NCBI GenBank assembly: GCA_902806065.1
Contig: CADCVE010000094.1
Span: 1-64,000 of the forward strand
DNA from: an uncultured Rubrobacteraceae bacterium
GTDB taxonomy: Bacteria; Actinomycetota; Rubrobacteria; Rubrobacterales; Rubrobacteraceae
Length of the DNA: 64,000 nucleotides
Direction of reading: 5' to 3'
Part shown: positions 1 to 64,000 of the stretch, one piece after another
Layout: each line of letters starts with the position of its first letter
Position numbering within the stretch: the first letter of the stretch is position 1
The notes under the pieces: generated by a model
Databases searched by the model: none
Told to the model about the DNA's origin: nothing
The model's input: only the letters and a program-made list of their open reading frames with translations
Made by a program: the position numbers and the translations under genes

Positions 1-42
1 GGAGTACTACCTAGTCTTCGAAAAGCCCAGATCCAGCATCTA

Positions 43-432
43 ATGACGACCAAGAGCGGCCCGACAAGGAATATCATCCTGGCAACCGTCGCCAGCATAA
101 TCCTCGGTGCCCTCATGATCGGGGGCGCCGTGTACTGGCAGCTCTCGTCCTCCCCGAACGGCGGTGGCAACGACACCATCACCGCTGATACCGACCGCTC
201 GTTCACCGTTGAAGAGTTGGCCCGGTACGACGGCAAGGAGACCAATCAGTGTCTCGTGGCGGTAGACGGCGACGTTTACCTCATAGAAGGTTTCACGCTG
301 TGGGCGATGGGCGAGCACGTCCCGTCCGGGGGCCAGGCTCGCTGTGGCTATGACCTTACCGATGTCATAGACGAGTCGCCGCACGGGCGAAGCAAGCTGC
401 AGTTGCTCCAGAACGTCGGCACCCTCAGTTAA
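43..432 (+). CDS. Membrane-anchored cytochrome-b5-like heme/steroid-binding domain protein
   Basis: The 129-residue product has one N-terminal membrane segment (about residues 9-30, rich in I, L, A and V), then a low-complexity linker. From about residue 53 it has a cytochrome-b5-like fold of the short prokaryotic type: FTVEELARYDGK, then VAVDGDVYLIEG, a W-x-x-GEH segment, and DLTDVIDESPHG. This family binds heme or steroid-like ligands. Here the domain would face outside the cytoplasm. It lies upstream of a decayed IS-rich stretch and shows no operon partner. The ATG has no obvious ribosome-binding site, so the start could be a little different. The domain is well supported; the ligand is unknown. 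Confidence 0.75.
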   Translation: MTTKSGPTRNIILATVASIILGALMIGGAVYWQLSSSPNGGGNDTITADTDRSFTVEELARYDGKETNQCLVAVDGDVYLIEGFTLWAMGEHVPSGGQARCGYDLTDVIDESPHGRSKLQLLQNVGTLS

Positions 433-747
433 ATACGTTCACCGCAGCGAGCGGATGGGGACGCTTTTGTTCGAACACCGTGAGCTATGAGACGATAGGT
501 GTAGAGTAGCGAGTTTCACGGGGTCGCTTCGCAGGGCGTCTATACTCCACGAACCTGTGGTGGGACGAGGCTAAACCCTGGATCGGCTGAGACGTACCTT
601 GGCCCGGTGTGTGGGAGAATCCGACAGATGTTGGCGAACGGGAGGTAGTGGATGCAAGCGGAGCGCGCGGGTGAAACGCGAGGGTTCGAAATCTCTGGAT
701 TCGGCTCCGCGGATGCTGAACACATCCAACGAAGCGCGGAGTATCTA
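433..747. other. Stretch without a supported gene, left of the IS element
   Basis: No convincing gene is seen in these 315 bases. An ATG at 652 has a good GGGAGG ribosome-binding sequence ahead of it and opens a frame running into the IS. Its translation resembles nothing I know, and it does not join in frame to the RTX remnant on the other side of the IS. The stretch may hold decayed sequence. Confidence 0.4.
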
Positions 748-1752
748 GAGCAATTCTCACAAAGGTTGCTCCTTAGACACTCCGTAGCCGCAGTGGGTGA
801 AGAAGCCGTGCGCGTCCTCCTCGCTCACAGCGTCCAGTGACTGTCCGGTGGCCTCTACCAGCGCCTGAAACGTCCTGGCCTTCGCCCTCCTCAAGAGGCC
901 CTTCACCTTTGAGAACGCCTCCTCGATGGGATTGAGGTCCGGGGAGTAAGGCGGCAGAAACCACAGCTCGCAGCCCGCCTCTTCGATCAGCCGGCGCGCC
1001 TCGCGGCCCTTGTGGGCTGAGAGGTTGTCCATCACCACGATCTGCCCGCCTCTGAGCGTCGGGCGGAGGAAGCGCCGAACGTAGAGCCCGAATGCCTCCC
1101 CGTCCAACGAACCCTCGATGCTCACGGAGGGACCGATGCCTCCCAACGAGATCGCCGAGACGAGGGTGACGTATCTCGCCCCAGTTCCTCGGGGCCGAGC
1201 CCCTGGCCCTCTCGCCTTTGGGCGCCCTTGCATAGCGGGTGGTGAGGGCGATGTTGGTCGAACTCTCGTCCACGAACACCAACCGCCTCGGGTCCACGCT
1301 CCTCAGGCGCTCGCGCCAAGCCTTTCGCTTGTCCTCGTCCCGCTCGGTGGCCACCAGCGACTTTTCTTGTAGGTCCAGCCGAGCTTCCTCACGGCACGGC
1401 TCATCGTTGCCACTGAAACCCCCACGCCGCGCCTCTCCTCCCACAGCTCGCAGTGGCGCTCCAGAGTGACGTCGTCGTTGGCCTCCAACTGAGCCCACAA
1501 GTCCCGCTTCTCCTCGTTGGTGGCGAGGATGCGTGGGGTGCGCCCCGGGGAGGGCCTGGGCGCGAGGTCCTCCCCGTTGCGGCGGCGCCTCAGCCAGCGC
1601 TTGAGAGTCGAGAGTGAGACGCCGAAGAGATTGGCCGCCTCCCGTCTCGGGGTCCCCTGGTCCACAGCGCCCAATACTCTCACCCTGAGATCCTTCGAGT
1701 AGCCGTTCATAGGTGTAGGATCTCACGGGGCCATTCGATCTGCAACTCGCTC
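748..1752 (-). mobile_element. IS630-family insertion sequence
   Basis: A transposase of the IS630/Tc1 type fills this interval on the minus strand. IS630 elements insert at TA and duplicate it. TA dinucleotides occur at 746-747 and 1753-1754, and just inside them lie imperfect inverted ends beginning GAGC (left, 748 inward, and right, 1752 inward on the other strand). The boundaries are inferred from these short matches and could be off by a few bases. The element lies directly against the remains of an RTX-like gene to its right. Confidence 0.7.
757..1710 (-). pseudogene. IS630-family transposase, frame broken twice
   Basis: The N-terminal part (1710 downward) has helix-turn-helix sequence (GVSLSTLKRWLRRRRNG). 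It leaves frame after YKK at an AAAAG run near 1365. A -1 shift there restores KSLVATERDEDKR, as in IS630 elements that use programmed frameshifting. The middle frame carries the first catalytic aspartate in FVDESSTN. A second break near 1178-1186, at NWG, moves to the last frame, which has the remaining catalytic motifs VVMDNLSAHKG and PPYSPDLNPIEEAFSK. The first shift may be natural. The second, a net +1, looks like a real lesion or a sequencing error, so the enzyme is probably inactive. Confidence 0.85.
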
Positions 1753-1754
1753 TA

Positions 1755-1996
1755 AGGGCGGAACCGGCAACGACGAGGTATACGGGGAAGACGGTAACGA
1801 TAAGGTCAAGGGCAGCCAGGGTCGTGACAAGGTCTTCGGGGGCCCGGGGGACGATGTGTTGCGCGGGGGTACGCACGGCCAGACGAACGACGGGGTACGA
1901 GACTTCCTCGATTGTGGCCCCGGCGAAGACACCGTTTACTATGTCTCCGGACAAGACGAGATCAAAGATTGTGAAATACTCAAACGAGTGCGGTAA
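1755..1996 (+). pseudogene. 5'-truncated RTX-like calcium-binding protein remnant
   Basis: Reading from 1757 gives glycine- and aspartate-rich nonapeptide-type repeats (GGTGNDEVYGEDGNDKV, FGGPGDDVL), then a DFLDCGPGEDTV segment and a C-terminal KDCEIL, ending at TAA 1994-1996. This C-terminal layout matches the intact small secreted protein at 42193-42576. No start or signal peptide is present. Joining across the IS630 element puts the upstream frame into a TGA at 717, so the 5' part is missing or decayed. Transposon insertion is the likely cause or a contributor. Confidence 0.65.
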
Positions 1997-2010
1997 ACCG
2001 ATAAAAGGAG

Positions 2011-2324
2011 CCGCCCGGGGAGGAGTTGACGCCCTCCAAACCCGTCCCGTAAGTCTACCCTCCAGTGCAGATATGTCGCAACGAGTCGATGGCCTTTACC
2101 CACTAGGGGAATCCGGCGAGCCGTTGCAAACGCTCCGGCTGCTCCCGTAAGGGGTTGAGCGTCTGGGTAAGCGTATCCTGAAGCAGTTCACTTGTCTCGA
2201 AGGTCTTATTAGATAGGGAGCGCCTGAATTCCTGAAACCATCTCTCCATGAGACTCTTAAACTCTAGAGAGTAGTAAGGTAAGGGATAATGTTGAAGCTA
2301 AAAGAAGGACCCGCCCGGGGAGGA
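2011..2324. repeat. 14-bp direct repeat flanking a transposase remnant
   Basis: CCGCCCGGGGAGGA occurs at 2011-2024 and again at 2311-2324, 300 bases apart. Each copy is preceded by a similar TAAAAG-containing flank. A decayed transposase fragment lies between them. The pair could be an old target duplication or two copies of a small repeat. The rest of 1997-2423 holds no other supported gene. Confidence 0.45.
2103..2249 (-). pseudogene. Transposase C-terminal remnant
   Basis: A 48-codon minus-strand frame reads MERWFQEFRRSLSNKTFETS and ends QPERLQRLAGFP. This pattern (P-x-ERWFQE-x-RR, then V/T-FET, then RLxxLxG-P) resembles the C-terminal end of DDE transposases with an NPxERxF motif. A stop lies in frame just upstream and there is no good ribosome-binding site, so this is probably a fragment and not a small gene. 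It could instead be an unrelated short hypothetical gene. Confidence 0.4.
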
Positions 2325-2423
2325 TGGGGAGAACAGGCGAGTCCTAAACTTGATTATATACCTGTACGTATATTCCCAAGTGTAAAGTGTCACAGGTTTG
2401 CGCTGCGGATTTCGCTGTGTAAG

Positions 2424-2508
2424 TGTCGGAGGGGGGACTCGAACCCCCACGCCCTCATCGGGCACTAGGCCCTCAACCTAGCGCGTCTACCAATTCCGCC
2501 ACCCCGAC
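2424..2508 (-). tRNA. tRNA-Leu (anticodon GAG)
   Basis: On the minus strand the sequence folds as a class II tRNA of 85 nt. The acceptor stem is GTCGGGG with CTCCGAC plus discriminator A, the D-arm is GCGGAATTGGTAGACGC, the anticodon loop is TTGAGGG, the variable arm is long, and the T-arm has GGTTCGAGTCC. The anticodon GAG and the long variable arm identify leucine. CCA is not encoded. Confidence 0.95.
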
Positions 2509-2630
2509 AGAGTAGCCGCGTAGAGTATACGCGCCGTTCCTCAAAGGGTCAACGCGAGACACTCTTAGCTCCGCGGGCCGCAAGGGAGACCTCTGGAGAG
2601 AAGCGGAGTGGCTTATGCTAGGTTGCGCGA

Positions 2631-3503
2631 GTGAGCGGAAAGTGGACACATATCGCGCTCGTGACCGGCTTCGTGGCTCTCGTGGTGGCCGTACTCCGTA
2701 GTAGGCCGAAGCGGAGAGGCGACGGGCGCTGGCCGGTAAACTTCGCCCATCGGGGTGCTTCCTCGCGGGCGCCGGAGAACACTCTCGAAGCTTTCCATCT
2801 GGCGGCCGAGAGCGGCGCTGGGGGCCTGGAGCTAGATGTCCATATGACCTCCGACGGACACGTAGTCGTGATCCACGACGACTCCGTAGGGCGCACTACG
2901 GACGGCTCGGGTCTCGTGCGCGATATGACGCTGCGCGAGGTTCGGCGGCTCGACGCCGGCTACCACTTCACTCCTGATGGGGGAGAGACGTACCCTTACC
3001 GGGGCCGAGGGGTACGGGTGCCTGAGCTTGGAGAGGTCTTGCGCGGGTTCCCAAACCACAAGGTGAACGTGGATATAAAGGAGGAGCAGACAGGCATCGA
3101 AGCGGCGGTGTTGGAGGTTATCGTTGGTGCGGGTGCTGGCGATCGCGTGCTCGTCGTCTCCGAGATGCTGGAAGTCTTGGAGCGCTTCCGGAAGTTGTCG
3201 GAGGGTGGAGTCTCCACGGGCGCCTCGCGGCGTGAGATCGGGGCCTTCTACCGCCTGAGCAGGATGCGTCTGGAGTCCCTCTCATGCCCTTTCTATAACG
3301 CTCTACAAGTCCCGGTCGAGTCCGGCGGGCGTAGGATCGTTACGCGGCGCTTTATCGAGGCGGCGCACAACCGGGGCGTGCGCGTGGACGTGTGGACCAT
3401 AGACGAGCCCGAAGAGATGCGGCGTCTACTCGACCTCGGCGCGGACGTTATCATGACCAATCGTCCGGAGGTAGTTGACAGGGTGTTGCGGGGGCGATGG
3501 TAG
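2631..3503 (+). CDS. Glycerophosphodiester phosphodiesterase
   Basis: The 290-residue protein has an N-terminal membrane segment (about residues 8-23) followed by the GDPD TIM-barrel. The family signature is present: AHRGASSRAPENT (H40, R41), GLELDVHMTSDG (E67 and D69, metal ligands) and VVIHDD (second catalytic histidine, H82). The C-terminal barrel strand DLGADVIMTNRPEVV also fits. The enzyme hydrolyses glycerophosphodiesters to glycerol-3-phosphate and an alcohol. The membrane anchor suggests it acts at the membrane or outside the cell. The start is GTG, and it precedes the S-adenosylhomocysteine hydrolase gene by about 50 bases. Confidence 0.9.
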   Translation: MSGKWTHIALVTGFVALVVAVLRSRPKRRGDGRWPVNFAHRGASSRAPENTLEAFHLAAESGAGGLELDVHMTSDGHVVVIHDDSVGRTTDGSGLVRDMTLREVRRLDAGYHFTPDGGETYPYRGRGVRVPELGEVLRGFPNHKVNVDIKEEQTGIEAAVLEVIVGAGAGDRVLVVSEMLEVLERFRKLSEGGVSTGASRREIGAFYRLSRMRLESLSCPFYNALQVPVESGGRRIVTRRFIEAAHNRGVRVDVWTIDEPEEMRRLLDLGADVIMTNRPEVVDRVLRGRW

Positions 3504-3555
3504 TGAGTAATGCTGCTGTAGACTTGGCGAGAAGAACGAGCATCGGAGGCGCGAC

Positions 3556-4869
3556 TTGATCCACGAATCCATCATAAAAGATTCCGCCCTCGCCCCGGAG
3601 GGACACCGTAAGATCGACTGGGTCGCCCAGCACTCGCCCGTCCTCAACGCCATCTCCAGAGACCAACTCGCCGATGGCTCCCTCCGGGGGCGGAGGATCG
3701 CCATGACCATTCACCTGGAGGCGAAGACCGCGTACCTGGCGCTGCTCCTGGCGAACGCCGGGGCGGAGGTGACGGTAGCGGGCAGCAACCCGCTCTCGAC
3801 CCAGGATGACGTCTGCGCTGCTCTCGCCGAGAGAGGAGTGCGAGTCTACGCTACCCACGACCCGACCGATGAGGAGTTCGAGAGCTACCTGCACCAGACT
3901 TTGGAGACCGCACCCGAGATCCTCATAGATGACGGCGCGGAGTTGGTGGGGAGGCTCGTGGACGCGCACCCGGAGTTGGTCGGTGGCGTGATCGGGGCCT
4001 CCGAAGAGACGACTACGGGTATCCTGAAGCTCAGAGCGATGGAGCAAGAGGGCGCTTTGCCGTTTCCGGTGCTCGCGGCGAACGACGCGAGAATGAAGCA
4101 TCTCTTCGACAACCGCTACGGCACCGGGCACTCCACGCTCGTCGCCGTGCTCTCGAACACGAACCTTTTCATTAGTGGCAAGGCGGTCGTGGTCATGGGT
4201 TTCGGATGGGTCTCTCGCGGTCTCGCAAAATACGCCGATGGTCTGGGTGCTCGCGTCATCGTCTGCGAACCCGATCCGGTGAAGCTGTTGGAGGCCTACG
4301 CCGAGGGCTACGAGGTGATGAACTCGTTACAGGCCGCGGAGGCTGGGGATGTCTTTATTACCGGCACGGGGAATTTGAAGGTGCTCGGCAGAGCGCACTT
4401 CGAGAGGATGAAGAGTGGGATCTTGCTTGCCAACGCGGGCCACTATGACCACGAGTTCGACCTGGCGGCTTTGAGGGAGATGGCGATCGAGATTCGGGAG
4501 GTCCGCGAGAACGTTACAGAGTACGAGTTGCCGGAGGGGCGGCGTTTGCACGTTCTCGCGAGGGGGCGGCTCGTCAACATCGCGGCCGGGGACGGGCATC
4601 CGGTCGAGATCATGGACCTGACGTTCGCCGTACAGGCGCTCGCGGCGCATCACCTGGCGAAGAACGCCGCCGGGTTGTCTCCGGGTCTGCACACGATACC
4701 GGTAGAGATAGACGATCTCGTCGCTCGCACCAAGCTCTTCTCTTTGGGCGTCGTGCCGGAGGAGCTCACGGAAGAGCAGATCCGGTACCAGAAAAGCTGG
4801 CGGTCGGAGCGGTCAGCGGCTACTCACCGGTCACCGAGGGAAGACAAAGAGCGCAAACTCGATGTCTAA
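3556..4869 (+). CDS. ahcY: S-adenosylhomocysteine hydrolase
   Basis: The 437-residue enzyme reversibly splits S-adenosylhomocysteine to adenosine and homocysteine in the methylation cycle. It shows the family landmarks: MTIHLEAKTAYLALLL and AGSNPLSTQDDVCAAL near the N terminus, GVIGASEETTTGILKL, NDARMKHLFDNRYGTGHS, and the NAD-binding VVVMGFGWVSRGLA. TTG at 3556 follows an AGGCG ribosome-binding sequence. The C terminus ends in an ELTEEQIRYQKSW-type tail plus a short basic extension. It lacks the long tail with the conserved lysine and tyrosine of typical bacterial and eukaryotic enzymes, so it looks like the archaeal/Thermotoga type. It overlaps the next gene by 8 bases. Confidence 0.93.
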   Translation: MIHESIIKDSALAPEGHRKIDWVAQHSPVLNAISRDQLADGSLRGRRIAMTIHLEAKTAYLALLLANAGAEVTVAGSNPLSTQDDVCAALAERGVRVYATHDPTDEEFESYLHQTLETAPEILIDDGAELVGRLVDAHPELVGGVIGASEETTTGILKLRAMEQEGALPFPVLAANDARMKHLFDNRYGTGHSTLVAVLSNTNLFISGKAVVVMGFGWVSRGLAKYADGLGARVIVCEPDPVKLLEAYAEGYEVMNSLQAAEAGDVFITGTGNLKVLGRAHFERMKSGILLANAGHYDHEFDLAALREMAIEIREVRENVTEYELPEGRRLHVLARGRLVNIAAGDGHPVEIMDLTFAVQALAAHHLAKNAAGLSPGLHTIPVEIDDLVARTKLFSLGVVPEELTEEQIRYQKSWRSERSAATHRSPREDKERKLDV

Positions 4870-5137
4870 GCGCACTCTGACCATACACTACACGGGCTTT
4901 CGGGAGTGCCCGAACTGCGAAGGGCGCGGGGATGACGGGGCGGCGTGGCGCCCTTTCTCGTGCAAGCGGTGCGAGGGCCGGGGAAAGCTCGTCACGGACG
5001 TCGAGGTCGAGGACCCGGTGAGGGGGAAGCTGCCCCGTAGCTCTTACGACTTCAACGCGAGGGGCGAGGTCTTTTTGGTTGACTTCGACGAGGACGAGGA
5101 GGTCGAGGTTGTTCGTCCCGGGGACCCTTGGGGTTGA
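4862..5137 (+). CDS. Small protein with two DnaJ-type CxxCxGxG zinc-binding motifs
   Basis: The 91-residue product contains CPNCEGRG and CKRCEGRG about 30 residues apart, the paired motif of a DnaJ-type zinc finger, followed by an acidic C-terminal half. No J-domain is present. It starts inside the end of ahcY (8-base overlap), so it is probably translationally coupled to it. Its role is unknown. The last 86 bases overlap the end of the convergent membrane-protein gene on the other strand, which is unusual, so one of the two C termini may be shorter in reality or a sequencing shift may exist. Confidence 0.65.
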   Translation: MSKRTLTIHYTGFRECPNCEGRGDDGAAWRPFSCKRCEGRGKLVTDVEVEDPVRGKLPRSSYDFNARGEVFLVDFDEDEEVEVVRPGDPWG

Positions 5138-5555
5138 CGTTGGCTATGAGCCGCAAGCCCTGGGCGAGGGCGGCGGAGATCCCGACGAAGGCGACATCGA
5201 AGACGGCCCAGTCCTCGTAGGACGGTCGCGGGAAGCTCGCGAACCTCCCGGCATAGCTCGCCGGGTCGCTAACTCCGGCTAGGCCGAGGGCGAGCGGGAA
5301 GAGGGCCCAGGAGATCGTCGTGGCCCCCGCTACCATAAAGAGTGCCGCCAGAACCCCTTTCCAGGCGCCCTTGAAGACCAGGATCAGGGCTAGCCCCAGG
5401 TATACGAAAGTCGAAGCGGCCTGTATCAAAGGCTCCCGCCCGAGCCCCTCGTAAGCACTCCGGAAAGAGAACACGTTCGTCCCGAATGCGAAGATGGCGC
5501 CCGCCAACGTGCAGCCGATGGTAAGGACCAGGAGCGACTTTACATCCCTGCTCAT
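5052..5555 (-). CDS. Hypothetical integral membrane protein
   Basis: The 167-residue protein has about four hydrophobic helices: residues 8-28, 44-60, 65-90 and 118-140. The tail is rich in proline, arginine and lysine (PPRPRRSQPKRPRPSR). I recognise no family. The first three segments look like genuine membrane helices, which supports the reading. The tail overlaps the 3' end of the preceding plus-strand gene by 86 bases. Confidence 0.6.
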   Translation of the reverse strand: MSRDVKSLLVLTIGCTLAGAIFAFGTNVFSFRSAYEGLGREPLIQAASTFVYLGLALILVFKGAWKGVLAALFMVAGATTISWALFPLALGLAGVSDPASYAGRFASFPRPSYEDWAVFDVAFVGISAALAQGLRLIANVNPKGPRDEQPRPPRPRRSQPKRPRPSR

Positions 5556-5630
5556 GTTCTCATTATAGAGACAACGCTATGTTGGCTATACTCTGACCAT
5601 AACTCTCCCACACCGCAAGGAGCATCCGGC

Positions 5631-6632
5631 ATGACGACCGCGAGACCTTCTAATAACGCGACCCGAGCCGACCCCCCGCCAGTGGTCTACGCTAACGTGG
5701 AGGCTGCGGCGGCTCGCCTGGAGGGTGTGGCGAACCGGACGCCGGTTCTGACCTCGCGGATGGTGGACGAGCGTGTAGGAGGCAAGATCTTTTTCAAGTG
5801 CGAGAACTTTCAGCGGATGGGGGCCTTCAAGTTCCGGGGGGCGTACAATGCCATGTCGCGGTTGTCCGAGGAGCAAAAACGGGCCGGGGTGCTCGCCTAC
5901 TCTTCTGGTAACCACGCCCAGGCGGTGGCTCTCGCCGGGAGGCTGCTGGATGTCCGGACGACCATAGTGATGCCGGGGGATGCGCCGTCGGTGAAGCTAG
6001 ATGCAACAAGGGGCTATGGGGCGGAGGTCGTGGAGTATGATCGGGCGGAGACCACGCGGGAGGAGCTCGGCGGGAAGCTCGCCGGGGAGAGGGGTCTGAG
6101 CGTTATACCGCCCTACGATCACCCGGACGTTATCGCCGGTCAGGGCACGGCGGCGAAGGAACTCTTCGAGGACGTAGGGGTTTTGGATCTCCTCCTCGTC
6201 TGTTGCGGGGGCGGCGGTCTGCTCTCCGGGTGCGCTATCTCCGCCCGTACGCTCTCGTCGGAGTGCCGGGTCGTTGGAGTGGAGCCGGAGAAGGCGGACG
6301 ATGCCACACGCTCCTTCCGCACGGGGACTCTGCAGAAGATAGAGAACCCCGACACTATCGCCGACGGGGTGCGCACGCCCTCTCTTGGCGAGTACACGTT
6401 CCCCCTGGTGCTGCGCCATGTAGACGACATGGTAACGGTCTCCGAGGAGGCGATCCTTCGCAGCATGTTCTTTATGTGGGAGCGGATGAAGATCGTCGTG
6501 GAGCCCACCGGCGCCCTGGCCGCTGCCGCCCTCTTCGAAGGGGCCGTAGCTGTCGAGCCCAGCGTACGTATCGGCGTCATAGTTAGCGGGGGAAATGTGG
6601 ATTTGAAGAGGGCTACGGGGCTGTTCGCCTGA
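5631..6632 (+). CDS. PLP-dependent threonine/serine dehydratase (fold type II)
   Basis: The 333-residue single-domain enzyme has the PLP lysine (K67) in GAFKFRGAYNA, a substrate loop SSGNHAQAVALAG, and the phosphate-binding glycine loop CCGGGGLLSG near residue 190. It would deaminate threonine (to 2-oxobutyrate) or serine, or racemise serine; the family members cannot be separated by eye. It lacks the C-terminal ACT regulatory domain of biosynthetic IlvA, which favours a catabolic or serine-racemase-like role. ATG follows an AAGGAG ribosome-binding site. A hairpin terminator follows the gene. Confidence 0.88.
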   Translation: MTTARPSNNATRADPPPVVYANVEAAAARLEGVANRTPVLTSRMVDERVGGKIFFKCENFQRMGAFKFRGAYNAMSRLSEEQKRAGVLAYSSGNHAQAVALAGRLLDVRTTIVMPGDAPSVKLDATRGYGAEVVEYDRAETTREELGGKLAGERGLSVIPPYDHPDVIAGQGTAAKELFEDVGVLDLLLVCCGGGGLLSGCAISARTLSSECRVVGVEPEKADDATRSFRTGTLQKIENPDTIADGVRTPSLGEYTFPLVLRHVDDMVTVSEEAILRSMFFMWERMKIVVEPTGALAAAALFEGAVAVEPSVRIGVIVSGGNVDLKRATGLFA

Positions 6633-6677
6633 ATGATCGGGCGGAACCGTTCTCAGAAATCTAAGAGCGTTATGACA

Positions 6678-6718
6678 AACCAAGAAGGACGGAGCATCCA
6701 CGTCCCTCTTGGTTTTTT
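6678..6718 (+). terminator. Rho-independent terminator after the dehydratase gene
   Basis: A 14-bp stem with one mismatch (6678-6691 with 6701-6714) encloses a 9-base loop and runs into six T residues. It lies about 45 bases after the stop codon. Confidence 0.85.
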
Positions 6719-6770
6719 AGTGATCGACTAGGGGAGGTTCGTACCTGCGGTTGATTAGTCTCGCTTTTGG

Positions 6771-7070
6771 CTACGGCTCTATCCTGGTTACGTCCAGAAT
6801 CCTGTGTCCGGCATCGGTCTGGGGTATTCCATATACGGTGATCCGCTGGCCCACATAGGCGCTGTAATCGCCCTCCAAGAGGTACCCTTTTCCAGATAGG
6901 TTGGAATCGTCTTGTATACCGTAGATGGGCGTACCGTCCGCATTATCCGGCTCGTCTTCGACCACGCCCGTGACCGCGATTTCCGCTGCCTGTGCGAACG
7001 CCGGGACCGCGCTCGCTACCATTACCGCCAGTATGGTCACTAACGCTAGCATCATCCTGGTCTTCGTCAT
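6771..7070 (-). CDS. Small secreted protein of unknown function
   Basis: The 99-residue product begins with a classic signal peptide (KTRMMLALVTILAVMVASAVPAFAQA), with likely cleavage after AFA. The mature part is about 70 residues of alternating short beta-type segments (EIAVTGVVEDE, GYLLEGDYSAYVGQRITVYG, HRILDVTRIEP). This resembles a small OB-like or beta-barrel secreted domain; I cannot name a family. It ends about 50 bases from the terminator of the convergent dehydratase gene. The 264 bases between it and the Bax1 gene hold no supported gene. Confidence 0.7.
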   Translation of the reverse strand: MTKTRMMLALVTILAVMVASAVPAFAQAAEIAVTGVVEDEPDNADGTPIYGIQDDSNLSGKGYLLEGDYSAYVGQRITVYGIPQTDAGHRILDVTRIEP

Positions 7071-7334
7071 CTCTAGACCTTCACCCTTTTCTCTACTAGC
7101 CTACTGTTGCCTACGAAGGCAAAAGACCCTGTCCAGAACCTGATCCAAGCCCCCCTCGATTCTCGCTGCACAGGTCGTACCCAGTGAGCGACGGGTCTAA
7201 GCCTTTGTAGTTCTCTTCGTAATCGTCGTATTCATCGAGGTATAGAGTTTGAGTACTAACATGCCTCCCGAGCCAAGGCTATCCCGGCAAGATGCAAGGA
7301 GCCGAGGTCTACCAGAACCAGCTATCGCTAACGC

Positions 7335-8570
7335 TCAACCGAGCGCTGCAAGGACGGACTTCGCGTCCAGGCGGCTCTTGAAGGGGATGACGTCGCCTTG
7401 TGTTGCGTCAGAGAGGGTCTCGGGCGAGGCGTTGAGAGACCCGGGGGCGGCGATGAGGACGCGGCGACCGCGCTTTGCGGCCTCGCGCAGGAGGGCGACC
7501 CGCTCGATCAGGTACCGCTCGGACCAGAAGCCCAGGATCTCCAGGTGGACTCTTTCGCCGGTTCGCGTGTTGCGGAACGCGAAGTCCGGGACGAGCGCGG
7601 TCTTTAGCTGAGGGACCGGGAGTATCTCCACTCCAGGTTCGAGCTTCCAGTCGCCGGTGTCTTTTGCTCGCTTCCACGCTTTGACGAAAGCCTCGCGTGT
7701 GTCGCCTTCGCCGGTGTCGGCGGGGCCTTTGTAGTGGCTCGTGAGGCCCGGGGCTTCGGAGTCGAGCTCCAGTATGGCTTCGCGGCCTTTCCAGGAGACG
7801 CTTGCGTGTAGCTTCCAGGGGGCGGTTAGGAGGAGGCCGGGGAGGAGCTTGGCGAGGCGCAGACCGTACTTGCGGGTCGAGTTGAAGAGGGAGAGTGGGC
7901 CGTCGAGGTGGAGGCGGTAGCCGCGCGACGTTTGTTCGAGACTGTAGATCAGGCCGAGCAGCTTTACGTAGTGGAAGATGAGCCGGGCGTCGGCCTCCTC
8001 GCCGAGATCTACCGTCAAGTCCTTGGCGGAGTACAGTACGCCCTGTATCTGGGCGACGTTGTAGCGGGAGATCAAAGCCTCCGGAGAAGGCGGCTCGAAA
8101 CTGCTGAGTAGCTGCGCCCCCTGCCGGTCAGCGTACATCAGAGCAGCGGGGTCTTCCACTCCTGTCTCTGTGGCGACCCGCGAGAGCAGTTCCTCACGAG
8201 TCTCGGTTTCGAGGAGGGCACCCGTATGCGAGGGGAACTCCGGCAGGGCGGCGGCGAGCTCGAAGAGGCGTGTCCGCAAGGTGTAGGGGTCGGTCTCTGT
8301 CGGGGATGCCCACGATGATCTCTCTTCGAGGAGCTTCGACAGGGCACGCAAGATCTTGAACCCGCGACGGGGATCGAGGCGCGGTCCGATCTCTTCTTCC
8401 ACCAGTGCCAATTCGCTCTCCAGCCGCGCCCTGGGCTTCCCCAGATGGACGACGTACAGTGCTACGAGAGCTTCCGCTATCTCCCTCGCCTGTTCGTCGT
8501 TCGGTGCGAGCCGGTGCGGGACGAGCCTCCCGCGCACCAGACGCGCCATGACGTGCTCGCCGCGAAGCAC
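7335..8570 (-). CDS. DUF790 / Bax1-type nuclease partner of XPB helicase
   Basis: The 411-residue protein matches the DUF790 family, whose archaeal member Bax1 binds XPB and cuts DNA near bubbles. Near residues 328-350 it carries a PD-(D/E)XK-like nuclease core: LVPDFAFRNTRTG, then VHLEILGFW. GTG at 8568-8570 overlaps the TAG of the helicase gene, so the two are translationally coupled; an ATG seven codons later is an alternative start. Family knowledge and the fixed pairing suggest that the two proteins work together in DNA repair. The role in this organism is inferred. Confidence 0.85.
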   Translation of the reverse strand: MLRGEHVMARLVRGRLVPHRLAPNDEQAREIAEALVALYVVHLGKPRARLESELALVEEEIGPRLDPRRGFKILRALSKLLEERSSWASPTETDPYTLRTRLFELAAALPEFPSHTGALLETETREELLSRVATETGVEDPAALMYADRQGAQLLSSFEPPSPEALISRYNVAQIQGVLYSAKDLTVDLGEEADARLIFHYVKLLGLIYSLEQTSRGYRLHLDGPLSLFNSTRKYGLRLAKLLPGLLLTAPWKLHASVSWKGREAILELDSEAPGLTSHYKGPADTGEGDTREAFVKAWKRAKDTGDWKLEPGVEILPVPQLKTALVPDFAFRNTRTGERVHLEILGFWSERYLIERVALLREAAKRGRRVLIAAPGSLNASPETLSDATQGDVIPFKSRLDAKSVLAALG

Positions 8571-9955
8571 TAAGGGTATGCCTCCGCGAAGGACTCCCGG
8601 CGGCGGCGCGAGGCGGCCTCCTCACCGGTGCCTTCGGTGACCAGCTCGTAGAGGATGGCGCTCTTGCCCTCGCGCGGTCTCAAGACGCGGCCGAGGCGTT
8701 GGACGTACTCGCGGCGGGAGGCGCTGCCGGCCAGGATCACGGCGACATTCGCCTCCGGCACGTCCACGCCTTCGTTTAGGACGTCTGAAGCGATAACGGC
8801 CCGGTAGCGCCCGATCCGGAACCGGTCCAGTATCTCCTTGCGCTCGCGGGCGGGCGTCTCGTAGGTGATGCCGGGGACCAGGAACCGGGTCGATAGCGCG
8901 TAGACCTCCTCGACGCTCTTGGTGAACACGATGGTCCGGTCCTCCCAGTGTCGTTTGAGAAGGCTCTCCAGCGTCGCCGTCTTGCGCTCCGCTGAAGCCC
9001 GGATCTCCCGCCGGCGACGCGCCGCCAGCAACGCCTCCCGCCCTCCCGAATGGCTCGTCGAAGCCACCATAATGAACCGCTGCCAATCCTCCGGTGAGCG
9101 TATGGAGAGACGATGCTTCTTCAGGAAGTCCTGGTAGACGGCATCCTCCGTCTCGTACTCGACCCGCTCGGCGACGGTCAGCTCAACGGGGATGCGAACC
9201 GTTTGGTAGGGGGCTAGATACGTGCCGGCCAGGTCCTCCGGCGAGAGGCGGTAGACGACGGGACCGGCGAGCGTGGGCAGGAGATCATGCCCGCCGTCGG
9301 GCCGCTCGGGGGTGGCGGTGAGGCCCAGGGAATACGGGGCCAGGAGCATCTCGGGGATAACGGCGTACTTTGGAGAAGGCAGATGATGCACCTCGTCGTA
9401 GACCACGAGCGCGAAGCGATCCCCGTACCTCTCCATATGGATGTACGCCGAGTCGTAAGTCGTTACCGTGAGCGGCGTGATCTCGTGATAGCCACCGCCA
9501 AGAAGCCCAACCGTGACCGATGCCCCGAAGGAGTCCGAGAGGATGGAGTACCACTGCTTCAACAGGGCGAGCGTCGGCACCACGACCAGCGTGCTCCTCC
9601 CCGTCCGCTCCATCGCCCGTACCGCGACGGCCGTTTTTCCGGCCCCTGTCGGCAGGACTACTACCCCGCGCATCTCCGAGGGACCCTTGCGCCAGGCGTT
9701 CAGCGCCCCCCTCTGGTATGGCCTGGGTTCCATCGCCACGCGGGACTCTAGGGAGAGCTTCTCGAAGCGCGCGGCCCGGTCAGTGTAGGGTGTCCCTGTC
9801 TCTCGCAGTTTCAGCACTGTCTCGCGGTAGGAGCTTGCGGGTGCCCGCCACTGCTCGGTTCGTTTGTCCCAGATGAAAGGTTCCGGGGGTTTGCCACCGG
9901 TGGCAGCATCGCCGGTCCAGATCAGGGTGCCGGATTCGTAGGAGAGCTCGATCAC
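8570..9955 (-). CDS. XPB/Rad25-type superfamily 2 DNA helicase
   Basis: The 461-residue protein has the XPB order of motifs: an N-terminal damage-recognition-like region (residues 1-75), Walker A LPTGAGKT (101-108), DEVHH box (187-191), LTATPERPD, SDVLNEGVDVPEA and the arginine-finger motif QRLGRVLRPREGK. XPB unwinds or translocates on duplex DNA at damaged sites. It is the first gene of a two-gene minus-strand operon with the Bax1-type nuclease. ATG 9955 is a reasonable start; the divergent GH3 gene begins 75 bases away. Confidence 0.9.
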   Translation of the reverse strand: MIELSYESGTLIWTGDAATGGKPPEPFIWDKRTEQWRAPASSYRETVLKLRETGTPYTDRAARFEKLSLESRVAMEPRPYQRGALNAWRKGPSEMRGVVVLPTGAGKTAVAVRAMERTGRSTLVVVPTLALLKQWYSILSDSFGASVTVGLLGGGYHEITPLTVTTYDSAYIHMERYGDRFALVVYDEVHHLPSPKYAVIPEMLLAPYSLGLTATPERPDGGHDLLPTLAGPVVYRLSPEDLAGTYLAPYQTVRIPVELTVAERVEYETEDAVYQDFLKKHRLSIRSPEDWQRFIMVASTSHSGGREALLAARRRREIRASAERKTATLESLLKRHWEDRTIVFTKSVEEVYALSTRFLVPGITYETPARERKEILDRFRIGRYRAVIASDVLNEGVDVPEANVAVILAGSASRREYVQRLGRVLRPREGKSAILYELVTEGTGEEAASRRRRESFAEAYP

Positions 9956-10030
9956 GCTGTAGAAAGGATACCCGAGATCCGTACGCCTCTCAGCGGTAAA
10001 CTAGCCCCGCCACTATCCGGAGGGAGGGGC

Positions 10031-11203
10031 TTGGAGCCGGAAACAATTACACGACGCCTGGTGCTCTGCACATTTCTACTCCTTGTTACGCTCGTTACGC
10101 TCGCCGGTTGCGGAGGCGAGACCTCTCGGGAGGAGTCGGAGGAGAACCGGGCAAACGTGGAAGAGACCCGGGCGAAGACGGAAGAGACTACTGGGGAGGT
10201 GGAGCGCATGAACGTGCGTGACGCGGTGGGGCAGATGCTCGTCGTTGGCATGGGTGGGACGGAGCCGGACTATTACATAGAGAAGATGATCCGGGAGCGT
10301 AACATCGGCGGCGTCCTCCTCTTCGGCAACAACATGCAGAGCGAAGAGCAGACGAAAGCGCTCACCAGCGCGTTGCAAGAGTCGTCCATGCAGACAGGGC
10401 CCGCCATCCCCTTGTTCGTCGCAGTGGACCACGAGGGTGGAGAGGTGCAGCATGCCCCGTGGGTCCCGGCGTATCCTTCAGCGGCGGAGGTCGGGAACAG
10501 AGGAGACCCGGAGGAGGCGCGCCAAATAGCGCAACACATAGGGCGTGAGCTTCGGCGCGCGGGCGTGAATACGGACTTCGCGCCTGTTGTAGACACGGGC
10601 TCGGGCGCGGCGATCGGGAGCCGCTCCTACGGCGAGGACCCGGAACTCGTCGCAAGCATGGGTGCCGCCGCCATCAATGGCTTCGGGGAGGCGGGCATCG
10701 TTTCTTCGGCAAAGCACTTCCCGAACCACGGCCCTGCCACCGAGGATTCTCACGTCGGTCACCCCGTCGTGAACCACGACATGCGGATGATACTTCGGGA
10801 AGACCTCTTGCCGTTTCGCGCAGCGGTCGAGGCCGGGGTGCCGATGATGATGGCCGGTCACCTCTTGTATCCGGCTATAGACTCCGAGAGACCCGCGAGC
10901 CTCTCGCCGGCGGCTATCGAACTGCTACGCGGGGAGCTTGGTTTCGAGGGCGTGGTGGTGACGGATGACCTGATCATGGAGGGTGCTAGACTTGGGGGAA
11001 CGACCGCCGATGCGGCTCTTCAGGCGGTAAAGGCAGGTGCGGACTTGCTGATCGTCTCCGGTCCGCCCGAGGAGCAGGTGGCGGCCTATGACGCCGTGGT
11101 GGGTGCTGTAGAGTCCGGGGAGATACCGCGCGAGCGGATAGATAACTCTGTCGAGCGCATCGGGAATGTCAAAAGTTACTATTTACTCTACAGCGGAGAT
11201 TAG
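10031..11203 (+). CDS. GH3 family glycoside hydrolase lipoprotein (beta-N-acetylhexosaminidase type)
   Basis: The 390-residue protein begins with a lipoprotein signal (LLLVTLVTLAGC, lipobox LAGC), then an acidic linker rich in E and T. The GH3 barrel follows: GQMLVVGMGG, VAVDHEGG, the R-SYGEDPELV segment and KHFPNHGPATEDSHVGHP, which carries the histidine/aspartate pair typical of NagZ-like enzymes. VVTDDLIMEGA holds the nucleophile aspartate. It probably removes N-acetylglucosamine from muropeptides or other glycans at the cell surface. The TTG start follows GGAGGG. Confidence 0.88.
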   Translation: MEPETITRRLVLCTFLLLVTLVTLAGCGGETSREESEENRANVEETRAKTEETTGEVERMNVRDAVGQMLVVGMGGTEPDYYIEKMIRERNIGGVLLFGNNMQSEEQTKALTSALQESSMQTGPAIPLFVAVDHEGGEVQHAPWVPAYPSAAEVGNRGDPEEARQIAQHIGRELRRAGVNTDFAPVVDTGSGAAIGSRSYGEDPELVASMGAAAINGFGEAGIVSSAKHFPNHGPATEDSHVGHPVVNHDMRMILREDLLPFRAAVEAGVPMMMAGHLLYPAIDSERPASLSPAAIELLRGELGFEGVVVTDDLIMEGARLGGTTADAALQAVKAGADLLIVSGPPEEQVAAYDAVVGAVESGEIPRERIDNSVERIGNVKSYYLLYSGD

Positions 11204-11311
11204 CTGTGAGTTAAGATGGTTGTGTACAAAGGGGCAAGGTGGTCTTTTGGGGAGCAAGCCGCGAGCGAAATAGCGGCTGGAGAGGGCCGATGAGGAGTAG
11301 GAGGTTTCGAG

Positions 11312-12571
11312 GTGGCGCAAGTCACGATGGAGGACGTTAGCAAGGTCTACGGCGAGGATGTGGTCGCCGTACGGGATATGAATTTAGATATTGAAGATGG
11401 AGAATTCGCGGTCTTTGTAGGGCCTTCGGGGTGCGGAAAGTCTACCGCGCTACGCATGATCGCGGGCCTGGAAGATATCTCGCGGGGTAAGGTGTTTATC
11501 GGAGATAACCTGGTCAACGATTTGCCGCCGCGCGACAGGGACGTGGCGATGGTGTTCCAGAACTACGCGCTGTATCCGCACATGAACGTGCGGGAGAACA
11601 TGGGCTTCGCGCTCAAGCTCAGAAAGATGGATAAGGCGGAGATCGGCCGCCGCGTGGACGAGGCGGCGAGGATCCTCTCCATCGAGCACTTCCTGGACCG
11701 CAAGCCCAAGGCCCTCTCGGGTGGGCAGAGGCAGAGGGTCGCCCTGGGACGGGCGATAGTGCGCGAGCCGAAGGCGTTCTTGATGGACGAGCCGCTCTCG
11801 AACCTAGACGCCAAGCTCCGGGTGCAGATGCGCACGGAGATCGCCAAGCTGCACAACCGCATCGGGACCACGACCATCTACGTCACCCACGACCAGACCG
11901 AGGCGATGACGATGGCCGACAGGATCGTAGTGCTAAAGGACGGCATCGTGCAGCAGGTCGCGAGCCCGCAACAGATGTACGAGCACCCCACGAACGTCTT
12001 CGTGGCGGGCTTTATCGGGAGTCCTGCGATGAACTTTATCCGTGCGAGGCTGGAGCGCGAGAACGGCGGGCTGGCCGTGACCTTTGGGAGTACACGCATG
12101 CTGCTCGGACGCGAGTTGATGGCGAAGGCCGGGGAGAGAGAGGACCTCGGGAAGTACGCGGGCAAAGAGGTAGTCCTCGGCATCCGGCCAGAACACATCG
12201 AGGACGCGCGGCTCGCCGAGGGTGACGCCTTAATCAGCAATCAGGGCGATGGTGAGGCTGCGAACACCATCGAGGTCGAACCGCAAGTCATAGAGAGCAT
12301 GGGCAGCGAGAAGTACCTGTACTTCGGGATCTCCAAAGAGCACGCCGCCAGGCTCGAAAGCATCGAGGAGCTCACAAGTGAGGGTGGGACCGATGATGGA
12401 GATGCTGAGGGCTCTGCCGGGGGTTCCGGGTCGGCTGATGACTCTGGAGACTTGTTGGTGGCGCGGATCTCCGTGGAGAGCGAGGCGAGGCTGGGCCAGA
12501 AGATGCGGCTCGCGCTCGACGCCACCAAGATCCGGCTCTTCGATATCGAGACCGAGAAGGCGATTCTCTAG
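11312..12571 (+). CDS. ABC transporter ATPase, MalK/UgpC/MsmK type
   Basis: The 419-residue ATPase has Walker A GPSGCGKST, the Q-loop FQNYALYPHM, signature LSGGQRQRVALGRA, Walker B FLMDEPLSNLD and the H-loop VTHDQ. The C-terminal TOBE/OB region typical of sugar importers carries an insertion near residues 353-381 that is low in complexity and rich in G, S and D. It energises the importer encoded by the next three genes. GTG start with AGGAGG about nine bases ahead. Such ATPases are often shared between several sugar importers. Confidence 0.93.
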   Translation: MAQVTMEDVSKVYGEDVVAVRDMNLDIEDGEFAVFVGPSGCGKSTALRMIAGLEDISRGKVFIGDNLVNDLPPRDRDVAMVFQNYALYPHMNVRENMGFALKLRKMDKAEIGRRVDEAARILSIEHFLDRKPKALSGGQRQRVALGRAIVREPKAFLMDEPLSNLDAKLRVQMRTEIAKLHNRIGTTTIYVTHDQTEAMTMADRIVVLKDGIVQQVASPQQMYEHPTNVFVAGFIGSPAMNFIRARLERENGGLAVTFGSTRMLLGRELMAKAGEREDLGKYAGKEVVLGIRPEHIEDARLAEGDALISNQGDGEAANTIEVEPQVIESMGSEKYLYFGISKEHAARLESIEELTSEGGTDDGDAEGSAGGSGSADDSGDLLVARISVESEARLGQKMRLALDATKIRLFDIETEKAIL

Positions 12572-12681
12572 AGACGACGACACCCGGTTTCTTTGTAACT
12601 GGGAAGAACCCGGAGGAGCCGCGACGGGGAATCGTGGCAAGGAGGAAGGGACCTGCTCGGGTATAGGAGGAGTAGAACACG

Positions 12682-14070
12682 ATGATGCGGAAGGTAAGCG
12701 GATCCAAAAGAGGCGCATCACGCCAGAACTCACTGGCTGTCGTAAGGCGCCGGCTAACCCGGCGGAGCTTTCTAAAGCTTGGCGGCGCCGGTCTCGCCGG
12801 GGCGGCGCTCTTGGGGGTGCCGGGCTGCAGCGGGGGAGGAGGTGGCAATGGTAACGGTGAGTTTACTTTCGCCATGGGACAGGACACCACCGGGGCGCTA
12901 CCTGGTCTGGTCGAGCGTTTCAACCAGCAGTACGAAGGCCAGTACGTGTGCAACTACCGGGAGATGCCCACCGATACGGGTCAGTACTTCGACCAGCTAA
13001 GGACCGAGTTCCAGGCCGGGGGCGGAGACATAGACGTGATCGGGGGGGACGTAATCTGGCCGGCCCAGTTCGCCGCTTTCGGTTTCCTCGTCGATCTCTC
13101 GGACCGCTTCCCGGAGAGCGAGCGTGGGTCCTTTCTTCCGGGGCCGGTAGATTCCAACATTTACGAGGGCGCGATCTACGGCTTGCCCTGGTACACGGAC
13201 GCGGGGCTTCTGTACTATCGTCAGGATCTCCTGGAGCAGAGCGGTTTCTCCGAGCCTCCGCAGACCTGGGAAGAACTGAAGGAGCAGGCCCAGAAGGTCG
13301 TCCAGGACTCCGGCACGGAGAACGGCTTCGTCTTCCAGGGTGCGGACTACGAAGGCGGGGTCGTGAACGCGCTGGAGTATGTCTATAGTCACGGCGGCCG
13401 GGTACTCGACGAGAACGATCCCAACACGGTGGTCGTAGACAGCCCCGAAGCCGCCGCGGGGCTCCAGACGGAGCGCAGCATGATCGAGGACGGCGTCTCG
13501 CCGCAATCCGTCGCCACGTACACCGAGACGGAATGCGAGCCCATATTCTTGCGGGGCGAGTCGGTCTTCTTACGCGCCTGGCCGCAGACATACTCGATAG
13601 CGGGCAACCCGCAGGACTCGGTAATAGAGCAAGCCCAGGTAGGAGTAGCACCACTCCCCGCGGGTCCCGGGGGCCAGAGCGTAAGCGGCCTGGGCGGGTG
13701 GAACTTGTTCATAAACGCTGCCTCGGACCCGGAGGCTCAAGAAGCCGGGTACGAGTTCATCAGGTTCCTCACGTCCTCCGAACAGCAGAGGGCTTATGCC
13801 CAAGAGGGCTCGCGTTTGCCCACGCTGCAGGAGCTTTACGAGGAACAAGAGGTTCTGGACGCGGTGCCGGTCATCGAGCTCGCCGGCGAGCAGACCTTGC
13901 AGAACGCCGAGCCGCGCCCGGTCTCGCCGTTCTACTCGGACATGTCCTTGAGGATGGGCGAGCAGTTCAACGCCTCCTTGAACGGTGAGCTCTCGCCGGA
14001 GGAGGCATTGCAAACACTGCAAGAGGAGCTAGAGCAGATCATCGAACAGGGACAGAATACGGTGGCGTAG
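12682..14070 (+). CDS. ABC transporter extracellular sugar-binding lipoprotein
   Basis: The 462-residue protein has a twin-arginine export signal (RRLTRRSFLKLGGAG), a lipobox-like VPGC and a glycine-rich linker. The body fits family 1 solute-binding proteins: FAMGQDTTGALPGLVERFN, GGDIDVIGGDVIWPAQFA, GLPWYTDAGLLYYRQDLLE and a C-terminal EFIRFLTSSEQQRAYAQEG. It would capture an oligosaccharide or sugar derivative outside the cell. The substrate cannot be read from sequence. Its place between the ATPase and the two permeases supports an operon. Confidence 0.92.
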   Translation: MMRKVSGSKRGASRQNSLAVVRRRLTRRSFLKLGGAGLAGAALLGVPGCSGGGGGNGNGEFTFAMGQDTTGALPGLVERFNQQYEGQYVCNYREMPTDTGQYFDQLRTEFQAGGGDIDVIGGDVIWPAQFAAFGFLVDLSDRFPESERGSFLPGPVDSNIYEGAIYGLPWYTDAGLLYYRQDLLEQSGFSEPPQTWEELKEQAQKVVQDSGTENGFVFQGADYEGGVVNALEYVYSHGGRVLDENDPNTVVVDSPEAAAGLQTERSMIEDGVSPQSVATYTETECEPIFLRGESVFLRAWPQTYSIAGNPQDSVIEQAQVGVAPLPAGPGGQSVSGLGGWNLFINAASDPEAQEAGYEFIRFLTSSEQQRAYAQEGSRLPTLQELYEEQEVLDAVPVIELAGEQTLQNAEPRPVSPFYSDMSLRMGEQFNASLNGELSPEEALQTLQEELEQIIEQGQNTVA

Positions 14071-14131
14071 TAGGGCTTTAGATCGGCGGAGGTAGCTACA
14101 CCCCGCCGCTCGCTAGAGAAAGGGGTGAGGC

Positions 14132-15046
14132 GTGACGACGACGCCGGTAAAACAGAAGAAACGAGGCGGTCTAAGGGAGGAGTTCCGGAACCCGGAGCGC
14201 CGAACCGCTTACTACATGATACTGCCAGCCCTATTTATCATCCTGGTGGTGGCGTTCTACCCGATAGCCTACTCGCTCTACCTGAGCTTCCACCAGGCGA
14301 ACATAAACGTCGTCGGGAACTTCGTGGGCTTCCAGAACTACGTCCTGATGTTCCAGAACACCGAGTTCCTCGAAGGGCTGAGGAATACTTTGATCTTCAC
14401 CGTGGTCAGTGTGTTCTTCGAGTTTGTGATCGGGCTCGCCATCGCGCTGGCCATAAACCAGGCGTTCAGGGGCCGGGGGCTGGTGAGGGCGGCGATCCTG
14501 GTGCCGTGGGCTTTCCCGACGGTTATCTCGGCGGTCATGTGGCGGTTGATGTTCCAGGATCAGGTCGGCATCATCCAGTATGCGGCCAGCACTCTGGGTA
14601 TCATCAGCGATCCGATACTCTCCAGCCAGACGCTGCTCCTGATCGGGGCCATCCTCGTCGATACCTGGAAAACGACACCGTTTATGGCGCTTCTGATCCT
14701 TGCCGGCCTGCAGACCATCCCCGGCGAGGTCTACGAGGCCGCCCGGGTGGACGGTGCGAGTGTCTGGCAACGCTTCTTCAGGATAACTTTGCCCTTGCTC
14801 AAGCCGGCTATACTGGTAGCGGTGCTGTTCCGTACGTTGGACGCGTACCGGATCTACGACCTGTTCTGGGCGATGAGCAACCGGGAGCTGGAGTCCTTGA
14901 GCACGTTCGTGTACAAGGGCGTGAGGATCAGCCAACTCAACTTCGCGGTCGGCAACGCCGCCTCGGTATTTATCTTTATAACGGCGTTCTTGATCGCGAT
15001 CTTCTTTATCAAGGGCCTCGGCATGCAGACTTCGACGGAGGAGTAG
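14132..15046 (+). CDS. ABC sugar transporter permease (MalF/UgpA type)
   Basis: The 304-residue protein has six hydrophobic helices and the EAA motif of inner-membrane permeases (YEAARVDGASVWQRFFRITLP). The early periplasmic FVGFQNYVLMF segment is typical of the first permease in CUT1 importers. GTG start with AAAGGGG ahead. It is followed after 4 bases by its partner permease. Confidence 0.93.
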   Translation: MTTTPVKQKKRGGLREEFRNPERRTAYYMILPALFIILVVAFYPIAYSLYLSFHQANINVVGNFVGFQNYVLMFQNTEFLEGLRNTLIFTVVSVFFEFVIGLAIALAINQAFRGRGLVRAAILVPWAFPTVISAVMWRLMFQDQVGIIQYAASTLGIISDPILSSQTLLLIGAILVDTWKTTPFMALLILAGLQTIPGEVYEAARVDGASVWQRFFRITLPLLKPAILVAVLFRTLDAYRIYDLFWAMSNRELESLSTFVYKGVRISQLNFAVGNAASVFIFITAFLIAIFFIKGLGMQTSTEE

Positions 15047-15050
15047 AGAG

Positions 15051-15905
15051 ATGTCGGCAGCAAGCGCATCCACCGGAAGGGGAGGGACGCTCAACTCAGC
15101 CCTCTTCTACGTGTTCTTAGTCGTGTTCGTGTTGGTAAGCGTCTTCCCGCTCGTCTGGATCTTCAAGATGAGCATCGTTACCAAGGCGGAGCTGTTCGAG
15201 TCACCACCGACCATACTGCCCAATACTCCCACTGCCGCCTCCTACGGCACCATCTTCGCGGACCCGAGCTTCCAGAAGGCACTCATAAACAGCACCATTA
15301 TCGCCGGGGTGACGACGGTAATATGTTTGTTCTTCGGCTCTATCGCGGCCTATGCCATAGCGCGGCTGCGGTTCCGCTTCAAGAGCATCGTGATGACGCT
15401 TATCCTCGCGATTAGCTTCTTCCCGGCGGTGGCGATCATCGCGCCGTTGTTCATCCAGTTCCGCCGGATCGGCATCATAGACACCTATCTCGCCGCGATT
15501 GTCCCGGACGTAGTCTTCGCGTTGCCGCTGACTATCTGGATCCTGGTCGCCTTCTTCAAGGAACTGCCGTTCGACCTGGAAGAGGCCGCCAAAATAGACG
15601 GCGCAACGACTATCCAGGCCTTCAGGATGGTAATAGTGCCGCTCGCCGCGCCCGGCGTGTTCACCACCGCGATCCTCACCTTCATCTTCGCCTGGAACGA
15701 GTTCCTCTTCGCCAACACGTTCCTCTTCGACGACAACACCCAACCGGTAACCGTCGTTATCCCTAACTTCGCGACCGTTTATACGGTAGATTATGGGGCT
15801 CAGGCCGCTGCGGCGGTGGTTGTAACGGTACCGTTAGTAATAATGGTCTTGATCTTCCAGCGGAGGATCGTCTCCGGGTTGACCGCCGGGGCTGTAAAGG
15901 GCTAA
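15051..15905 (+). CDS. ABC sugar transporter permease (MalG/UgpE type)
   Basis: The 284-residue second permease has about six hydrophobic helices, the signature PFDLEEAAKIDGATTIQAFR (EAA motif) and TFIFAWNEFLFANTF, typical of MalG-like subunits. It forms the channel with the preceding permease and docks on the ATPase. The next gene starts one base after its stop. Confidence 0.93.
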   Translation: MSAASASTGRGGTLNSALFYVFLVVFVLVSVFPLVWIFKMSIVTKAELFESPPTILPNTPTAASYGTIFADPSFQKALINSTIIAGVTTVICLFFGSIAAYAIARLRFRFKSIVMTLILAISFFPAVAIIAPLFIQFRRIGIIDTYLAAIVPDVVFALPLTIWILVAFFKELPFDLEEAAKIDGATTIQAFRMVIVPLAAPGVFTTAILTFIFAWNEFLFANTFLFDDNTQPVTVVIPNFATVYTVDYGAQAAAAVVVTVPLVIMVLIFQRRIVSGLTAGAVKG

Positions 15906-15906
15906 A

Positions 15907-16953
15907 TTGCAGAGAATTCGTATACCCAAAGTGGGAGAGGGCTCGAGGGACCTGAACTCGAAGGCAAAGGAGAAGTTCTGGGCGCGGGATCTGCAGCCGG
16001 GCGTCAACCTGCGCTCGACCTTCCTCGCCACCGACGCGAACGTGCGCAGCGATAGTCGCGGAACGCCGTACCTCTCCCTAAAACTCGTGGACAAGACCGG
16101 CTCTGTGGACGCCCGCATGTGGCGGTTACCGTCCGAGCTCCTGAATGGCCTAGACGGCCCCGAGTACGTACATGCCGAGGGCCACGCCCACGAGTACCGC
16201 GGGATGCTCCAGGTAAAGCTCGACCGTCTGAAGGTACTCCACAAGACCGAGATAGAGGAAGAAGACTACCTGCCTGCCACCGAAGGAGACTGTCAATCCA
16301 TGTCCGCGGAGGTCATGGAGGCCGGACGAGAGTTCGAGGACGAGTACCTCCGGGAGCTCTTCGAGAGCATGGTCGCCGACGAAGCTCTATGGAGCGCGTT
16401 CTGCGCGGCGCCCGCCGCCAAGGCGATGCACCACGCCCGCGTCGGCGGCCTCCTGGAGCACTCGCTATACTGCCTGAGGCTCGCAAAGACCCTGGCGGAT
16501 ATGTACCCGGTAAACCGCGACTTGCTCCTCTTCGGGGCCATATTCCACGATGTGGGAAAGACGCAAGAACTCTCCTGGGAGGGCGGGTCTTTCTCCTACA
16601 GCACGCCGGGGCGTCTCCAAGGCCACGTAGTCCTCGGCGACCGCATAGTCGCCGCCCACATAGCCGCCATCCCCGGCTTCCCCGAGGAGCTTGCCCTGCA
16701 ACTCTCGCACATCATGCTCTCCCACCAGGGCGAGCTGGAGTACGGCTCCCCGGAACGGCCCAAGACCTTCGAGGCCCTGCTGGTCAACTTGCTCGACAAC
16801 CTTGACGCCCGGGCCGCTATGTTCGTGGAGACCACCCACAACGTCTCCCCTGGCGGCTGGAGTCACCATGAAAACCCTCTGCGTCGCGCCCTCTACATCC
16901 CGAACTCTATGACCTCCGACGAGGAACGCGCCGAAAGGGACGCCACGGGATAA
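15907..16953 (+). CDS. 3'-5' exoribonuclease, YhaM type (OB-fold plus HD domain)
   Basis: The 348-residue protein has an N-terminal OB-fold nucleic-acid-binding part (residues about 25-120: YLSLKLVDKTGSVDARMW, EGHAHEYRGMLQVKLDRL). An HD hydrolase domain follows, with HHARVGGLLEHS (near 178), FGAIFHDVGK (HD pair near 214) and MLSHQG. YhaM-type enzymes degrade RNA and some DNA from the 3' end. The TTG start lies one base after the permease stop, so it is transcribed with the importer, which is probably coincidental in function. Confidence 0.85.
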   Translation: MQRIRIPKVGEGSRDLNSKAKEKFWARDLQPGVNLRSTFLATDANVRSDSRGTPYLSLKLVDKTGSVDARMWRLPSELLNGLDGPEYVHAEGHAHEYRGMLQVKLDRLKVLHKTEIEEEDYLPATEGDCQSMSAEVMEAGREFEDEYLRELFESMVADEALWSAFCAAPAAKAMHHARVGGLLEHSLYCLRLAKTLADMYPVNRDLLLFGAIFHDVGKTQELSWEGGSFSYSTPGRLQGHVVLGDRIVAAHIAAIPGFPEELALQLSHIMLSHQGELEYGSPERPKTFEALLVNLLDNLDARAAMFVETTHNVSPGGWSHHENPLRRALYIPNSMTSDEERAERDATG

Positions 16954-16989
16954 AAAAAGGGTCAAGCCGTTCGATGGCCTCCGCCGCCC

Positions 16990-17095
16990 CTACTGCTGGA
17001 CTACCTTGATCGCGTCGGCGACGATACATCCGGTGCTTTATCCGAACGGAACCAGAGGCACGTTAGCACGGCCGTTCTCGTTGACGCGTCATACT
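16990..17095 (-). pseudogene. Possible remnant of a golvesin-like C-terminal domain
   Basis: On the minus strand, one frame reads VNENGRANVPLVPFG, a stop, then STGCIVADAIKVVQQ and a stop. The VADAIKVV ending resembles the last strand of golvesin/xanthan-lyase-type beta domains. With an internal stop and no start this is at best a fragment. The surrounding 220 bases hold nothing else recognisable. Confidence 0.25.
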
Positions 17096-17174
17096 AGAGG
17101 AGGGTTTCACCGTCCGAAAGTATTAAAAATATTCGTGCAAAGACAAGGGGTTAGCTGAACAGCGGGGGGCGGTA

Positions 17175-17375
17175 CTACCTCTTGCGCTTCGGGCGCTGGT
17201 CTTTTTCCTCGTCCTCGCTGGAGAGGAGTTCGCCTTTGAACTCGTCCATGGAGCGGCGAGCGTCGCTGACGAAGCGGCCGAGGTCACGGGCCATCTGGGG
17301 GAGTTTGCTGGGACCAAATATAATTAGGAACAGCACACCGATAATGATTATCTCTTGCCCACCGATACCAAACAT
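17175..17375 (-). CDS. tatA: Twin-arginine translocase subunit TatA
   Basis: The 66-residue protein shows the TatA plan: one N-terminal membrane helix (EIIIIGVLFLIIFG), the hinge GPSKLPQMARDLGRF and an amphipathic helix, then a charged tail. TatA forms the protein-conducting assembly for folded twin-arginine substrates. It stands alone; a second TatA lies beside TatC at 43.9-45.2 kb. Several Tat-type signals occur in this window, for example the sugar-binding lipoprotein. Confidence 0.9.
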   Translation of the reverse strand: MFGIGGQEIIIIGVLFLIIFGPSKLPQMARDLGRFVSDARRSMDEFKGELLSSEDEEKDQRPKRKR

Positions 17376-17539
17376 AGCGCAAATATAACCTGTGCAATCG
17401 CTCGTTACAATGCTAATTCGCCAGGTCGTGAACTGCGCGGGGCTTGGATGGCTCGACCCGGGTGTCGAGCGTATATACTCAGAAGCGTGAGAGGGTCTGG
17501 GGCGAACATGGTTTCGGGGAGTTGCGCGGGGGTTTCGCT

Positions 17540-18574
17540 GTGATCTCCTGGGGCGTAGCCCGCACTATCGCGGTGGCGCTCGCTACCCGGACGGAGCCTG
17601 TTCACAAGTCCGTCAAACCCTTTGACTATCCGGTGGCGGTCGGGGATGCGTTCGGGCCGCTCGCGGAGTTCACGGGTATACATCTGTTCTCCGATGCACG
17701 TCCGGTGCGGGTCGCCAACAGGGCGGAGTGGATAGACTTCAATATAGAAGGTTTCGGGGTGCTCTTGGAACCTCTCTTGCGGCGCGCGGCGGCCGGTGCG
17801 AATGACGTTACGTGGGCGTTCGGGGCGGCGACGCTTACGGCCCAGATCGGTCTGTTGTTGGGCTTCCTCTCGGCGCGTGTCCTCGGACAGTACGATACGG
17901 GACCTTTGGTCGCCGGGAATAGTGCGCCGCGCAAGAAGGCGGGGGAGCCGGGGGAGATCTTCTTTCTTGACGGGAACATTGTTTCGGCGGCGGGGAGGCT
18001 AGGAGTCCCGGTGGATGGGCTGCGGTTGTGGATCGTGCTGCACGAGACGACCCACGCGCTGCAGTTCGAGGGCCACCCCTGGCTGCGCGACCATCTTGGC
18101 AGCCTCGTCGAAAGTCTCACCGGCCCGCTCGCCGAACGCGTCGGGGCGCGCGAGACCGTGCGGCGTCTTACCGAGAACCTCCGAACTGGTGGACGCTCCG
18201 TGGAACTCGTGATGACTAGAGACCAGCGCGACGCCTTCGACGAGATGCAGGCTACCATGAGCGTTATAGAGGGCTATTCTGACTACGTAATGCACCACGT
18301 TGGCCAGCGTATCGTTCCCGGTTACGAGAACATCAAAGCGCGCATGGCGCGGAGCCGCATGCACCGGCCCGCCTTCGAGACCGCGATCTTCCGCATAACC
18401 GGCCTGGACATGAAGCTCGAACAGTACCGGCTCGGCGAGATATTCGCGGACGCTGTAGCCAGCAGGATCGGCATGAGCGGCCTCAACCGCGTCTGGGACG
18501 GACCCGAGTACATGCCCACGCTGGAAGAGATAAGGGACCCGGGCCTCTGGATAGACCGGGTAGAGACCTCCTGA
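17540..18574 (+). CDS. Zincin-like metalloprotease, DUF2342 family
   Basis: About 344 residues from GTG 17540. The frame stays open upstream to 17444, but the family normally begins with ISWGVAR-type sequence, so the later start is chosen. The metal-binding motif HETTH sits in LWIVLHETTHALQFEGHPWL, and further on EGYSDYVMHHVG and EQYRLGEIFADAVA fit the family. These actinobacterial proteins are often annotated as F420-biosynthesis-associated, but their substrate is not established. The next gene follows after one base. Confidence 0.8.
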   Translation: MISWGVARTIAVALATRTEPVHKSVKPFDYPVAVGDAFGPLAEFTGIHLFSDARPVRVANRAEWIDFNIEGFGVLLEPLLRRAAAGANDVTWAFGAATLTAQIGLLLGFLSARVLGQYDTGPLVAGNSAPRKKAGEPGEIFFLDGNIVSAAGRLGVPVDGLRLWIVLHETTHALQFEGHPWLRDHLGSLVESLTGPLAERVGARETVRRLTENLRTGGRSVELVMTRDQRDAFDEMQATMSVIEGYSDYVMHHVGQRIVPGYENIKARMARSRMHRPAFETAIFRITGLDMKLEQYRLGEIFADAVASRIGMSGLNRVWDGPEYMPTLEEIRDPGLWIDRVETS

Positions 18575-18575
18575 G

Positions 18576-18911
18576 ATGCCAGGACCGGAGCCAGGTGGAA
18601 ACCCCTCTCTAGGCTATGAGTTCGCCCAGGAGAGCGAGGCCCAACACCACGCTGCCGAACTCGACCGGCGCTTCACGAAAGAAGAGCTACTCGGCCTGCG
18701 CGTCTACCGCATCCGGTGGAACGGCAACTACCTCGTCGAGGCCACCTTCGCCGAAGATATGCCGGACGCTCGCGTAAACGACGCCCGCGCCCTGTTAGGC
18801 GAGTCCGGCGTTGCGGTCCACCCAGACGACCTCACCGACTACAAGCGCGCCACCAGGGGTGATCCTGGAGGTCTGCCTGACTGGATAAAGCGCTTCTTCG
18901 GTGGAGCTTAG
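18576..18911 (+). CDS. Hypothetical protein, 111 residues
   Basis: A mostly hydrophilic protein with a plausible folded centre (TKEELLGLRVYRIRWNGNYLVEATF) and a C-terminal DWIKRFFGGA. I do not recognise it. It starts one base after the metalloprotease stop, so it is probably cotranscribed and perhaps functionally linked. There is no signal peptide or membrane segment. Confidence 0.6.
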   Translation: MPGPEPGGNPSLGYEFAQESEAQHHAAELDRRFTKEELLGLRVYRIRWNGNYLVEATFAEDMPDARVNDARALLGESGVAVHPDDLTDYKRATRGDPGGLPDWIKRFFGGA

Positions 18912-18977
18912 AGAACATGGTCACGGACGTGCTACGGTGAGAATCAGGTGTAGCAAAGATGCTGGGGTGGAGAGGTC

Positions 18978-19536
18978 ATGACAGTCCGTGAAGTGCAGAG
19001 GCTATTCACCATCGAGGAGTACCATCGAATGGCGGAGGCAGGCATCCTACACGAGGACGACCGCGTCGAGCTTATCGAAGAGAAGATAATCCAGATGGCC
19101 GCGATAGGCAGCCGCCACGCGGCGTGTGTGAAACGCCTTATCAAGCTCCTCGTCCGGGAGGTCGGTGATTCGGGCGTCGTTGGCGCGCAAGACCGGGTGT
19201 TCTCCCCGGTAGCTCAGAGCCCGAACCCGATATTACCGTCCTTCATCCACGTGACGACTTCTACGCGACGGGCCATCCTGTTGCCAGGGACGTTCTGCTA
19301 CTGATCGAAGTATCTGATACCTCACTAGAGTACGACCGCGAAGTCAAGCTGCCTCTGTATGCTACGCGGGCATCCCTGAGGTCTGGATCGTTGATCTCGT
19401 GAACCAGAACGTGCATGCGTACTCGCGGTCCACAGCCGGGTCTTACGGGAACACCCACTCGGTCGGACGTGGTGGTTCGATCTCCCCGCGGATGCTTCCC
19501 GATCTTGTAGTGAACCTCGACGAGATCCTCGGGTGA
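18978..19536 (+). pseudogene. Uma2-family (DUF820) endonuclease gene, broken by two frameshifts
   Basis: The first frame gives the Uma2 N terminus (FTIEEYHRMAEAGILHEDDRVELIEEKI). Near 19205 the reading must shift to continue SSEPEPDITVLHPRDDFYATG and LLLIEVSDTSLEYDREVKLP. Near 19365 it must shift again to give GIPEVWIVDLVNQNVHAYSR and PDLVVNLDEILG, ending at TGA 19534-19536. The order of motifs is complete, so this is a recently broken gene or contains sequencing errors. The family is a PD-(D/E)XK fold of unclear function. Confidence 0.8.
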
Positions 19537-19594
19537 GTGGGATGCCGGGACGCTACGCACTTCCGATACTGCTAGAGAGGAGGCAACGGCCACG

Positions 19595-19882
19595 ATGGCG
19601 GACAACCTGAGTTCGAAAGGGCGCGAGTTTCTCGAAGCCGCGTGCAAGATAGCGGATAGATTCAACGAGTACCAGGTCGACGAAGGAGCGCTTATAAAGC
19701 GTCTGGGCTGGGACGACGAGGATGAGTTCTCGCAAGTGAGGGACGAGCTAGAAAACGCCGGTTGTATAGCGACGATTGGTGCCTCCCAAGGCTCTGCCGC
19801 GGGGACATTCTGGATTCAGCAAGCCGGTAGAGATCAATGTCCGGAGCCGTTGGGGGGGCGCGACGCCCTCCTCAGGGACTAG
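19595..19882 (+). CDS. Hypothetical protein, 95 residues
   Basis: The ATG follows a GAGAGGAGG ribosome-binding sequence. The first 60 residues are helix-rich (GREFLEAACKIADRFNEYQVDEGALIKRLGWDDEDEFSQVRDELENAGCI), with the feel of a winged-helix-like fold. A less ordered tail follows. I cannot assign a function. It does not appear linked to its neighbours. Confidence 0.5.
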   Translation: MADNLSSKGREFLEAACKIADRFNEYQVDEGALIKRLGWDDEDEFSQVRDELENAGCIATIGASQGSAAGTFWIQQAGRDQCPEPLGGRDALLRD

Positions 19883-19932
19883 AGCAGCGGGATCGGGCCA
19901 GGAGGCCGGGCGGCACAAAGCTAGCGGCGGGA

Positions 19933-20226
19933 TCAGTCGATGCGCTGCTCCAGGCGTGTGATCTGCTCTCGCAGCTCGTCTATCTCTTGTTCGAGATATT
20001 TCTCCCGCCCACGTACGCGGGTATACCCGGCTTCAAGGACCATGCCGAGAGTGTCTACGGTTTGGATAGCGGTTCGCCCCACGAAGCGGGCCGCGCCGCC
20101 GAGGCCGCCCAGGGTAGACTTGCTGGCCGAGCGAGCCGTGGGCGTGGCGGAGAAAAAGCCGACGGCGAAGCCGGTCGTAGCCCCGAGGGCCGCCCCGAAA
20201 AGAAATTTCGTCGAACCTTTGCCCAT
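19933..20226 (-). CDS. YtxH-like membrane-associated small protein
   Basis: Starting at ATG 20226, preceded by GGAGGAG, the 97-residue product has an N-terminal glycine/alanine membrane helix (FLFGAALGATTGFAVGFFSATPT). A middle region and a C-terminal coiled coil follow (REKYLEQEIDELREQITRLEQRID). This layout is typical of YtxH-type or gas-vesicle-like stress proteins. The longer open frame upstream to 20721 is antisense to selA and is not used. The function is unknown. Confidence 0.65.
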   Translation of the reverse strand: MGKGSTKFLFGAALGATTGFAVGFFSATPTARSASKSTLGGLGGAARFVGRTAIQTVDTLGMVLEAGYTRVRGREKYLEQEIDELREQITRLEQRID

Positions 20227-20286
20227 TCGAAGAGCACTCCTCCTGGCGCCTGCCTTGATCGGCCCAGTGTAGCATAGCGGCCCGGC

Positions 20287-21699
20287 GTGTCGTCCGCCCT
20301 GAATGCCCTCCGCGTTATACTTGTCGGGATGCTTGATACGGAGAAGAGGGAGCTGCTCAGGGGCCTGCCGGCCGTCGACGCCGTGCTGCGGATGCCCGCC
20401 GCCGTAGCCCTCGCCGCGTGCCACGGAACCAACGCGACCACCGCCGCCGTCCGCGAGGCGTTGGGGAGAGCCAGGCGGGAGATACTGGCCGGAGGAGAGC
20501 CCGAAGCCTCCGGGGAGACCGTGTGTGTCGCAGCCGCGAAGCTCCTCTCCGGACGAGGTCTCCGGCGGGTAATTAACGCGACGGGCGTCGTCCTCCACAC
20601 CAATCTGGGCCGCTCCGTGCTCTCGGAGAGGGCGATGGAGGCAGCCGTCGCCGCGGCATCCTCCTACTCGAACCTGGAGTACGATCTGGCGACGGGCAAA
20701 CGGGGCTCGCGCTACGATCACGCCGTGCCACTCCTCAAGGAACTGACCGGCGCCGAAGACGCGCTGGTGGTGAACAACTGCGCGGGCGCGACCCTGCTAG
20801 CCCTCTCGGCGGTGGTGGCGGATGCCGCCGGAACCCCGGAGGTCATAGTCTCGCGCGGGCAACTCATAGAGATTGGGGGCGGGTTCCGTATCCCGGAGGT
20901 GCTGGAGCTCTCAGGCGCTCGCTTGAGAGAGGTCGGTACGACCAACCGCACCCGGCTTTCGGACTACGAAAGGGCGATCAACGAGGATACCCGTGCGATC
21001 CTCTGGGTCCATCCGAGCAACTTCGAGATACAGGGCTTCACCGAGTCCGTCGGGGTCGCGGAGCTCTCGACCCTGGGCCTGCCGGTCGTGGCCGACGTCG
21101 GAAGCGGGGCCTTGCTGCCAATAAGCGATGAGCCTGGGGTCGAGTCAGCGGTGCGGGACGGGGCGGCACTGACGATCTTCTCGGGAGACAAGCTGCTCGG
21201 GGGGCCGCAGGCCGGAATCTCAGTCGGGTCGTCTTACTGGATCTCCGCTATGCGCCACCATCCCCTTGCCCGCGCCCTGCGCGCCGATAAGCTCTGCCTC
21301 GCCACCCTCGAAGCCACCCTGAGCACTTACCTGGAAGGCACAGCCCTGGAAGAACTCCCGACCCTCGAAATGCTCCACGCCCCGCCCGAAGCGATAAGAG
21401 AGAAAGCCGACAAGCTGGCCGAGAGGATCACAAGCGTCGCCCCGGACCTTTTGATAGACGTCGCTACCTCCGTTGCCCGTAGCGGCGGCGGCACGTTGCC
21501 TCTCTTCGAGATACCGTCTTATGCCGTGCGTCTCGCGGGCGGGGCTCACGATGCCGACGCCCTCGCCGGGAAGCTGCGCCTGGCGGACCCGCCGGTGGTA
21601 GGCCGCGTGAGCGAAGGAAGGCTCTGGCTCGATGTACGCACGCTCCTTGACGGCGACGAAGACGGGGTCCTACGCGCGGTGGAGGCCGTAAGTGGATGA
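20287..21699 (+). CDS. selA: L-seryl-tRNA(Sec) selenium transferase
   Basis: The 470-residue PLP enzyme converts seryl-tRNA(Sec) to selenocysteinyl-tRNA(Sec) using selenophosphate. It shows VINATGVVLHTNLGRSVLS, the SYSNLEYDLATGKRGSRYDH segment, EVGTTNRTRLSDYE, and the PLP lysine in FSGDKLLGGPQAG. The start is GTG. It overlaps selB by 8 bases, and the tRNA-Sec gene follows selB, so the locus makes and decodes selenocysteine except for SelD, which is not in the window. Confidence 0.96.
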   Translation: MSSALNALRVILVGMLDTEKRELLRGLPAVDAVLRMPAAVALAACHGTNATTAAVREALGRARREILAGGEPEASGETVCVAAAKLLSGRGLRRVINATGVVLHTNLGRSVLSERAMEAAVAAASSYSNLEYDLATGKRGSRYDHAVPLLKELTGAEDALVVNNCAGATLLALSAVVADAAGTPEVIVSRGQLIEIGGGFRIPEVLELSGARLREVGTTNRTRLSDYERAINEDTRAILWVHPSNFEIQGFTESVGVAELSTLGLPVVADVGSGALLPISDEPGVESAVRDGAALTIFSGDKLLGGPQAGISVGSSYWISAMRHHPLARALRADKLCLATLEATLSTYLEGTALEELPTLEMLHAPPEAIREKADKLAERITSVAPDLLIDVATSVARSGGGTLPLFEIPSYAVRLAGGAHDADALAGKLRLADPPVVGRVSEGRLWLDVRTLLDGDEDGVLRAVEAVSG

Positions 21700-23536
21700 C
21701 CGGCCGATAGCCCTGACCATCGGCACGGCCGGGCACGTGGACCACGGCAAGACCACGCTCGTACGTTGCCTTACGGGTACGGACACCGACCGTCTGGAGG
21801 AGGAGCACCGGCGCGGCATCTCCATAGTGCCAGGCTACGCGGAACTGGAGCTGCCGGGTGGCCGCCGGGCGAGCCTCGTGGATGTCCCGGGTCATGAACG
21901 GTTCGTAAAGAACATGGTCGCCGGTGCGACCGGAGTAGATGCCTTCTTGCTCGTAGTCGCCGCTGATGACGGAGTGATGCCCCAGACGAGAGAGCACCTC
22001 GACGTGCTGCGCGTGCTGGGCGTGGAGCGCGGGGTCGTGGCGCTTACTAAGATAGATACCGTGGACGAGGAGATGGTCGAACTGGCCGAGCTGGACGCGG
22101 CCGAGCTTCTCGAATCCGTCGGTTTCGAGGCTCCCATCGTCCCCGTGAGCGGGGTGACGGGCGAGGGTGTCGAGAAGCTGCTGGAGGCGCTCGACAAGCT
22201 TGCTGGTAGCTCTGACAATGGCCGCTCTGGCGCCCTGGCGCGGTTGCCGGTGGACCGCGCGTTTGTGTTGAAGGGGATAGGTCTCGTGGCGACAGGGACG
22301 TTGTGGAGCGGTGAGGTTCGGCCTGGAGACACGCTGTATACAGTCGGCGGGCAGCGTCCCCGGGTACGCGGTATTCAGAATCACGGCCGCCCCGCCGGGG
22401 TCGCGCGGGCGGGGGCGCGTACGGCCCTGGATCTCGTTGGTGTGGAGGCCGCGGAGATCCAACCGGGAGAAGTCCTGCTATCGAGCCCCGTACCGCCGAC
22501 CCGCGCCCTCGACGCGCGCATACGGCTCCTGGAGAGCGCGTCGCCCCTCAAGCACGGTAGCCGCCTCCGTCTATACCACGCTACCAGCGCGACCAACGCT
22601 CGCATCCGTCTCCTCGACCGCAAGGAGCTTTCGCCCGGGGAGAGCGCGCCGGCCCGCCTCGTGCTGCAAGAAGACCTCATCCTGTTGGCAGGCGACCGGT
22701 TCGTCCTGCGCTCCTCGAGCCCTCGAATAACCGTTGGGGGTGGTGTCGTGCTGGACCCTGCCCCGCCAACGGAGAGTCGCAGGCCCGAACCCGGCTGGTT
22801 GGAGGCTCTGGAGAGTGGGGACCGGAGCCGCGTCGTGCCGCTCGCCCTAGCCCGCTCCCCGAAAAAAGGCATGAGCGCGCGAGAACTGACCCTCGTATTC
22901 CCCTCTACTCCAGACGAGATCTCTGCCACCGCGAAAGGCAACCCGGAGATCCTAAAGCTCGGGGACTTCTACACTCTTGCCGGAGAGGTGCAAGCGGCGC
23001 GGGCCCGGCTCCTCGCCGCGCTGAAGAAGCGAGCCCGCGAGCGCCCGGAGAGCCCGGAACTCTCCGTGGCCGAGGCGCGCACCGCCACCAGCCTCGACGC
23101 TCGCCTCTCGGATGCCCTGCTCGCGGAGATGGCTGGAGATGTGCTCCGGGTCGGCGACGCCGGGGTGAGCCTGCCGGACGCCGGCGAGGCGCCTCCGGAG
23201 ATGGAGAAGGAGGCCGAAGGGCTGCTAGAGTCCCTGCGGCAGACAGGGGCGGAACCACCCGCCATGCAGGCAACGCCCGCCTTACGGCTCTTGCTCAAGC
23301 GCGGGCAGGTCGTGCGCCTCGACGGGGGGCTCTTCGCGGCCTCTGGTGTAGCAGAGACCGTGCTGGAGGAGATAAAGTCCGCGTGCCGCGAGGAGGGGGA
23401 GGTCTCGCTCTCCGGCTTCCGCGACCGCATGAGAACGAGCCGCAAGTACGCTCAGGCCTGGCTCGAATACGCCGACGAAGCCGGCGTTACCCGCCGTGTC
23501 GGCGACGCCCGCGTCCTCACCCGTCGCTACCGGTAG
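21692..23536 (+). CDS. selB: Selenocysteine-specific elongation factor
   Basis: The 614-residue protein has the GTPase motifs [25 protein letters not shown] and the G4-type LTKID. EF-Tu-like beta domains and C-terminal winged-helix repeats follow; the last of these ([23 protein letters not shown]) would bind the SECIS hairpin of selenoprotein mRNAs. It delivers Sec-tRNA to in-frame UGA codons. GTG start, coupled to selA. Confidence 0.96.
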
Positions 23537-23565
23537 ACGGTATATTAGAATCTCGCACGTACCCC

Positions 23566-23654
23566 GGAATGCGTGGGCCTGGTGGCCCGGCCGGTCTTCA
23601 AAACCGGTTTACGGGCGCGATGCGTCCGTGGCGGTTCGATTCCCCCGCATTCCG
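23566..23654 (+). tRNA. selC: tRNA-Sec (anticodon TCA)
   Basis: An 89-nt tRNA with an 8-bp acceptor stem (GGAATGCG with CGCATTCC, discriminator G). The anticodon loop CTTCAAA gives TCA, the variable arm is long, and the T-arm is GGTTCGATTCC. The 8-bp acceptor and the UCA anticodon identify selenocysteine tRNA. It lies 29 bases after selB. CCA is not encoded. Confidence 0.95.
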
Positions 23655-23717
23655 CTGTAATGGCGGTCAGCTATAGACTTTAGCACTCGGCCAAAAGCAA
23701 GGACGGTGCTGGGGCAG

Positions 23718-23808
23718 CCACACGTGGTAGCCTCGTCGTGTGGCGTAGGAACCTGGCTGAACTTGAAGCATCCCTGTCGCGGTCGAGCGGGATCTGGGTT
23801 AAACCAGG
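23718..23808 (+). ncRNA. Possible structured leader RNA upstream of moaC
   Basis: Three nested or adjacent stems can be drawn: CCACACG (23718-23724) with CGTGTGG (23737-23743), CCTGG (23752-23756) with CCAGG (23804-23808), and inside the latter ATCCC (23770-23774) with GGGAT (23789-23793). The segment ends about 30 bases before moaC. Molybdenum-cofactor genes are sometimes controlled by a riboswitch, but I cannot match this sequence to that or any other known class. It may be chance pairing in GC-rich DNA. Confidence 0.3.
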
Positions 23809-23839
23809 CTGATAGCTACAAACTGGAGGTTCGACAACG

Positions 23840-24292
23840 ATGAGCTTTTCGCACCTGGACGAGGAAGGCGCCGCTCGCATGGTGGACGTCGGAGAGAAGG
23901 CTGTGATCCGGCGAACCGCCATCGCCGCTGGCCGCGTCGTAATGTCTCCCGAAACCATCGAGGCGCTTCGCGACAAGGCGCTACCCAAGGGCGACGCTTT
24001 GAACACCGCCAAGATAGCCGGCATTATGGCTGCCAAACGAACGCCGGATTTGATACCTCTCTGCCACGGGTTGAACCTTACCTCTATTGACCTGGAGTTC
24101 ACGGTCAAGGACGAGGAGGTCGAGATCCTGTCTACAGCCCGCGCCAGCGACCGAACCGGCGTGGAGATGGAGGCCTTGACCGCCGTGAGTGTGGCAGCTC
24201 TAACCCTCTATGATATGTGCAAGGCCGTAGATAAGGGGATGGTGATCGGAGACGTGAAGCTCGTCGAGAAGACTAAGGAAGAAGGCTCCTAG
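23840..24292 (+). CDS. moaC: Cyclic pyranopterin monophosphate synthase MoaC
   Basis: The 150-residue enzyme performs the second step of molybdenum cofactor synthesis. Family landmarks: [40 protein letters not shown] (substrate-binding), [20 protein letters not shown] and the C-terminal catalytic lysines in [10 protein letters not shown]. No other moa genes are adjacent. It may be regulated by the leader described just upstream. Selenocysteine and molybdenum cofactor often meet in formate dehydrogenase, which would explain the neighbourhood. Confidence 0.95.
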
Positions 24293-24407
24293 TGAAGGGT
24301 TACACGGTAAGTGAAACCCGTTCATGCAACACTTTGTCCAGTATTTGATACGGTTGAGACGGTTATGCTAGGCTTCCGTCTCTATTTACAGATTTTAGGA
24401 GTGAGAG

Positions 24408-24962
24408 ATCGAAGGTTCCGTTCTTTATCCTATATTTCTCGACCTCGATGGCAAACGCTGCGTGATCGTTGGAGGAGGAGAGGTCGCTAACCGGAAGGCG
24501 AGGAAGCTACTACAGGCGAGGGCGAAGGTCATCGTGGTCTCGCCCGAGGTGAAGCCGGAGCTCGAAAGTATGGCTACCGAAGTTCACAGGAGGCCCTACG
24601 TGTCGGGTGACCTCGAAGGGGCTTTTCTGGCGTTTGCTGCGGCTAACGTGCGGGAGGTGAACGCGGCCGTGGCTTGGGAGGGCCGTGAGAAGGGTATCCC
24701 GGTGAACGTCGTGGATAGACCGTCGGAGGGGGACTTTGCTTTGCCTTCTACCTTGAGGCGCGGACACTTGCAGGTCTCGGTCTCTACCGGAGGGGCTTCG
24801 CCGACGCTGGCGCGGAGGATACGGCGAAAGCTGGAAGAGGTTTTCGGACCCGAGTGGGCGGGCATCGTCGAAGAGTTGAGCAAGGCTCGGCGTGACGGGC
24901 GCAAGGCTGAGGATGAGTTGGAGGAGGTGGTCGAGGGATGCTTATCGCGGTTGCGGGGATGA
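24408..24962 (+). CDS. Precorrin-2 dehydrogenase / sirohydrochlorin ferrochelatase (Met8/CysG N-domain type)
   Basis: The Rossmann protein oxidises precorrin-2 toward siroheme. Landmarks are CVIVGGGEVANRKARKLL, VNVVDRPSEGDFALPS and VSVSTGGASPTLARRIR. The only ordinary start in frame, GTG 24462, would remove the conserved first strand. Upstream the frame reads LYPIFLDLDGKRC, which fits the family, and is open to TGA 24402-24404. The only start-like codon with a good Shine-Dalgarno is ATC at 24408, six bases after AGGAG. I therefore list the longer form; an ATC start or a small sequence error are the two explanations. It overlaps hemA by 25 bases. Confidence 0.8.
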   Translation: MEGSVLYPIFLDLDGKRCVIVGGGEVANRKARKLLQARAKVIVVSPEVKPELESMATEVHRRPYVSGDLEGAFLAFAAANVREVNAAVAWEGREKGIPVNVVDRPSEGDFALPSTLRRGHLQVSVSTGGASPTLARRIRRKLEEVFGPEWAGIVEELSKARRDGRKAEDELEEVVEGCLSRLRG

Positions 24963-26239
24963 GTCACCGCTCGGCCCCTATAGAGGTGCGGGAGAGAGTC
25001 GCCTTCTCGCCCTGCGCGGCCCGGTCTTTTCTGAGGCGCCTCAAGGAGGACGGGGCGGTCGCCGAGGCGGTACTCGTTTCGACGTGCAACCGGACGGAGT
25101 TGTACGCTGTCGTGGAGGATGAGGGTGCGAGGGTGCGGCTCTTCGATGCGGTGGCCGCTGAGAAGGGTGTCGAGCGTGACCTCTTGGAGCGGCACTCGTA
25201 CTGGCTCACGGATGATGAGGCGGTACGTCATCTTTACCGGGTGGCCTCTTCGCTGGATTCCATGGTGGTTGGGGAGGCTCAGATATTGGGCCAGGTCCGC
25301 GAGGCGTACCGGGCTGCGACCGAGGAGTCATGTGCGGGGCCTATATTGAACCGGCTCTTCCACACTTCTCTACGCATCGGCAAGAGGGTGCGCTCGGAGA
25401 CGGGTATCGGCGATAGTTCCCTCTCCGTGCCGCGTGTCGCGGTGAAGCTGGCCGAGGAAGTCTTCGGAACGTTAAGAGGACGAAGGGCACTGGTGATTGG
25501 GGCTGGCGAGATGAGTGAGCTAGTCGTCAAGCATCTCAGGAGCGGTGGTATAGAGGAGTTGAGGGTCGCGAACCGAACCGCCGGACGCGCCGCCGCGCTC
25601 GCCGACAGGGTTGGGGGCGTAGCGGTAAGCTTCGAAGCTCTGGCTGAGGAATTGCCGGAGGCGGATGTAGTCGTTAGCTCGACCGGGGCCGGTGAGTGGG
25701 TCGTTGGGAGCGAGGTTGTGGCGGGGGCGCTGGGTCGTCGGGAGGAACCTCTGTTCTTTATAGACATCGCGGTGCCGCGGGATGTGGACCCGGTGGTGCA
25801 GACGCTGGAGCGGGCGTACGTGTACGACGTGGATGATTTGCAGGCGGTCGTGGACCGGAACTCGGGCGATAGGAGTGTAGCGGCCGGGATGGGGGAGGCC
25901 ATGATCGGGCCGGCGGTGCTGGAGTTTATGAGCTGGCTCTCGACGCTGCACGTCGTGCCTCTTATAAAGGAGCTCCGGGACGGCGCCGAGCGCATCCGGC
26001 GTCACGAGGTTGCCCGCGCCCTCAAAGGGCTGGACTTCTCATCAGAGGAGGCCGAGACCGTGGAGCGGATGAGCCGCGTGCTCGTCAACAAGCTCTTGCA
26101 TGGCCCTATACAGGAGATCAAAAGCCTCGCGGAGAGCGGTTACCCGCTGGAAGGTGCCGAGGTCCGGCGCCGCCTGCTCGCCCTCGAAGGGCTGGAGATA
26201 GGGCTGCACCGCTCCGAGGACCGTTCCGGGACCTCGTGA
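24938..26239 (+). CDS. hemA: Glutamyl-tRNA reductase
   Basis: The 433-residue enzyme reduces glutamyl-tRNA to glutamate-1-semialdehyde, the first step of C5 tetrapyrrole synthesis. It has the catalytic cysteine (C50) in VSTCNRTELYA, then SSLDSMVVGEAQILGQVREAY, the NADPH domain ALVIGAGEMSELVVKHL and a C-terminal dimerisation helix region. It overlaps both neighbours in a tight operon. Confidence 0.96.
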   Translation: MLIAVAGMSHRSAPIEVRERVAFSPCAARSFLRRLKEDGAVAEAVLVSTCNRTELYAVVEDEGARVRLFDAVAAEKGVERDLLERHSYWLTDDEAVRHLYRVASSLDSMVVGEAQILGQVREAYRAATEESCAGPILNRLFHTSLRIGKRVRSETGIGDSSLSVPRVAVKLAEEVFGTLRGRRALVIGAGEMSELVVKHLRSGGIEELRVANRTAGRAAALADRVGGVAVSFEALAEELPEADVVVSSTGAGEWVVGSEVVAGALGRREEPLFFIDIAVPRDVDPVVQTLERAYVYDVDDLQAVVDRNSGDRSVAAGMGEAMIGPAVLEFMSWLSTLHVVPLIKELRDGAERIRRHEVARALKGLDFSSEEAETVERMSRVLVNKLLHGPIQEIKSLAESGYPLEGAEVRRRLLALEGLEIGLHRSEDRSGTS

Positions 26240-27171
26240 GCCAGGACAAAGCCGTGATCCTCGGGACGCGGGGCTCCAGGCTCGCCCTCGTGCAGGCTAA
26301 CTCCTGTGCGGAGATGCTGCGAGCAGTGGGACTGTCCGTAGAGGTGCAAGTGATCAAGACCACCAGCGAGCACCATCCGGAGACGCCGCTCTCTGTTATA
26401 GACCAGCGCGACGTCTTTACCCGCCAACTCGACGAGGCGCTCCTGAATGGGGAGATAGATCTCGCGGTCCACTCGGCGAAGGACGTGCCGACGGAGATTC
26501 CAGAGGGCATATCCCTCGCGGCTTTTACGGAGCGCCACGACCCCTCGGACGCGCTCGTCTCCGAAACTGGACATGATGTTGACGGCCTCCCACGCGAGGC
26601 TATCGTCGCCACTTCCAGCCTGAGGCGCCGCGCCCAGCTCCTCAACCGCCGCCCGGACCTGCGGATCGTGGGTATACGGGGCAACGTGGACACCCGCGTC
26701 CGCAAGATGCGCGAGGGGCAGGCCGATGCTCTGGTCCTCGCCCGCGCCGGTCTCGAACGCCTCGGCCTGGATGTTCGGATGCCGCATGTGGCGGTATCGC
26801 CGGAGATAATGCTTCCCGCCGTGGGGCAGGGCGCGCTCGCCGTTGCTACGCTCGAAGACCATTCGCTTCGCGGGGAGATCCGCGCGGCGTTAAACCACAA
26901 GTTGACTGAGAAGGTCGTCCTGACGGAGCGGGCGATGCTCCGAACCCTGGAGGGAGGCTGCCGGGTACCGGTCGGAGCTCTGGGCAGGATGGTGGACGAC
27001 ACTGGCATCTGGCTTCAGGGGGTGGTGGCTTCGCCGGATGGAGCGTTGCTCTACCGGGGGGAGGCCGTGGGGGAGGAGCCTGAGGAGGTCGGGGGGCGGC
27101 TGGCCCGGGACTTGCTTGCACAGGGCGCCGAGATCGTGCTCGGGGAGATCCGGGAAGTGAGGAGCGGGTGA
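26236..27171 (+). CDS. hemC: Porphobilinogen deaminase (hydroxymethylbilane synthase)
   Basis: The 311-residue enzyme joins four porphobilinogens into hydroxymethylbilane. It begins ILGTRGSRLALVQ, has DLAVHSAKDVPTEIP, TSSLRRRAQLL and RGNVDTRVRK. The dipyrromethane-cofactor cysteine is C242 in LEGGCRVPVG. GTG start; 4-base overlaps on both sides indicate coupled translation. Confidence 0.96.
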   Translation: MSQDKAVILGTRGSRLALVQANSCAEMLRAVGLSVEVQVIKTTSEHHPETPLSVIDQRDVFTRQLDEALLNGEIDLAVHSAKDVPTEIPEGISLAAFTERHDPSDALVSETGHDVDGLPREAIVATSSLRRRAQLLNRRPDLRIVGIRGNVDTRVRKMREGQADALVLARAGLERLGLDVRMPHVAVSPEIMLPAVGQGALAVATLEDHSLRGEIRAALNHKLTEKVVLTERAMLRTLEGGCRVPVGALGRMVDDTGIWLQGVVASPDGALLYRGEAVGEEPEEVGGRLARDLLAQGAEIVLGEIREVRSG

Positions 27172-28703
27172 TCTACCTGATCGGCTCCGGCCCCGGCGAT
27201 CCGGGCCTCTTTACCGTCAAGGGGGTGGAGTGCATGCGGGAAGCCGACGCGGTGGTCTACGACCGTCTCGCACCCGAAGCACTCCTGGATCACGCGCCCC
27301 CCAACGCCGAACGCATCTACGTCGGCAAGAAACCCGGAGAGCCCACGATGGCGCAAGAGGACATAAACGCCCTCCTCGTCGAGCTCGGTCGCGCCGGAAA
27401 AACAGTAGTCCGCCTGAAGGGCGGGGACCCATACGTCTTCGGTCGCGGCGGTGAAGAGGCGTTGGACCTCGTAAAGGCTGGCCTGCCGTTCGAAGTCGTC
27501 CCCGGCGTTACGAGTGGCATAGCCGCCCCCGCCTACGCCGGCATCCCAGTGACCCATCGCGGCATCTCTACCAGCGTCGCGTTCGTTACCGGCCACGAAG
27601 ACCCGACGAAGGGCGAGCCGGACGTGAACTGGAAGAGGCTCGCGAACGGGGCAGAGACGCTCGTTCTGTACATGGGCGTGGGGAGGCTCGCGGAGATATC
27701 TTCCGGCCTCATCGCCGCGGGCCGCGACCCGCGGACTCCCGTTGCCTGCGTCCGCTGGGGCACCCGCTCCGAGCAGGAGACCGTCGTTGGCGACCTGCGA
27801 GACATAGCCGACAAAGTAGCGGAGGCGAAGCTGAAGCCTCCCGCCATTACGGTGGTGGGCGACGTCGTGTCGTTGCGCGACGAGGGGCTGGATTGGTTCG
27901 AGCGGAGGCCACTCTTCGGGCGGCGTGTCGTGGTAACGAGGGCGCGGGCGCAGGCCGGAGAGCTGTCGTTGGAGCTGGAGAGGCTCGGTGCGGAGGTCTT
28001 CGAGTTCCCGACCATCGAGATAAGACCACCGGAGGACTTCGGGCCGCTGGACGGGGCGATCCGCGACCTCGATTCGTTTGATTGGATCGTCTTCACCAGC
28101 GTAAACGGTGTGGAGGCATTCGTGGAGCGTCTGAAGCACCACGCGCTGGATCTGCGGGCGGTACCACGCCGGACGAAGGTGGCGGCGATAGGCCCGGCGA
28201 CGGCGCGGAGGGTCGAAGAAGCGGGGCTCCAGGTCGACGTGACGCCCGAAGAGTACAGGGCGGAGGCTTTACTCTCGGCTCTCGCGGAGGCTTCTCTCGT
28301 GGGGAAGAAGATCCTTATCCCTCGGGCGAAGGTGGCCCGCGAGATACTACCCGAGAAGCTGCGTGAATCAGGCGCCGAAGTAACCGTCCCGCCAGCGTAC
28401 GAGTCGGCGCCGTCAGACGAGGGGAGGGAGCGGCTACGAGGATTGTTGGAGAGTGGCGAGGTGGACTGCGTCACCTTTACGGCCTCTTCGACGGTCGAGA
28501 ACTTCGTCCGGGCCTTTGGCGGGGAGGAGACCGGGCGGTTGCTCTCGCGGGTCCGGGTAGCGTGCATCGGACCGATCACGGCGGAGACGGCACGCAAGTA
28601 CGGCCTTGAGATAGACGCTGAGGCTGAGGAGTACACTATACCGGGACTGGTAGACGCGGTGGTGAACCTCTTCGCCGCCGGACCCGTACGGAAGGATGGT
28701 TGA
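27168..28703 (+). CDS. Fused uroporphyrinogen-III C-methyltransferase / uroporphyrinogen-III synthase
   Basis: The 511-residue fusion has an N-terminal SUMT domain (residues 1-245): [16 protein letters not shown], the [17 protein letters not shown] and PGVTSG motifs, and THRG. A C-terminal HemD-like domain (about 250-505) follows, with [15 protein letters not shown] and [13 protein letters not shown]. The second half closes hydroxymethylbilane to uroporphyrinogen III and the first methylates it to precorrin-2 for the siroheme or cobalamin branch. Such fusions are common in actinobacteria. GTG start. Confidence 0.94.
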
Positions 28704-29689
28704 AGAAGGTGGCATACCCACAGCAGAGGCTGCGTAGGACTCGCCGTACCAGCGGACTGCGAAGCCTCGTACGCGAGACGGACCTCACGCCCGGCGACTT
28801 CATCTACCCTATTTTCGTCGTTGCCGGCGAAGACGTTCGCAATCCGATACCCTCGATGCCGGGCATCTCTCAGCTCTCCATAAACAACGCCGTTGAGGAG
28901 GCGAGGAGGGCGTACTCTTTAGGCATAGCGGGCGTCCTGCTCTTCGGGATACCGGAGGAGAAAGACGAGGCGGCAAGCGGAGCCTTCGATCCGGAAGGCA
29001 TAGTGCAGCTCGCCACCCGCGCCATAAAGAACGCCCTGCCGGAGCTCCTGGTAGTAACAGACGTATGCCTGTGCGAGTACATGAGCCACGGGCACTGCGG
29101 GGTAGTGGATAGGGAGCGCGGCGAGGTCATGAACGATATCAGCGTCGAACTACTCGCCCGCACCGCCTCCTCCCAGGCCGACGCCGGAGCGGACATCGTG
29201 GCGCCTTCGGACATGATGGACGGTCGGGTCGCGGCTCTGCGGAGCGAGCTGGACCGGGAGGGACACGAGGACGTGCCCGTGATGGCTTACTCTGCCAAGT
29301 ATGCCTCCGCTTTCTACGGCCCATTCCGCGAGGCCGCCGAGAGCGCGCCGCAGTTCGGCGACCGCCGCGGTTACCAGATGGACCCTGCGAACGCCCGCGA
29401 GGCCCTGCGCGAGGTAGCGTTGGACGTAGAAGAGGGCGCGGACATCGTTATGGTTAAACCCGCGCTGCCGTACCTCGATATTGTGCGCAGGGTGCGCGAG
29501 ACGACTGACTTGCCCGTCGCCGCCTACAACGTAAGCGGTGAGTACTCGATGCTCAAGGCTGCAGTGCAGAATGGCTGGTTAGACGAGGAACGTGCTGTCC
29601 TGGAGGCGCTCACCGGAATAAAGCGGGCTGGAGCGGACATCATCATCACTTACCACGCCCCGGACGTAGCCCGCTGGCTGCAGAAGTGA
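28700..29689 (+). CDS. hemB: Delta-aminolevulinic acid dehydratase (porphobilinogen synthase)
   Basis: The 329-residue enzyme condenses two 5-aminolevulinates. It has the cysteine-rich zinc segment [13 protein letters not shown] near residue 117, the Schiff-base lysine regions [18 protein letters not shown] and [10 protein letters not shown], and [12 protein letters not shown] start overlaps cobA-hemD by 4 bases. The last 57 bases and the first few after the stop recur, imperfectly, 1,040 bases downstream beyond the nuclease-like gene. Confidence 0.96.
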
Positions 29690-29692
29690 ACG
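29633..29692 (+). repeat. Direct repeat copy 1: 3' end of hemB
   Basis: This 60-base segment ends three bases after the hemB stop. It is repeated without gaps at 30673-30732, with 51 of 60 positions identical by my count. The last 12 bases (CAGAAGTGAACG) are identical. The two copies bracket exactly one gene. Confidence 0.85.
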
Positions 29693-29705
29693 CGCGGAGA
29701 GAGCG

Positions 29706-30662
29706 ATGGCGCGGAAGATGATGGTGCGGCGAGAAAATGAGTCAGGCCACGTACTGACAGAGGTTCTCGCCGAGAACGAAGCTCAGCTTCAAGAGATCGT
29801 AAAGGAGAACCCCGACCTGTTGCCGGTGGACGAGTTCGGAATGACCGGGCCGCTAATGGTCGTTGGGCGGGAGACTACGCTACCTTCAGGATATGTTGAC
29901 CTCGTCTGTCTATCGCGGGGCGGGGATCTCCTTCTCGTCGAGTTTAAGACTGGCCCCCAAAATTCTGACTTCCGCCACGTTCTGGCTCAACTCCTTGACT
30001 ACGGCTCCGACCTCTGGCGGATGTCGTACGAGGAATTCGAGAGTACAGTCGCTAACCGTTTCTTTTCAAGCAGCTATTGTCAGGACGACCGCCTTCAGAA
30101 AAAGGCTTCGCTTGATGAAGCGGCTCACGCGATCTGGCCGGATCTGTCGGAGGAGGAGACAGCGCTTTTTCGTGAGCGGCTCGCGCAACAGTTGAGCAGT
30201 GGCGGGTTCCACTACGTCGTCGTTGCCCAACGCTTTACGACCACAATCCTGGAACAAATCGAGGACGACACCTACCGTGAAACACTCCGGGAGTTACTGG
30301 AGGTGTGCAGCGGTCTCGGGTTGCGCTTCTCCTGGGGCACGGCGGGCACGTCTATCCGGGTACCGGTTCCCAACCGCAAGAACCCGCTGTCCATCGCGTG
30401 GCTTTCCCCTCCGGACGTCTCTGGGTGGATGGGTTTGCTCGACCTCACACTGGGCCTCTCCGATAACGCCGGGGAGATGCCGTTGGTCGCGTCGGCTCTG
30501 GAAGACTACGTGGAGAAAGTTGCGGCACTGCCAGGTGTCAAACCAGCCAAACCGGACTGGCATCACGGCTATCATCTGACCCCCGAGGTGACAGTTCGCA
30601 ACTATCACCGGATAGCCGACATCCTCGCGGAGCTTGTTCAGAGGATTAGTGAGGAGGCTTAG
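29706..30662 (+). CDS. PD-(D/E)XK-type nuclease-like protein inserted between hemB and hemL
   Basis: The 318-residue protein has a nuclease-like core at about residues 58-90: LPSGYVDLVCLSRGGDLLLVEFKTG gives D then E-x-K, followed by a helix QLLDYGSDLW, as in DUF91/NucS-like and restriction-type folds. The C-terminal two-thirds (residues 100-318) are unfamiliar. It interrupts an otherwise continuous heme operon and lies between two copies of the hemB 3' end, so it was probably acquired by transfer. No methylase or toxin partner is adjacent. Activity and target are unknown. Confidence 0.7.
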   Translation: MARKMMVRRENESGHVLTEVLAENEAQLQEIVKENPDLLPVDEFGMTGPLMVVGRETTLPSGYVDLVCLSRGGDLLLVEFKTGPQNSDFRHVLAQLLDYGSDLWRMSYEEFESTVANRFFSSSYCQDDRLQKKASLDEAAHAIWPDLSEEETALFRERLAQQLSSGGFHYVVVAQRFTTTILEQIEDDTYRETLRELLEVCSGLGLRFSWGTAGTSIRVPVPNRKNPLSIAWLSPPDVSGWMGLLDLTLGLSDNAGEMPLVASALEDYVEKVAALPGVKPAKPDWHHGYHLTPEVTVRNYHRIADILAELVQRISEEA

Positions 30663-30672
30663 ACGCGTATGC

Positions 30673-30732
30673 GCGGAGATCACAATCTCTTGTCACGCCC
30701 CGGACGTTGCCCGCTGACTACAGAAGTGAACG
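30673..30732 (+). repeat. Direct repeat copy 2: hemB 3'-end duplicate
   Basis: Matches 29633-29692 at 51 of 60 positions without gaps and starts 10 bases after the stop of the nuclease-like gene. The decayed copy has lost the reading frame function (for example TGA replaces TGG near its end). It reads like an old attachment-site or duplication scar. Confidence 0.85.
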
Positions 30733-30815
30733 AGCCGCGTAACCCTTATTACCACTCCTATAAAGCAGACAGGGTATAAAACGCTTGCGTAACTTTAGAA
30801 AGGGGATGCAAACGA

Positions 30816-32159
30816 TTGCACGGTAGCGGCGAGAGCATAGACGCTAGGGCTACGTTGACGATGGACCGCTCCGCGCGACTTATGGAGAGGGCCATGCATC
30901 GTCTCCCCGGTGGGGTGAACAGCCCGGTTCGGGCTTTTCGCTCCGTGGGTGGCGATCCGGTATTTATGCGTCGCGGTAGGGGCTCGCGCATCTTCGACGT
31001 AGATGGCAACTCCTACGTCGATTACGTCATGAGCTACGGTCCTCTCGTCCTGGGACACGCTCACGCGAGCGTTACAGAGGCGTTGGAGAAGGTGGTCCGG
31101 GACGGTACCACGTTCGGTGCGCCGACGGCGCTCGAAGTGGATCTCGCAGAGCTGATCTGCGAGATCGTGCCGTCGATGGAGATGGTTCGCATGACTAACT
31201 CCGGCACCGAGGCCACGATGAGCGCTATCCGCGTCGCGCGAGGTTACACAGGCCGCGAAGGTATTCTCAAGTTCGACGGCAACTACCACGGCCACGGCGA
31301 CGCCCTACTCGTGGCGGCCGGTTCCGGCGTCGCTACCCTCGGCCTCCCCGACAGCCCTGGCGTAACGAAAGGGGCTGCGAAAGATACCGCCGTCCTGCCG
31401 TACAACGACCTTGAGGCCGTAGCAAGGCTCTTTGAGGAGCGGGGGGAGGAGATCGCCGCTGTCATCTTGGAGCCGGTGTGTGGCAACATGGGGTGCGTAC
31501 CACCCGCCGAGGGTTACCTCGAAGGTCTGCGTAAGATCACGCAAGAGTACGGTACGGTCCTTATCTTCGATGAGGTGATGACCGGCTTCAGGGTCGCTCG
31601 CGGTGGGGCGCAGGAGCGTTACGGGGTCATTCCGGACATGACGTGCCTTGGAAAGATCATCGGCGGAGGGTTGCCTGTCGGGGCTTTCGGTGGGAGGCGG
31701 GAGATCATGCAACAAGTCGCGCCGCAAGGCACCATTTACCAGGCTGGTACCCTCTCCGGCAACCCGCTCGCGATGACGGCGGGCCTGGCCACACTGCGTG
31801 CCACCGGCGAGCCGGGATTCTACGAAAATCTCGAAGGTCTGGGAGAGAGCTGGCAGCGCGGAATGAGCGATGCCGCGAGCGAGAGCGACGTGCCCTTCAC
31901 CATAAATCAGGTAGGCTCGATGGTGAGTATCTTCTTTACGGAGGGGCCGGTCACTGACTTCTATTTGGCGGCCAGATCTGATACGGAGGCTTTCAAGGAC
32001 TTCTTCTGGCATATGCTTCGGAGCGGCGTTTACCTCGCCCCGAGCCAGTACGAGGCCGGTTTCATCTCCTCCGCCCACTCGGAGGAGGACCTGGAGAAGA
32101 CCTTCGAGGCGGCCCGGGAGTGGTTCGTGACGGCCTCGGCTGGCGTGGGGCGGAGGTAG
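30816..32159 (+). CDS. hemL: Glutamate-1-semialdehyde 2,1-aminomutase
   Basis: The 447-residue PLP enzyme makes 5-aminolevulinate from glutamate-1-semialdehyde. It shows [53 protein letters not shown], the [11 protein letters not shown] aspartate and the PLP lysine in [20 protein letters not shown] 30816 is preceded by AAAGGGG. ATG 30861 is closer to the usual family start and remains possible. It belongs with hemA-hemB but is separated from hemB by the inserted gene. Confidence 0.95.
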
Positions 32160-32160
32160 G

Positions 32161-32595
32161 GTGGAAACCGCGCCCCGGACACCGGAGGTTCCCCTGGAAG
32201 GAGTCTTCCTGCGCGCAGTAAGGGGATTGCCGGTACCGAACGGGCAGGACCATCGGGGTGAGGTGGTTGCTGAGGCTCTGGGGTATCTACAGGAGGGGTT
32301 TGGGGTGCATTACGCGACCGGGATGGCGAGTGACGATGCGATACTCGTCGGGGATCACGCTTATGCTCTGGCGGTAGAGACGATAGCGCGGCTTGACGAG
32401 CCGCGTTTCGTTGGGGTTGCGAGCCGTATGATCCGGGACGGGGCCGGGGAGATTTCGCGCGGAGGCGCGGTCTCTATCTCGCTGTGGACACCGCACCTGG
32501 CCCAGCTACTCGGCATCATTTCCGGGGAGGACGAGGAGCAATCGAAGAGGCGCATCGATGTCGCGATAAGAGAGGTGAGCAGTGGCGGTAAATAA
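32161..32595 (+). CDS. Prenyl-diphosphate-synthase-like protein lacking catalytic aspartates
   Basis: The 144-residue protein has no clear family. Its middle, DDAILVGDHAYALAVETIARLDEPRFVGVASRMIRDGAGEIS, resembles the segment VATGDYLFAESFHGLAEIGDPRLVRAFSEAAMGLAAGELE of the polyprenyl synthase encoded at 36178-37236. It is much shorter, and the DDxxD motifs are absent. A non-catalytic partner of that synthase is possible but inferred. GTG start one base after hemL; it overlaps the UbiD-type gene by 14 bases. Confidence 0.6.
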   Translation: METAPRTPEVPLEGVFLRAVRGLPVPNGQDHRGEVVAEALGYLQEGFGVHYATGMASDDAILVGDHAYALAVETIARLDEPRFVGVASRMIRDGAGEISRGGAVSISLWTPHLAQLLGIISGEDEEQSKRRIDVAIREVSSGGK

Positions 32596-34045
32596 CTTGC
32601 AGGAGTTCGTGAGTGATCTACGCAAGCGGGGCGAGCTCGTGGACGTGCGCGAGCCGGTGAGCGCGAAGTTCGAGATCACCGAGATCTCCGACCGCGTGAT
32701 GAAGAAGACCGGCCCGGCCCTCCTTTTCCACAACGTTCAGGGCAGCGACCACCCACTCCTCATAAATGCTTTCGGCTCCAAAAAGCGTATGGCCAACGCC
32801 CTGGGCGTCGAGGATCTCAACGAGATCGGGGGGCGCATAGAAGAGCTTCTGGGGCTGACCAAAGGCCCCGGCAAGGGCCTCATGGCGAAGCTCCAGCTGC
32901 TCCCACGCCTCTACGAAGTCTCCAAGTTCCCCCCGCGCACCATCTCCAAAGCCCCTTGCCAGGAGGTTATCTACAAGGGCGACGATATAAACCTCGAACG
33001 CCTGCCCGTCCAGACCTGCTGGCCCGAGGACGGTGGCCCTTTTATCACCATGACTATGGTCCACACCCAGGACCCGGAGAACGGCGAGAAGAATGCCGGA
33101 ATGTACCGCGTCCAGCGCTTCGACAAAAAGACCGCCGGCCTGCACTGGCAACGTCACAAGACCGGCGCCGCTCACTTCGAGAAGGCAAAGAGGCTTGGCC
33201 AGAAGCTCCCCGTTGCCGTGACCCTCGGCGGCGATCCGGCGACCATCTACTCGGCCTCGGCGCCCCTGCCGCCTGGTATAAGCGAGTTCGTGTTCGCTGG
33301 TTTCTTGCGCAAGGAGCCGGTGAAGCTCGTCAAGTGCCTCACGAACGACCTGGAGGTCCCGGCGGAGGCGGAGATCGTCATAGAGGGTTACGCCGACCCC
33401 GAGGAGCCACTGTCGCTTGAAGGCCCGTTCGGGGATCACACTGGTTTCTACTCGCTCGCGGACTATTATCCGGCGATGCACGTCACGGCGGTGACGACGC
33501 GGCGCAATGCGATCTACCCCTCGACCATCGTGGGCCGTCCGCCAATGGAGGATACATGGCTCGGGTACGCGACGGAACGTATATTCCTGCCTCTGGCGAG
33601 GCTGACGATGCCGGAGATCGTAAACTACCACCTGCCGCCCGAGGGCATCTTCCACAACCTTGTATTCGTCTCCATAGACAAGCAATATCCGGGACACGCC
33701 TGGAAGGTTGGGGCGGGGATGCTCGGGATGGGGCTGATGAGCCTGTCCAAGATGATAGTCGTGCTCGACAAGGACGTGAACGTGGAGGACGTCTCGGAGG
33801 CGTGGTGGGTGACGCTGAACAATATCGACCCCGAGCGGGACATCCGGATGATGCCGGGTCCTATTGACGTGCTGGATCACTCCAGCAGGGCGTTCTCCTA
33901 CGGCTCGAAGATGATAGTCGATGCCACCAACAAGTGGCCCGAGGAGGGTTTTACGCGGGAGTGGCCGGAGAAGATAAAGATGAGCGAGGACGTAAAGCGG
34001 CTCGTCGATGAGAAGTGGGAGCGGTATGGCATCCCCCTCGACTAG
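32582..34045 (+). CDS. mqnL: UbiD-family decarboxylase of menaquinone synthesis (MqnL type)
   Basis: The 487-residue prenyl-FMN decarboxylase has the UbiD plan: MKKTGPALLFHNVQGSDHPLLINAFGS, PFITMTMVHTQDPENGEKNAGMYRVQ with the metal/cofactor region, EGPFGDHTGFYS and a C-terminal GSKMIVDATNK. In the futalosine pathway this family removes the carboxylate of the naphthoate intermediate. UbiA-, UbiX- and UbiE-type genes follow directly, supporting that job. GTG start. Confidence 0.88.
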   Translation: MAVNNLQEFVSDLRKRGELVDVREPVSAKFEITEISDRVMKKTGPALLFHNVQGSDHPLLINAFGSKKRMANALGVEDLNEIGGRIEELLGLTKGPGKGLMAKLQLLPRLYEVSKFPPRTISKAPCQEVIYKGDDINLERLPVQTCWPEDGGPFITMTMVHTQDPENGEKNAGMYRVQRFDKKTAGLHWQRHKTGAAHFEKAKRLGQKLPVAVTLGGDPATIYSASAPLPPGISEFVFAGFLRKEPVKLVKCLTNDLEVPAEAEIVIEGYADPEEPLSLEGPFGDHTGFYSLADYYPAMHVTAVTTRRNAIYPSTIVGRPPMEDTWLGYATERIFLPLARLTMPEIVNYHLPPEGIFHNLVFVSIDKQYPGHAWKVGAGMLGMGLMSLSKMIVVLDKDVNVEDVSEAWWVTLNNIDPERDIRMMPGPIDVLDHSSRAFSYGSKMIVDATNKWPEEGFTREWPEKIKMSEDVKRLVDEKWERYGIPLD

Positions 34046-34925
34046 TTCAGCTTCGGGCTCCAGATCCGGTATGGCAACCGGCAAAGTGCGGGTGCTGCTG
34101 GAGATGATCAAGTGGGAACATACCGTCTTCGCCTTGCCGTTCGCCTACGCCGGGATGCTCGCCGCCCCCGTCCCGCTCAGCATATGGAACTTCATCTGGA
34201 TCACGGTCGCCATGATCGGTGCCCGCACCGCCGGGATGAGCCTGAATCGTATTATCGACGCCCGCATAGACGCCCGGAACCCGCGTACCGCCGACCGCGC
34301 TATCCCCAAGGGCCTCGTAGGCTTACGCGAAGCGTGGCTGTTCACGGGCGTTGCGGTTGCCTTGCTGATCCTTTCGACCCTTTTTCTCGCCCCGATAACA
34401 CGCGTCCTCTGGCCGCTCGTGGTCCTGGGCTTTGTAGTGTATCCATACACCAAACGCTTTACCTGGCTCTGCCATTTAGCTCTAGGCATCGCCAACGGCC
34501 TCGCTCCTGGGGCCGCATGGGTGGCGGTAACGGGTGAAATCTCCTGGACGCCGGTGTTTATCTGGGCGGCGGCGGCGCTGTGGGTCGGCGGGTTCGATGT
34601 GATCTACGCGCTCCTCGACCGGGACTTCGACCTGGAGAACAGGGTCAACTCCTTGCCGGCGCGGTTCGGGATCGGCCCGGCGCTCGTCGTATCGCGCGTG
34701 TGGCATGCCTTGAGCGTGGTGTTGCTGGTCGCGTTTGGAGTCGCGGCGGGGCTCGGGGTGGTCTACTACCTCGGGGTCGTGGTAGTCGCGTGGCTACTTT
34801 TCTATGAGCAGTCGCTGGTTAGGGAGAATGACCTGTCGAAGCTCAACATGGCGTTCTTTACGATGAACGGGGTTATCAGCACCATATTTTTTGCCTTCGT
34901 GCTCCTGGATAGAGTGATCGGCTAA
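34026..34925 (+). CDS. mqnP: UbiA-family prenyltransferase of menaquinone synthesis (MqnP type)
   Basis: About 299 residues with eight or nine membrane helices. The first polyprenyl-diphosphate-binding motif is NRIIDARIDARNPRTADR and the second YALLDRDFDLENRVNSLPARFG. It attaches the isoprenoid tail to the naphthoate ring at the membrane. The frame is open from 34008; ATG 34026 with GGGAG ahead is chosen, while ATG 34071 is an alternative that starts at MATGKVRVLLE. It overlaps the decarboxylase gene by 20 bases. Confidence 0.9.
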   Translation: MASPSTSSASGSRSGMATGKVRVLLEMIKWEHTVFALPFAYAGMLAAPVPLSIWNFIWITVAMIGARTAGMSLNRIIDARIDARNPRTADRAIPKGLVGLREAWLFTGVAVALLILSTLFLAPITRVLWPLVVLGFVVYPYTKRFTWLCHLALGIANGLAPGAAWVAVTGEISWTPVFIWAAAALWVGGFDVIYALLDRDFDLENRVNSLPARFGIGPALVVSRVWHALSVVLLVAFGVAAGLGVVYYLGVVVVAWLLFYEQSLVRENDLSKLNMAFFTMNGVISTIFFAFVLLDRVIG

Positions 34926-35506
34926 TGTCCATTCAAAGCGCCTTTATCGGCATCACGGGGGCAAGCGGAGCACCGTATGCGGTGCGGCTTATAGAAGCTC
35001 TCGTGGAGAACGACGTGTTCGTCGAGATCTGCGCCTCGGAGATGGGGGAAAAGGTGCTCGCCTATGAGATGGGCGGTCTCTCGACGAAGAAACTGGTGGA
35101 GATGTACGGCGTAAAGCGTTACGCTCCAGATGACCTCTTCGCGCCGCCGGCGAGCGGTACGAGCGTGCCGGATGCGACCGTGATCGCACCGGCCAGCGTC
35201 TCTACTTTGGGCAACATCGCCAACGGTACAGGTACGAACCTCCTTCACAGGGTTGCGGATGTAGCTCTAAAGGAGCGCAAGAGGCTCGTCATCCTGGAGC
35301 GGGAGATGCCCTACAGCCTCATACAGATAAGGAATATGGCGGCGATCACGGAGGCTGGTGGGTTGATAATCTCGGCGGCGCCGGGCTTCTACAACCACCC
35401 CAAGACGCTGGACGACATAATAGACTTCGTCGTCGGCAAGACGCTGGACGCGATGGGCGTCGGCCACGAGCTCGTCGAGAGGTGGGGTCATAAACGGCGC
35501 GGATAG
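34925..35506 (+). CDS. mqnM: Flavin prenyltransferase UbiX (MqnM type)
   Basis: The 193-residue flavoprotein makes the prenylated FMN cofactor used by the neighbouring UbiD-type decarboxylase. Landmarks: GITGASGAPYAVRLIEAL, VIAPASVSTLGNIANG and VILEREMPYSLIQIRNM. It begins at the last base of the prenyltransferase stop, so translation is coupled. Confidence 0.94.
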   Translation: MSIQSAFIGITGASGAPYAVRLIEALVENDVFVEICASEMGEKVLAYEMGGLSTKKLVEMYGVKRYAPDDLFAPPASGTSVPDATVIAPASVSTLGNIANGTGTNLLHRVADVALKERKRLVILEREMPYSLIQIRNMAAITEAGGLIISAAPGFYNHPKTLDDIIDFVVGKTLDAMGVGHELVERWGHKRRG

Positions 35507-35579
35507 AGGGGCCGCCAGGGGGACTACCAGGAATACCACCGAGCACCGGCTCCCGACTGGAGAGGAGCGGGCGCGGCTC

Positions 35580-36254
35580 GTGCGCGAGATGTTCGACCGC
35601 ATCGCCGGCCGCTATGAGCTACTGAACACGCTCATGAGCGCCGGGCTCAACCGCGTCTGGAATAGAAAGGTGCTGAACGCTGCCGACCTCCGCGCTGGCG
35701 GACGGGCGCTGGATCTCGCCTGCGGCACCGGTACCCTTACCCGTGACCTCGCAACGAGGGTTGGGCCTGACGGGTACGTGCTAGGGTTGGACTTCTCGAA
35801 GGAGATGATCCGGGCGGCCAAAAAACGCTCGGTGCCCAACGTCGAGTACCGGATCGGGGACGCCACGAAGCTTGCAGGGGTGGAAGACAACTCCTTCGAT
35901 GCGGCGACGATAGCTTACGGGGCGCGCAACATCCCGGACCTCGACGCGCTCTTTTCGGAGATGACGCGGGCGGTTGGACCGCGAGGAAAGGTGGTGTGCC
36001 TGGAGATAGCGCGGCCCCGCGGACGGTTTTTTGCTACCTTCTACGGGCTGTGGTTCGACCGGTTGGTGCCGTGGCTCGGTGCCAGGGTCTCGGGAGATAA
36101 ATGGGCTTACTCGTATTTGCCCCAATCCGTGAAAGAGTTCGTAGCACCCGACGAATTAGCTGAGATAATGAGGCGTAATGGATTACAAAACGTTACATGG
36201 GACAAGTTCTCTGGCGGCATCATCACGCTCCACGTCGGGTCAAAACCTGGCTGA
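35580..36254 (+). CDS. menG: Demethylmenaquinone methyltransferase (UbiE/MenG)
   Basis: The 224-residue SAM-dependent enzyme adds the ring methyl in the last step of menaquinone synthesis. It has MFDRIAGRYELLNTLMSAGLNRVWNR, the SAM loop LDLACGTGTLTRDL, SFDAATIAYGARNIPD and the C-terminal GGIITLHVGSKPG. GTG 35580 is the only ordinary start upstream of the conserved region; the frame stays open further up, so the N terminus may be slightly longer. Confidence 0.93.
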   Translation: MREMFDRIAGRYELLNTLMSAGLNRVWNRKVLNAADLRAGGRALDLACGTGTLTRDLATRVGPDGYVLGLDFSKEMIRAAKKRSVPNVEYRIGDATKLAGVEDNSFDAATIAYGARNIPDLDALFSEMTRAVGPRGKVVCLEIARPRGRFFATFYGLWFDRLVPWLGARVSGDKWAYSYLPQSVKEFVAPDELAEIMRRNGLQNVTWDKFSGGIITLHVGSKPG

Positions 36255-37236
36255 GAGCGCCCGAAACCTGCGTTCCGCGCTCCCCGATGGGGCTTTAGAG
36301 GCCGTGGGACGGGTCGAGGACCTGCTCGTCGAGGTCGCTGGCCGCGCTCCAGAGGGGCTTGTGGCTCCCGCTCTAGAGGCACTCACGGCCGGTGGAAAGC
36401 GGCTGCGCCCGATCCTTTTGGTCTTGAGCGCCCGGATGGGTGAGCCGGAGGAGAAGCCGCTACTCACGGCGGCCACGGCCGTCGAGATTCTGCACACGGC
36501 GACACTTATCCACGATGATGTTGTGGACAAGGCCGGATCGAGGCGTGGCAGGCCCACGACGGTCGCAAAGTATGGGCGCGAGACCGCCGTGGCCACTGGG
36601 GACTACCTCTTCGCCGAGTCATTCCACGGGTTGGCGGAGATAGGAGACCCGAGGCTGGTACGGGCATTCTCCGAGGCGGCGATGGGCCTCGCGGCGGGTG
36701 AGTTGGAGCAGTTCCGCTCTTCGCGCGGCCCGGTGGAGGTCGAGGTGTACCTGGAGCACATCCGGATGAAGACCGCCGGACTCTTCAAGGCATCGTGCGT
36801 TGCTGGGGGGAGTTTGGGGCGTCTCTCGCTGCCGCGGATAGATGCTCTCGCGAGCTATGGGCAGGCCCTTGGGCTGGCCTTCCAGATGTCCGACGATGTT
36901 ATGGACCTCGTTGGCAAGCCCGGCCTCATGGGTAAGGGGGTCGGGGCGGATCTGGCCGAGGGGACCGTAACGCTGCCGGTCATCTTCGCGCTCAAGGAAG
37001 GTAACGCGGCGACTGTCGAGGTAGTCCGCCGTGTGTTGGAGACTCCGAACCCGCCGCCGGAGTTGTTGGAGGCTGGCATCGAGGCGGTGCTGGCGACTGA
37101 TGCGATCAGCAAGACAGAGGCCTGGGCCTTAGGTGAGGTCGAGGCGGCGATAGAGGGGCTAGAGCTTCTGCCCGATGGGGCGGAGCAGGCCATCCTGGAA
37201 GCTATAGCTAGTGAAGTGGTGGGTAGAGATGCTTAG
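36178..37236 (+). CDS. Polyprenyl diphosphate synthase
   Basis: The 352-residue trans-prenyltransferase has GGKRLRP, the first aspartate-rich motif LIHDDVVDKAGSRRGRPT and the second QMSDDVMDLVG. It supplies the side chain for the UbiA-type enzyme. The given ATG overlaps menG by 77 bases; a later GTG at about 36304 would still leave the full catalytic core, so the first 40 residues are uncertain. It overlaps mqnE by a few bases. Confidence 0.92.
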   Translation: MDYKTLHGTSSLAASSRSTSGQNLAESARNLRSALPDGALEAVGRVEDLLVEVAGRAPEGLVAPALEALTAGGKRLRPILLVLSARMGEPEEKPLLTAATAVEILHTATLIHDDVVDKAGSRRGRPTTVAKYGRETAVATGDYLFAESFHGLAEIGDPRLVRAFSEAAMGLAAGELEQFRSSRGPVEVEVYLEHIRMKTAGLFKASCVAGGSLGRLSLPRIDALASYGQALGLAFQMSDDVMDLVGKPGLMGKGVGADLAEGTVTLPVIFALKEGNAATVEVVRRVLETPNPPPELLEAGIEAVLATDAISKTEAWALGEVEAAIEGLELLPDGAEQAILEAIASEVVGRDA

Positions 37237-38329
37237 GATCAGTGCACCAGGAGATTTGGCGGAGATACGGGAGAAGGTACACGCCAGGGAGAGGCTCTCC
37301 TTCGAGGACGGACTGAAGCTCTTCGAGTCGAACGACGTCGTGGAGATCGGACGTCTCGCCAACTACGTCCGCGAGAAGTTGCATGGCGATAAGGCCTACT
37401 TCTCGCACAAGTATCGTCTGTACCCGACGAACATCTGCGTCTACCGCTGCCGGTTCTGCGCCTTCCGGGTGAGCAAGGGCGACGAACTGGGCTATGAGTG
37501 GCCCGCCGAGAAGACCCTGCACGAGCTGGAGAAGGTCGACCTCACCGGGGTGGCGGAGTTTCATATCGTCGGCGGCATACACCCTGATTGGGGCTTCGAT
37601 GTGTACCTGGACATCGTGCGGGAGCTGCACCGGGTCTACCCGGATGTTCACATAAAAGCGTGGACGGCTGTGGAGATTGATCACTTTACCCACCAAACGG
37701 GGAAGAGCGCGGAGTGGGTCTTGCAGACCATGCAAGAGGCCGGTCTCGGGAGCTTGCCGGGTGGTGGAGCGGAGATCTTTGACTGGGAGATACGGCGCAC
37801 TATCTGCCGTACCAAATGCACCGGGGAGCGGTGGCTGGAGATCCACGAAGACGCCCACAAACTCGGTATGAAGACTAACGCCACGATGCTCTACGGTCAC
37901 GTCGAGACGCCCGAGAGCAAGGTGGACCATATGCTGCGCCTGCGTGACCTTCAGGACAGGACCGGAGGCTTCAGGACCTTCATCCCGCTGGCCTTCCACC
38001 CGGACAACACGCGCCTCAAGCACCTGCCGCGCTCGACCGGTGTTGAGGACTTGAAGCACATCGCCATAAGCCGGCTGCTTCTGGACAACTTCCCGCATAT
38101 CATGGCTTACTGGGTAACGGAGACTCCAGAGGTCGCGCAGGTCGGGCTTTCGTTTGGTGCTGATGACCTTGACGGCACGATCATGATCGACGAGGAAATT
38201 ATTGGGGCTGCCGGTGGCAAGCATGTCGAGGGAGCGATGACCAAGACTCGTTTTGCGCACATGATCCGGGAAGCCGGACGCGTGCCGCTGGAGCGCGACA
38301 CCGAGTTCAACGTGGTACGTGAGTATTAG
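37229..38329 (+). CDS. mqnE: Aminofutalosine synthase (radical SAM)
   Basis: The 366-residue radical SAM enzyme has the Cx3Cx2C cluster motif at C70, C74 and C77 (NICVYRCRFCAFRV), then EFHIVGGIHPDWGFD, LGSLPGGGAEIF and TFIPLAFHPDN. It couples the MqnA product with SAM to form aminofutalosine. ATG 37229 is chosen; GTG 37211 in frame is possible. It is followed without a gap by mqnA and mqnC. Confidence 0.95.
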   Translation: MLRISAPGDLAEIREKVHARERLSFEDGLKLFESNDVVEIGRLANYVREKLHGDKAYFSHKYRLYPTNICVYRCRFCAFRVSKGDELGYEWPAEKTLHELEKVDLTGVAEFHIVGGIHPDWGFDVYLDIVRELHRVYPDVHIKAWTAVEIDHFTHQTGKSAEWVLQTMQEAGLGSLPGGGAEIFDWEIRRTICRTKCTGERWLEIHEDAHKLGMKTNATMLYGHVETPESKVDHMLRLRDLQDRTGGFRTFIPLAFHPDNTRLKHLPRSTGVEDLKHIAISRLLLDNFPHIMAYWVTETPEVAQVGLSFGADDLDGTIMIDEEIIGAAGGKHVEGAMTKTRFAHMIREAGRVPLERDTEFNVVREY

Positions 38330-39136
38330 ATGACGCCCTCACTCCGGGTTGGGTTCATAGACTATCTGAACTGCCTGCCTTTGAGACTCGGCCTTGAAGA
38401 GACCGGCGGGTTGGAAGGGATAGAGTTGGTCGGCGGCACGCCCGCGCGGGTCAACGCGGCGCTCCTCTCGGGCGAGGTGGACCTGGGGCTTGTCTCCTCG
38501 GTAAGTTGGGCGAATAACCGCGACCGCCTGAAGAGGGTGCCGGGATACGGTATCGCCTCGGATGGTCCGGTAATGAGCGTGCTGCTCGCGACGCGCGAGG
38601 GAAAGGCGCTCGCGGACGCGCGGAGGATCGCGCTCACAAGCGAGTCGGCGACCAGCCAGGTCCTGGCGAGGGTCCTGCTTGAGCGTGTCTATAGCGTTTC
38701 TCCCTCCTGCGAAGTAGTCTCGATGCGCCCCGAATGGGCGCTCACCGAATATGATGCCGCACTGTTTATTGGGGACACGGCGCTCGAAGTGCGGCGCATG
38801 GACGGTGTGGAGGCACACGATCTCGGCGGGCTGTGGAGGGAGCTTACGGGGCTGCCGATGGTCTATGCGGTGTGGGCGTCGCGCCGGGACCCGGCCCGTT
38901 ACGGGTTCTGGGCGGACCGGGTAGCCCAGGCCGTTCGATGGGCCGACGATCACCTGGAGACAGTCGTGGCGGAAGCGCTGCGGCGCGAGGCTCCGGCGAC
39001 AGACGAAGACTTGAAGACGTACTTCTCCTCCTGCATCGGCTACCGGGTCGGTGTGCGTGAGGAGGAGGGCTTGAAGAGGTATCTGGCGGAGGGCGGGCTT
39101 CTGGACTCGGCAGTCTACGGGAAGGTGAGCGCATGA
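38330..39136 (+). CDS. mqnA: Chorismate dehydratase
   Basis: The 268-residue periplasmic-binding-protein-like enzyme dehydrates chorismate to 3-enolpyruvyl-benzoate, the entry to the futalosine route. It shows VGFIDYLNCLPLRLGLE, GEVDLGLVSSVSW and ALFIGDTALEVR. It starts at the base after the mqnE stop and overlaps mqnC by 4 bases. Confidence 0.94.
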   Translation: MTPSLRVGFIDYLNCLPLRLGLEETGGLEGIELVGGTPARVNAALLSGEVDLGLVSSVSWANNRDRLKRVPGYGIASDGPVMSVLLATREGKALADARRIALTSESATSQVLARVLLERVYSVSPSCEVVSMRPEWALTEYDAALFIGDTALEVRRMDGVEAHDLGGLWRELTGLPMVYAVWASRRDPARYGFWADRVAQAVRWADDHLETVVAEALRREAPATDEDLKTYFSSCIGYRVGVREEEGLKRYLAEGGLLDSAVYGKVSA

Positions 39137-40272
39137 CGAATGCTAGCGCGAACGCGACGGGCGCGTTGCTGGAGAAGGGTGTGCTGGACGCGGGTCTCGA
39201 AGACAGGGCGGCCCGAGAGGAACTCTCGAAGCTCTTCGAGAAGAACTTCATGGACCTGGCGGCGGAGGCTGATGACATTCGCCGCCGTCTCCACCCCAAC
39301 GATATCGTCACGTATATCGTGGACCGCAACATCAACTACACTAATGTGTGCTGGGTCGCTTGTTCGTTTTGTGCCTTCTACCGGACAAAGCGACAGGCTC
39401 AACGCGGCGACGGCTACGTGTTGAGCACCGAGCAGGTACTTCAGAAGATACAGGAGACCGTGGACCTTGGCGGGACCGGTATCCTCATGCAGGGCGGGCT
39501 GCACCCGGACATCGGGATGGAGTACACGACCGACCTCTTCCGCGCAATCCGCAAAGAGTACCCCGAGATACAGGTCCACGCTCTCTCGCCAGCGGAGATC
39601 TGGCACCTGGTGGATAAGAGCGGCCTGAGCCTCGAAGATACCTTGAAGGAACTCAAAAAGGCCGGTTTGATGAGCATACCCGGTGGCGGGGCGGAGATCC
39701 TCACGGACGAGACGCGCGGCCGTATCGCCCCGGCCAAGAACTCGACGAACGCGTGGCTGGAGGTCATGGAGACCTGGCACAACCTCGGGATGAAGTCCAC
39801 CGCTACGATGATGTTCGGAATAGACGAGTCCTACGAGGAGCGGGTAGAGCACCTGCTTCATATCCGGGCGCTCCAGGCCAAAACCGGCGGCTTCACGGCG
39901 TTTATCGACTGGACCTTCCAGCCGGACAACACCACTTACTTCAAGAAGTACCCGGATTTCCAGAAGGCGACCTCGCTCGACTACTTAAAGACCACGGCCG
40001 TGAGCCGCATAATCCTCGACAACGTCGCGAATATTCAGGCGAGTTGGGTAACACAACCCATGAAGACCGCTTCGATAGCGCTGCACGCCGGATGCAACGA
40101 CATGGGCTCGATCATGATCGAGGAGAACGTCGTGAAAGAGGCTGGGGCCGAGCACAGCACTACCGAGGAGGAGCTACGGGGCGTCATCGAGCGCAGCGGA
40201 TTCCGGCCGGCCAAGCGCACCACGCTCTACGACCGGGTTCTGGAGCCTGGCATCTCCGCCGAGGATATCTAG
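39133..40272 (+). CDS. mqnC: Cyclic dehypoxanthine futalosine synthase (radical SAM)
   Basis: The 379-residue radical SAM enzyme has the cluster motif at C73, C77 and C80 (NVCWVACSFCAFYR). ILMQGGLHPDIGMEY, LMSIPGGGAEIL and DWTFQPDNTTY follow. It cyclises dehypoxanthine futalosine. It ends the plus-strand menaquinone run. The 240 bases after it hold no supported gene. Confidence 0.95.
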   Translation: MTNASANATGALLEKGVLDAGLEDRAAREELSKLFEKNFMDLAAEADDIRRRLHPNDIVTYIVDRNINYTNVCWVACSFCAFYRTKRQAQRGDGYVLSTEQVLQKIQETVDLGGTGILMQGGLHPDIGMEYTTDLFRAIRKEYPEIQVHALSPAEIWHLVDKSGLSLEDTLKELKKAGLMSIPGGGAEILTDETRGRIAPAKNSTNAWLEVMETWHNLGMKSTATMMFGIDESYEERVEHLLHIRALQAKTGGFTAFIDWTFQPDNTTYFKKYPDFQKATSLDYLKTTAVSRIILDNVANIQASWVTQPMKTASIALHAGCNDMGSIMIEENVVKEAGAEHSTTEEELRGVIERSGFRPAKRTTLYDRVLEPGISAEDI

Positions 40273-40512
40273 GTTTGACCGGCCGGGAGACCGGGTTGAG
40301 GAACTTCTCCAGCGCCCCGTCGAGCCAAAAGGCCCCGACCAGTATCCTTACGAACGCCATGCCGATTACCTAAGACTTCCTCGCCGAAGGTGTGGGACCA
40401 CACCAACCTACGCGCGTACGTTCTCTGGGTCGTAGAACCGCCGGCTCCCGGCTCGTGTATATAGTACCCATGCGGCTAGATCCGGACAGCTGACGGTATC
40501 GAGGAGGCAGCT

Positions 40513-41961
40513 TTGGCTGAAGAGCGTTTCTCGCGGGCGAGGTTCATCAGGCTCGGGGCGGCCCTTGGCGTGGGCGCCGCTGGCGCGTCGGTCCTCGCCT
40601 CCTGTAGCGACGGGGGTGGCGAAGGGCCTTCCGACGTGAGAGGAGGCGGGTCGACAGAGGCCGACGAGAACTCGGGCGGCCCGACGGCGGACGCCACCGG
40701 GGACGAGATCATTTTCGCGGCGGGCCTCCTGCTGCCCGTCTCGGCTCCTCCCGTTCGGGACGGCGCCCTCCTTGTGCGGAATGGTCGCATCGCCGCCGTC
40801 GGGCCAATCTCGGAGGTAGAGCGCGACAACTCCGGCGTCGAGGTCCGGTACTTCCCTCGCCATACGATCATCCCGGGCGCGGTCAACACTCACGCCCACC
40901 TCGGTTTCCGCAGGGGAGATGCTCCCCGAGGCGGGTCCTTCTCCGGGTGGGTGAAAGAGCTCGTCTCCAGACTCCCCGAGAAGGAATCCTGGACGCCCGA
41001 GGCGGCGAGAGGGTCGGCCCGGGAGGCCGTGGAGTCGGGCACGACCTTTATCACCGACTCCTCGCCGTTTGGGGAGTGCCTGCCGCAGCTAGTCGAGTCC
41101 GGGCTTGCCGGGATAGTCTTCGCGGAGTTCTTCCCGTTCATGTTCGATACACCTGAGGAGGCGGTGAACGCTATCGAGAACGCAGTATTCGCTTTGCGTG
41201 AGAGACTTCCTTCGCGAGTACTGGTGGAGATGAGCGTACATGCACCGTATACGGTAGACCCGGAGTCGTCGCGGTTGGCGGCGACGCGGACGCGGGAGAG
41301 GGGAGAGCGGCTCGCCATTCACCTCTCCGAGAGCCCGGAGGAGGTCGAGTTCGTCCGAAAGGGGACCGGCGGAGGTTTGGAGAGCATCTTCGAGGCGTTC
41401 GGTATGCGGGCCGATTGGGGCGGCGTGGGTGTCTCGCCGGTTCAGTATGCCGAGAGTGTAGGGCTCCTCGGGCCGGCTACGATCGCGGCGCATCTGGCGA
41501 CCGGCGTCTCCGAGGAAGACATGGAGATACTGGTTCGAACCGGCGTCGCCGCCGCCCACTGCCCCAGATCCAACGAGTACCTCGGATGCGGCGTCTCGCC
41601 CGTGCCGGAGATGCTCGACCGCGGCATACGGGTCGGAATGGGCACGGACGGTCTCTGGAGCAGCCCGAGCATGAACCTCTTCGAGGAGACGCTCTTCGCC
41701 ATAGAGCTGCATGGCCTCGACGGGGAGACCGGCCTCAAGCTCGCGACGCTCTACGGGGCTCAAGCTCTGGGTGTTGAGAAGGAGACCGGTAGCCTCGAAA
41801 GTGGGAAATGGGCGGACTGCGCGGTGGTTGAGGTAGCGCCCGGCGAAGCCGGCGAAAGCCCCGAGATGCAGGTTCTCGAAGCGGCGGCGAGCGGCGGGGT
41901 GGCGGCTACCGTGGTGGGCGGGGAGCTGTTGTACGACAAGCTCGCGGAGGGTGCGAGCTAG
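40513..41961 (+). CDS. Exported amidohydrolase (TrzA/AtzA/MTA-SAH deaminase type), lipoprotein
   Basis: The 482-residue protein starts with an export signal (SRARFIRLGAALGVGAAGASV) ending in a lipobox LASC (C31) and a polar linker. From residue 65 it is a cytosine-deaminase-like amidohydrolase: metal-binding NTHAHLGF (H127, H129), VHAPYT, IHLSES, HCPRSNEYLGCG and MGTDGLWSS. Relatives deaminate or dechlorinate purine- or triazine-like rings; some are aminofutalosine deaminases. Position after mqnC suggests a menaquinone link, but export argues against it since that pathway is cytoplasmic. TTG start with GAGGAGG ahead. Confidence 0.82.
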   Translation: MAEERFSRARFIRLGAALGVGAAGASVLASCSDGGGEGPSDVRGGGSTEADENSGGPTADATGDEIIFAAGLLLPVSAPPVRDGALLVRNGRIAAVGPISEVERDNSGVEVRYFPRHTIIPGAVNTHAHLGFRRGDAPRGGSFSGWVKELVSRLPEKESWTPEAARGSAREAVESGTTFITDSSPFGECLPQLVESGLAGIVFAEFFPFMFDTPEEAVNAIENAVFALRERLPSRVLVEMSVHAPYTVDPESSRLAATRTRERGERLAIHLSESPEEVEFVRKGTGGGLESIFEAFGMRADWGGVGVSPVQYAESVGLLGPATIAAHLATGVSEEDMEILVRTGVAAAHCPRSNEYLGCGVSPVPEMLDRGIRVGMGTDGLWSSPSMNLFEETLFAIELHGLDGETGLKLATLYGAQALGVEKETGSLESGKWADCAVVEVAPGEAGESPEMQVLEAAASGGVAATVVGGELLYDKLAEGAS

Positions 41962-42192
41962 CTCTGCGCTGCCTTGAAAAGGTGATGCCTCAAAGAGATT
42001 ATCCGGGGCTCCATGCTCGTGTTTTGGGCTTCGTTCCGTCTATGATTGCGCGCGTGGCGCACCGGCGGGCGGTCTGTTAGAGCGGAGATCATACTTTCGG
42101 ACGGGCAGAATCATACTTCCGTAGGGCGTGGGCGCGGATAAGGCGTGAGAAGGTTCTACTGGTTCGTGAAAGCCCGCGTGAGGAGGAGTGCC

Positions 42193-42576
42193 TTGAAGAA
42201 GACAATGCTCGTGGTCGCAACGTTTGCGGTAGTTGCCGTGGGGACAGTACCGGCGCTGGCCCAGGCGCAGGTGGTCGACGAGGATCCAGGTCAAGTTCCA
42301 ATCGCGATAGTGGATTGCGTGATGGGAGGACCTTGCGTTGGTACCCCTGGCAACGACACCATTACCGGTTCCCAGGAGCAAGACTTTATATACGGCCTCG
42401 ACGGCGACGACCTGATCGACCCGGGCAACGACCGCGCGACCGACTACGTCTCCTGCGGTCCCGGCTTCGACACGGTGAACCAGATGCCCAGGATACTGGA
42501 GGATACGAGCGGTGACGTGCAGTACCCATCTGAACCCGACTTTATCGCCGATGACTGCGAGGTAAGGGCGCTGTAG
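42193..42576 (+). CDS. Small secreted RTX-like calcium-binding protein
   Basis: From TTG 42193 (preceded by GAGGAG) the 127-residue product has a signal peptide (KKTMLVVATFAVVAVGTVPALAQA). The mature part has one hemolysin-type repeat block (GTPGNDTITGSQEQDFIYGLDGDDLI), then DYVSCGPGFDTV and a C-terminal DDCEVRAL. The repeats normally bind calcium outside the cell. The frame is open upstream to 42145. Its C-terminal layout matches the broken gene at 1755-1996. Confidence 0.78.
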   Translation: MKKTMLVVATFAVVAVGTVPALAQAQVVDEDPGQVPIAIVDCVMGGPCVGTPGNDTITGSQEQDFIYGLDGDDLIDPGNDRATDYVSCGPGFDTVNQMPRILEDTSGDVQYPSEPDFIADDCEVRAL

Positions 42577-42683
42577 ACGCCATCCCTTCCGAGGACTGAG
42601 GCACGTAAGCTCCGGTCCTCTCCGTCTCCGGAGACTTGTCGGGAGGTTCTAGCCCTATGTACTGTGGCTTGTCTCCGCCAATT

Positions 42684-42992
42684 CTAGGACCCGTCCGTAA
42701 GTGGCAGCCCATCGTCGGGTGGCTTGAGGCTCAAGGCGGGGCCTTCGAGGGTCTCCACCAGATCTATGGTGCTCCCGTTCAGGGCCTCGCTTACGGGACG
42801 GGCGATGCGCACGAGGTCTTCTCCTTCGTGTAAGATGACCTGGTCGTCGTTCCTCGGTTCACCGATACTCAGGCGAACCCGCGTCTCGCCGGCCATCTCG
42901 TTGGTAGTTACCGGATCTATACGTAGGACGGTGTTTTCGGGATTGTCAATCTCCCGGAAGAGCTCCTTCGCTTCCTCTGTTATCGTGATCAT
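42684..42992 (-). CDS. IscA/HesB-fold protein without cysteines
   Basis: The 102-residue protein follows the IscA/HesB plan: MITITEEAKELFREI, LRIDPVT, VRLSIGEPRNDDQVI, and the end LNGSTIDLVETLEGPALSLKPP. The three cysteines that bind iron-sulfur clusters in classical IscA are all missing; no cysteine occurs at all. It is therefore unlikely to be a normal cluster carrier. No isc or suf gene is adjacent. A stress-related or structural role is possible but not shown. Confidence 0.7.
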   Translation of the reverse strand: MITITEEAKELFREIDNPENTVLRIDPVTTNEMAGETRVRLSIGEPRNDDQVILHEGEDLVRIARPVSEALNGSTIDLVETLEGPALSLKPPDDGLPLTDGS

Positions 42993-43194
42993 GCCTCCCC
43001 CTCCCTCTACCAGGCCGTCCCGGCGTGAGTCGCCGTTACGAACCTCATACTATGGTCTGGATCGTGCAAGTTCTCGGGTCAGGCTAACATCCCCACCGCG
43101 TTCCGTCCAAGGCTGTACCGGGACTGTAGTTCCGTGGTAGCTGATATACAATCAAGCGAGTTGTGAGCAAAGAAGCAGGAGAAGAGAGCCCGCG

Positions 43195-43866
43195 ATGATG
43201 TTGGACCGCGACAAGATCACTTTTTGGACCCGCCTGGGGGCTATCGCGTTGGCTGTTATCTTTATCTTCTCGGGGATAATCTACGGCGTTGGCACGAACT
43301 CCAGCCTTCTGGACGTCCTGGGCAGCAACTCCGCGGGACAGGAACAGGAGCAGACGATGGATTCCGCGGAACAGATAACCCGGGCTGAGCAGGAGCTCGA
43401 AGAGGACCCGGAGAACGTAAGGGTCATAAGGCGACTGGCAGGCCTGTATATCCAGGATGGCCGCACTCAAGAGGCAACGGAGGTCCTGGAGAGCGGCCGT
43501 GAAGCCGCCCCCGACGATCCGGTACTACCACTCTACCTCGGCCAGGCTTACGAGAGGAGAGCGCAGGCGCAGACGGACGAGGAAGAGCGCACGGCCACGT
43601 ACCAGCAGGCCGGGGATGCCTACGCTGCCGCGGCGGACCTTCAGAGCGATAAGCCCCAGGCTTACCTGTCGGCGGGGCAGGCCTACGAGCAGGCCGGCGA
43701 CAAGGGCAGAGCCATCCAGTACTGGAACGGCTACCTGGAGTTGGAGCCTGAAGGCGAACAAGCCGACGCCGTCAAGGAGCGCATCGCGACCCTGCTGGAG
43801 GGCGAAGAAACCACCAACGGAGCCAAAAGCGGTGCCGAAGGTGGGGCCTTCAAGGCCAAGCAGTGA
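43195..43866 (+). CDS. Membrane-anchored TPR protein
   Basis: The 223-residue protein has one N-terminal membrane helix (LGAIALAVIFIFSGIIYGVG), then about four TPR-type helix pairs from residue 60 to 200 (NVRVIRRLAGLYIQDGRTQEA, PVLPLYLGQAYERRA, PQAYLSAGQAYEQAGDKGRAI). TPR repeats mediate protein-protein contacts. It lies 75 bases before tatA and tatC and is probably in their operon, so it might help the Tat system or a Tat substrate; this is inference. Confidence 0.78.
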   Translation: MMLDRDKITFWTRLGAIALAVIFIFSGIIYGVGTNSSLLDVLGSNSAGQEQEQTMDSAEQITRAEQELEEDPENVRVIRRLAGLYIQDGRTQEATEVLESGREAAPDDPVLPLYLGQAYERRAQAQTDEEERTATYQQAGDAYAAAADLQSDKPQAYLSAGQAYEQAGDKGRAIQYWNGYLELEPEGEQADAVKERIATLLEGEETTNGAKSGAEGGAFKAKQ

Positions 43867-43941
43867 TCCACACTTCCCGCCGAAGGCGTATAATTAATGA
43901 GTGAAGCGGATGGGAACGGCAAGGACTACTAGGAGGAACGC

Positions 43942-44307
43942 ATGAACCCTGCTCTGATTCCGGGTCTCGGCACGGTCGGGCCGACGGAGTTGATCATACT
44001 GCTAACGATTATCCTTTTGCTCTTCGGGGCTAAACGCATCCCCGAGCTTGCAAAGGGCCTTGGCTCCGGCGTTCGGGAGTTCAAGAAGGGCACCTCGGGC
44101 AAGGGCGAGCCGGACGAACTGAAGGATGAGAAAGAGAAGAAGGGCGAAGAGCTGCCCGGCGCGGTCAGCGAGGATACCCACAACGCCCGCATGAACGAAG
44201 AGGCCGCCCGCGAGGAGCGCGCCAGCGAGCGTTCGAGTGAGCCCGCTGGAGAACGCACCGGCGAGCGCGTGGAACAGGGTGCAAAACGCGCCGAGCAGAA
44301 CCTCTAG
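43942..44307 (+). CDS. tatA: TatA-family twin-arginine translocase subunit
   Basis: The 121-residue protein has the TatA helix (ELIILLTIILLLFGAKRIPEL), the amphipathic helix AKGLGSGVREFKKG and a long, very acidic and basic tail with R/E-rich repeats (ERASERSSEPAGERTGERVE). It directly precedes tatC. This is the second TatA in the window; the longer tail distinguishes it from the 66-residue copy at 17175-17375. Confidence 0.9.
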   Translation: MNPALIPGLGTVGPTELIILLTIILLLFGAKRIPELAKGLGSGVREFKKGTSGKGEPDELKDEKEKKGEELPGAVSEDTHNARMNEEAAREERASERSSEPAGERTGERVEQGAKRAEQNL

Positions 44308-44321
44308 ACTCAACACACTAA

Positions 44322-45167
44322 ATGGCAGGACGACTGCGGCTCCCAACCAGTAGTCCGCGCGACGAAGCGCGGATGAGTCTTATAGAGCACCTCGAAGAGC
44401 TCCGTTCCAGAATCTTCAGGGTAGGTATCGCGTTCGTTGTTGTCGCCATCGCCGCCGGGTTCTTCGTAGAAGACATCTTCGAGTGGCTGCTCGCGCCTTC
44501 GGACCTCCCGTACCTGAACTACCTCGGGCCGGCACAGGGTCTGCTCACCGACATAAAGCTAGTCCTGTTTACGGCCTTCTTGTTGACGCTACCGGTCCTG
44601 ATCTACCAGGCCTGGATGTTTGTGGCCCCGGCTGTCGGCGAGATGGGGCGAGCCAAGACTTACATACTCGTTGCCCTGTCCTCGTCGTTGTTCCTGGCGG
44701 GAGTAGCTTTTGGTTACTATGTAGTCCTCCCCATAGGCTTGCAGTTCCTACTCGGCTACGCCCCCGAGCGCTACAACGAAGTAATAACAGCGGATTCTTA
44801 CCTGCCGTTCGTGACACGTTTCCTCCTAGCCTTCGGCATCGTCTTCGAGCTACCGGCGGCGACCCTCGTCGGCGCGTGGATGGGGCTCATCACCGCGCCG
44901 GTTCTCAGGCGGTACCGCAAGCACGCTCTCGTCGTGAACGCCGTCCTCGCCGCCGCTCTGACACCCGGACAGGACCCGTTCAGCATGATCCTCATGGCGG
45001 TACCGATGATTCTCATGTACGAGGTCAGCATCTTCATCGCCCGCTTCGTCAATCCGGTCATACCGCACGAGGAGGCTCTGGAGGCTTCGCCGCTCTCAGA
45101 CCGCCTGCCCGAACCCGACGAGAACGACGATGAAGACTCCGGCGACAGGGTCGATAGAGACCTCTAG
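44322..45167 (+). CDS. tatC: Twin-arginine translocase subunit TatC
   Basis: The 281-residue membrane protein has six helices and the TatC signatures MSLIEHLEELRSRIF, the P-loop region LPVLIYQAWMFVAPAV and FVTRFLLAFGIVFELP. TatC recognises the twin-arginine signal. The C terminus is acidic. It follows tatA by 14 bases. No TatB is distinguished, as in many actinobacteria and firmicutes. The 243 bases to the next gene hold nothing recognisable. Confidence 0.94.
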   Translation: MAGRLRLPTSSPRDEARMSLIEHLEELRSRIFRVGIAFVVVAIAAGFFVEDIFEWLLAPSDLPYLNYLGPAQGLLTDIKLVLFTAFLLTLPVLIYQAWMFVAPAVGEMGRAKTYILVALSSSLFLAGVAFGYYVVLPIGLQFLLGYAPERYNEVITADSYLPFVTRFLLAFGIVFELPAATLVGAWMGLITAPVLRRYRKHALVVNAVLAAALTPGQDPFSMILMAVPMILMYEVSIFIARFVNPVIPHEEALEASPLSDRLPEPDENDDEDSGDRVDRDL

Positions 45168-45410
45168 CTGGTCCTCCGCGAGGCGCGCCTCGAAGCGCTG
45201 CATGGATCGTCCGAAAGGTTCTCGGTGAAGCCTCTTATAAACGAGTGTTTAACGATCCTGCTCGGCCGCGATGTTGTGTAACTCCATCCCCTAAAACTGG
45301 ACCATCGATGGCGGTGACGCTGGAAGTCTCGACCCCGAGGAGATGGCGTTCGCACCTCTTTCAGGCCAAAAGCCCCTCGCGGGCACCTCCGGGAGCCGGA
45401 GAAATTTTTT

Positions 45411-46343
45411 ATGTTGCATGCGTGTTTCATGGCGCCTTTTGTGATAGAACCCTGCGTCATGGCAGCAGGTAGTTCAGTAGGGTTCCCGGCGGCCTATCTC
45501 CGGCTGCTCCGGCCGAAGCAGTGGACGAAGAATGGTTTCGTTCTGGCCGGGGTGGTGTTCTCGGGGGAGGTTTTGCAGGCGGAGAGTGTGGTGGCCGCGC
45601 TCCTGGCGTTCGCTGCCTTCTGCGCGCTCTCGGGGTCGGTATACGCGGCCAACGACATCCTGGATGTTGAGGAGGACCGCAAGCACCCGACCAAGCGTCT
45701 GAGACCCGTAGCGAGCGGGGAGATACCGGTGAGTATCGCGATCGTCTATGCGGCCTTTCTCGGCCTCTTCGGGTTGGCGATTGCCTTCTCGATAAACTTC
45801 GAGGTAGGTCTGGTGGGCCTGGCTTATATGGGTTTGCAGGCGCTCTACACTCCGGTTCTCAAGCACGTTGCCCTGCTCGACGTAATGAGCATCTCCGCGG
45901 GGTTCGTGTTGCGGGCGCTCGCTGGAGTGGCGGCGGTTGGGGAGCCGATCTCGCCGTGGCTCGTTATCTGTACAGGTTTGTTGACGCTGTTTCTGGGTTT
46001 CTCCAAGCGGCGCTACGAGCTGTTCGATTTGGGGGAGAGTGCCCAGGCGTATCGTAGGAACCTCAAGGATTACTCCGTGGAGATGCTCGACCAGATGATG
46101 ATGATCATGGTGGCAGCCACGATTATCGCTTACACGATGTACACGTTTACTTTCGCCTTTCACCTCCGCGCTTATATGATGATGAGCGTACCGTTCGTGG
46201 TCTACGGGGTCTTGCGGTACCTTCTCCTCGTTCATCGCGATGGCGGAGGCGACCCGGACACCCTGCTGCTTCGGGACCGCCCGTTGCAGATCAGCCTTTT
46301 GCTCTTCCTCGCCGTAGTCATGGCGGTTATCTATTTCTTCTGA
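45411..46343 (+). CDS. UbiA-family decaprenyl-phosphate phosphoribosyltransferase-like protein
   Basis: The 310-residue protein has about eight membrane helices. YLRLLRPKQWTKNGFVLAGVVFSG and NDILDVEEDRKHPTKRLRPVASGEIP are typical of the DPPR-synthase branch of UbiA, which moves phosphoribose onto polyprenyl phosphate for cell-wall arabinose. The residues up to about 17 may be too long: ATG 45459 is also in frame and gives MAAGSSVGFP. ATG 45411 has GGAG nine bases ahead. It is followed by a flippase-like gene. Confidence 0.85.
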   Translation: MLHACFMAPFVIEPCVMAAGSSVGFPAAYLRLLRPKQWTKNGFVLAGVVFSGEVLQAESVVAALLAFAAFCALSGSVYAANDILDVEEDRKHPTKRLRPVASGEIPVSIAIVYAAFLGLFGLAIAFSINFEVGLVGLAYMGLQALYTPVLKHVALLDVMSISAGFVLRALAGVAAVGEPISPWLVICTGLLTLFLGFSKRRYELFDLGESAQAYRRNLKDYSVEMLDQMMMIMVAATIIAYTMYTFTFAFHLRAYMMMSVPFVVYGVLRYLLLVHRDGGGDPDTLLLRDRPLQISLLLFLAVVMAVIYFF

Positions 46344-46355
46344 GAGACTGCCCGC

Positions 46356-47366
46356 GTGGAACGCATAAAGAGAAACCTCGTTCTTGCCCTGGGGCTCGGC
46401 GTCGCCGTGTATCTGGCGCTCGCGGTTGCGAGTGGGTTCGGGGATCTACGGGACGCTCTGGGCGACTTCCGCTGGTCGCTCGTGCCGCTGATCTTCGGCC
46501 TCGTCACCCTCTCGTACGTGGTGCGCTATGCCCGGTGGTCTTATTATTTGCGCCTCCTCGGGGTGCGGATGCCCTTCGTACAGGATGTCGTCATCTTCGT
46601 GGCGGGGCTCTCGATGACGATCTCGCCGGGCAAGCTCGGGGAGGTCCTGAAAAGTGTATTTATTCGGCAGGTAAACGGCGCTCCGGTGGCCCGCACCGCC
46701 TCCGCGGTCGTCGCGGAGCGTGCGACAGACGGAACCGGTATGGTTGCGTGGGGGTTGATCGGTGCCTTAGCCTTTAGCTTTGGTCCGAGTAGTCTTCTTC
46801 TGTTCCTGGGAGCAACGGCGGCCGGCATTATCGTCCTCCGCTCCAGACGTCTCTCTCTCCTCGCCGAAAGAATATTGCTGAAGGTCCCCCTCTTGCATCG
46901 CCTGGCGCCGCACGTCCGGGACTTTCACGGGGCCTCGAACCAGTTGCTGGCGCCGGGTGCGCTCCTCATCGGGACCGCTATCTCGTTCTGTTCGTGGGGG
47001 TTGGAGATCCTGGCCGTGTATTTATGCGCCGTGGGGATAGGAGTCGAGACACCCTTCCTCGTGGTTGTCTTCATCTTCGTGCTTGGCTCGCTCGGCGGCG
47101 CCCTAACCATGCTGCCGGGTGGCATAGGCGCGGCTGAGGCGGGGATGTTCGGGTTGTTCACCGCCTTGGCCGGGCTACCGGCCGGGCTCGCCGCGGCCCT
47201 GACGTTCATCATACGGCTCTCTACCCTGTGGTTCGCTACTCTCCTCGGCGTCGTTGGCCTCTTTGCCGTGCAACGCGTGATCGGCGAACCTGCGGTAGAG
47301 GCAGCGGATGCCAAAGTGCATGATGCTGAGGCGCGGGACCGTAAAGAGCCCCGAGGCGTAGTATGA
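46356..47366 (+). CDS. Lysylphosphatidylglycerol-synthase-TM / flippase-like membrane protein (UPF0104)
   Basis: The 336-residue protein has eight or more helices and the family features FRWSLVPLIFGLVTLSYVVRYARWSYYLRLLG, GLSMTISPGKLGEVLKS and TMLPGGIGAAEAGMFGL. Members of this family are thought to move lipid-linked molecules across the membrane. Placement 13 bases after the DPPR-synthase-like gene suggests it may export the lipid-linked sugar made there; inferred. GTG start. Confidence 0.82.
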   Translation: MERIKRNLVLALGLGVAVYLALAVASGFGDLRDALGDFRWSLVPLIFGLVTLSYVVRYARWSYYLRLLGVRMPFVQDVVIFVAGLSMTISPGKLGEVLKSVFIRQVNGAPVARTASAVVAERATDGTGMVAWGLIGALAFSFGPSSLLLFLGATAAGIIVLRSRRLSLLAERILLKVPLLHRLAPHVRDFHGASNQLLAPGALLIGTAISFCSWGLEILAVYLCAVGIGVETPFLVVVFIFVLGSLGGALTMLPGGIGAAEAGMFGLFTALAGLPAGLAAALTFIIRLSTLWFATLLGVVGLFAVQRVIGEPAVEAADAKVHDAEARDRKEPRGVV

Positions 47367-47439
47367 GTGGTGGCAAGTACTCACCAGGGCTTGTGGCTCG
47401 TGAAGCGGTTCTTGACCGTGTGTTATAAACGATAGCAAT

Positions 47440-49758
47440 ATGCGAATAATAATCTCCGAAAAAGCCAACGCAGCAAAGAAGATAGCCCAGTTCCTCGCCG
47501 AAGGGCCGGTCCGGGAGGGCAAGCACCGCTCGGTCCCGCACCACACCTTCACCTGGCGAGGTGAGGAGTGCGTCTCGGTGGGTCTCAAGGGTCACGTCCT
47601 CAACCTCGAGTATCCGGAGGAGTACTCCAACTGGCAGAAGGTTGAGCCGTCTGCCCTCATAGACGCGGAGATCCGGAAGTCCGTCTCCGAGAAGGGTGTG
47701 GCCGAGGCGGTACGCGCTCTGTCTAAAAAGGCTGACGCGATTATTATCGCCACTGACTTCGACCGGGAGGGCGAGTTGATCGGGGTCGAGGCCCTTAGCC
47801 TCGCCTTCGAGGCCAACCCGGGGCTCATGGATCACGTCCAGCGGTCACGCTTCTCCGCGCTTACCAAGGGCGAGGTGACGCGTGCCTTCGATGAGCTCGT
47901 GGAGGTCAGCACGGAGCTTGCGGCTGCTGGCGAGGCGCGGCAGGATATAGACTTGATCTGGGGCGCGACCCTTACCCGTTGGGTCTCCCGCGCCACGAAG
48001 CGCTACGGGAGCGCGTTCCTCTCCGTTGGCCGCGTCCAGAGCCCGACCCTGGTCCTCATCGCCGAGCGCGAGCGTGAACGCCGCGCCTTCATCGCCGAGC
48101 CGTACTGGGAGATAGAGGCGTCGCTGCGCAACGGTGAGGCGTTCACCGCTCGCCACGCCACGGCACGCTTCTGGGAAGAGGCAGCGGCAAGGTCGGCTCA
48201 CGAGAACCTGACGGATGTGGCGCGCGTCACGGAGGTAAAGGAGAAGTCGGCAACGCGGCCGGCCCCGATACCGTTCAACACTACCGGTTTCCTCTCGGCG
48301 GCGGCAAACATTGGCATCAGCCCTTCACGGGCGGCGCGTCTCGCCGAAGACCTGTACACCGATGGTTACCTCTCCTACCCGCGTACCGACAACACTGTTT
48401 ACCCGGTCTCCCTGGACCTGCGCGAGGTTCTGGGGGAGCTAAAGAGGGTCGAGGGCGTGGGGCCATACGCGGAGAAGCTACTTTCGAGTGAAAAACTCTC
48501 GCCGACGCGCGGTAAGAAAGAGACGACGGACCACCCGCCGATCTATCCAACCGGTTACGCCTCCAAGAACGCTCTCAGGGATGACCAGTGGAAGATCTAC
48601 CAACTCGTCGTGAGACGTTTTCTGGCGACCCTGAGCGCGCCCGCGAAGACGCTGCGGACCACGGTACGCCTGGAGTCTGGCGGGGAGCCGCTCGTCTCGG
48701 GTGGTACGGTCGTAACGCAGGAGGGCTGGCTTGCGGTCTATCCCTACGGCAGGCGGCCGGACGAGGAGATACCTTCGCTCTCCGAGGGGCAGGAGGTCCA
48801 GGTAACGGGGACCGAGCTGCTCTCCAAGGAGACCCAGCCGCCGGGACGGTACGGGCAGGGACGTTTGCTCCGCCTCATGGAGGAGCTTGGGCTTGGTACG
48901 AAGGCGACGCGTCCGTCCATCATCCAGAACCTCTACGACCGGGGTTACGTACATGATGACCCTCTCGTACCGACCGAGACCGGCATCGCGGTGGCCTATG
49001 CTCTCAAGGACTTCGCCTCGGAGATAGCGACCCACGAGATGACCGCCGAGCTCGAGAGGAGCATGGATCAAATCTCCGAGGGTAGTATCTCCAAGGACAC
49101 CGTCGTAGATGAGTCACGCGACGTCCTGCGGCGGGTCTACGAGCATCTGGAGAGCTCCGAAGAGCAGTTCGCGGATATTGTCTGGGATGGCATTCGGGGG
49201 GACTCCATACTCGGGCCTTGCAAAAAGTGCGGCGAGAACCTCACCATCCGCAAGGCAAAAAAGAGCGGCAAGCGGTTCGCGGGTTGCTCGGGATACCCCG
49301 ACTGCGACCAGACCTACTCGCTGCCGCCTCGCGGCGAGATCGTGTCCCTCGGGACGCTCTGCGAGGAGTGTGGCTCCCCAGAGGTAAAGGTTCTCGGAGG
49401 CCGGCGCCCCTGGATCACCTGCATAGACTTGCAATGCCCGAAGCAGCAGGAGAAGCGTAAGGTCGCAGCCGAGGCGAAGGCCGCCAAAGCAGAGGCCGCG
49501 GAGGCAGCAAAAGCCGCGAAGGCAGCGAGTAACGGAGACGAGGAGGGGGGGGAGGGCGTATCCAAGACGCAAAAAAAGACGACCGCGAAGCCCGCGTCAA
49601 AGACCAGGAAACCAGCTGGCACCAGGGCGAGAGCCAAGACGAGCACCACGGCCAAGGCAAACGGCAAGACGAGCACAAGGGCCAACACCAAGGCCAACGG
49701 CAAGACAAAGGCCGTGGAGGAGGCTGGCACGCAGGAGTTGGAGAAGTCCACCACGTAG
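47440..49758 (+). CDS. topA: DNA topoisomerase I, archaeal-type IA, with basic repeat tail
   Basis: The 772-residue enzyme relaxes negative supercoils. The Toprim domain starts MRIIISEKANAAKKIA and has ATDFDREGELIG; the catalytic tyrosine lies in YLSYPRTDN near residue 310. SPSRAARLAEDLY and LGLGTKATRP also fit. Two zinc-ribbon segments near residues 590-660 (CKKCGENL with CSGYPDC, and CEECGSPE with CIDLQC) follow, then an alanine/lysine-rich tail (residues about 670-770) with KANGKT repeats. The short TOPRIM-first sequence is closer to archaeal enzymes than to the usual bacterial TopA. The tail probably binds DNA. Confidence 0.93.
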   Translation: MRIIISEKANAAKKIAQFLAEGPVREGKHRSVPHHTFTWRGEECVSVGLKGHVLNLEYPEEYSNWQKVEPSALIDAEIRKSVSEKGVAEAVRALSKKADAIIIATDFDREGELIGVEALSLAFEANPGLMDHVQRSRFSALTKGEVTRAFDELVEVSTELAAAGEARQDIDLIWGATLTRWVSRATKRYGSAFLSVGRVQSPTLVLIAERERERRAFIAEPYWEIEASLRNGEAFTARHATARFWEEAAARSAHENLTDVARVTEVKEKSATRPAPIPFNTTGFLSAAANIGISPSRAARLAEDLYTDGYLSYPRTDNTVYPVSLDLREVLGELKRVEGVGPYAEKLLSSEKLSPTRGKKETTDHPPIYPTGYASKNALRDDQWKIYQLVVRRFLATLSAPAKTLRTTVRLESGGEPLVSGGTVVTQEGWLAVYPYGRRPDEEIPSLSEGQEVQVTGTELLSKETQPPGRYGQGRLLRLMEELGLGTKATRPSIIQNLYDRGYVHDDPLVPTETGIAVAYALKDFASEIATHEMTAELERSMDQISEGSISKDTVVDESRDVLRRVYEHLESSEEQFADIVWDGIRGDSILGPCKKCGENLTIRKAKKSGKRFAGCSGYPDCDQTYSLPPRGEIVSLGTLCEECGSPEVKVLGGRRPWITCIDLQCPKQQEKRKVAAEAKAAKAEAAEAAKAAKAASNGDEEGGEGVSKTQKKTTAKPASKTRKPAGTRARAKTSTTAKANGKTSTRANTKANGKTKAVEEAGTQELEKSTT

Positions 49759-49926
49759 AGGAGCGGTTGGGTTCTCTCGTACTAGAGGAAGACTCCAGGG
49801 CCGTCGAACCTTCGCCGCTCATCCGGGTTGGCGGGCATCTCCTGGTGTGGACGATAGCTGTCGTGGTGTGTTACTCTGCCGCGCTATAGTTGAGAGATAC
49901 GAAAAATTCTTAGAAAGAAAGCTAGT

Positions 49927-50685
49927 TTGGCTCCCGTAATAGGCGTAACTGCAACCTTGAAGCAAGACCTGGACTCTGTAGCAACGCGGCCTCTGGGCTC
50001 GTTTGTGCGGGCGGACCTGGACTATGTGTCCGGCGTGGCTCAAGCCGGTGGGGTACCGGTAGTGCTGCCGCCGATCGCTGACGTGGCCGAGGAGGTGGCG
50101 GGTAGCATAGACGGGCTCTTGCTGTGCGGGGGCAGCGACCTCGACCCGGGCTACTATGATGAGGAGCCTCTCCCCGAGCTCGACGTTACTCTCCCCGAGC
50201 GGGACGCCTTTGAGATGGCTCTTATAGGGTATGCGCTAGAGCGAGGGATACCGGTGTTCGGGATCTGCCGGGGTTTGCAAATCTTGAACGTAGCTCTGGG
50301 TGGGACGCTCTATCAGGACCTCCCGAGTCAGCTTGGGAACGGGTCCATTGCGCATCGCCAGCAGATGCCCAAGTGGCAGTGGACGCACGAGGTCGAGGTA
50401 AGCGGCGGGTCCAATGTCGCGAAGATTATGGAAGTCGGCGGGCTCCGCGTCAACTCTTACCATCACCAGGCGGTCAAGGACCTGGCCGACGGCCTCGTGG
50501 TCTCCGCCCGGGCCTCCGACGGGGTTGTGGAGGCCGTGGAGTCCCGCAACCTCTCCGAGCGCTGGCTGGTTGGGGTACAGTGGCATGCTGAAGCCATGCG
50601 CGACCATGGCCACGAGCACCGCAACCTCTTCGCGGCGCACGTCGCCGCCGCGGAACGGTACGCTATTCGCGAGGCTGCGGCGTAG
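49927..50685 (+). CDS. Class-I glutamine-amidotransferase-like gamma-glutamyl hydrolase (peptidase C26, PuuD-like)
   Basis: The 252-residue enzyme has the nucleophile cysteine in VFGICRGLQILNVALGG, LLCGGSDLDPGYYDEEPL, VNSYHHQAV and the histidine/glutamate pair in VGVQWHAEA. Such enzymes hydrolyse gamma-glutamyl amides such as gamma-glutamyl-GABA. TTG start. Its neighbours (topA, tmk) do not suggest a pathway. Confidence 0.87.
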   Translation: MAPVIGVTATLKQDLDSVATRPLGSFVRADLDYVSGVAQAGGVPVVLPPIADVAEEVAGSIDGLLLCGGSDLDPGYYDEEPLPELDVTLPERDAFEMALIGYALERGIPVFGICRGLQILNVALGGTLYQDLPSQLGNGSIAHRQQMPKWQWTHEVEVSGGSNVAKIMEVGGLRVNSYHHQAVKDLADGLVVSARASDGVVEAVESRNLSERWLVGVQWHAEAMRDHGHEHRNLFAAHVAAAERYAIREAAA

Positions 50686-50699
50686 ATTCTGGACGGACC

Positions 50700-51344
50700 C
50701 TGGCCACGCGTCTCTCTCGTGGCCCTTTCGTCACGGTCGAGGGGTTGGATTTCTCCGGCAAGTCCACTCTAGTGCGTAACCTCAAGACGCTTTTCTCGGA
50801 CCTCGATCCGCCTCCCTTCTTTACTCGCGAGCCGGGTGGCACGCCCGCCGCTGAGCGCATCCGGGAGGTACTACTAGATCCGGAGCTAGACATGGACCCG
50901 TGGACAGAGGCGTACCTGTATGCCGCGGCGCGGGCCGGCCTCGTGCGTGGCAGCATCCTACCCCGCTTAGAGAGTGGCCGGGTCGTGGTCTGCGAGCGCT
51001 TTCTCGACTCGAGCCTCGCCTACCAGGGTGTTGGTCGGGGTCTCGGCGTTGCCGCCGTGCGCGAGTTGAACGAACAGGCTATCGGCGACGTAGTGCCCGA
51101 CGCGACCTTTTACCTGCGGTTGTCTCCTGAAGAGCGTATCCGGAGAGCTCGCGAGTCCGGCGCTACGCTCGATCGCATCGAGAAGGCTGGCGACGACTTT
51201 ATGAAGCGCGTGGAAGAGGGATTCGAGGAACTCGCTCGCTCCGAGCCGGATCGCATAAAAGTGCTCGACGCTTCGCTGCCACCGGAGAGGCTTGCGGAGG
51301 CCATCAGAATAGAGATCCTGAGCTTGCAGGACAGCAGGCCATGA
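50700..51344 (+). CDS. tmk: Thymidylate kinase
   Basis: The enzyme phosphorylates dTMP. The P-loop is GLDFSGKSTL, with FTREPGGTPAAERIREVLLDP, CERFLDSSLAYQGVGRGLG and the lid FYLRLSPEERIRR. The only TTG in frame (50745) falls inside the P-loop strand, so the true start must be upstream: the frame reads GPFVTVEG before it. CTG at 50700 is the best available start codon, with GGACGG eight bases ahead. The start is therefore uncertain. It overlaps holB by 4 bases. Confidence 0.9.
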   Translation: MATRLSRGPFVTVEGLDFSGKSTLVRNLKTLFSDLDPPPFFTREPGGTPAAERIREVLLDPELDMDPWTEAYLYAAARAGLVRGSILPRLESGRVVVCERFLDSSLAYQGVGRGLGVAAVRELNEQAIGDVVPDATFYLRLSPEERIRRARESGATLDRIEKAGDDFMKRVEEGFEELARSEPDRIKVLDASLPPERLAEAIRIEILSLQDSRP

Positions 51345-52456
51345 AGACGTTTAGCGGCATTCTCGGGAACGAGCCGGTCTTAGGGCTGCTGGATGGCGCA
51401 CTCGTCTCCGGTGAGGTCGCCCATGCTTACCTGTTCCACGGCCCGCCCGGAGTTGGGAAGCATACTGTTGCCTACCGTTTTGGGGCTGCGTTGGTCTCTG
51501 GTGGTGACGGGGGTGCGGAGGACCGGGCCTTGCGGGGGCTACATCCCGACCTCGACGAGGTCTATCCGGAGGGCCAGTTTACGACAATCGGGCAGGTCCG
51601 GGAGGTGGTGCGCCGGGCGGCGAGCCGGCCTTTCGAGGGTGCCCGGAGGGTGTTCATCCTGCATGCCGATACCTTTAACATTCAGGCGGCCAACGCCTTG
51701 TTGAAGACGTTGGAGGAGCCGGAGGGCGAGGCGGTGTTCATTCTTCTCGCGGCGTCACGCAAGGAGGTGCTGCCGACGATCGCCTCTCGCACCCAGTTGT
51801 TGCGCTTCGACCCGGTGCCCCTGGGTGAGGTCTCGTCTTTCTTGACGCGGCGAGGACACGCGGAGGATGACGCGCGGCTCGCGGCAGCCCTCGGGCGGGG
51901 CAGCGTCGGGCTCGCGCTGCGGTACGCGGAGGAGGAAGAGTCGAGGGAGCTGCGGGAGGACGTCGTGAGAGCGGGATTCTCCTTCGATGCCTCTTTCGAG
52001 GAGCGGTACGGGGCCGGCGAGGCTATCTTCGCGCGGGCTGAGAAGGTCGGAGAGGCGCGCGAGAAGGCGTACCTGGCGAAGTTCGAGGATGCGGAAGGGG
52101 AGCCCGGCGGGACTTCCGGTGGGAGGGTGGACCGTCGGGCTAGGGAGGCGGCGAAACGATTACGTAGGGCGGCGCGGGATGGGGCGGTAGCGGAGGCTCT
52201 AGGGCTTCTGGCGCTCTTGTATAGGGACGTAGCGGTGGTGGCGGCTGGGGCGCCGGAGCTAGCGGCAAACGCGGACAGGTTGGAGGCTATGCGGGCGCGT
52301 GTCCGGGAGAGGCCGGGGGCGGATTGGGCCGGGGCTGCCCGGGGATTGGGAGAAGCGCGGGCCGAGCTGGCGTATAATGTCTCCCCGGAAGCAGTTCTGG
52401 AGGTAGCGCTATCGCGGGCCCGGCAGAAGATACTAGGGTTCTCCCCCGTCTCGTAG
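51341..52456 (+). CDS. holB: DNA polymerase III delta-prime subunit
   Basis: The 371-residue AAA+ clamp-loader subunit has a P-loop FHGPPGVGKHT (K near residue 42), the switch region RVFILHADTFNIQAANALLKTLEEP and sensor SRTQLLRF. The zinc-binding cysteines usual in clamp loaders are not seen, since the insert GGDGGAEDRALRG replaces them. It overlaps tmk at its 5' end and, by 46 bases, the proposed start of the next gene. Confidence 0.9.
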   Translation: MKTFSGILGNEPVLGLLDGALVSGEVAHAYLFHGPPGVGKHTVAYRFGAALVSGGDGGAEDRALRGLHPDLDEVYPEGQFTTIGQVREVVRRAASRPFEGARRVFILHADTFNIQAANALLKTLEEPEGEAVFILLAASRKEVLPTIASRTQLLRFDPVPLGEVSSFLTRRGHAEDDARLAAALGRGSVGLALRYAEEEESRELREDVVRAGFSFDASFEERYGAGEAIFARAEKVGEAREKAYLAKFEDAEGEPGGTSGGRVDRRAREAAKRLRRAARDGAVAEALGLLALLYRDVAVVAAGAPELAANADRLEAMRARVRERPGADWAGAARGLGEARAELAYNVSPEAVLEVALSRARQKILGFSPVS

Positions 52457-53346
52457 ACGTACGCATCCCCGGCAAGGGGGTGTCGAAGCTCTGCCATGCG
52501 CGAGATCTGGACCTCAGAGTAGGCAACAGGGTCGTCGTCGAGACCGAGGATGGTGTCTTTGTGGGCCGCGTCGCCCTGACTCCAAGACGCCGCGAACCTT
52601 ACATGCTTCCCTACGACATCTTGCGCGTCGTGGACCCGGAGGATGAGAGGGTGGAGGATGCACATCGGGAGCTCGGGCGGGGCGTCCGCAACGAGGCCCA
52701 GAAGCTCGCCCGCGACTACCAGATAAAGGGCGTCGAGTTCTTCGGCTGCGACGTTTCTCTGGACGGGTCTTATATAGAGGTGAAGTATGGGGCGGAGGGC
52801 CGGCCGAACCTGAACCGGGTTTCGGACGCTCTCGAACGCCTGTACGAGGCCAGGATCATGTTGCGACAGTACACGTTTATCGAACGCGCCTCGGACACCG
52901 GCGGATGTGATACGTGCGGGGTCCCTTTGTGTTGCGCTACGTGGAGTGGGGCGAGGAGCATGGGACCGGTAAACGTCAGGCTCGCCAAGCAACAAGGCGT
53001 CACGCCGAACGACAAGATCATGGGCTGCTGCGGTGAGGTGAAGTGTTGCATGCGCTACGAGCACGACGTCTACAAGGAGTTCAAGGAGCGCGCGCCCTAC
53101 AGGAACACTACCGTGCAACTCGAAGGCAGGGAAGGCCAGGTCGTGGATTACTCGATGGTCAAGGACTCCGTCATGGTCCAGTTCGGGAGCAAGAGGAGCG
53201 AGCGCGAGTTGATCCCCCTGGGCCGCCTCGCCCCCGAGAACCCAGGTATAGAACCGGCCGACCCCGAAGACTGGGCTACCGAGAACCCACGAGACGCAAA
53301 CGGGCAAGGTGCCGACAGGCCAGAGGTACCGGATACTGATTCGTAG
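52411..53346 (+). CDS. PSP1-domain protein, RicT/YaaT-like
   Basis: The 311-residue protein has the PSP1 core and two cysteine clusters: GGCDTCGVPLCCATW and MGCCGEVKCCMRYEH. In Bacillus, the homologue RicT joins iron-sulfur-bearing RicA/RicF in RNA maturation. An N-terminal strand (RLVDVRIPGKGV) precedes GTG 52480, so the start lies upstream. ATC at 52411, six bases after a perfect GGAGGT, is the best candidate; it is unusual. The C-terminal 40 residues are acidic and loose. tmk-holB-ricT is also the gene order in Bacillus. Confidence 0.85.
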   Translation: MAGPAEDTRVLPRLVDVRIPGKGVSKLCHARDLDLRVGNRVVVETEDGVFVGRVALTPRRREPYMLPYDILRVVDPEDERVEDAHRELGRGVRNEAQKLARDYQIKGVEFFGCDVSLDGSYIEVKYGAEGRPNLNRVSDALERLYEARIMLRQYTFIERASDTGGCDTCGVPLCCATWSGARSMGPVNVRLAKQQGVTPNDKIMGCCGEVKCCMRYEHDVYKEFKERAPYRNTTVQLEGREGQVVDYSMVKDSVMVQFGSKRSERELIPLGRLAPENPGIEPADPEDWATENPRDANGQGADRPEVPDTDS

Positions 53347-53355
53347 GCGCTGTTC

Positions 53356-54363
53356 GTGCTAGGAAACCTCTGTGACGTGCCGGGCGTGCTCGTCGGTCAC
53401 GCTACGGATGAAATCGGTCTGACCGGTTGCACGGCGGTTCTCTTCGATGCCCCGGCGGGGGCGGTCGTTGGCGTGGACGTGCGCGGGTCGTCGCCCGGGA
53501 CACGCGAGACGGACCTGCTCAGCCCCATTGGCCGCGTCGAAGAGACCCACGCCATACTCTTGACCGGAGGCAGTGCCTTCGGCCTCGGGGCGGCTGGTGG
53601 CGTCGTGAGCTATCTCGAAGAGAAGGGCGTCGGTTACGATGTGGGGGTGGCCCGCATCCCGATGGTCCCGGCCGCGGTGATCTTCGACCTCGCCGCCGGT
53701 GACTCCAACGCACGTCCCGGCGAGCACATGGGTTATGAAGCTGCGGCTGCCGCCGGGAGTGGTAACTTCGCGCAGGGCAGCGTCGGCGCGGGGATGGGCG
53801 CCACCGTAGGCAAGGTTCTCGGACCCGAGCGGGCGATGAAGGGCGGTCTGGGGAGCGTATCCATCGATCTCCCCGGGGGCCTCGTAGTCGCGGCGATTGC
53901 CGTGGTCAACGCCTTCGGAGACATCCGCGATCCCTCGACCGGCGATATAGTCTCCGGACCGAGGCTGCCGGACGGCACAATCGCCGACTCCGTGGAGCAT
54001 CTCGCGGAGGCGGCACGCTTCATGCGGTGGGGTAGCAACACTACCCTGGGGATAGTGGCGACCAACGCCCGTCTCACCCGGCCTCAGGCTACCAAGATCG
54101 CCCAGATGGCCCAGGACGGCCTCGCCCGCACCATCTCGCCGGTGCACACATCCATAGACGGCGATACTGTCTTCGCCGCCTCTATCGGTGGGCCGCCGAA
54201 CGAAGAGAATCGTGACTCTACTGGAGATCCTATCGGGGTAGTGGCGGCCCCTGACGTGGTGGGGGCTTTCGGGGCGCGCGTGATGGCCGAGGCCGTGCTG
54301 CGCGCCGTCCGTGTCGCGAGAGGTGTGCCAGGTCTCCCAGCCGTCTCCGACGCTGTGACATAG
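53356..54363 (+). CDS. P1-family aminopeptidase/D-esterase (DmpA type)
   Basis: The 335-residue enzyme belongs to the self-processing P1 peptidases. It has LTGCTAVLFDAPAGAVVGVDVRG, the LLTGGSAFGLGAAGGVVSYLEE segment, GSVGAGMGATVGKVLG and VVNAFGDIRDPSTG. The nucleophile serine/threonine region NTTLGIVATNA is present at about residue 225. Family members cut N-terminal residues from peptides or amides. GTG start. It begins ten bases after ricT. Confidence 0.88.
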   Translation: MLGNLCDVPGVLVGHATDEIGLTGCTAVLFDAPAGAVVGVDVRGSSPGTRETDLLSPIGRVEETHAILLTGGSAFGLGAAGGVVSYLEEKGVGYDVGVARIPMVPAAVIFDLAAGDSNARPGEHMGYEAAAAAGSGNFAQGSVGAGMGATVGKVLGPERAMKGGLGSVSIDLPGGLVVAAIAVVNAFGDIRDPSTGDIVSGPRLPDGTIADSVEHLAEAARFMRWGSNTTLGIVATNARLTRPQATKIAQMAQDGLARTISPVHTSIDGDTVFAASIGGPPNEENRDSTGDPIGVVAAPDVVGAFGARVMAEAVLRAVRVARGVPGLPAVSDAVT

Positions 54364-54448
54364 AGTAGCTGGCTTTATCAGGCTGGCGAGTCGGCCCTGT
54401 TGCTGCTGGCGCAAGATCTAGACAGCGCGTTCCAGGAGAAAAGAGCAA

Positions 54449-54656
54449 ATGGGCGATGAGGAGATCCTGGAAGAAGGTATACCTGGTGAAGGTCGTGTGA
54501 GTGTGTGATCTGCGGTAAAGAGACCGACGGGGAGTTTTCCAGGGTGGTCATCTCCCGAGCCCACACAAGCTAGTCGTATGCAAGGAGTGCTTCCATGGCA
54601 GGCACAACCGTATGCAACGCGTTGATGAGTACTTCGTTTACAACGTGGACTATTGA
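54449..54656 (+). pseudogene. Small two-CxxC zinc-ribbon gene, frame broken
   Basis: ATG 54449, with AGGAG eleven bases ahead, opens a frame that stops at a TGA after RVSV. One base off, the reading continues CVICGKETDGEFSRVVIS, then in a third frame PSPHKLVVCKECFHGRHNRM and DEYFVYNVDY, ending at TGA 54654-54656. Two CxxC knuckles about 30 residues apart are typical of small zinc ribbons. Two frameshifts are required. It is either decayed or contains sequencing errors; the function is unknown. Confidence 0.45.
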
Positions 54657-54747
54657 CGAAGAGCTGGAGGAAAAGGTCCGGTGGGGCTACGAAAAGCAGC
54701 TCTTAGCCAACAGTTGTCACGCGCCAGCTAGCAGATTCTCATTAAAG

Positions 54748-54780
54748 AAGCCCCGTCAACCAACTTGGTTGACGGGGCTT
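54748..54780. terminator. Perfect 15-bp hairpin terminator
   Basis: AAGCCCCGTCAACCA (54748-54762) pairs perfectly with 54766-54780 over a three-base loop. A-rich sequence to the left and CTTTCT to the right suit bidirectional use. It separates the plus-strand P1 peptidase region from the convergent minus-strand alcohol dehydrogenase gene. Confidence 0.85.
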
Positions 54781-54830
54781 TCTACAGAGGATGACTTCTC
54801 TTAGCTGAAAGGTGACGGCTAAAAGTTCCC

Positions 54831-55889
54831 TTACGCTGCCGCGCCTTCGGGGATCAGGATGCCCCGTCCGCCGGGTATGCGGCCGTTGTTGAGGTCGTTG
54901 ACCGCGTCGTTGACCGCGTCGAGCGAGTAAGTAGTGGTTTGCAGGCTGACCTTGCCCTGGGCCTGTAGCGTCATAAGCTCGGCCAGGTCATTGTAGGTGC
55001 CGACCAGGTTGCCGACGATGTTGCGCTCGCTGGAGATGACGTCTATCGTTGGAACCTCTATGGTACCGCCGTAGCCGATGATGTAGTGAGAGCCGGCGCG
55101 CTTCGTGATGTTCCACCCGTCCTTCTCGGCGCCCATCTCGCCGACGAAGTCGAGCACGACCTCGGCGCCGTTGCCGTCGGTCATCTCTAGGATCTTGTCT
55201 ACGTGTGAGCCGTCCGCGAGGACGGTCTGGTCGGCGCCGAGTTTTTTGGCTACTTCCAGCGCCTCCTCGGAGCGATCCATGACGATGACCTCAGTGGCGC
55301 ACAGCGCCTTCAAGGACTGGATGCCGATATGACCCAGGCCTCCGGCCCCTATGACCACCGTCCGCGTCCCGGGGGGCAACATCGGCACTGCCTTCTTTAC
55401 CGCGTGGTAGGCGGTAAGCCCCGCGTCGGCGTGAGCGGCGACATCCTGAGGCTCCACGCCGTCGGGCAGTTTGATCACGGCCCGCGCGTTGGTCTTGAGG
55501 AGTTCCGCCATACCCCCGTCGGTGTCGATGCCAGGGAAGAGGGGGTTCACACAGTGCATGTCGTCCCCGTTACGGCACGCCCGGCACAGGCCGCAGGTGA
55601 TGTGCGGGTGCACGATGACAGCGTCGCCCACCTCGACGTTGGAGACCGCCGAGCCGACCTCGTGTACCCAGCCGGCGTTCTCGTGTCCCGGGGTGTAGGG
55701 TAGCTCTATGCCGACCAGAGGAGCCCACTGGCCCTCGATTATGTGCAGGTCCGTCCGGCAGAGGCCAGCTCCGCCGATGCGCACGATCACGTCCAGGGGA
55801 CCATCGGCTTTGGGTTCCTCCACCTCTTCGATCTTCAGCGGCTCGGTACCTATGTCCTCGTTGTACTCATACAGTCGCGCTGCTTTCAC
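54831..55889 (-). CDS. Zinc-dependent NAD(P) alcohol dehydrogenase of the monooxygenase cluster
   Basis: From GTG 55889, preceded by GAGGAGG, the 352-residue MDR enzyme has catalytic zinc ligands in GLCRTDLH and PGHENAGW. The structural-zinc set is CGLCRACRNGDDMHC and the nucleotide-binding loop VIGAGGLGHIG. It probably oxidises the alcohol produced by the diiron monooxygenase encoded to the right, as dehydrogenases do in actinobacterial propane-monooxygenase loci. Its start overlaps the DUF59 gene by 4 bases. It is last in the minus-strand arm. Confidence 0.9.
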   Translation of the reverse strand: MKAARLYEYNEDIGTEPLKIEEVEEPKADGPLDVIVRIGGAGLCRTDLHIIEGQWAPLVGIELPYTPGHENAGWVHEVGSAVSNVEVGDAVIVHPHITCGLCRACRNGDDMHCVNPLFPGIDTDGGMAELLKTNARAVIKLPDGVEPQDVAAHADAGLTAYHAVKKAVPMLPPGTRTVVIGAGGLGHIGIQSLKALCATEVIVMDRSEEALEVAKKLGADQTVLADGSHVDKILEMTDGNGAEVVLDFVGEMGAEKDGWNITKRAGSHYIIGYGGTIEVPTIDVISSERNIVGNLVGTYNDLAELMTLQAQGKVSLQTTTYSLDAVNDAVNDLNNGRIPGGRGILIPEGAAA

Positions 55890-56584
55890 GCGGTTGCCTC
55901 CTCGGGGTCTGGAATTCCATAACGGGTGGCCAGAAGCCCCCGGCACATCCCGGCGTTCCCTTCGATGCTCAACCGGGTTAGCCTGGCGAACCGGAGGTGA
56001 TCCACGACTGCCCCTTCGGGTACCGGGTTGCCGTCAGGATCCACCACGAGTGGCGCCTCTGGACACGTGTCTAGCCCAAGCTCCTCCCTGCGGCTCAGGT
56101 ACTTCTCCTTCGTCTCGGATGCTGGCACTTCTTCGAGCCGCATCCGCGCCAACTCCTTAGCGGAGCGTCCCGCCGCCAGGAGTTCCCGGCACAGGCGCTC
56201 CTGACGGGCGACGAAGGCCTTGCGGCGGAAGATGGTGCGTAACTCTTCCAGGCTCTCCCCCTCGGTGTCTCCGGGGAAGGTGCCCTCGAAGCCTCGCTCC
56301 TGCGCCATGCCGGCGTTGATCTCCGGGGAGGCGTGGTGGTCGTCCAGGATAATACGCGCTCTCTCGACGCCCGGTACCGACAGCACCGCCGCCTTGGCGT
56401 CCGCCACCATCAAGTAGGCGAAGTTGGGCGCGCAGAAGGGGGTTGGGAGCCTGAGCCGGACATCCACCTCGTCGTCCGCGACCTGGAGGTCGGCCACGAA
56501 CTTCAGGTCCGTGATCGGCTCGTCTAGCTCGGGGTCCCGGACGCCCGAAAGGGCGTCCAGGACCGCTGCCTCGGTAGGCTTCAC
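55886..56584 (-). CDS. DUF59/MIP18-family metal-sulfur assembly-like protein
   Basis: GTG at 56584 overlaps the TGA of the amidohydrolase gene and gives 232 residues. The longer open frame above it is antisense noise. The N-terminal 100 residues form the DUF59 domain: ALSGVRDPELDEPITDL, VRLRLPTPFCAPNFAY (conserved cysteine) and VERARIILDDHHASPEI. The C-terminal half is family-specific. DUF59 proteins help to insert iron-sulfur clusters or other metal centres. Here it may help mature the diiron hydroxylase or its ferredoxin; this is inference. Confidence 0.82.
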   Translation of the reverse strand: MKPTEAAVLDALSGVRDPELDEPITDLKFVADLQVADDEVDVRLRLPTPFCAPNFAYLMVADAKAAVLSVPGVERARIILDDHHASPEINAGMAQERGFEGTFPGDTEGESLEELRTIFRRKAFVARQERLCRELLAAGRSAKELARMRLEEVPASETKEKYLSRREELGLDTCPEAPLVVDPDGNPVPEGAVVDHLRFARLTRLSIEGNAGMCRGLLATRYGIPDPEEATA

Positions 56585-57615
56585 CGTACGGGAGCCTCCG
56601 GGTAGGTGTCCTCGCTGCCGGCGGCCACCGCTTCCGGCTGCGGGATTTCGGAGGGCACCTCGAGGTCGTACAAACGTGCGGCGTTGAGCCCCAGGACCTT
56701 GCGCTTTATGTCCGGGGTGAGCTGGTCGTACTCGTCCATCTCCTCGGGGATCTGGAAATCCACGAACTTCTCGACGAGCCACTTGGGCTGCCAGATAGCG
56801 TAATCGCTGGCAAAGAGGATGCGATCTTCGTCCAGCCAGTACAAAAGCTCGCCCATTATGCGCGCGAAGTACTTGGGCCTGGTGTGCATGAATGGCATTG
56901 CTACCGCCATGCCGGCGTAGACGTTGGGCTCCTGCACGGCGATCCAGCAGAAGTCCTCCAGCCGTGGCAACCCTATGTGCTCGACGATGAAGTTGAGGTT
57001 GGGGAAGAGAGACGCCGCCTCGTCCACGTCCGCGACATCGAACGCGTCCTTGTTCAAGGGCGTGATCGTCGGTCCCTTGTGGACGTGGATGTTCTTTATC
57101 CCTAGCTCCTCGCACTTCTCCAGGTGGCGTTTGGCCCACTCGTCCTTGAGGCTCCAGCCCTTCGATTGGCCGTTCCACTCAGCGGTGTAGAGCTTTACAC
57201 CCTTGAGGCTGTAACGGTTGGTCAGTTCCTCAAGATACTCCAAGCCTTGCTCGCCAGAGCGTGGGTCGAACGAACCGTTGAGGATGAACTTGTCCGGGTA
57301 CTTCTCCTTGAGCACCGCGTCCTGCTCGGTGGTGTTGAAGCCGTTTACGTAGAAGTCCTTGAGGTAGGTCGGTTGGAAGATAGCCTTGTCTACGTATCCG
57401 ATCTCGAAGAGGTCGTGCATCATGTCCTCTTCGGAGTACTTCTGGAATTTCTCCTCGGGCCAGAGGTACTCCTCGGGGCTCAAAGCGCTATGGTAGCCGT
57501 AGAAGCAGTCGATGAACTGCTTACCGTGGATGTTTGCCTGGTTCTCCGGGCTCCCGTCCCAGAAATGGACGTGCCCGTCTACCACGAAATACTTCTCGCC
57601 GTCTTTCTCGTACAA
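56581..57615 (-). CDS. Amidohydrolase-family protein of the monooxygenase cluster
   Basis: Start chosen at TTG 57615, nine bases after AAGGAG (57630-57625); the frame extends to GTG 57636. The 344-residue protein has the metal-binding motif VDGHVHFW (HxH), GIKNIHVHKGPT, FIVEHIGLPR and LFASDYAIW, as in amidohydrolase-2/ACMSD-like enzymes. Genes of this type accompany mimABCD and prmABCD operons in mycobacteria and rhodococci. Their reaction there is unclear and may concern assembly of the monooxygenase. Overlaps the next gene. Confidence 0.88.
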   Translation of the reverse strand: MYEKDGEKYFVVDGHVHFWDGSPENQANIHGKQFIDCFYGYHSALSPEEYLWPEEKFQKYSEEDMMHDLFEIGYVDKAIFQPTYLKDFYVNGFNTTEQDAVLKEKYPDKFILNGSFDPRSGEQGLEYLEELTNRYSLKGVKLYTAEWNGQSKGWSLKDEWAKRHLEKCEELGIKNIHVHKGPTITPLNKDAFDVADVDEAASLFPNLNFIVEHIGLPRLEDFCWIAVQEPNVYAGMAVAMPFMHTRPKYFARIMGELLYWLDEDRILFASDYAIWQPKWLVEKFVDFQIPEEMDEYDQLTPDIKRKVLGLNAARLYDLEVPSEIPQPEAVAAGSEDTYPEAPVR

Positions 57616-57636
57616 GGTGATTCTCTCCTTTCCCAC

Positions 57637-57882
57637 TACACCGCATAGGCGCAGCTAAACGATACATCCCCCGAGCTTCTACCTCTATACTGTGATTTGA
57701 GTTACACGAAAAAGGTATTCTGCCCAAACCAGATTAGAGGGTTTGCAATATTCCGGCGCCACCTCCTTTCCCTGACCGAAAACTGGCTGTTATTGTAACC
57801 AATACAGCATCTTCCTGCCACCGTCTCACTCGAATCGTGGCTTCCACTGTGTGGCGAGCGTGCTCCGCGTGCTATTGCTTCT
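57637..57882. other. Intergenic gap inside the minus-strand arm
   Basis: This 246-base gap between the ferredoxin and amidohydrolase genes is AT-richer than its surroundings and has no gene. On the minus strand a TATAGA-like -10 with a weak -35 lies near 57690, so a second start of transcription for the amidohydrolase-DUF59-dehydrogenase part is possible. No hairpin terminator stands out. Confidence 0.3.
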
Positions 57883-58248
57883 CTAGTACGGCCTCTCGAT
57901 CCACTCGGGTTCCGGGGTGATCTCCTCTTCGGGCTTGGCCCCCGCCTCGTTGGCCCCGGTACCGCTTACGGTCTGCAAGACTCGCACCTTCATGTCCTCT
58001 TCGCAGTAGATCTGGCACGAGAGCCGCACCTTCTCCAAAAGGTCACGCATCTCGAGGATCACCATCTCCGCCTGGGTCATCTCCTCGGGCTCACCCTCCA
58101 AAAACTCTACCTGACAGGTGGCGCACTTCGCGTAGCTCCCGCACACGTGCATAATGTCCACCTTCGCGTCCTCCTCGATAGCCAGGACCATCCGCTTACC
58201 GTCCTCGACGTCGAAGGTGCCTTCTCCCTCTACATCTAGCTTTGGCAT
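57883..58248 (-). CDS. 2Fe-2S ferredoxin
   Basis: The 121-residue protein has a plant/adrenodoxin-type cluster motif: C36, C42 and C45 (HVCGSYAKCATC) and C78 (RLSCQ), with another cysteine at C82. The tail is acidic and proline-rich. It can carry electrons to an oxygenase or dehydrogenase. It starts inside the end of the IclR gene (13-base overlap) and divergent to the hydroxylase. The cluster reductase already carries its own ferredoxin domain, so this extra carrier is unexpected. Confidence 0.88.
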   Translation of the reverse strand: MPKLDVEGEGTFDVEDGKRMVLAIEEDAKVDIMHVCGSYAKCATCQVEFLEGEPEEMTQAEMVILEMRDLLEKVRLSCQIYCEEDMKVRVLQTVSGTGANEAGAKPEEEITPEPEWIERPY

Positions 58249-59081
58249 CCGTCTCTCCTCTCGTTCCTCTGGAAAGCAACGTCTTCGAGCCGCGCCGAAG
58301 CCGCCCCGGCCGCCCGTTGGACCATCTCTATGAGCTGCGATCCTTCGCTCCGGATACGCCGGGCCGTGGTAGAGAGACCTATGGCGCCTTCCACTTTACC
58401 GCCCTGGCTCTTAACCGGCGCCGCCACGCCGCAGAGATTCTGCGTGAATTCTTCGAAGTCCGTAGCCACCCCCACCATGCGAACCTTGTTCAGGTGGGCG
58501 TGCAACTGGGCGGGCCGGACGATGGTTCGCGGCGTAAAGGCCTCCAGACCGTGATCGGCTATGTAGTCCTCCACGTATTCGGAGCCCATGTCAGCCAACA
58601 GCACTTTGCCCAACGCTAGCGCGTGGGAGGCGCCGTGAAATCCTTTCGCCACCCCCACGGGAGGGCTCCGCGGCGGGGATTTCACCTGCGTTACCTCCAC
58701 TTCCCCGCCCGATAGTACCGCAGCGTAGGCGTACCTCTGGGCGCGCCACGCAAGCTCCTCGACGACCGGCTCGATCCTGAGGTCGAAGTCGCTCTTGGAA
58801 CTCTCACTGAGCCTGGAGATGGCGGGGCCGATCCTGTAGCCCCCGCAACGAGGAACCTTCTCGATGTACCCCTCCTCAACTAGTATGTTGAGCAGGTAGT
58901 AGCAACTAGAGAGGTTGGTCCCTACCTCGCAGGCTAGCTCCTTCGCCGTCAACCTCTCACCTCGCTGGCTGACGAGGTCCATGATTCTGAAGACTCGCCG
59001 GACGCTCTTGAACTTGAGATCGCCCTGCTTCTCACCCATCAGGGAGTTGCTAGAGCCTCTGCCCTCATAATTGGGCTTCAT
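58236..59081 (-). CDS. IclR-family transcriptional regulator
   Basis: The 281-residue regulator has an N-terminal winged helix (SVRRVFRIMDLVSQRGERLTAKELACEVGTNLSSCYYLLNILVEEGYIE). An IclR effector-binding domain follows (GASHALALGKVLLA, FEEFTQNLCGVAAPV, GAIGLSTTARRI). It is transcribed divergently from the hydroxylase gene and leads the minus-strand arm, so it probably senses the substrate or a product and controls both arms. ATG 59081 is the likely start; ATG 59039 is possible. Confidence 0.92.
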   Translation of the reverse strand: MKPNYEGRGSSNSLMGEKQGDLKFKSVRRVFRIMDLVSQRGERLTAKELACEVGTNLSSCYYLLNILVEEGYIEKVPRCGGYRIGPAISRLSESSKSDFDLRIEPVVEELAWRAQRYAYAAVLSGGEVEVTQVKSPPRSPPVGVAKGFHGASHALALGKVLLADMGSEYVEDYIADHGLEAFTPRTIVRPAQLHAHLNKVRMVGVATDFEEFTQNLCGVAAPVKSQGGKVEGAIGLSTTARRIRSEGSQLIEMVQRAAGAASARLEDVAFQRNERRDGCQS

Positions 59082-59149
59082 CGATGCTTACCCCTAAACT
59101 CCTCTTCGCTTGCCCCTGCATCGCATTCTATCTTCTCTAACACACCGGG

Positions 59150-59189
59150 TTTTCCATTTTTCTGTGATTTTTTGCACATTGTTGGAAAA
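59150..59189. promoter_or_regulatory. Candidate operator between the two arms
   Basis: TTTTCCA at 59150-59156 and TGGAAAA at 59183-59189 form a perfect 7-bp inverted repeat with a 26-base spacer in the divergent intergenic region. IclR proteins bind palindromic sites near divergent promoters, so this is a candidate target for the regulator encoded to the left. The spacing is wider than usual. Confidence 0.3.
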
Positions 59190-59204
59190 AGCACACCTCG
59201 ATTC

Positions 59205-59233
59205 TTGTAGCTTTTGGCACTCGCTTCTATCAT
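59205..59233 (+). promoter_or_regulatory. Candidate promoter for the monooxygenase alpha-subunit gene
   Basis: TTGTAG (59205-59210), a 17-base spacer and TATCAT (59228-59233) form a reasonable sigma-70-type promoter. It would leave a leader of roughly 100 bases before the GTG at 59346. The inverted repeat at 59150-59189 lies just upstream. Confidence 0.35.
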
Positions 59234-59345
59234 GGCCCTACAAGTTAAAGAGGTAGCAAAGGGGGCGATAGGGGAATTAGGGGAAAAGGTAGTCCCAAAC
59301 TATAGTTACAGGGCGAGTCGTTTTCGAGAGGAGTGAGTAAAGCTA

Positions 59346-60983
59346 GTGGCGCGCAAAAGCGTTTCCAAGGCTCACGCGAAGATCCAGGAGCTTTCCTGGG
59401 AGCCGACCTTCGTAGAGAAGGATCCCAAGTACAAGACCGACTACACGTTCAAGGAGGGCGGGCAGAAGGACCCGATGAAGCAAGTTCTGCAGTCCTACTT
59501 CCCCATGCAGGAGGAGAAGGACCATCGGGTTTACGGCGCCGTTGACGCCGCGATCCGCGGGAACATGTGGCGTCAGGTGCAGCCGCGGTGGATGGAGTGG
59601 CAGAAGCTCTTTTTGAGCATCATTCCTTTCCCGGAGATATCGGCTGCAAGGGCGATGCCACTATTAACGGAGGCCGTGCCGAACCCCGAGATCCACAACG
59701 GGCTCGCGTTCCAGATGATCGACGAGGTAAGGCACTCGACGATTCAGATGAACCTCAAGCGCGAGTACATGAGGAACTACATCGACCCCGCCGGGTTCGA
59801 CATCACCGAGAAGGCTTTCTCCAACAACTACGCGGGGACCATCGGCCGCCAGTTCGGCGAGGGGTTCACCACCGGCGACGCTTTGACGGCGTGCAACATC
59901 TACCTGCAGGTCGTGGCGGAGACGGCGTTCACGAACACCTTGTTCGTGGCGATGCCGTCCGAAGCGGCTGCAAACGGCGACTATCTGCTGCCCACCGTGT
60001 TCCTCTCGGTGCAGTCCGACGAGTCGCGGCACATGAACAACGGTTACGGCACTCTCTTGATGGCGCTGGCCAACGACGAAAACAAGGACCTCATAGAGCG
60101 CGACCTTATCTACTCGATCTGGAACCAGCACGCCGTCGTGGACGCCGCGATCGGGACGATTATCGACTATGGTTCCAAGGACCGGCGTAAGGACCGCGAT
60201 AGCTACGCGGAGATGTGGAAGCGGTGGTACTACGATGACTACTATCGCAGCTACCTGGTGCCGCTCGAGAAGTACGGCCTGAAGGTCCCGCACGACGTCG
60301 TCGAGGACGCCTGGAGAAGGATCTCGGACGACTTCTACCACCACCACGTGGCCCAGTTCTTCGCCACCGGCTGGCCGGTCAACTACTGGCGCATCGATCC
60401 GATGACCGATGAAGACTTCGAGTGGTTCGAGAACAAGTACCCCGGCTGGTACGACAAGTTCGGCAAGTGGTGGGAGCACTACAGTTCGCTCTCCGAGCCA
60501 AACGGCCACAACCCGATAGCGTTCGAGAACACCGGCTACGTGTACCCACACCGCTGCTGGAGCTGCATGGTTCCGTGCCTGATCCGCGAGGACACCATCA
60601 TGGACTACGTGGACGGCCAGTGGAGGACCTACTGCCACAAGTGGTGCCACTGGCAGGACACGGTGGCCTACCGCGAGGAGTACAAGGGCCGTCCGACGCC
60701 CGCCATGGGCAAGATGACCGGCAAGCGCGAGTGGGAGTCCCTCTACCACGGCTGGGACCTAGCCGACATCCAGCACGACCTCGGCTATGTCCGCAGCGAC
60801 GGCAAGACCCTGGTCCCGCAGCCGCACGTCCAGTTCGAGCAGGACAAGATGTGGACCACGGACCACTGCAAAGGCATCGAGTTCCAGAGCCCGAACGTGC
60901 TGCTGAACGAGATGTCCGACGAGGAGCGCGAGAAGCACATGGAGGAGTACAAGCAAGGCTTCACCATCAACGACACTCTCTAG
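59346..60983 (+). CDS. prmA: Propane 2-monooxygenase-type diiron hydroxylase, alpha subunit
   Basis: The 545-residue protein carries all six diiron ligands of bacterial multicomponent monooxygenases: E97 (FPEISA), E127 and H130 (DEVRH), E192 (AETAF), E226 and H229 (DESRH). It oxidises small hydrocarbons or ketones with oxygen. Length and sequence (WRQVQPRWMEWQKLFLSIIPFPE, CWSCMVPCLIRED) match the actinobacterial propane-monooxygenase group (PrmA/MimA) rather than methane or toluene enzymes. The exact substrate is unknown. GTG start, GAGGAG ahead. Followed by a strong terminator. Confidence 0.93.
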   Translation: MARKSVSKAHAKIQELSWEPTFVEKDPKYKTDYTFKEGGQKDPMKQVLQSYFPMQEEKDHRVYGAVDAAIRGNMWRQVQPRWMEWQKLFLSIIPFPEISAARAMPLLTEAVPNPEIHNGLAFQMIDEVRHSTIQMNLKREYMRNYIDPAGFDITEKAFSNNYAGTIGRQFGEGFTTGDALTACNIYLQVVAETAFTNTLFVAMPSEAAANGDYLLPTVFLSVQSDESRHMNNGYGTLLMALANDENKDLIERDLIYSIWNQHAVVDAAIGTIIDYGSKDRRKDRDSYAEMWKRWYYDDYYRSYLVPLEKYGLKVPHDVVEDAWRRISDDFYHHHVAQFFATGWPVNYWRIDPMTDEDFEWFENKYPGWYDKFGKWWEHYSSLSEPNGHNPIAFENTGYVYPHRCWSCMVPCLIREDTIMDYVDGQWRTYCHKWCHWQDTVAYREEYKGRPTPAMGKMTGKREWESLYHGWDLADIQHDLGYVRSDGKTLVPQPHVQFEQDKMWTTDHCKGIEFQSPNVLLNEMSDEEREKHMEEYKQGFTINDTL

Positions 60984-61020
60984 ATTACCTCGGTCCGGCT
61001 AAAATTTAGCCGGGAAGCTA

Positions 61021-61057
61021 AAGAGGAGCGGCCGGATTGCCCGGCCGCTCCTCTTTT
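61021..61057 (+). terminator. Strong hairpin terminator or attenuator between alpha subunit and reductase
   Basis: AAGAGGAGCGGCCGG (61021-61035) pairs perfectly with 61041-61055 over a five-base loop and runs into TTTTCTT. A smaller hairpin (CCGGCTA with TAGCCGG, 60995-61013) precedes it. The hairpin lies 38 bases after the prmA stop and would stop or thin transcription before the reductase gene. Confidence 0.8.
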
Positions 61058-61156
61058 CTTACATCATGCGTTCGGATTCCGATATTGTAGGAATTTCTGA
61101 ATCGTTTTGTGCATATGCATACATATTCTAACATTGAAGGAAACGTCAATTTCGTT

Positions 61157-61185
61157 TTGACCTGGATACTTTTCGTATGTAAGAT
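61157..61185 (+). promoter_or_regulatory. Candidate second promoter before the reductase gene
   Basis: TTGACC (61157-61162), a 17-base spacer and TAAGAT (61180-61185) form a good sigma-70-type promoter in an AT-rich stretch between the terminator and the reductase gene. A 10-bp palindrome TGCATATGCA lies at 61110-61119 upstream. It would start transcription about 70 bases before the reductase ATG. Confidence 0.45.
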
Positions 61186-61260
61186 CACATTCGAAAGGGG
61201 ATCATAAGCTAGTTGGCGGTGGGGTAATTCTAGGCGGGAAAGGAGTTGGGTAGCCGGGTC

Positions 61261-62388
61261 ATGGGCAAGGATAAGAAGCACAAGGTTTACTTTGAGCCGG
61301 TAGACATCGAGATCGAGGCGGGCGAGGAAGAGACCGTGCTCGACGCGGCGTTCCGGCAGGGTGTAATGTTGATGCACGGGTGCAAGGAAGGGCAGTGCGC
61401 GGCGTGCAAGGCGTTTTTGTTGGACGGCGATATGGATATGGACCACTTTTCCACCTTCGCGCTCAACGAGTTCGAGGAAGAGGAGGGGTACGTACTTTTG
61501 TGCCGGGCCCACGCCTACAGCGATCTGGAAGTCGAGCTTATCGGCTACCACGAGGACATGCTGCAAACGGGCATCCCCCTACAGCGGATCACCGCCGAAG
61601 TCGAAGAGATCGAAGACCTCACCCACGACATAAAGCGCCTGGTGCTCAACCTGGTGGATCCACCGGAGATGCAATTCCTCTCCGGGCAGTACGCCGAGCT
61701 TTACATCCCCGGAACCCAGGAACACCGGGCCTACTCCATGTCCAACACCCCGACCGACGACGGCCGCGCGGAGTTCATCATCAGGGTATACCAGGGGGGG
61801 CGGTTCTCCGATGACCTGCTAGACAAAAAGCTCGAGGTTGGGGACAGCATCACGATTAGTGTCCCCTATGGTGTGTTCACGCTGCGCGAGAAGTCCGATG
61901 GTGATCTCATCTTCGTCGGGGGAGGCTCCGGCATGGCGCCGATACTGTCCATCCTCAGGCACATGGCCGAGAACGGCATCGAGCGTAACGCGACCTTCTA
62001 CTACGGGGCCAGGACAAAGAAGGATCTCTTCTACCTGGACGAGATACAGGAACTGGGCGAGCAGTTGCCCGGGGAGTTCAAGTTCGTGCCAGTCCTCTCC
62101 GAGCCCGAAGAGGACGACGAGTGGGACGGGGAAACAGGTATGGTCACGGACGCGATCAACGACCTCGAGGACGACCTGAGCGGGATGGAGGCCTACATGG
62201 CCGGCCCGCCACCCATGATCGACGCCGCCATACCGGTGCTCACGAACCTGGGCCTCGGAGAAGAGCACATCTACTACGACAAGTTCACCCAGACGTCGAA
62301 GATGGAAGAGGGAGAGGAGCAGGGGGAAGAGGCAGCGGGGCAGGGAGTAGAGAGCGGGCCAGAGTTCCCCGGAAAGGCCGAGGAGTAG
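61261..62388 (+). CDS. prmB: Monooxygenase reductase (2Fe-2S, FAD, NAD(P)H)
   Basis: The 375-residue electron-transfer protein has a ferredoxin domain at the N terminus with C41, C46, C49 and C81 (HGCKEGQCAACK, LLCRAH). An FAD-binding domain (RAYSMSN) and an NAD domain (FVGGGSGMAPILSIL, MAGPPPMID) follow, with an acidic tail. It passes electrons from NAD(P)H to the hydroxylase. The frame is open to TTG 61246; ATG 61261 is preferred since that TTG touches the AAAGGAG sequence. Confidence 0.92.
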   Translation: MGKDKKHKVYFEPVDIEIEAGEEETVLDAAFRQGVMLMHGCKEGQCAACKAFLLDGDMDMDHFSTFALNEFEEEEGYVLLCRAHAYSDLEVELIGYHEDMLQTGIPLQRITAEVEEIEDLTHDIKRLVLNLVDPPEMQFLSGQYAELYIPGTQEHRAYSMSNTPTDDGRAEFIIRVYQGGRFSDDLLDKKLEVGDSITISVPYGVFTLREKSDGDLIFVGGGSGMAPILSILRHMAENGIERNATFYYGARTKKDLFYLDEIQELGEQLPGEFKFVPVLSEPEEDDEWDGETGMVTDAINDLEDDLSGMEAYMAGPPPMIDAAIPVLTNLGLGEEHIYYDKFTQTSKMEEGEEQGEEAAGQGVESGPEFPGKAEE

Positions 62389-62566
62389 GACCTTAGGCGA
62401 GGTACAAGCACTTTGCCCGCGCTCGAACGGAGGAAGGGCATAAAAAGCATATTACGCTTTGGTAGGGAGTACAGCCATACCGATGGGAAAGGGGGTGGTG
62501 CATTACGTAGAGTTTTCTTAGTGGGGTAGACAGCAGTGCGGAGAAATCAGGGAAAGGAGGTCGCTT

Positions 62567-63709
62567 TTGAGTGAACTAGCGCCAGAAGGAAGAGCATTTA
62601 CAAAGGGGTTAGGAAGAGGAGACAGAAGCATACCCCAGATAATGCTGACGGATGCTGAAGCGGGCGCGGCTGAGTTCGCGGGCTCTGACAGCCGGTCCTA
62701 CAACTACTTCGAACCCAAAAAGCGTCGCGCGACCAAGTACGAGGATGTAACGTTAGACGTTCAGCCCGATCCCGAGCGTTATCTTACCCAAAGCTGGATT
62801 CTGGGTTGGGCCAACGGAGATCTGGGGTACGACCCCAAGTGGACGAAGATACAGTCCTCCGATTGGCACGCGTTCCGCGATCCCAACGAGGAGTGGGAAA
62901 AGACGATATACATCAACAACTCCAACTCCGTACGCCAGGTCACGAACGCCATCGAGAACGCCCAGTCCGAGAACGTCTTCCAGTACTGGAACAAGAGTTG
63001 GCTTCCGATCATCGCCAAGCACGTCAGCGCCTGGGCGCACGCCGATTACGGGATCGGGATGTACGTCTTCTTGCCCGCGCAACGGGCAGCCCCAACCAAC
63101 ATGCACAACAACGCCATAGCCGTGAACTGCATGCACAAGCTGCGCACCTCCCAGGACATCATGCTCTACAACATGGAACTGATGGACGTCTTCGGAGACG
63201 AGTTCGATGGGGAGGTACACAAGGAGACCTGGCTCGAGGACCCGTCCTGGCAGGGCGTGCGGGAGAACGTCGAGCGCCTGATGAACGCCAAGGACTGGGC
63301 CGAGACCACCTTCGCCTCCAACATCGTCTTCGAGCCGCTGGTGGGCGATTTGCTCCGCAGCCAATTCGTAGCGCGGTTCGCTCCTCCGCACGGCGATTCT
63401 CTGACCCCCTCGGTGATAAGCGTAAGCCAGGCGGAGTTCACTGAGCGCGACCTCAATTATACGAGAGATATGATGACGGAATTCCTCGAGGATGAGACGC
63501 ACGGGGAAGAGAACAAGCAGCTCATGGAGGGGTGGCTCGAAGAGTGGGTCCCCTACAGCATGCAGGCGGCCAAGGGGCTCGAGCCCATCTGGTCCGAGCC
63601 GGAGGTGCAACCAGTGAGCTTCGAGGATTCGTTCGAGCAGGTCAAGAACCGGTTCGAGGGTATCCTCTCTGACCTTGGACTGCGTGTACCGGAAGGGGCG
63701 ACCCGATGA
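62567..63709 (+). CDS. prmC: Monooxygenase hydroxylase, beta subunit
   Basis: The 380-residue structural subunit of the diiron hydroxylase has no metal ligands of its own. It shows GRGDRSIPQIMLTDAEAGAAEF, the TQSWILGWANG region, WNKSWLPIIAKHVSAWAHADYGIG and LVGDLLRSQFVARFAPPHGD, as in PrmC/MimC proteins. TTG start with AAAGGAGG ahead. It overlaps the coupling-protein gene by 4 bases. The gap before it (62389-62566) holds no gene. Confidence 0.92.
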   Translation: MSELAPEGRAFTKGLGRGDRSIPQIMLTDAEAGAAEFAGSDSRSYNYFEPKKRRATKYEDVTLDVQPDPERYLTQSWILGWANGDLGYDPKWTKIQSSDWHAFRDPNEEWEKTIYINNSNSVRQVTNAIENAQSENVFQYWNKSWLPIIAKHVSAWAHADYGIGMYVFLPAQRAAPTNMHNNAIAVNCMHKLRTSQDIMLYNMELMDVFGDEFDGEVHKETWLEDPSWQGVRENVERLMNAKDWAETTFASNIVFEPLVGDLLRSQFVARFAPPHGDSLTPSVISVSQAEFTERDLNYTRDMMTEFLEDETHGEENKQLMEGWLEEWVPYSMQAAKGLEPIWSEPEVQPVSFEDSFEQVKNRFEGILSDLGLRVPEGATR

Positions 63710-64000
63710 GCGAAGAGAAGACCCAAGATGGGAAGGGGCAGGAGTTCGACCGCTCCGCGTCGGACAAGTGCGGGGTTACGATGAGCGCCAGCGTCGAAGG
63801 CAACGCCATCGCCGAGCTCATGGGCGAGAAAGAGGGGATAGAGGTCACCAAGTACCCGGCCATGATCCGGATCGACGGTGGCAAGATGATGGAGTTCGAC
63901 ATGGCGGAGATCGCCGAGCATCTGGGCGAGGAGGAGTTCACCACTGCCGACTTCGAGGTCGAGACGTCGACCCACTACGGGCGGATGGCGCGCCTCGACG
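63706..64000 (+). CDS. prmD: Monooxygenase coupling (effector) protein, cut by the window end
   Basis: 98 codons are visible, starting at ATG 63706: MSEEKTQDGKGQEFDRSASD, then CGVTMSASVEGNAIAELMGE, VTKYPAMIRIDGGKMMEFDMAEIAEHLGEEEF. The pattern fits the small coupling proteins (PrmD/MimD type) that bind the hydroxylase and gate its oxygen activation. Its start overlaps the beta-subunit stop. The 3' end is outside the window. Confidence 0.85.
   Translation, partial: MSEEKTQDGKGQEFDRSASDKCGVTMSASVEGNAIAELMGEKEGIEVTKYPAMIRIDGGKMMEFDMAEIAEHLGEEEFTTADFEVETSTHYGRMARLD

Follow-up and report, generated by a model that had tools for sequence, protein, structure and literature searches.

The window, i.e., the whole 64,000-nucleotide stretch of Rubrobacteraceae DNA analysed here, carries at its right end a monooxygenase locus arranged in two divergent arms. 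The plus-strand arm follows the order alpha–reductase–beta–coupling and encodes a 545-aa hydroxylase alpha subunit of the PrmA/MimA type (59346..60983; PF02332, 2.4e-60; typed by ligands and tree), a prmB/mimB-type reductase with Fer2, FAD and NAD domains in Pfam (61246..62388; NCBIfam MmoC model 1.5e-83, below the curated cut-off), the hydroxylase beta subunit (62567..63709; PF02332, 7.4e-49) and an MmoB/DmpM coupling (effector) protein (63706..64000, ending at 64095 outside the window; PF02406, 4.4e-21). The minus-strand arm is composed of an IclR-family regulator (58236..59081; PF01614 and PF09339), a stand-alone 2Fe-2S ferredoxin (57883..58248; PF00111) whose first 13 bases lie within the end of iclR, and a trio of an amidohydrolase (Amidohydro_2, 56581..57636; PF04909, 1.8e-46), a DUF59/FeS_assembly_P protein (55886..56584; PF01883, 7.5e-18) and a zinc alcohol dehydrogenase, ADH (54831..55946; PF08240 and PF00107). 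The DUF59 protein has a conserved C-terminal extension in a 45-row alignment; the listed GTG start of the ADH overlaps the DUF59 gene, and the true start may be further in. All di-iron ligands of the alpha subunit are intact (E97, E127, H130, E192, E226 and H229), as placed by alignment to the 4gam methane monooxygenase alpha chain. The reductase keeps the four cysteines of its own Fer2 domain. Open reading frames, Pfam matches and the 4gam alignment bear out the gene content and directions of both arms given in the earlier note, and its overall description of a propane-monooxygenase-type locus with an unusual split, an extra ferredoxin and an IclR switch stands.

Phylogeny assigns the window locus to the group-5 (PrmA/MimA-type) soluble di-iron monooxygenases. 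In a tree built without the named sequences of M. smegmatis, RHA1 and TY-5, the 14 Rubrobacteraceae alpha subunits fall into a single clade (97/96) whose sister group (90/90) is made up of 28 other actinobacterial rows. They stand apart from the rows labelled groups 2, 4, 6 and thm. Placement in a well-studied group, which the earlier note named as counting against its reading, holds as far as group 5; a characterised member of the Rubrobacteraceae lineage itself was not met in the literature searched. Gene order varies strongly among the Rubrobacteraceae loci. Thirteen of the 14 have iclR divergent from alpha, the contig of the remaining one ending inside alpha, and the ferredoxin gene lies behind iclR in 8/14. 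The trio is present in seven of the 14 loci, on the iclR arm in two (the window and L110) and downstream of the monooxygenase in five. The oddity of the window is that the trio, too, sits on the iclR arm, while a divergent iclR is standard in the family; the layout that the earlier note had singled out is common among close relatives in its divergent regulator and ferredoxin, and uncommon in its trio. Its other premise, that accessory genes normally lie downstream on the same strand, agrees with the position of the amidohydrolase in 60 of the 72 non-Rubrobacteraceae loci and with the usual arrangement of prm/mim loci described in PMC4428276.

One palindrome, TTTTCCAACAnTGTTGGAAAA, recurs in the Rubrobacteraceae loci in the iclR–alpha gap, before the reductase gene and beside the amidohydrolase or GroEL gene. 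It occupies the iclR–alpha gap in 12 of the 13 loci having both genes and is lacking in L108. The 21-bp predicted IclR operator of the window, TTTTTGCACATTGTTGGAAAA (59169..59189), is the sole match to the stricter pattern in the whole genome, and a matrix scan places a second, weaker operator-like site (17.6 bits) before the reductase gene (61124..61144). The matrix, trained on the iclR/alpha-gap sites, of which 11 are distinct, scores 32 sites at 10 bits or more in 21 family loci versus 1.6 in shuffles; only the 20 sites outside that gap are independent, and these lie upstream of the reductase (6), adjacent to the amidohydrolase or GroEL gene (13) or upstream of the gene for the small protein of about 110 aa described below (1). 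The palindrome is not enriched in the 72 non-family loci (4 sites versus 2 in one shuffle). The idea that other actinobacterial prm loci share this regulator was rejected on this ground and because an IclR match was found in 16 of the 72, at 29–36% identity (52% in L040).

A predicted alpha promoter, TTGTAG-17-TATCAT (59205..59233, plus strand), places the operator centre at about -61. Taking the best -35/-10 pair within the search range, the pair stands at a near-fixed distance from the operator in 12/12 cases, with the operator centre at -59 to -62. The regulator has both the HTH_IclR and IclR_C domains and matches the NCBIfam PcaR/PcaU/PobR model at 1.5e-25, below the cut-off. Since copies of the palindrome accompany separate gene blocks, the separated parts resemble a single IclR regulon. 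The IclR-family protein would bind the palindrome between iclR and alpha, some 60 bases before the predicted alpha start site, a position expected of an activator; this location fits activation but does not prove it. The copies before the reductase gene and beside groEL would bring those blocks under the same control.

Downstream of alpha, a terminator-like hairpin with a 16-bp stem (61020..61056, plus strand) was identified; the segment 60995-61065 folds at -47 kcal/mol (z -9.1). Comparable hairpins follow alpha in 10/12 family loci versus 2/71 others. A promoter-like TTGACC-17-TAAGAT precedes the reductase gene (61157..61185, plus strand), although matches of this kind are near chance (4 found, shuffle mean 2.6). 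Together, the hairpin and the second promoter-like site argue against a single polycistronic prmABCD transcript: alpha may be transcribed alone, up to the terminator, and reductase–beta–coupling from the second promoter.

The contig runs on to 67,468, and about 0.9 kb past the window's edge at 64,000 lies a minus-strand Cpn60 (GroEL-like) gene (about 64,881-66,540; 1.2e-74). The absence of a GroEL-like gene, as stated previously, was a window-edge effect and is rejected. A protein of about 110 aa is encoded by one copy on each side of the Cpn60 gene. Its AlphaFold model is all-helical (mean pLDDT 85.8); no Pfam match was found for three copies, structure searches gave weak results (Foldseek best E 3.5, VIA-align Z 5.3), and distant relatives (27–37% identical) occur in gene contexts giving no clue.

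Cysteines 36, 42, 45 and 78 of the stand-alone ferredoxin are invariant in 16/16 rows. Across 296 genomes of the phylum, matches to the ferredoxin family came from 22, all of them Rubrobacteraceae. The 13 rows of monooxygenase-linked ferredoxins group in a single clade (99/97), apart from 20 unlinked rows defined by having no locus gene in the stretch examined; the genes around one unlinked ferredoxin (luciferase-like oxidoreductase, M20 peptidase, Yip1, DUF4097, cupin) suggest no function. Two candidate roles were set aside: a regular part of prm loci, given no stand-alone copy in the 72 other group-5 loci, and, for the window, replacement of a damaged reductase cluster, given the intact Fer2 cysteines. 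In G023 the monooxygenase is present and no ferredoxin match was found in the genome. Sister clusters, termed type II and known from two loci on short contigs, have the order alpha–beta–coupling–Rieske; neither a reductase of the PrmB type between alpha and beta nor any other linked reductase was seen on those contigs. One of them (G000:C71) has a broken ferredoxin copy and an altered Rieske motif.

The reductase would pass NADH electrons to the di-iron centre, and the ferredoxin, encoded next to iclR, may be an additional carrier; in type II clusters it is possibly the main one. The linkage and the clade suggest such electron transfer, and the dedicated clade and the reductase-less sister clusters are indirect signs of the second electron route proposed earlier. 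That the ferredoxin instead has another partner enzyme, for instance an oxygenase encoded elsewhere or the second ADH-family protein, or that it senses redox state together with IclR, is possible but rather unlikely. In the window, the ferredoxin gene and iclR overlap, the reductase already has a ferredoxin domain, and a second ADH-family gene (29–35% identical to the window ADH) follows the ferredoxin gene in L105, L107, L110 and L113; however, the clade was found solely beside monooxygenase-locus genes, and the L109 and L189 copies lie away from iclR, downstream of the coupling gene.

The amidohydrolase–DUF59–ADH trio behaves as a separable module. It was found in 16 genomes without any PF02332 match, a status that rests partly on draft assemblies, and in G024 it lies about 1.3 Mb from the monooxygenase. 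The amidohydrolase tree shows 7 changes between the linked and free labels, of which at least 5 are forced. In six monooxygenase-free genomes the trio is accompanied by this IclR and its palindrome; in others it stands without them. Five other enzyme-free family genomes (G002, G003, G012, G014 and G032) have the trio with neither an IclR match nor a palindrome, and in the seven enzyme-free genomes outside the family no palindrome and just two weak IclR matches were seen. Among loci around palindromes away from alpha, eight of nine have iclR–palindrome–trio; of 21 palindrome positions outside monooxygenase loci, 10 were inspected, the remaining 11 all having two mismatches. Because the trio also occurs without IclR and palindrome in several enzyme-free genomes, any control of it by IclR is not general. 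The window trio, which follows the ferredoxin without an operator of its own, is probably read through from iclR.

This distribution bears on two further readings. One would have a group-5 hydroxylase plugged into an older IclR–amidohydrolase–DUF59–ADH circuit through operator copies before each new block, fed by a dedicated ferredoxin relay replacing the flavin reductase in type II; the five enzyme-free family genomes with the trio but neither IclR nor palindrome make it less likely, and we hold it as a tentative idea at most. The other takes the amidohydrolase and DUF59, with the ferredoxin, as a maturation kit for the hydroxylase metal centre, DUF59 loading iron or Fe-S with ferredoxin electrons. 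DUF59 is an Fe-S assembly family (with weak PaaD similarity, far below the model cut-off), the trio is common in group-5 loci, and DUF59 is present in 60/72 non-family loci in all orientations. Against it, none of these 72 loci has the ferredoxin, and the trio persists where no PF02332 match was found and lies far from the monooxygenase in G024, so the DUF59–ferredoxin partnership raised in the earlier note is disfavoured and the kit improbable.

The reading we prefer, at a probability of about 60%, is that the Rubrobacteraceae group-5 locus is a dispersed IclR regulon, with the ferredoxin as an extra carrier and the trio as a separable catabolic module that in several relatives stands under the same IclR without a monooxygenase; in the window, the monooxygenase would feed it. 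A standard prm locus that had only been rearranged locally, its regulation being unrelated and the palindrome belonging to a different factor, would suit the variable gene order and the trio's place on the iclR arm in just 2/7 loci, but is very improbable given that the palindrome tracks blocks in differing positions and is rare elsewhere, that iclR is divergent in 13/14 loci, and that 8 genomes have the palindrome in the gap from iclR to the trio.

We regard the predicted palindrome regulon, the post-alpha hairpin, the ferredoxin clade, the trio without the enzyme and the reductase-less sister type as new. In the open-licence literature searched (top matches, titles and abstract openings), no account of the ferredoxin, the operator or the enzyme-free trio was found, no description of IclR-operator/ferredoxin-relay wiring for group-5 enzymes, and no tested role for amidohydrolase or DUF59 beside prm/mim. 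The occurrence of amidohydrolase, DUF59 and ADH in enzyme-free genomes, some under the same switch, argues for product metabolism rather than enzyme assembly, which is testable. A monooxygenase in soil-crust Rubrobacteria is reported without a determined function in PMC7901476, and the common predicted operator offers an assay for its natural inducer. The dedicated ferredoxin and the clusters without a reductase gene suggest another electron supply to a useful hydroxylase.

Among known systems, prmABCD of Rhodococcus/Gordonia and mimABCD of Mycobacterium/Actinomycetospora share with the window the alpha–reductase–beta–coupling order and intact di-iron ligands, as well as amidohydrolase, DUF59, ADH and GroEL in the locus (layouts in PMC4428276, PMC5445863 and PMC7176365). 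The window alpha is 71–76% identical to the alphas of the 72 non-family loci, and by analogy with these relatives its substrate may be propane or acetone. The window locus differs in having an extra ferredoxin, a trio placed on the divergent arm, a GroEL gene on the opposite strand, and an IclR regulator in place of the Fis-family regulator reported for Rhodococcus and Mycobacterium. BCP1 prmABCD is reported as one polycistronic unit, whereas the window alpha is followed by the terminator-like hairpin and second operator-like site. IclR-family activators of catabolic genes (PcaU/PobR group) share the IclR_C and HTH_IclR domains but have different target genes; the predicted operator of the window, upstream of -35, would suit such an activator. 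Type II clusters resemble toluene-4-monooxygenase-type systems, which use a Rieske ferredoxin plus a separate reductase, in that they carry a Rieske gene and lack a PrmB-type reductase at the place between alpha and beta, and differ in their group-5 alpha and in lacking a linked reductase in the two short contigs. The best solved relatives of the ferredoxin, at weak similarity (E 8e-5), are putidaredoxin and terpredoxin, which share its four-cysteine 2Fe-2S pattern. Ferredoxins of this type carry electrons to P450 oxygenases; the partner of the window ferredoxin would, unlike theirs, be a di-iron hydroxylase.

Gene calls and Pfam bear out the gene content read earlier in this propane-monooxygenase-type locus, with alpha, reductase, beta and coupling genes on the plus strand and iclR, a 2Fe-2S ferredoxin and an amidohydrolase–DUF59–alcohol dehydrogenase (ADH) trio on the minus strand. 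The most striking negative of the earlier note, the absence of a GroEL-like gene, was a window-edge effect: the contig (C94; 67,468 bases in a 3.75-Mb genome, the window being bases 1-64000) carries this gene on the minus strand at about 64,881-66,540, with an unnamed protein of about 110 residues on each flank. The same genome (G000) holds a second cluster of this monooxygenase family on contig C71. The locus is a genuine variant, specific to this family, of a system already known, and its surroundings hold more than was first seen. A selenocysteine tRNA gene lies at 23566-23655 of the window. The uncharacterised ~110-residue protein (C94, 64192-64530 and 66999-67322, outside the window) occurs in 14 other Rubrobacteraceae genomes at 43% identity or more and adjoins monooxygenase-locus genes in 15 of 15; its gene is often divergent from an amidohydrolase or groEL gene and separated from it by the palindrome described below, and distant copies lie elsewhere.

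Of 99 related genomes, a set that includes that of the window, 13 had an alpha match; longer stretches from the 12 others, the window contig and C71 gave 14 Rubrobacteraceae loci. A genome-contig scan, of which the best 80 of 127 loci were used, gave eight Rubrobacteraceae loci close to the window (alpha 85–91% identical) and 72 others, several on short contigs, so that absences there are partly missing data. Thirteen of the 14 family loci have iclR divergent from alpha; in the remaining one, C71, the contig stops inside alpha. The ferredoxin lies behind iclR in eight, downstream in two (the C71 copy broken), and is absent from the fetched stretch in four: G029 and G021, where it sits on a separate contig together with the genes for the small protein and GroEL, G001, where a tandem pair lies beside the trio on C186, and G023, whose whole genome gave no match. 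The trio, present in seven, shares the arm of iclR in just two of them, the window and L110, and is downstream in five, including the window's closest relative, L103. Divergent iclR, usually with ferredoxin, is therefore the family rule, and the position of the trio is local. Among the 72 non-family loci (from the best 80 of 127; several contigs short), same-strand downstream genes include the amidohydrolase in 60 and GroEL in 59, and a window-type ferredoxin is found in none.

An alpha tree of 50 rows groups all 14 from Rubrobacteraceae in a single clade (97/96), whose sister group (90/90) comprises 28 actinobacterial rows, two Rhodococcus plasmid records among them; we take the plasmid records apart from the Rubrobacteraceae clade to be groups 2, 4, 6 and thm. 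A separate pair inside the family (99/100), termed type II (G000:C71 and G001:C184), has alpha, beta, coupling and Rieske genes, with no reductase between alpha and beta. A PrmB-type reductase (E 1e-40) is matched in G000 solely by the window copy and nowhere in G001, an absence that is provisional because the assembly is 87% complete. C71 is weakened as a working type II example by its broken ferredoxin and by its Rieske protein (L007:3187-3522), whose second ligand motif is CPQC versus CPWH in the G019 homologue.

The window ferredoxin retains four cysteines, and its solved relatives are putidaredoxin and terpredoxin (E about 1e-4). Its family was matched in 30 of 39 Rubrobacteraceae genomes and in 22 of a sample of 296 phylum genomes, every one Rubrobacteraceae. 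Among 33 full-length rows, a single clade (99/97) unites the 13 that adjoin monooxygenase-locus genes; the other 20 fall outside it, with no locus gene in flanks of 6–12 kb (16 copies) or 2–3.4 kb (four). Ferredoxin and reductase-domain HMMs revealed no stand-alone ferredoxin in the 72 non-family loci (best 80 of 127), three short matches lying at contig ends that cut through reductases. Two tandem ferredoxins of the linked clade (G001:C186, 50-821; L194) adjoin amidohydrolase–DUF59–ADH–GroEL in a genome whose sole alpha found is type II. Second copies lie beside the Rieske gene in two genera (L007:3577-3935, G000:C71; L113:11907-12265, G019:C12); they align over 367 bases gap-free at 72% identity and share an identical frame break near codon 58, and each half, read in its own frame, shows purifying selection (dN/dS 0.14 and 0.30). 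Either programmed frameshifting or parallel decay may account for the shared break. C71's copy additionally contains an in-frame stop, and a remnant of another copy, split over two frames, lies at L007:161-329.

Gap alignment placed a 21-bp palindrome, the predicted IclR operator, between iclR and alpha in 12 of 13 loci, at 59169-59189 in the window, where shuffles gave no matches. A stricter pattern matched once in the whole genome, and a looser one gave 62 strand matches in 23 of 39 family genomes versus 7 for the reversed control. Run over the 231,620 bases of 21 family loci, a symmetric matrix built from 11 distinct iclR/alpha sites (cut-off 10 bits) found 32 sites versus 1.6 in local shuffles: 12 in iclR/alpha gaps, 6 in alpha/reductase gaps, 13 beside amidohydrolase or GroEL and one upstream of the small protein. 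In the 72 non-family loci (from the best 80 of 127) it found 4 versus 2 shuffled. The window contig has operator-like sites at 59169 (32.4 bits) and 61124 (17.6), plus one beyond the window end at 66882 (20.8); the ferredoxin–amidohydrolase gap has none over threshold, and a marginal match at 16540-16560 (11.6 bits) is probably chance. A predicted -35/-10 pair follows the operator by 14-15 bases, placing the operator centre at -59 to -62 relative to the predicted alpha start, in 12 of 12 loci; as the pair was picked as the best within the search range, the fixed spacing rather than the pair itself is the evidence. Class I activators usually bind near -60.

The alpha–reductase gap spans 168–572 bases in 11 family loci; in 71 non-family loci its median is 83, with values running from -30 to 232. 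Ten of 12 family loci, versus 2 of the 71 others (both sets of 71 from the best 80 of 127), have a terminator-like hairpin 3' of alpha, the window's folding at -47 kcal/mol (z -9.1); a general terminator scan with different limits gave matches at chance level.

The trio also occurs away from the monooxygenase. Ten of 21 palindrome positions distant from monooxygenase loci were examined in nine fetched stretches, and in eight the palindrome separates divergent iclR (54–58% identical) from amidohydrolase–DUF59–ADH; the ninth, L253, lacks iclR and all trio genes. Six of these eight genomes have no PF02332 match and two (G010, G030) have one elsewhere. In these two Rubrobacteraceae genomes the match is to a different PF02332 monooxygenase (G010:C11:76812-80076 and G030:C39:20035-23299; E about 1e-76), which in G010 lies some 55 kb away from the trio. 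In G017 three extra genes lie between palindrome and trio, and a second site directly precedes the amidohydrolase. A glyoxalase-family gene near iclR in G017 and G013, two cases only, fits a C3 route through methylglyoxal.

Thirty of 296 phylum genomes had a match to the DUF59 profile, and 19 of the 30 lack PF02332, a count assuming that both searches covered the same 296, as equal size and listed members suggest. The trio is side by side in 16 of these 19 (nine Rubrobacteraceae, seven others); contig ends cut ADH in G050, where gene order also differs, and the amidohydrolase in G103, and G004 is a fragment. A monooxygenase-type GroEL adjoins the trio in G015 and G020, which may be incomplete. 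Neither IclR nor palindrome was found near the trio in G002, G012, G032, G003 and G014 (the enzyme-free status of the last two rests on the alpha search), nor any palindrome near it in the seven PF02332-free genomes outside the family; such genomes disfavour general IclR control of the trio. In G024 the trio lies about 1.3 Mb from the monooxygenase, and across the 43 rows of an amidohydrolase tree the state, linked or free, switches 7 times, with well-supported branches forcing at least 5 of these.

Most likely, inducer-bound IclR would activate the alpha, reductase–beta–coupling and groEL blocks, electrons from NADH would enter via the reductase, the dedicated ferredoxin serving as an additional carrier, and the monooxygenase product would pass to the trio. 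For soil-crust Rubrobacteria MAGs, PMC7901476 has already published a propane-monooxygenase assignment, as assignment only. In Rhodococcus BCP1, according to PMC4428276, prmABCD forms a single polycistronic unit; the divergent regulator belongs to the Fis family, and genes for a metal-dependent hydrolase, a metal-sulfur cluster enzyme, ADH and GroEL lie downstream. Relatives are described as required for growth on propane (PMC11057499) or as induced on acetone along with GroEL, ADH and amidohydrolase (PMC7176365).
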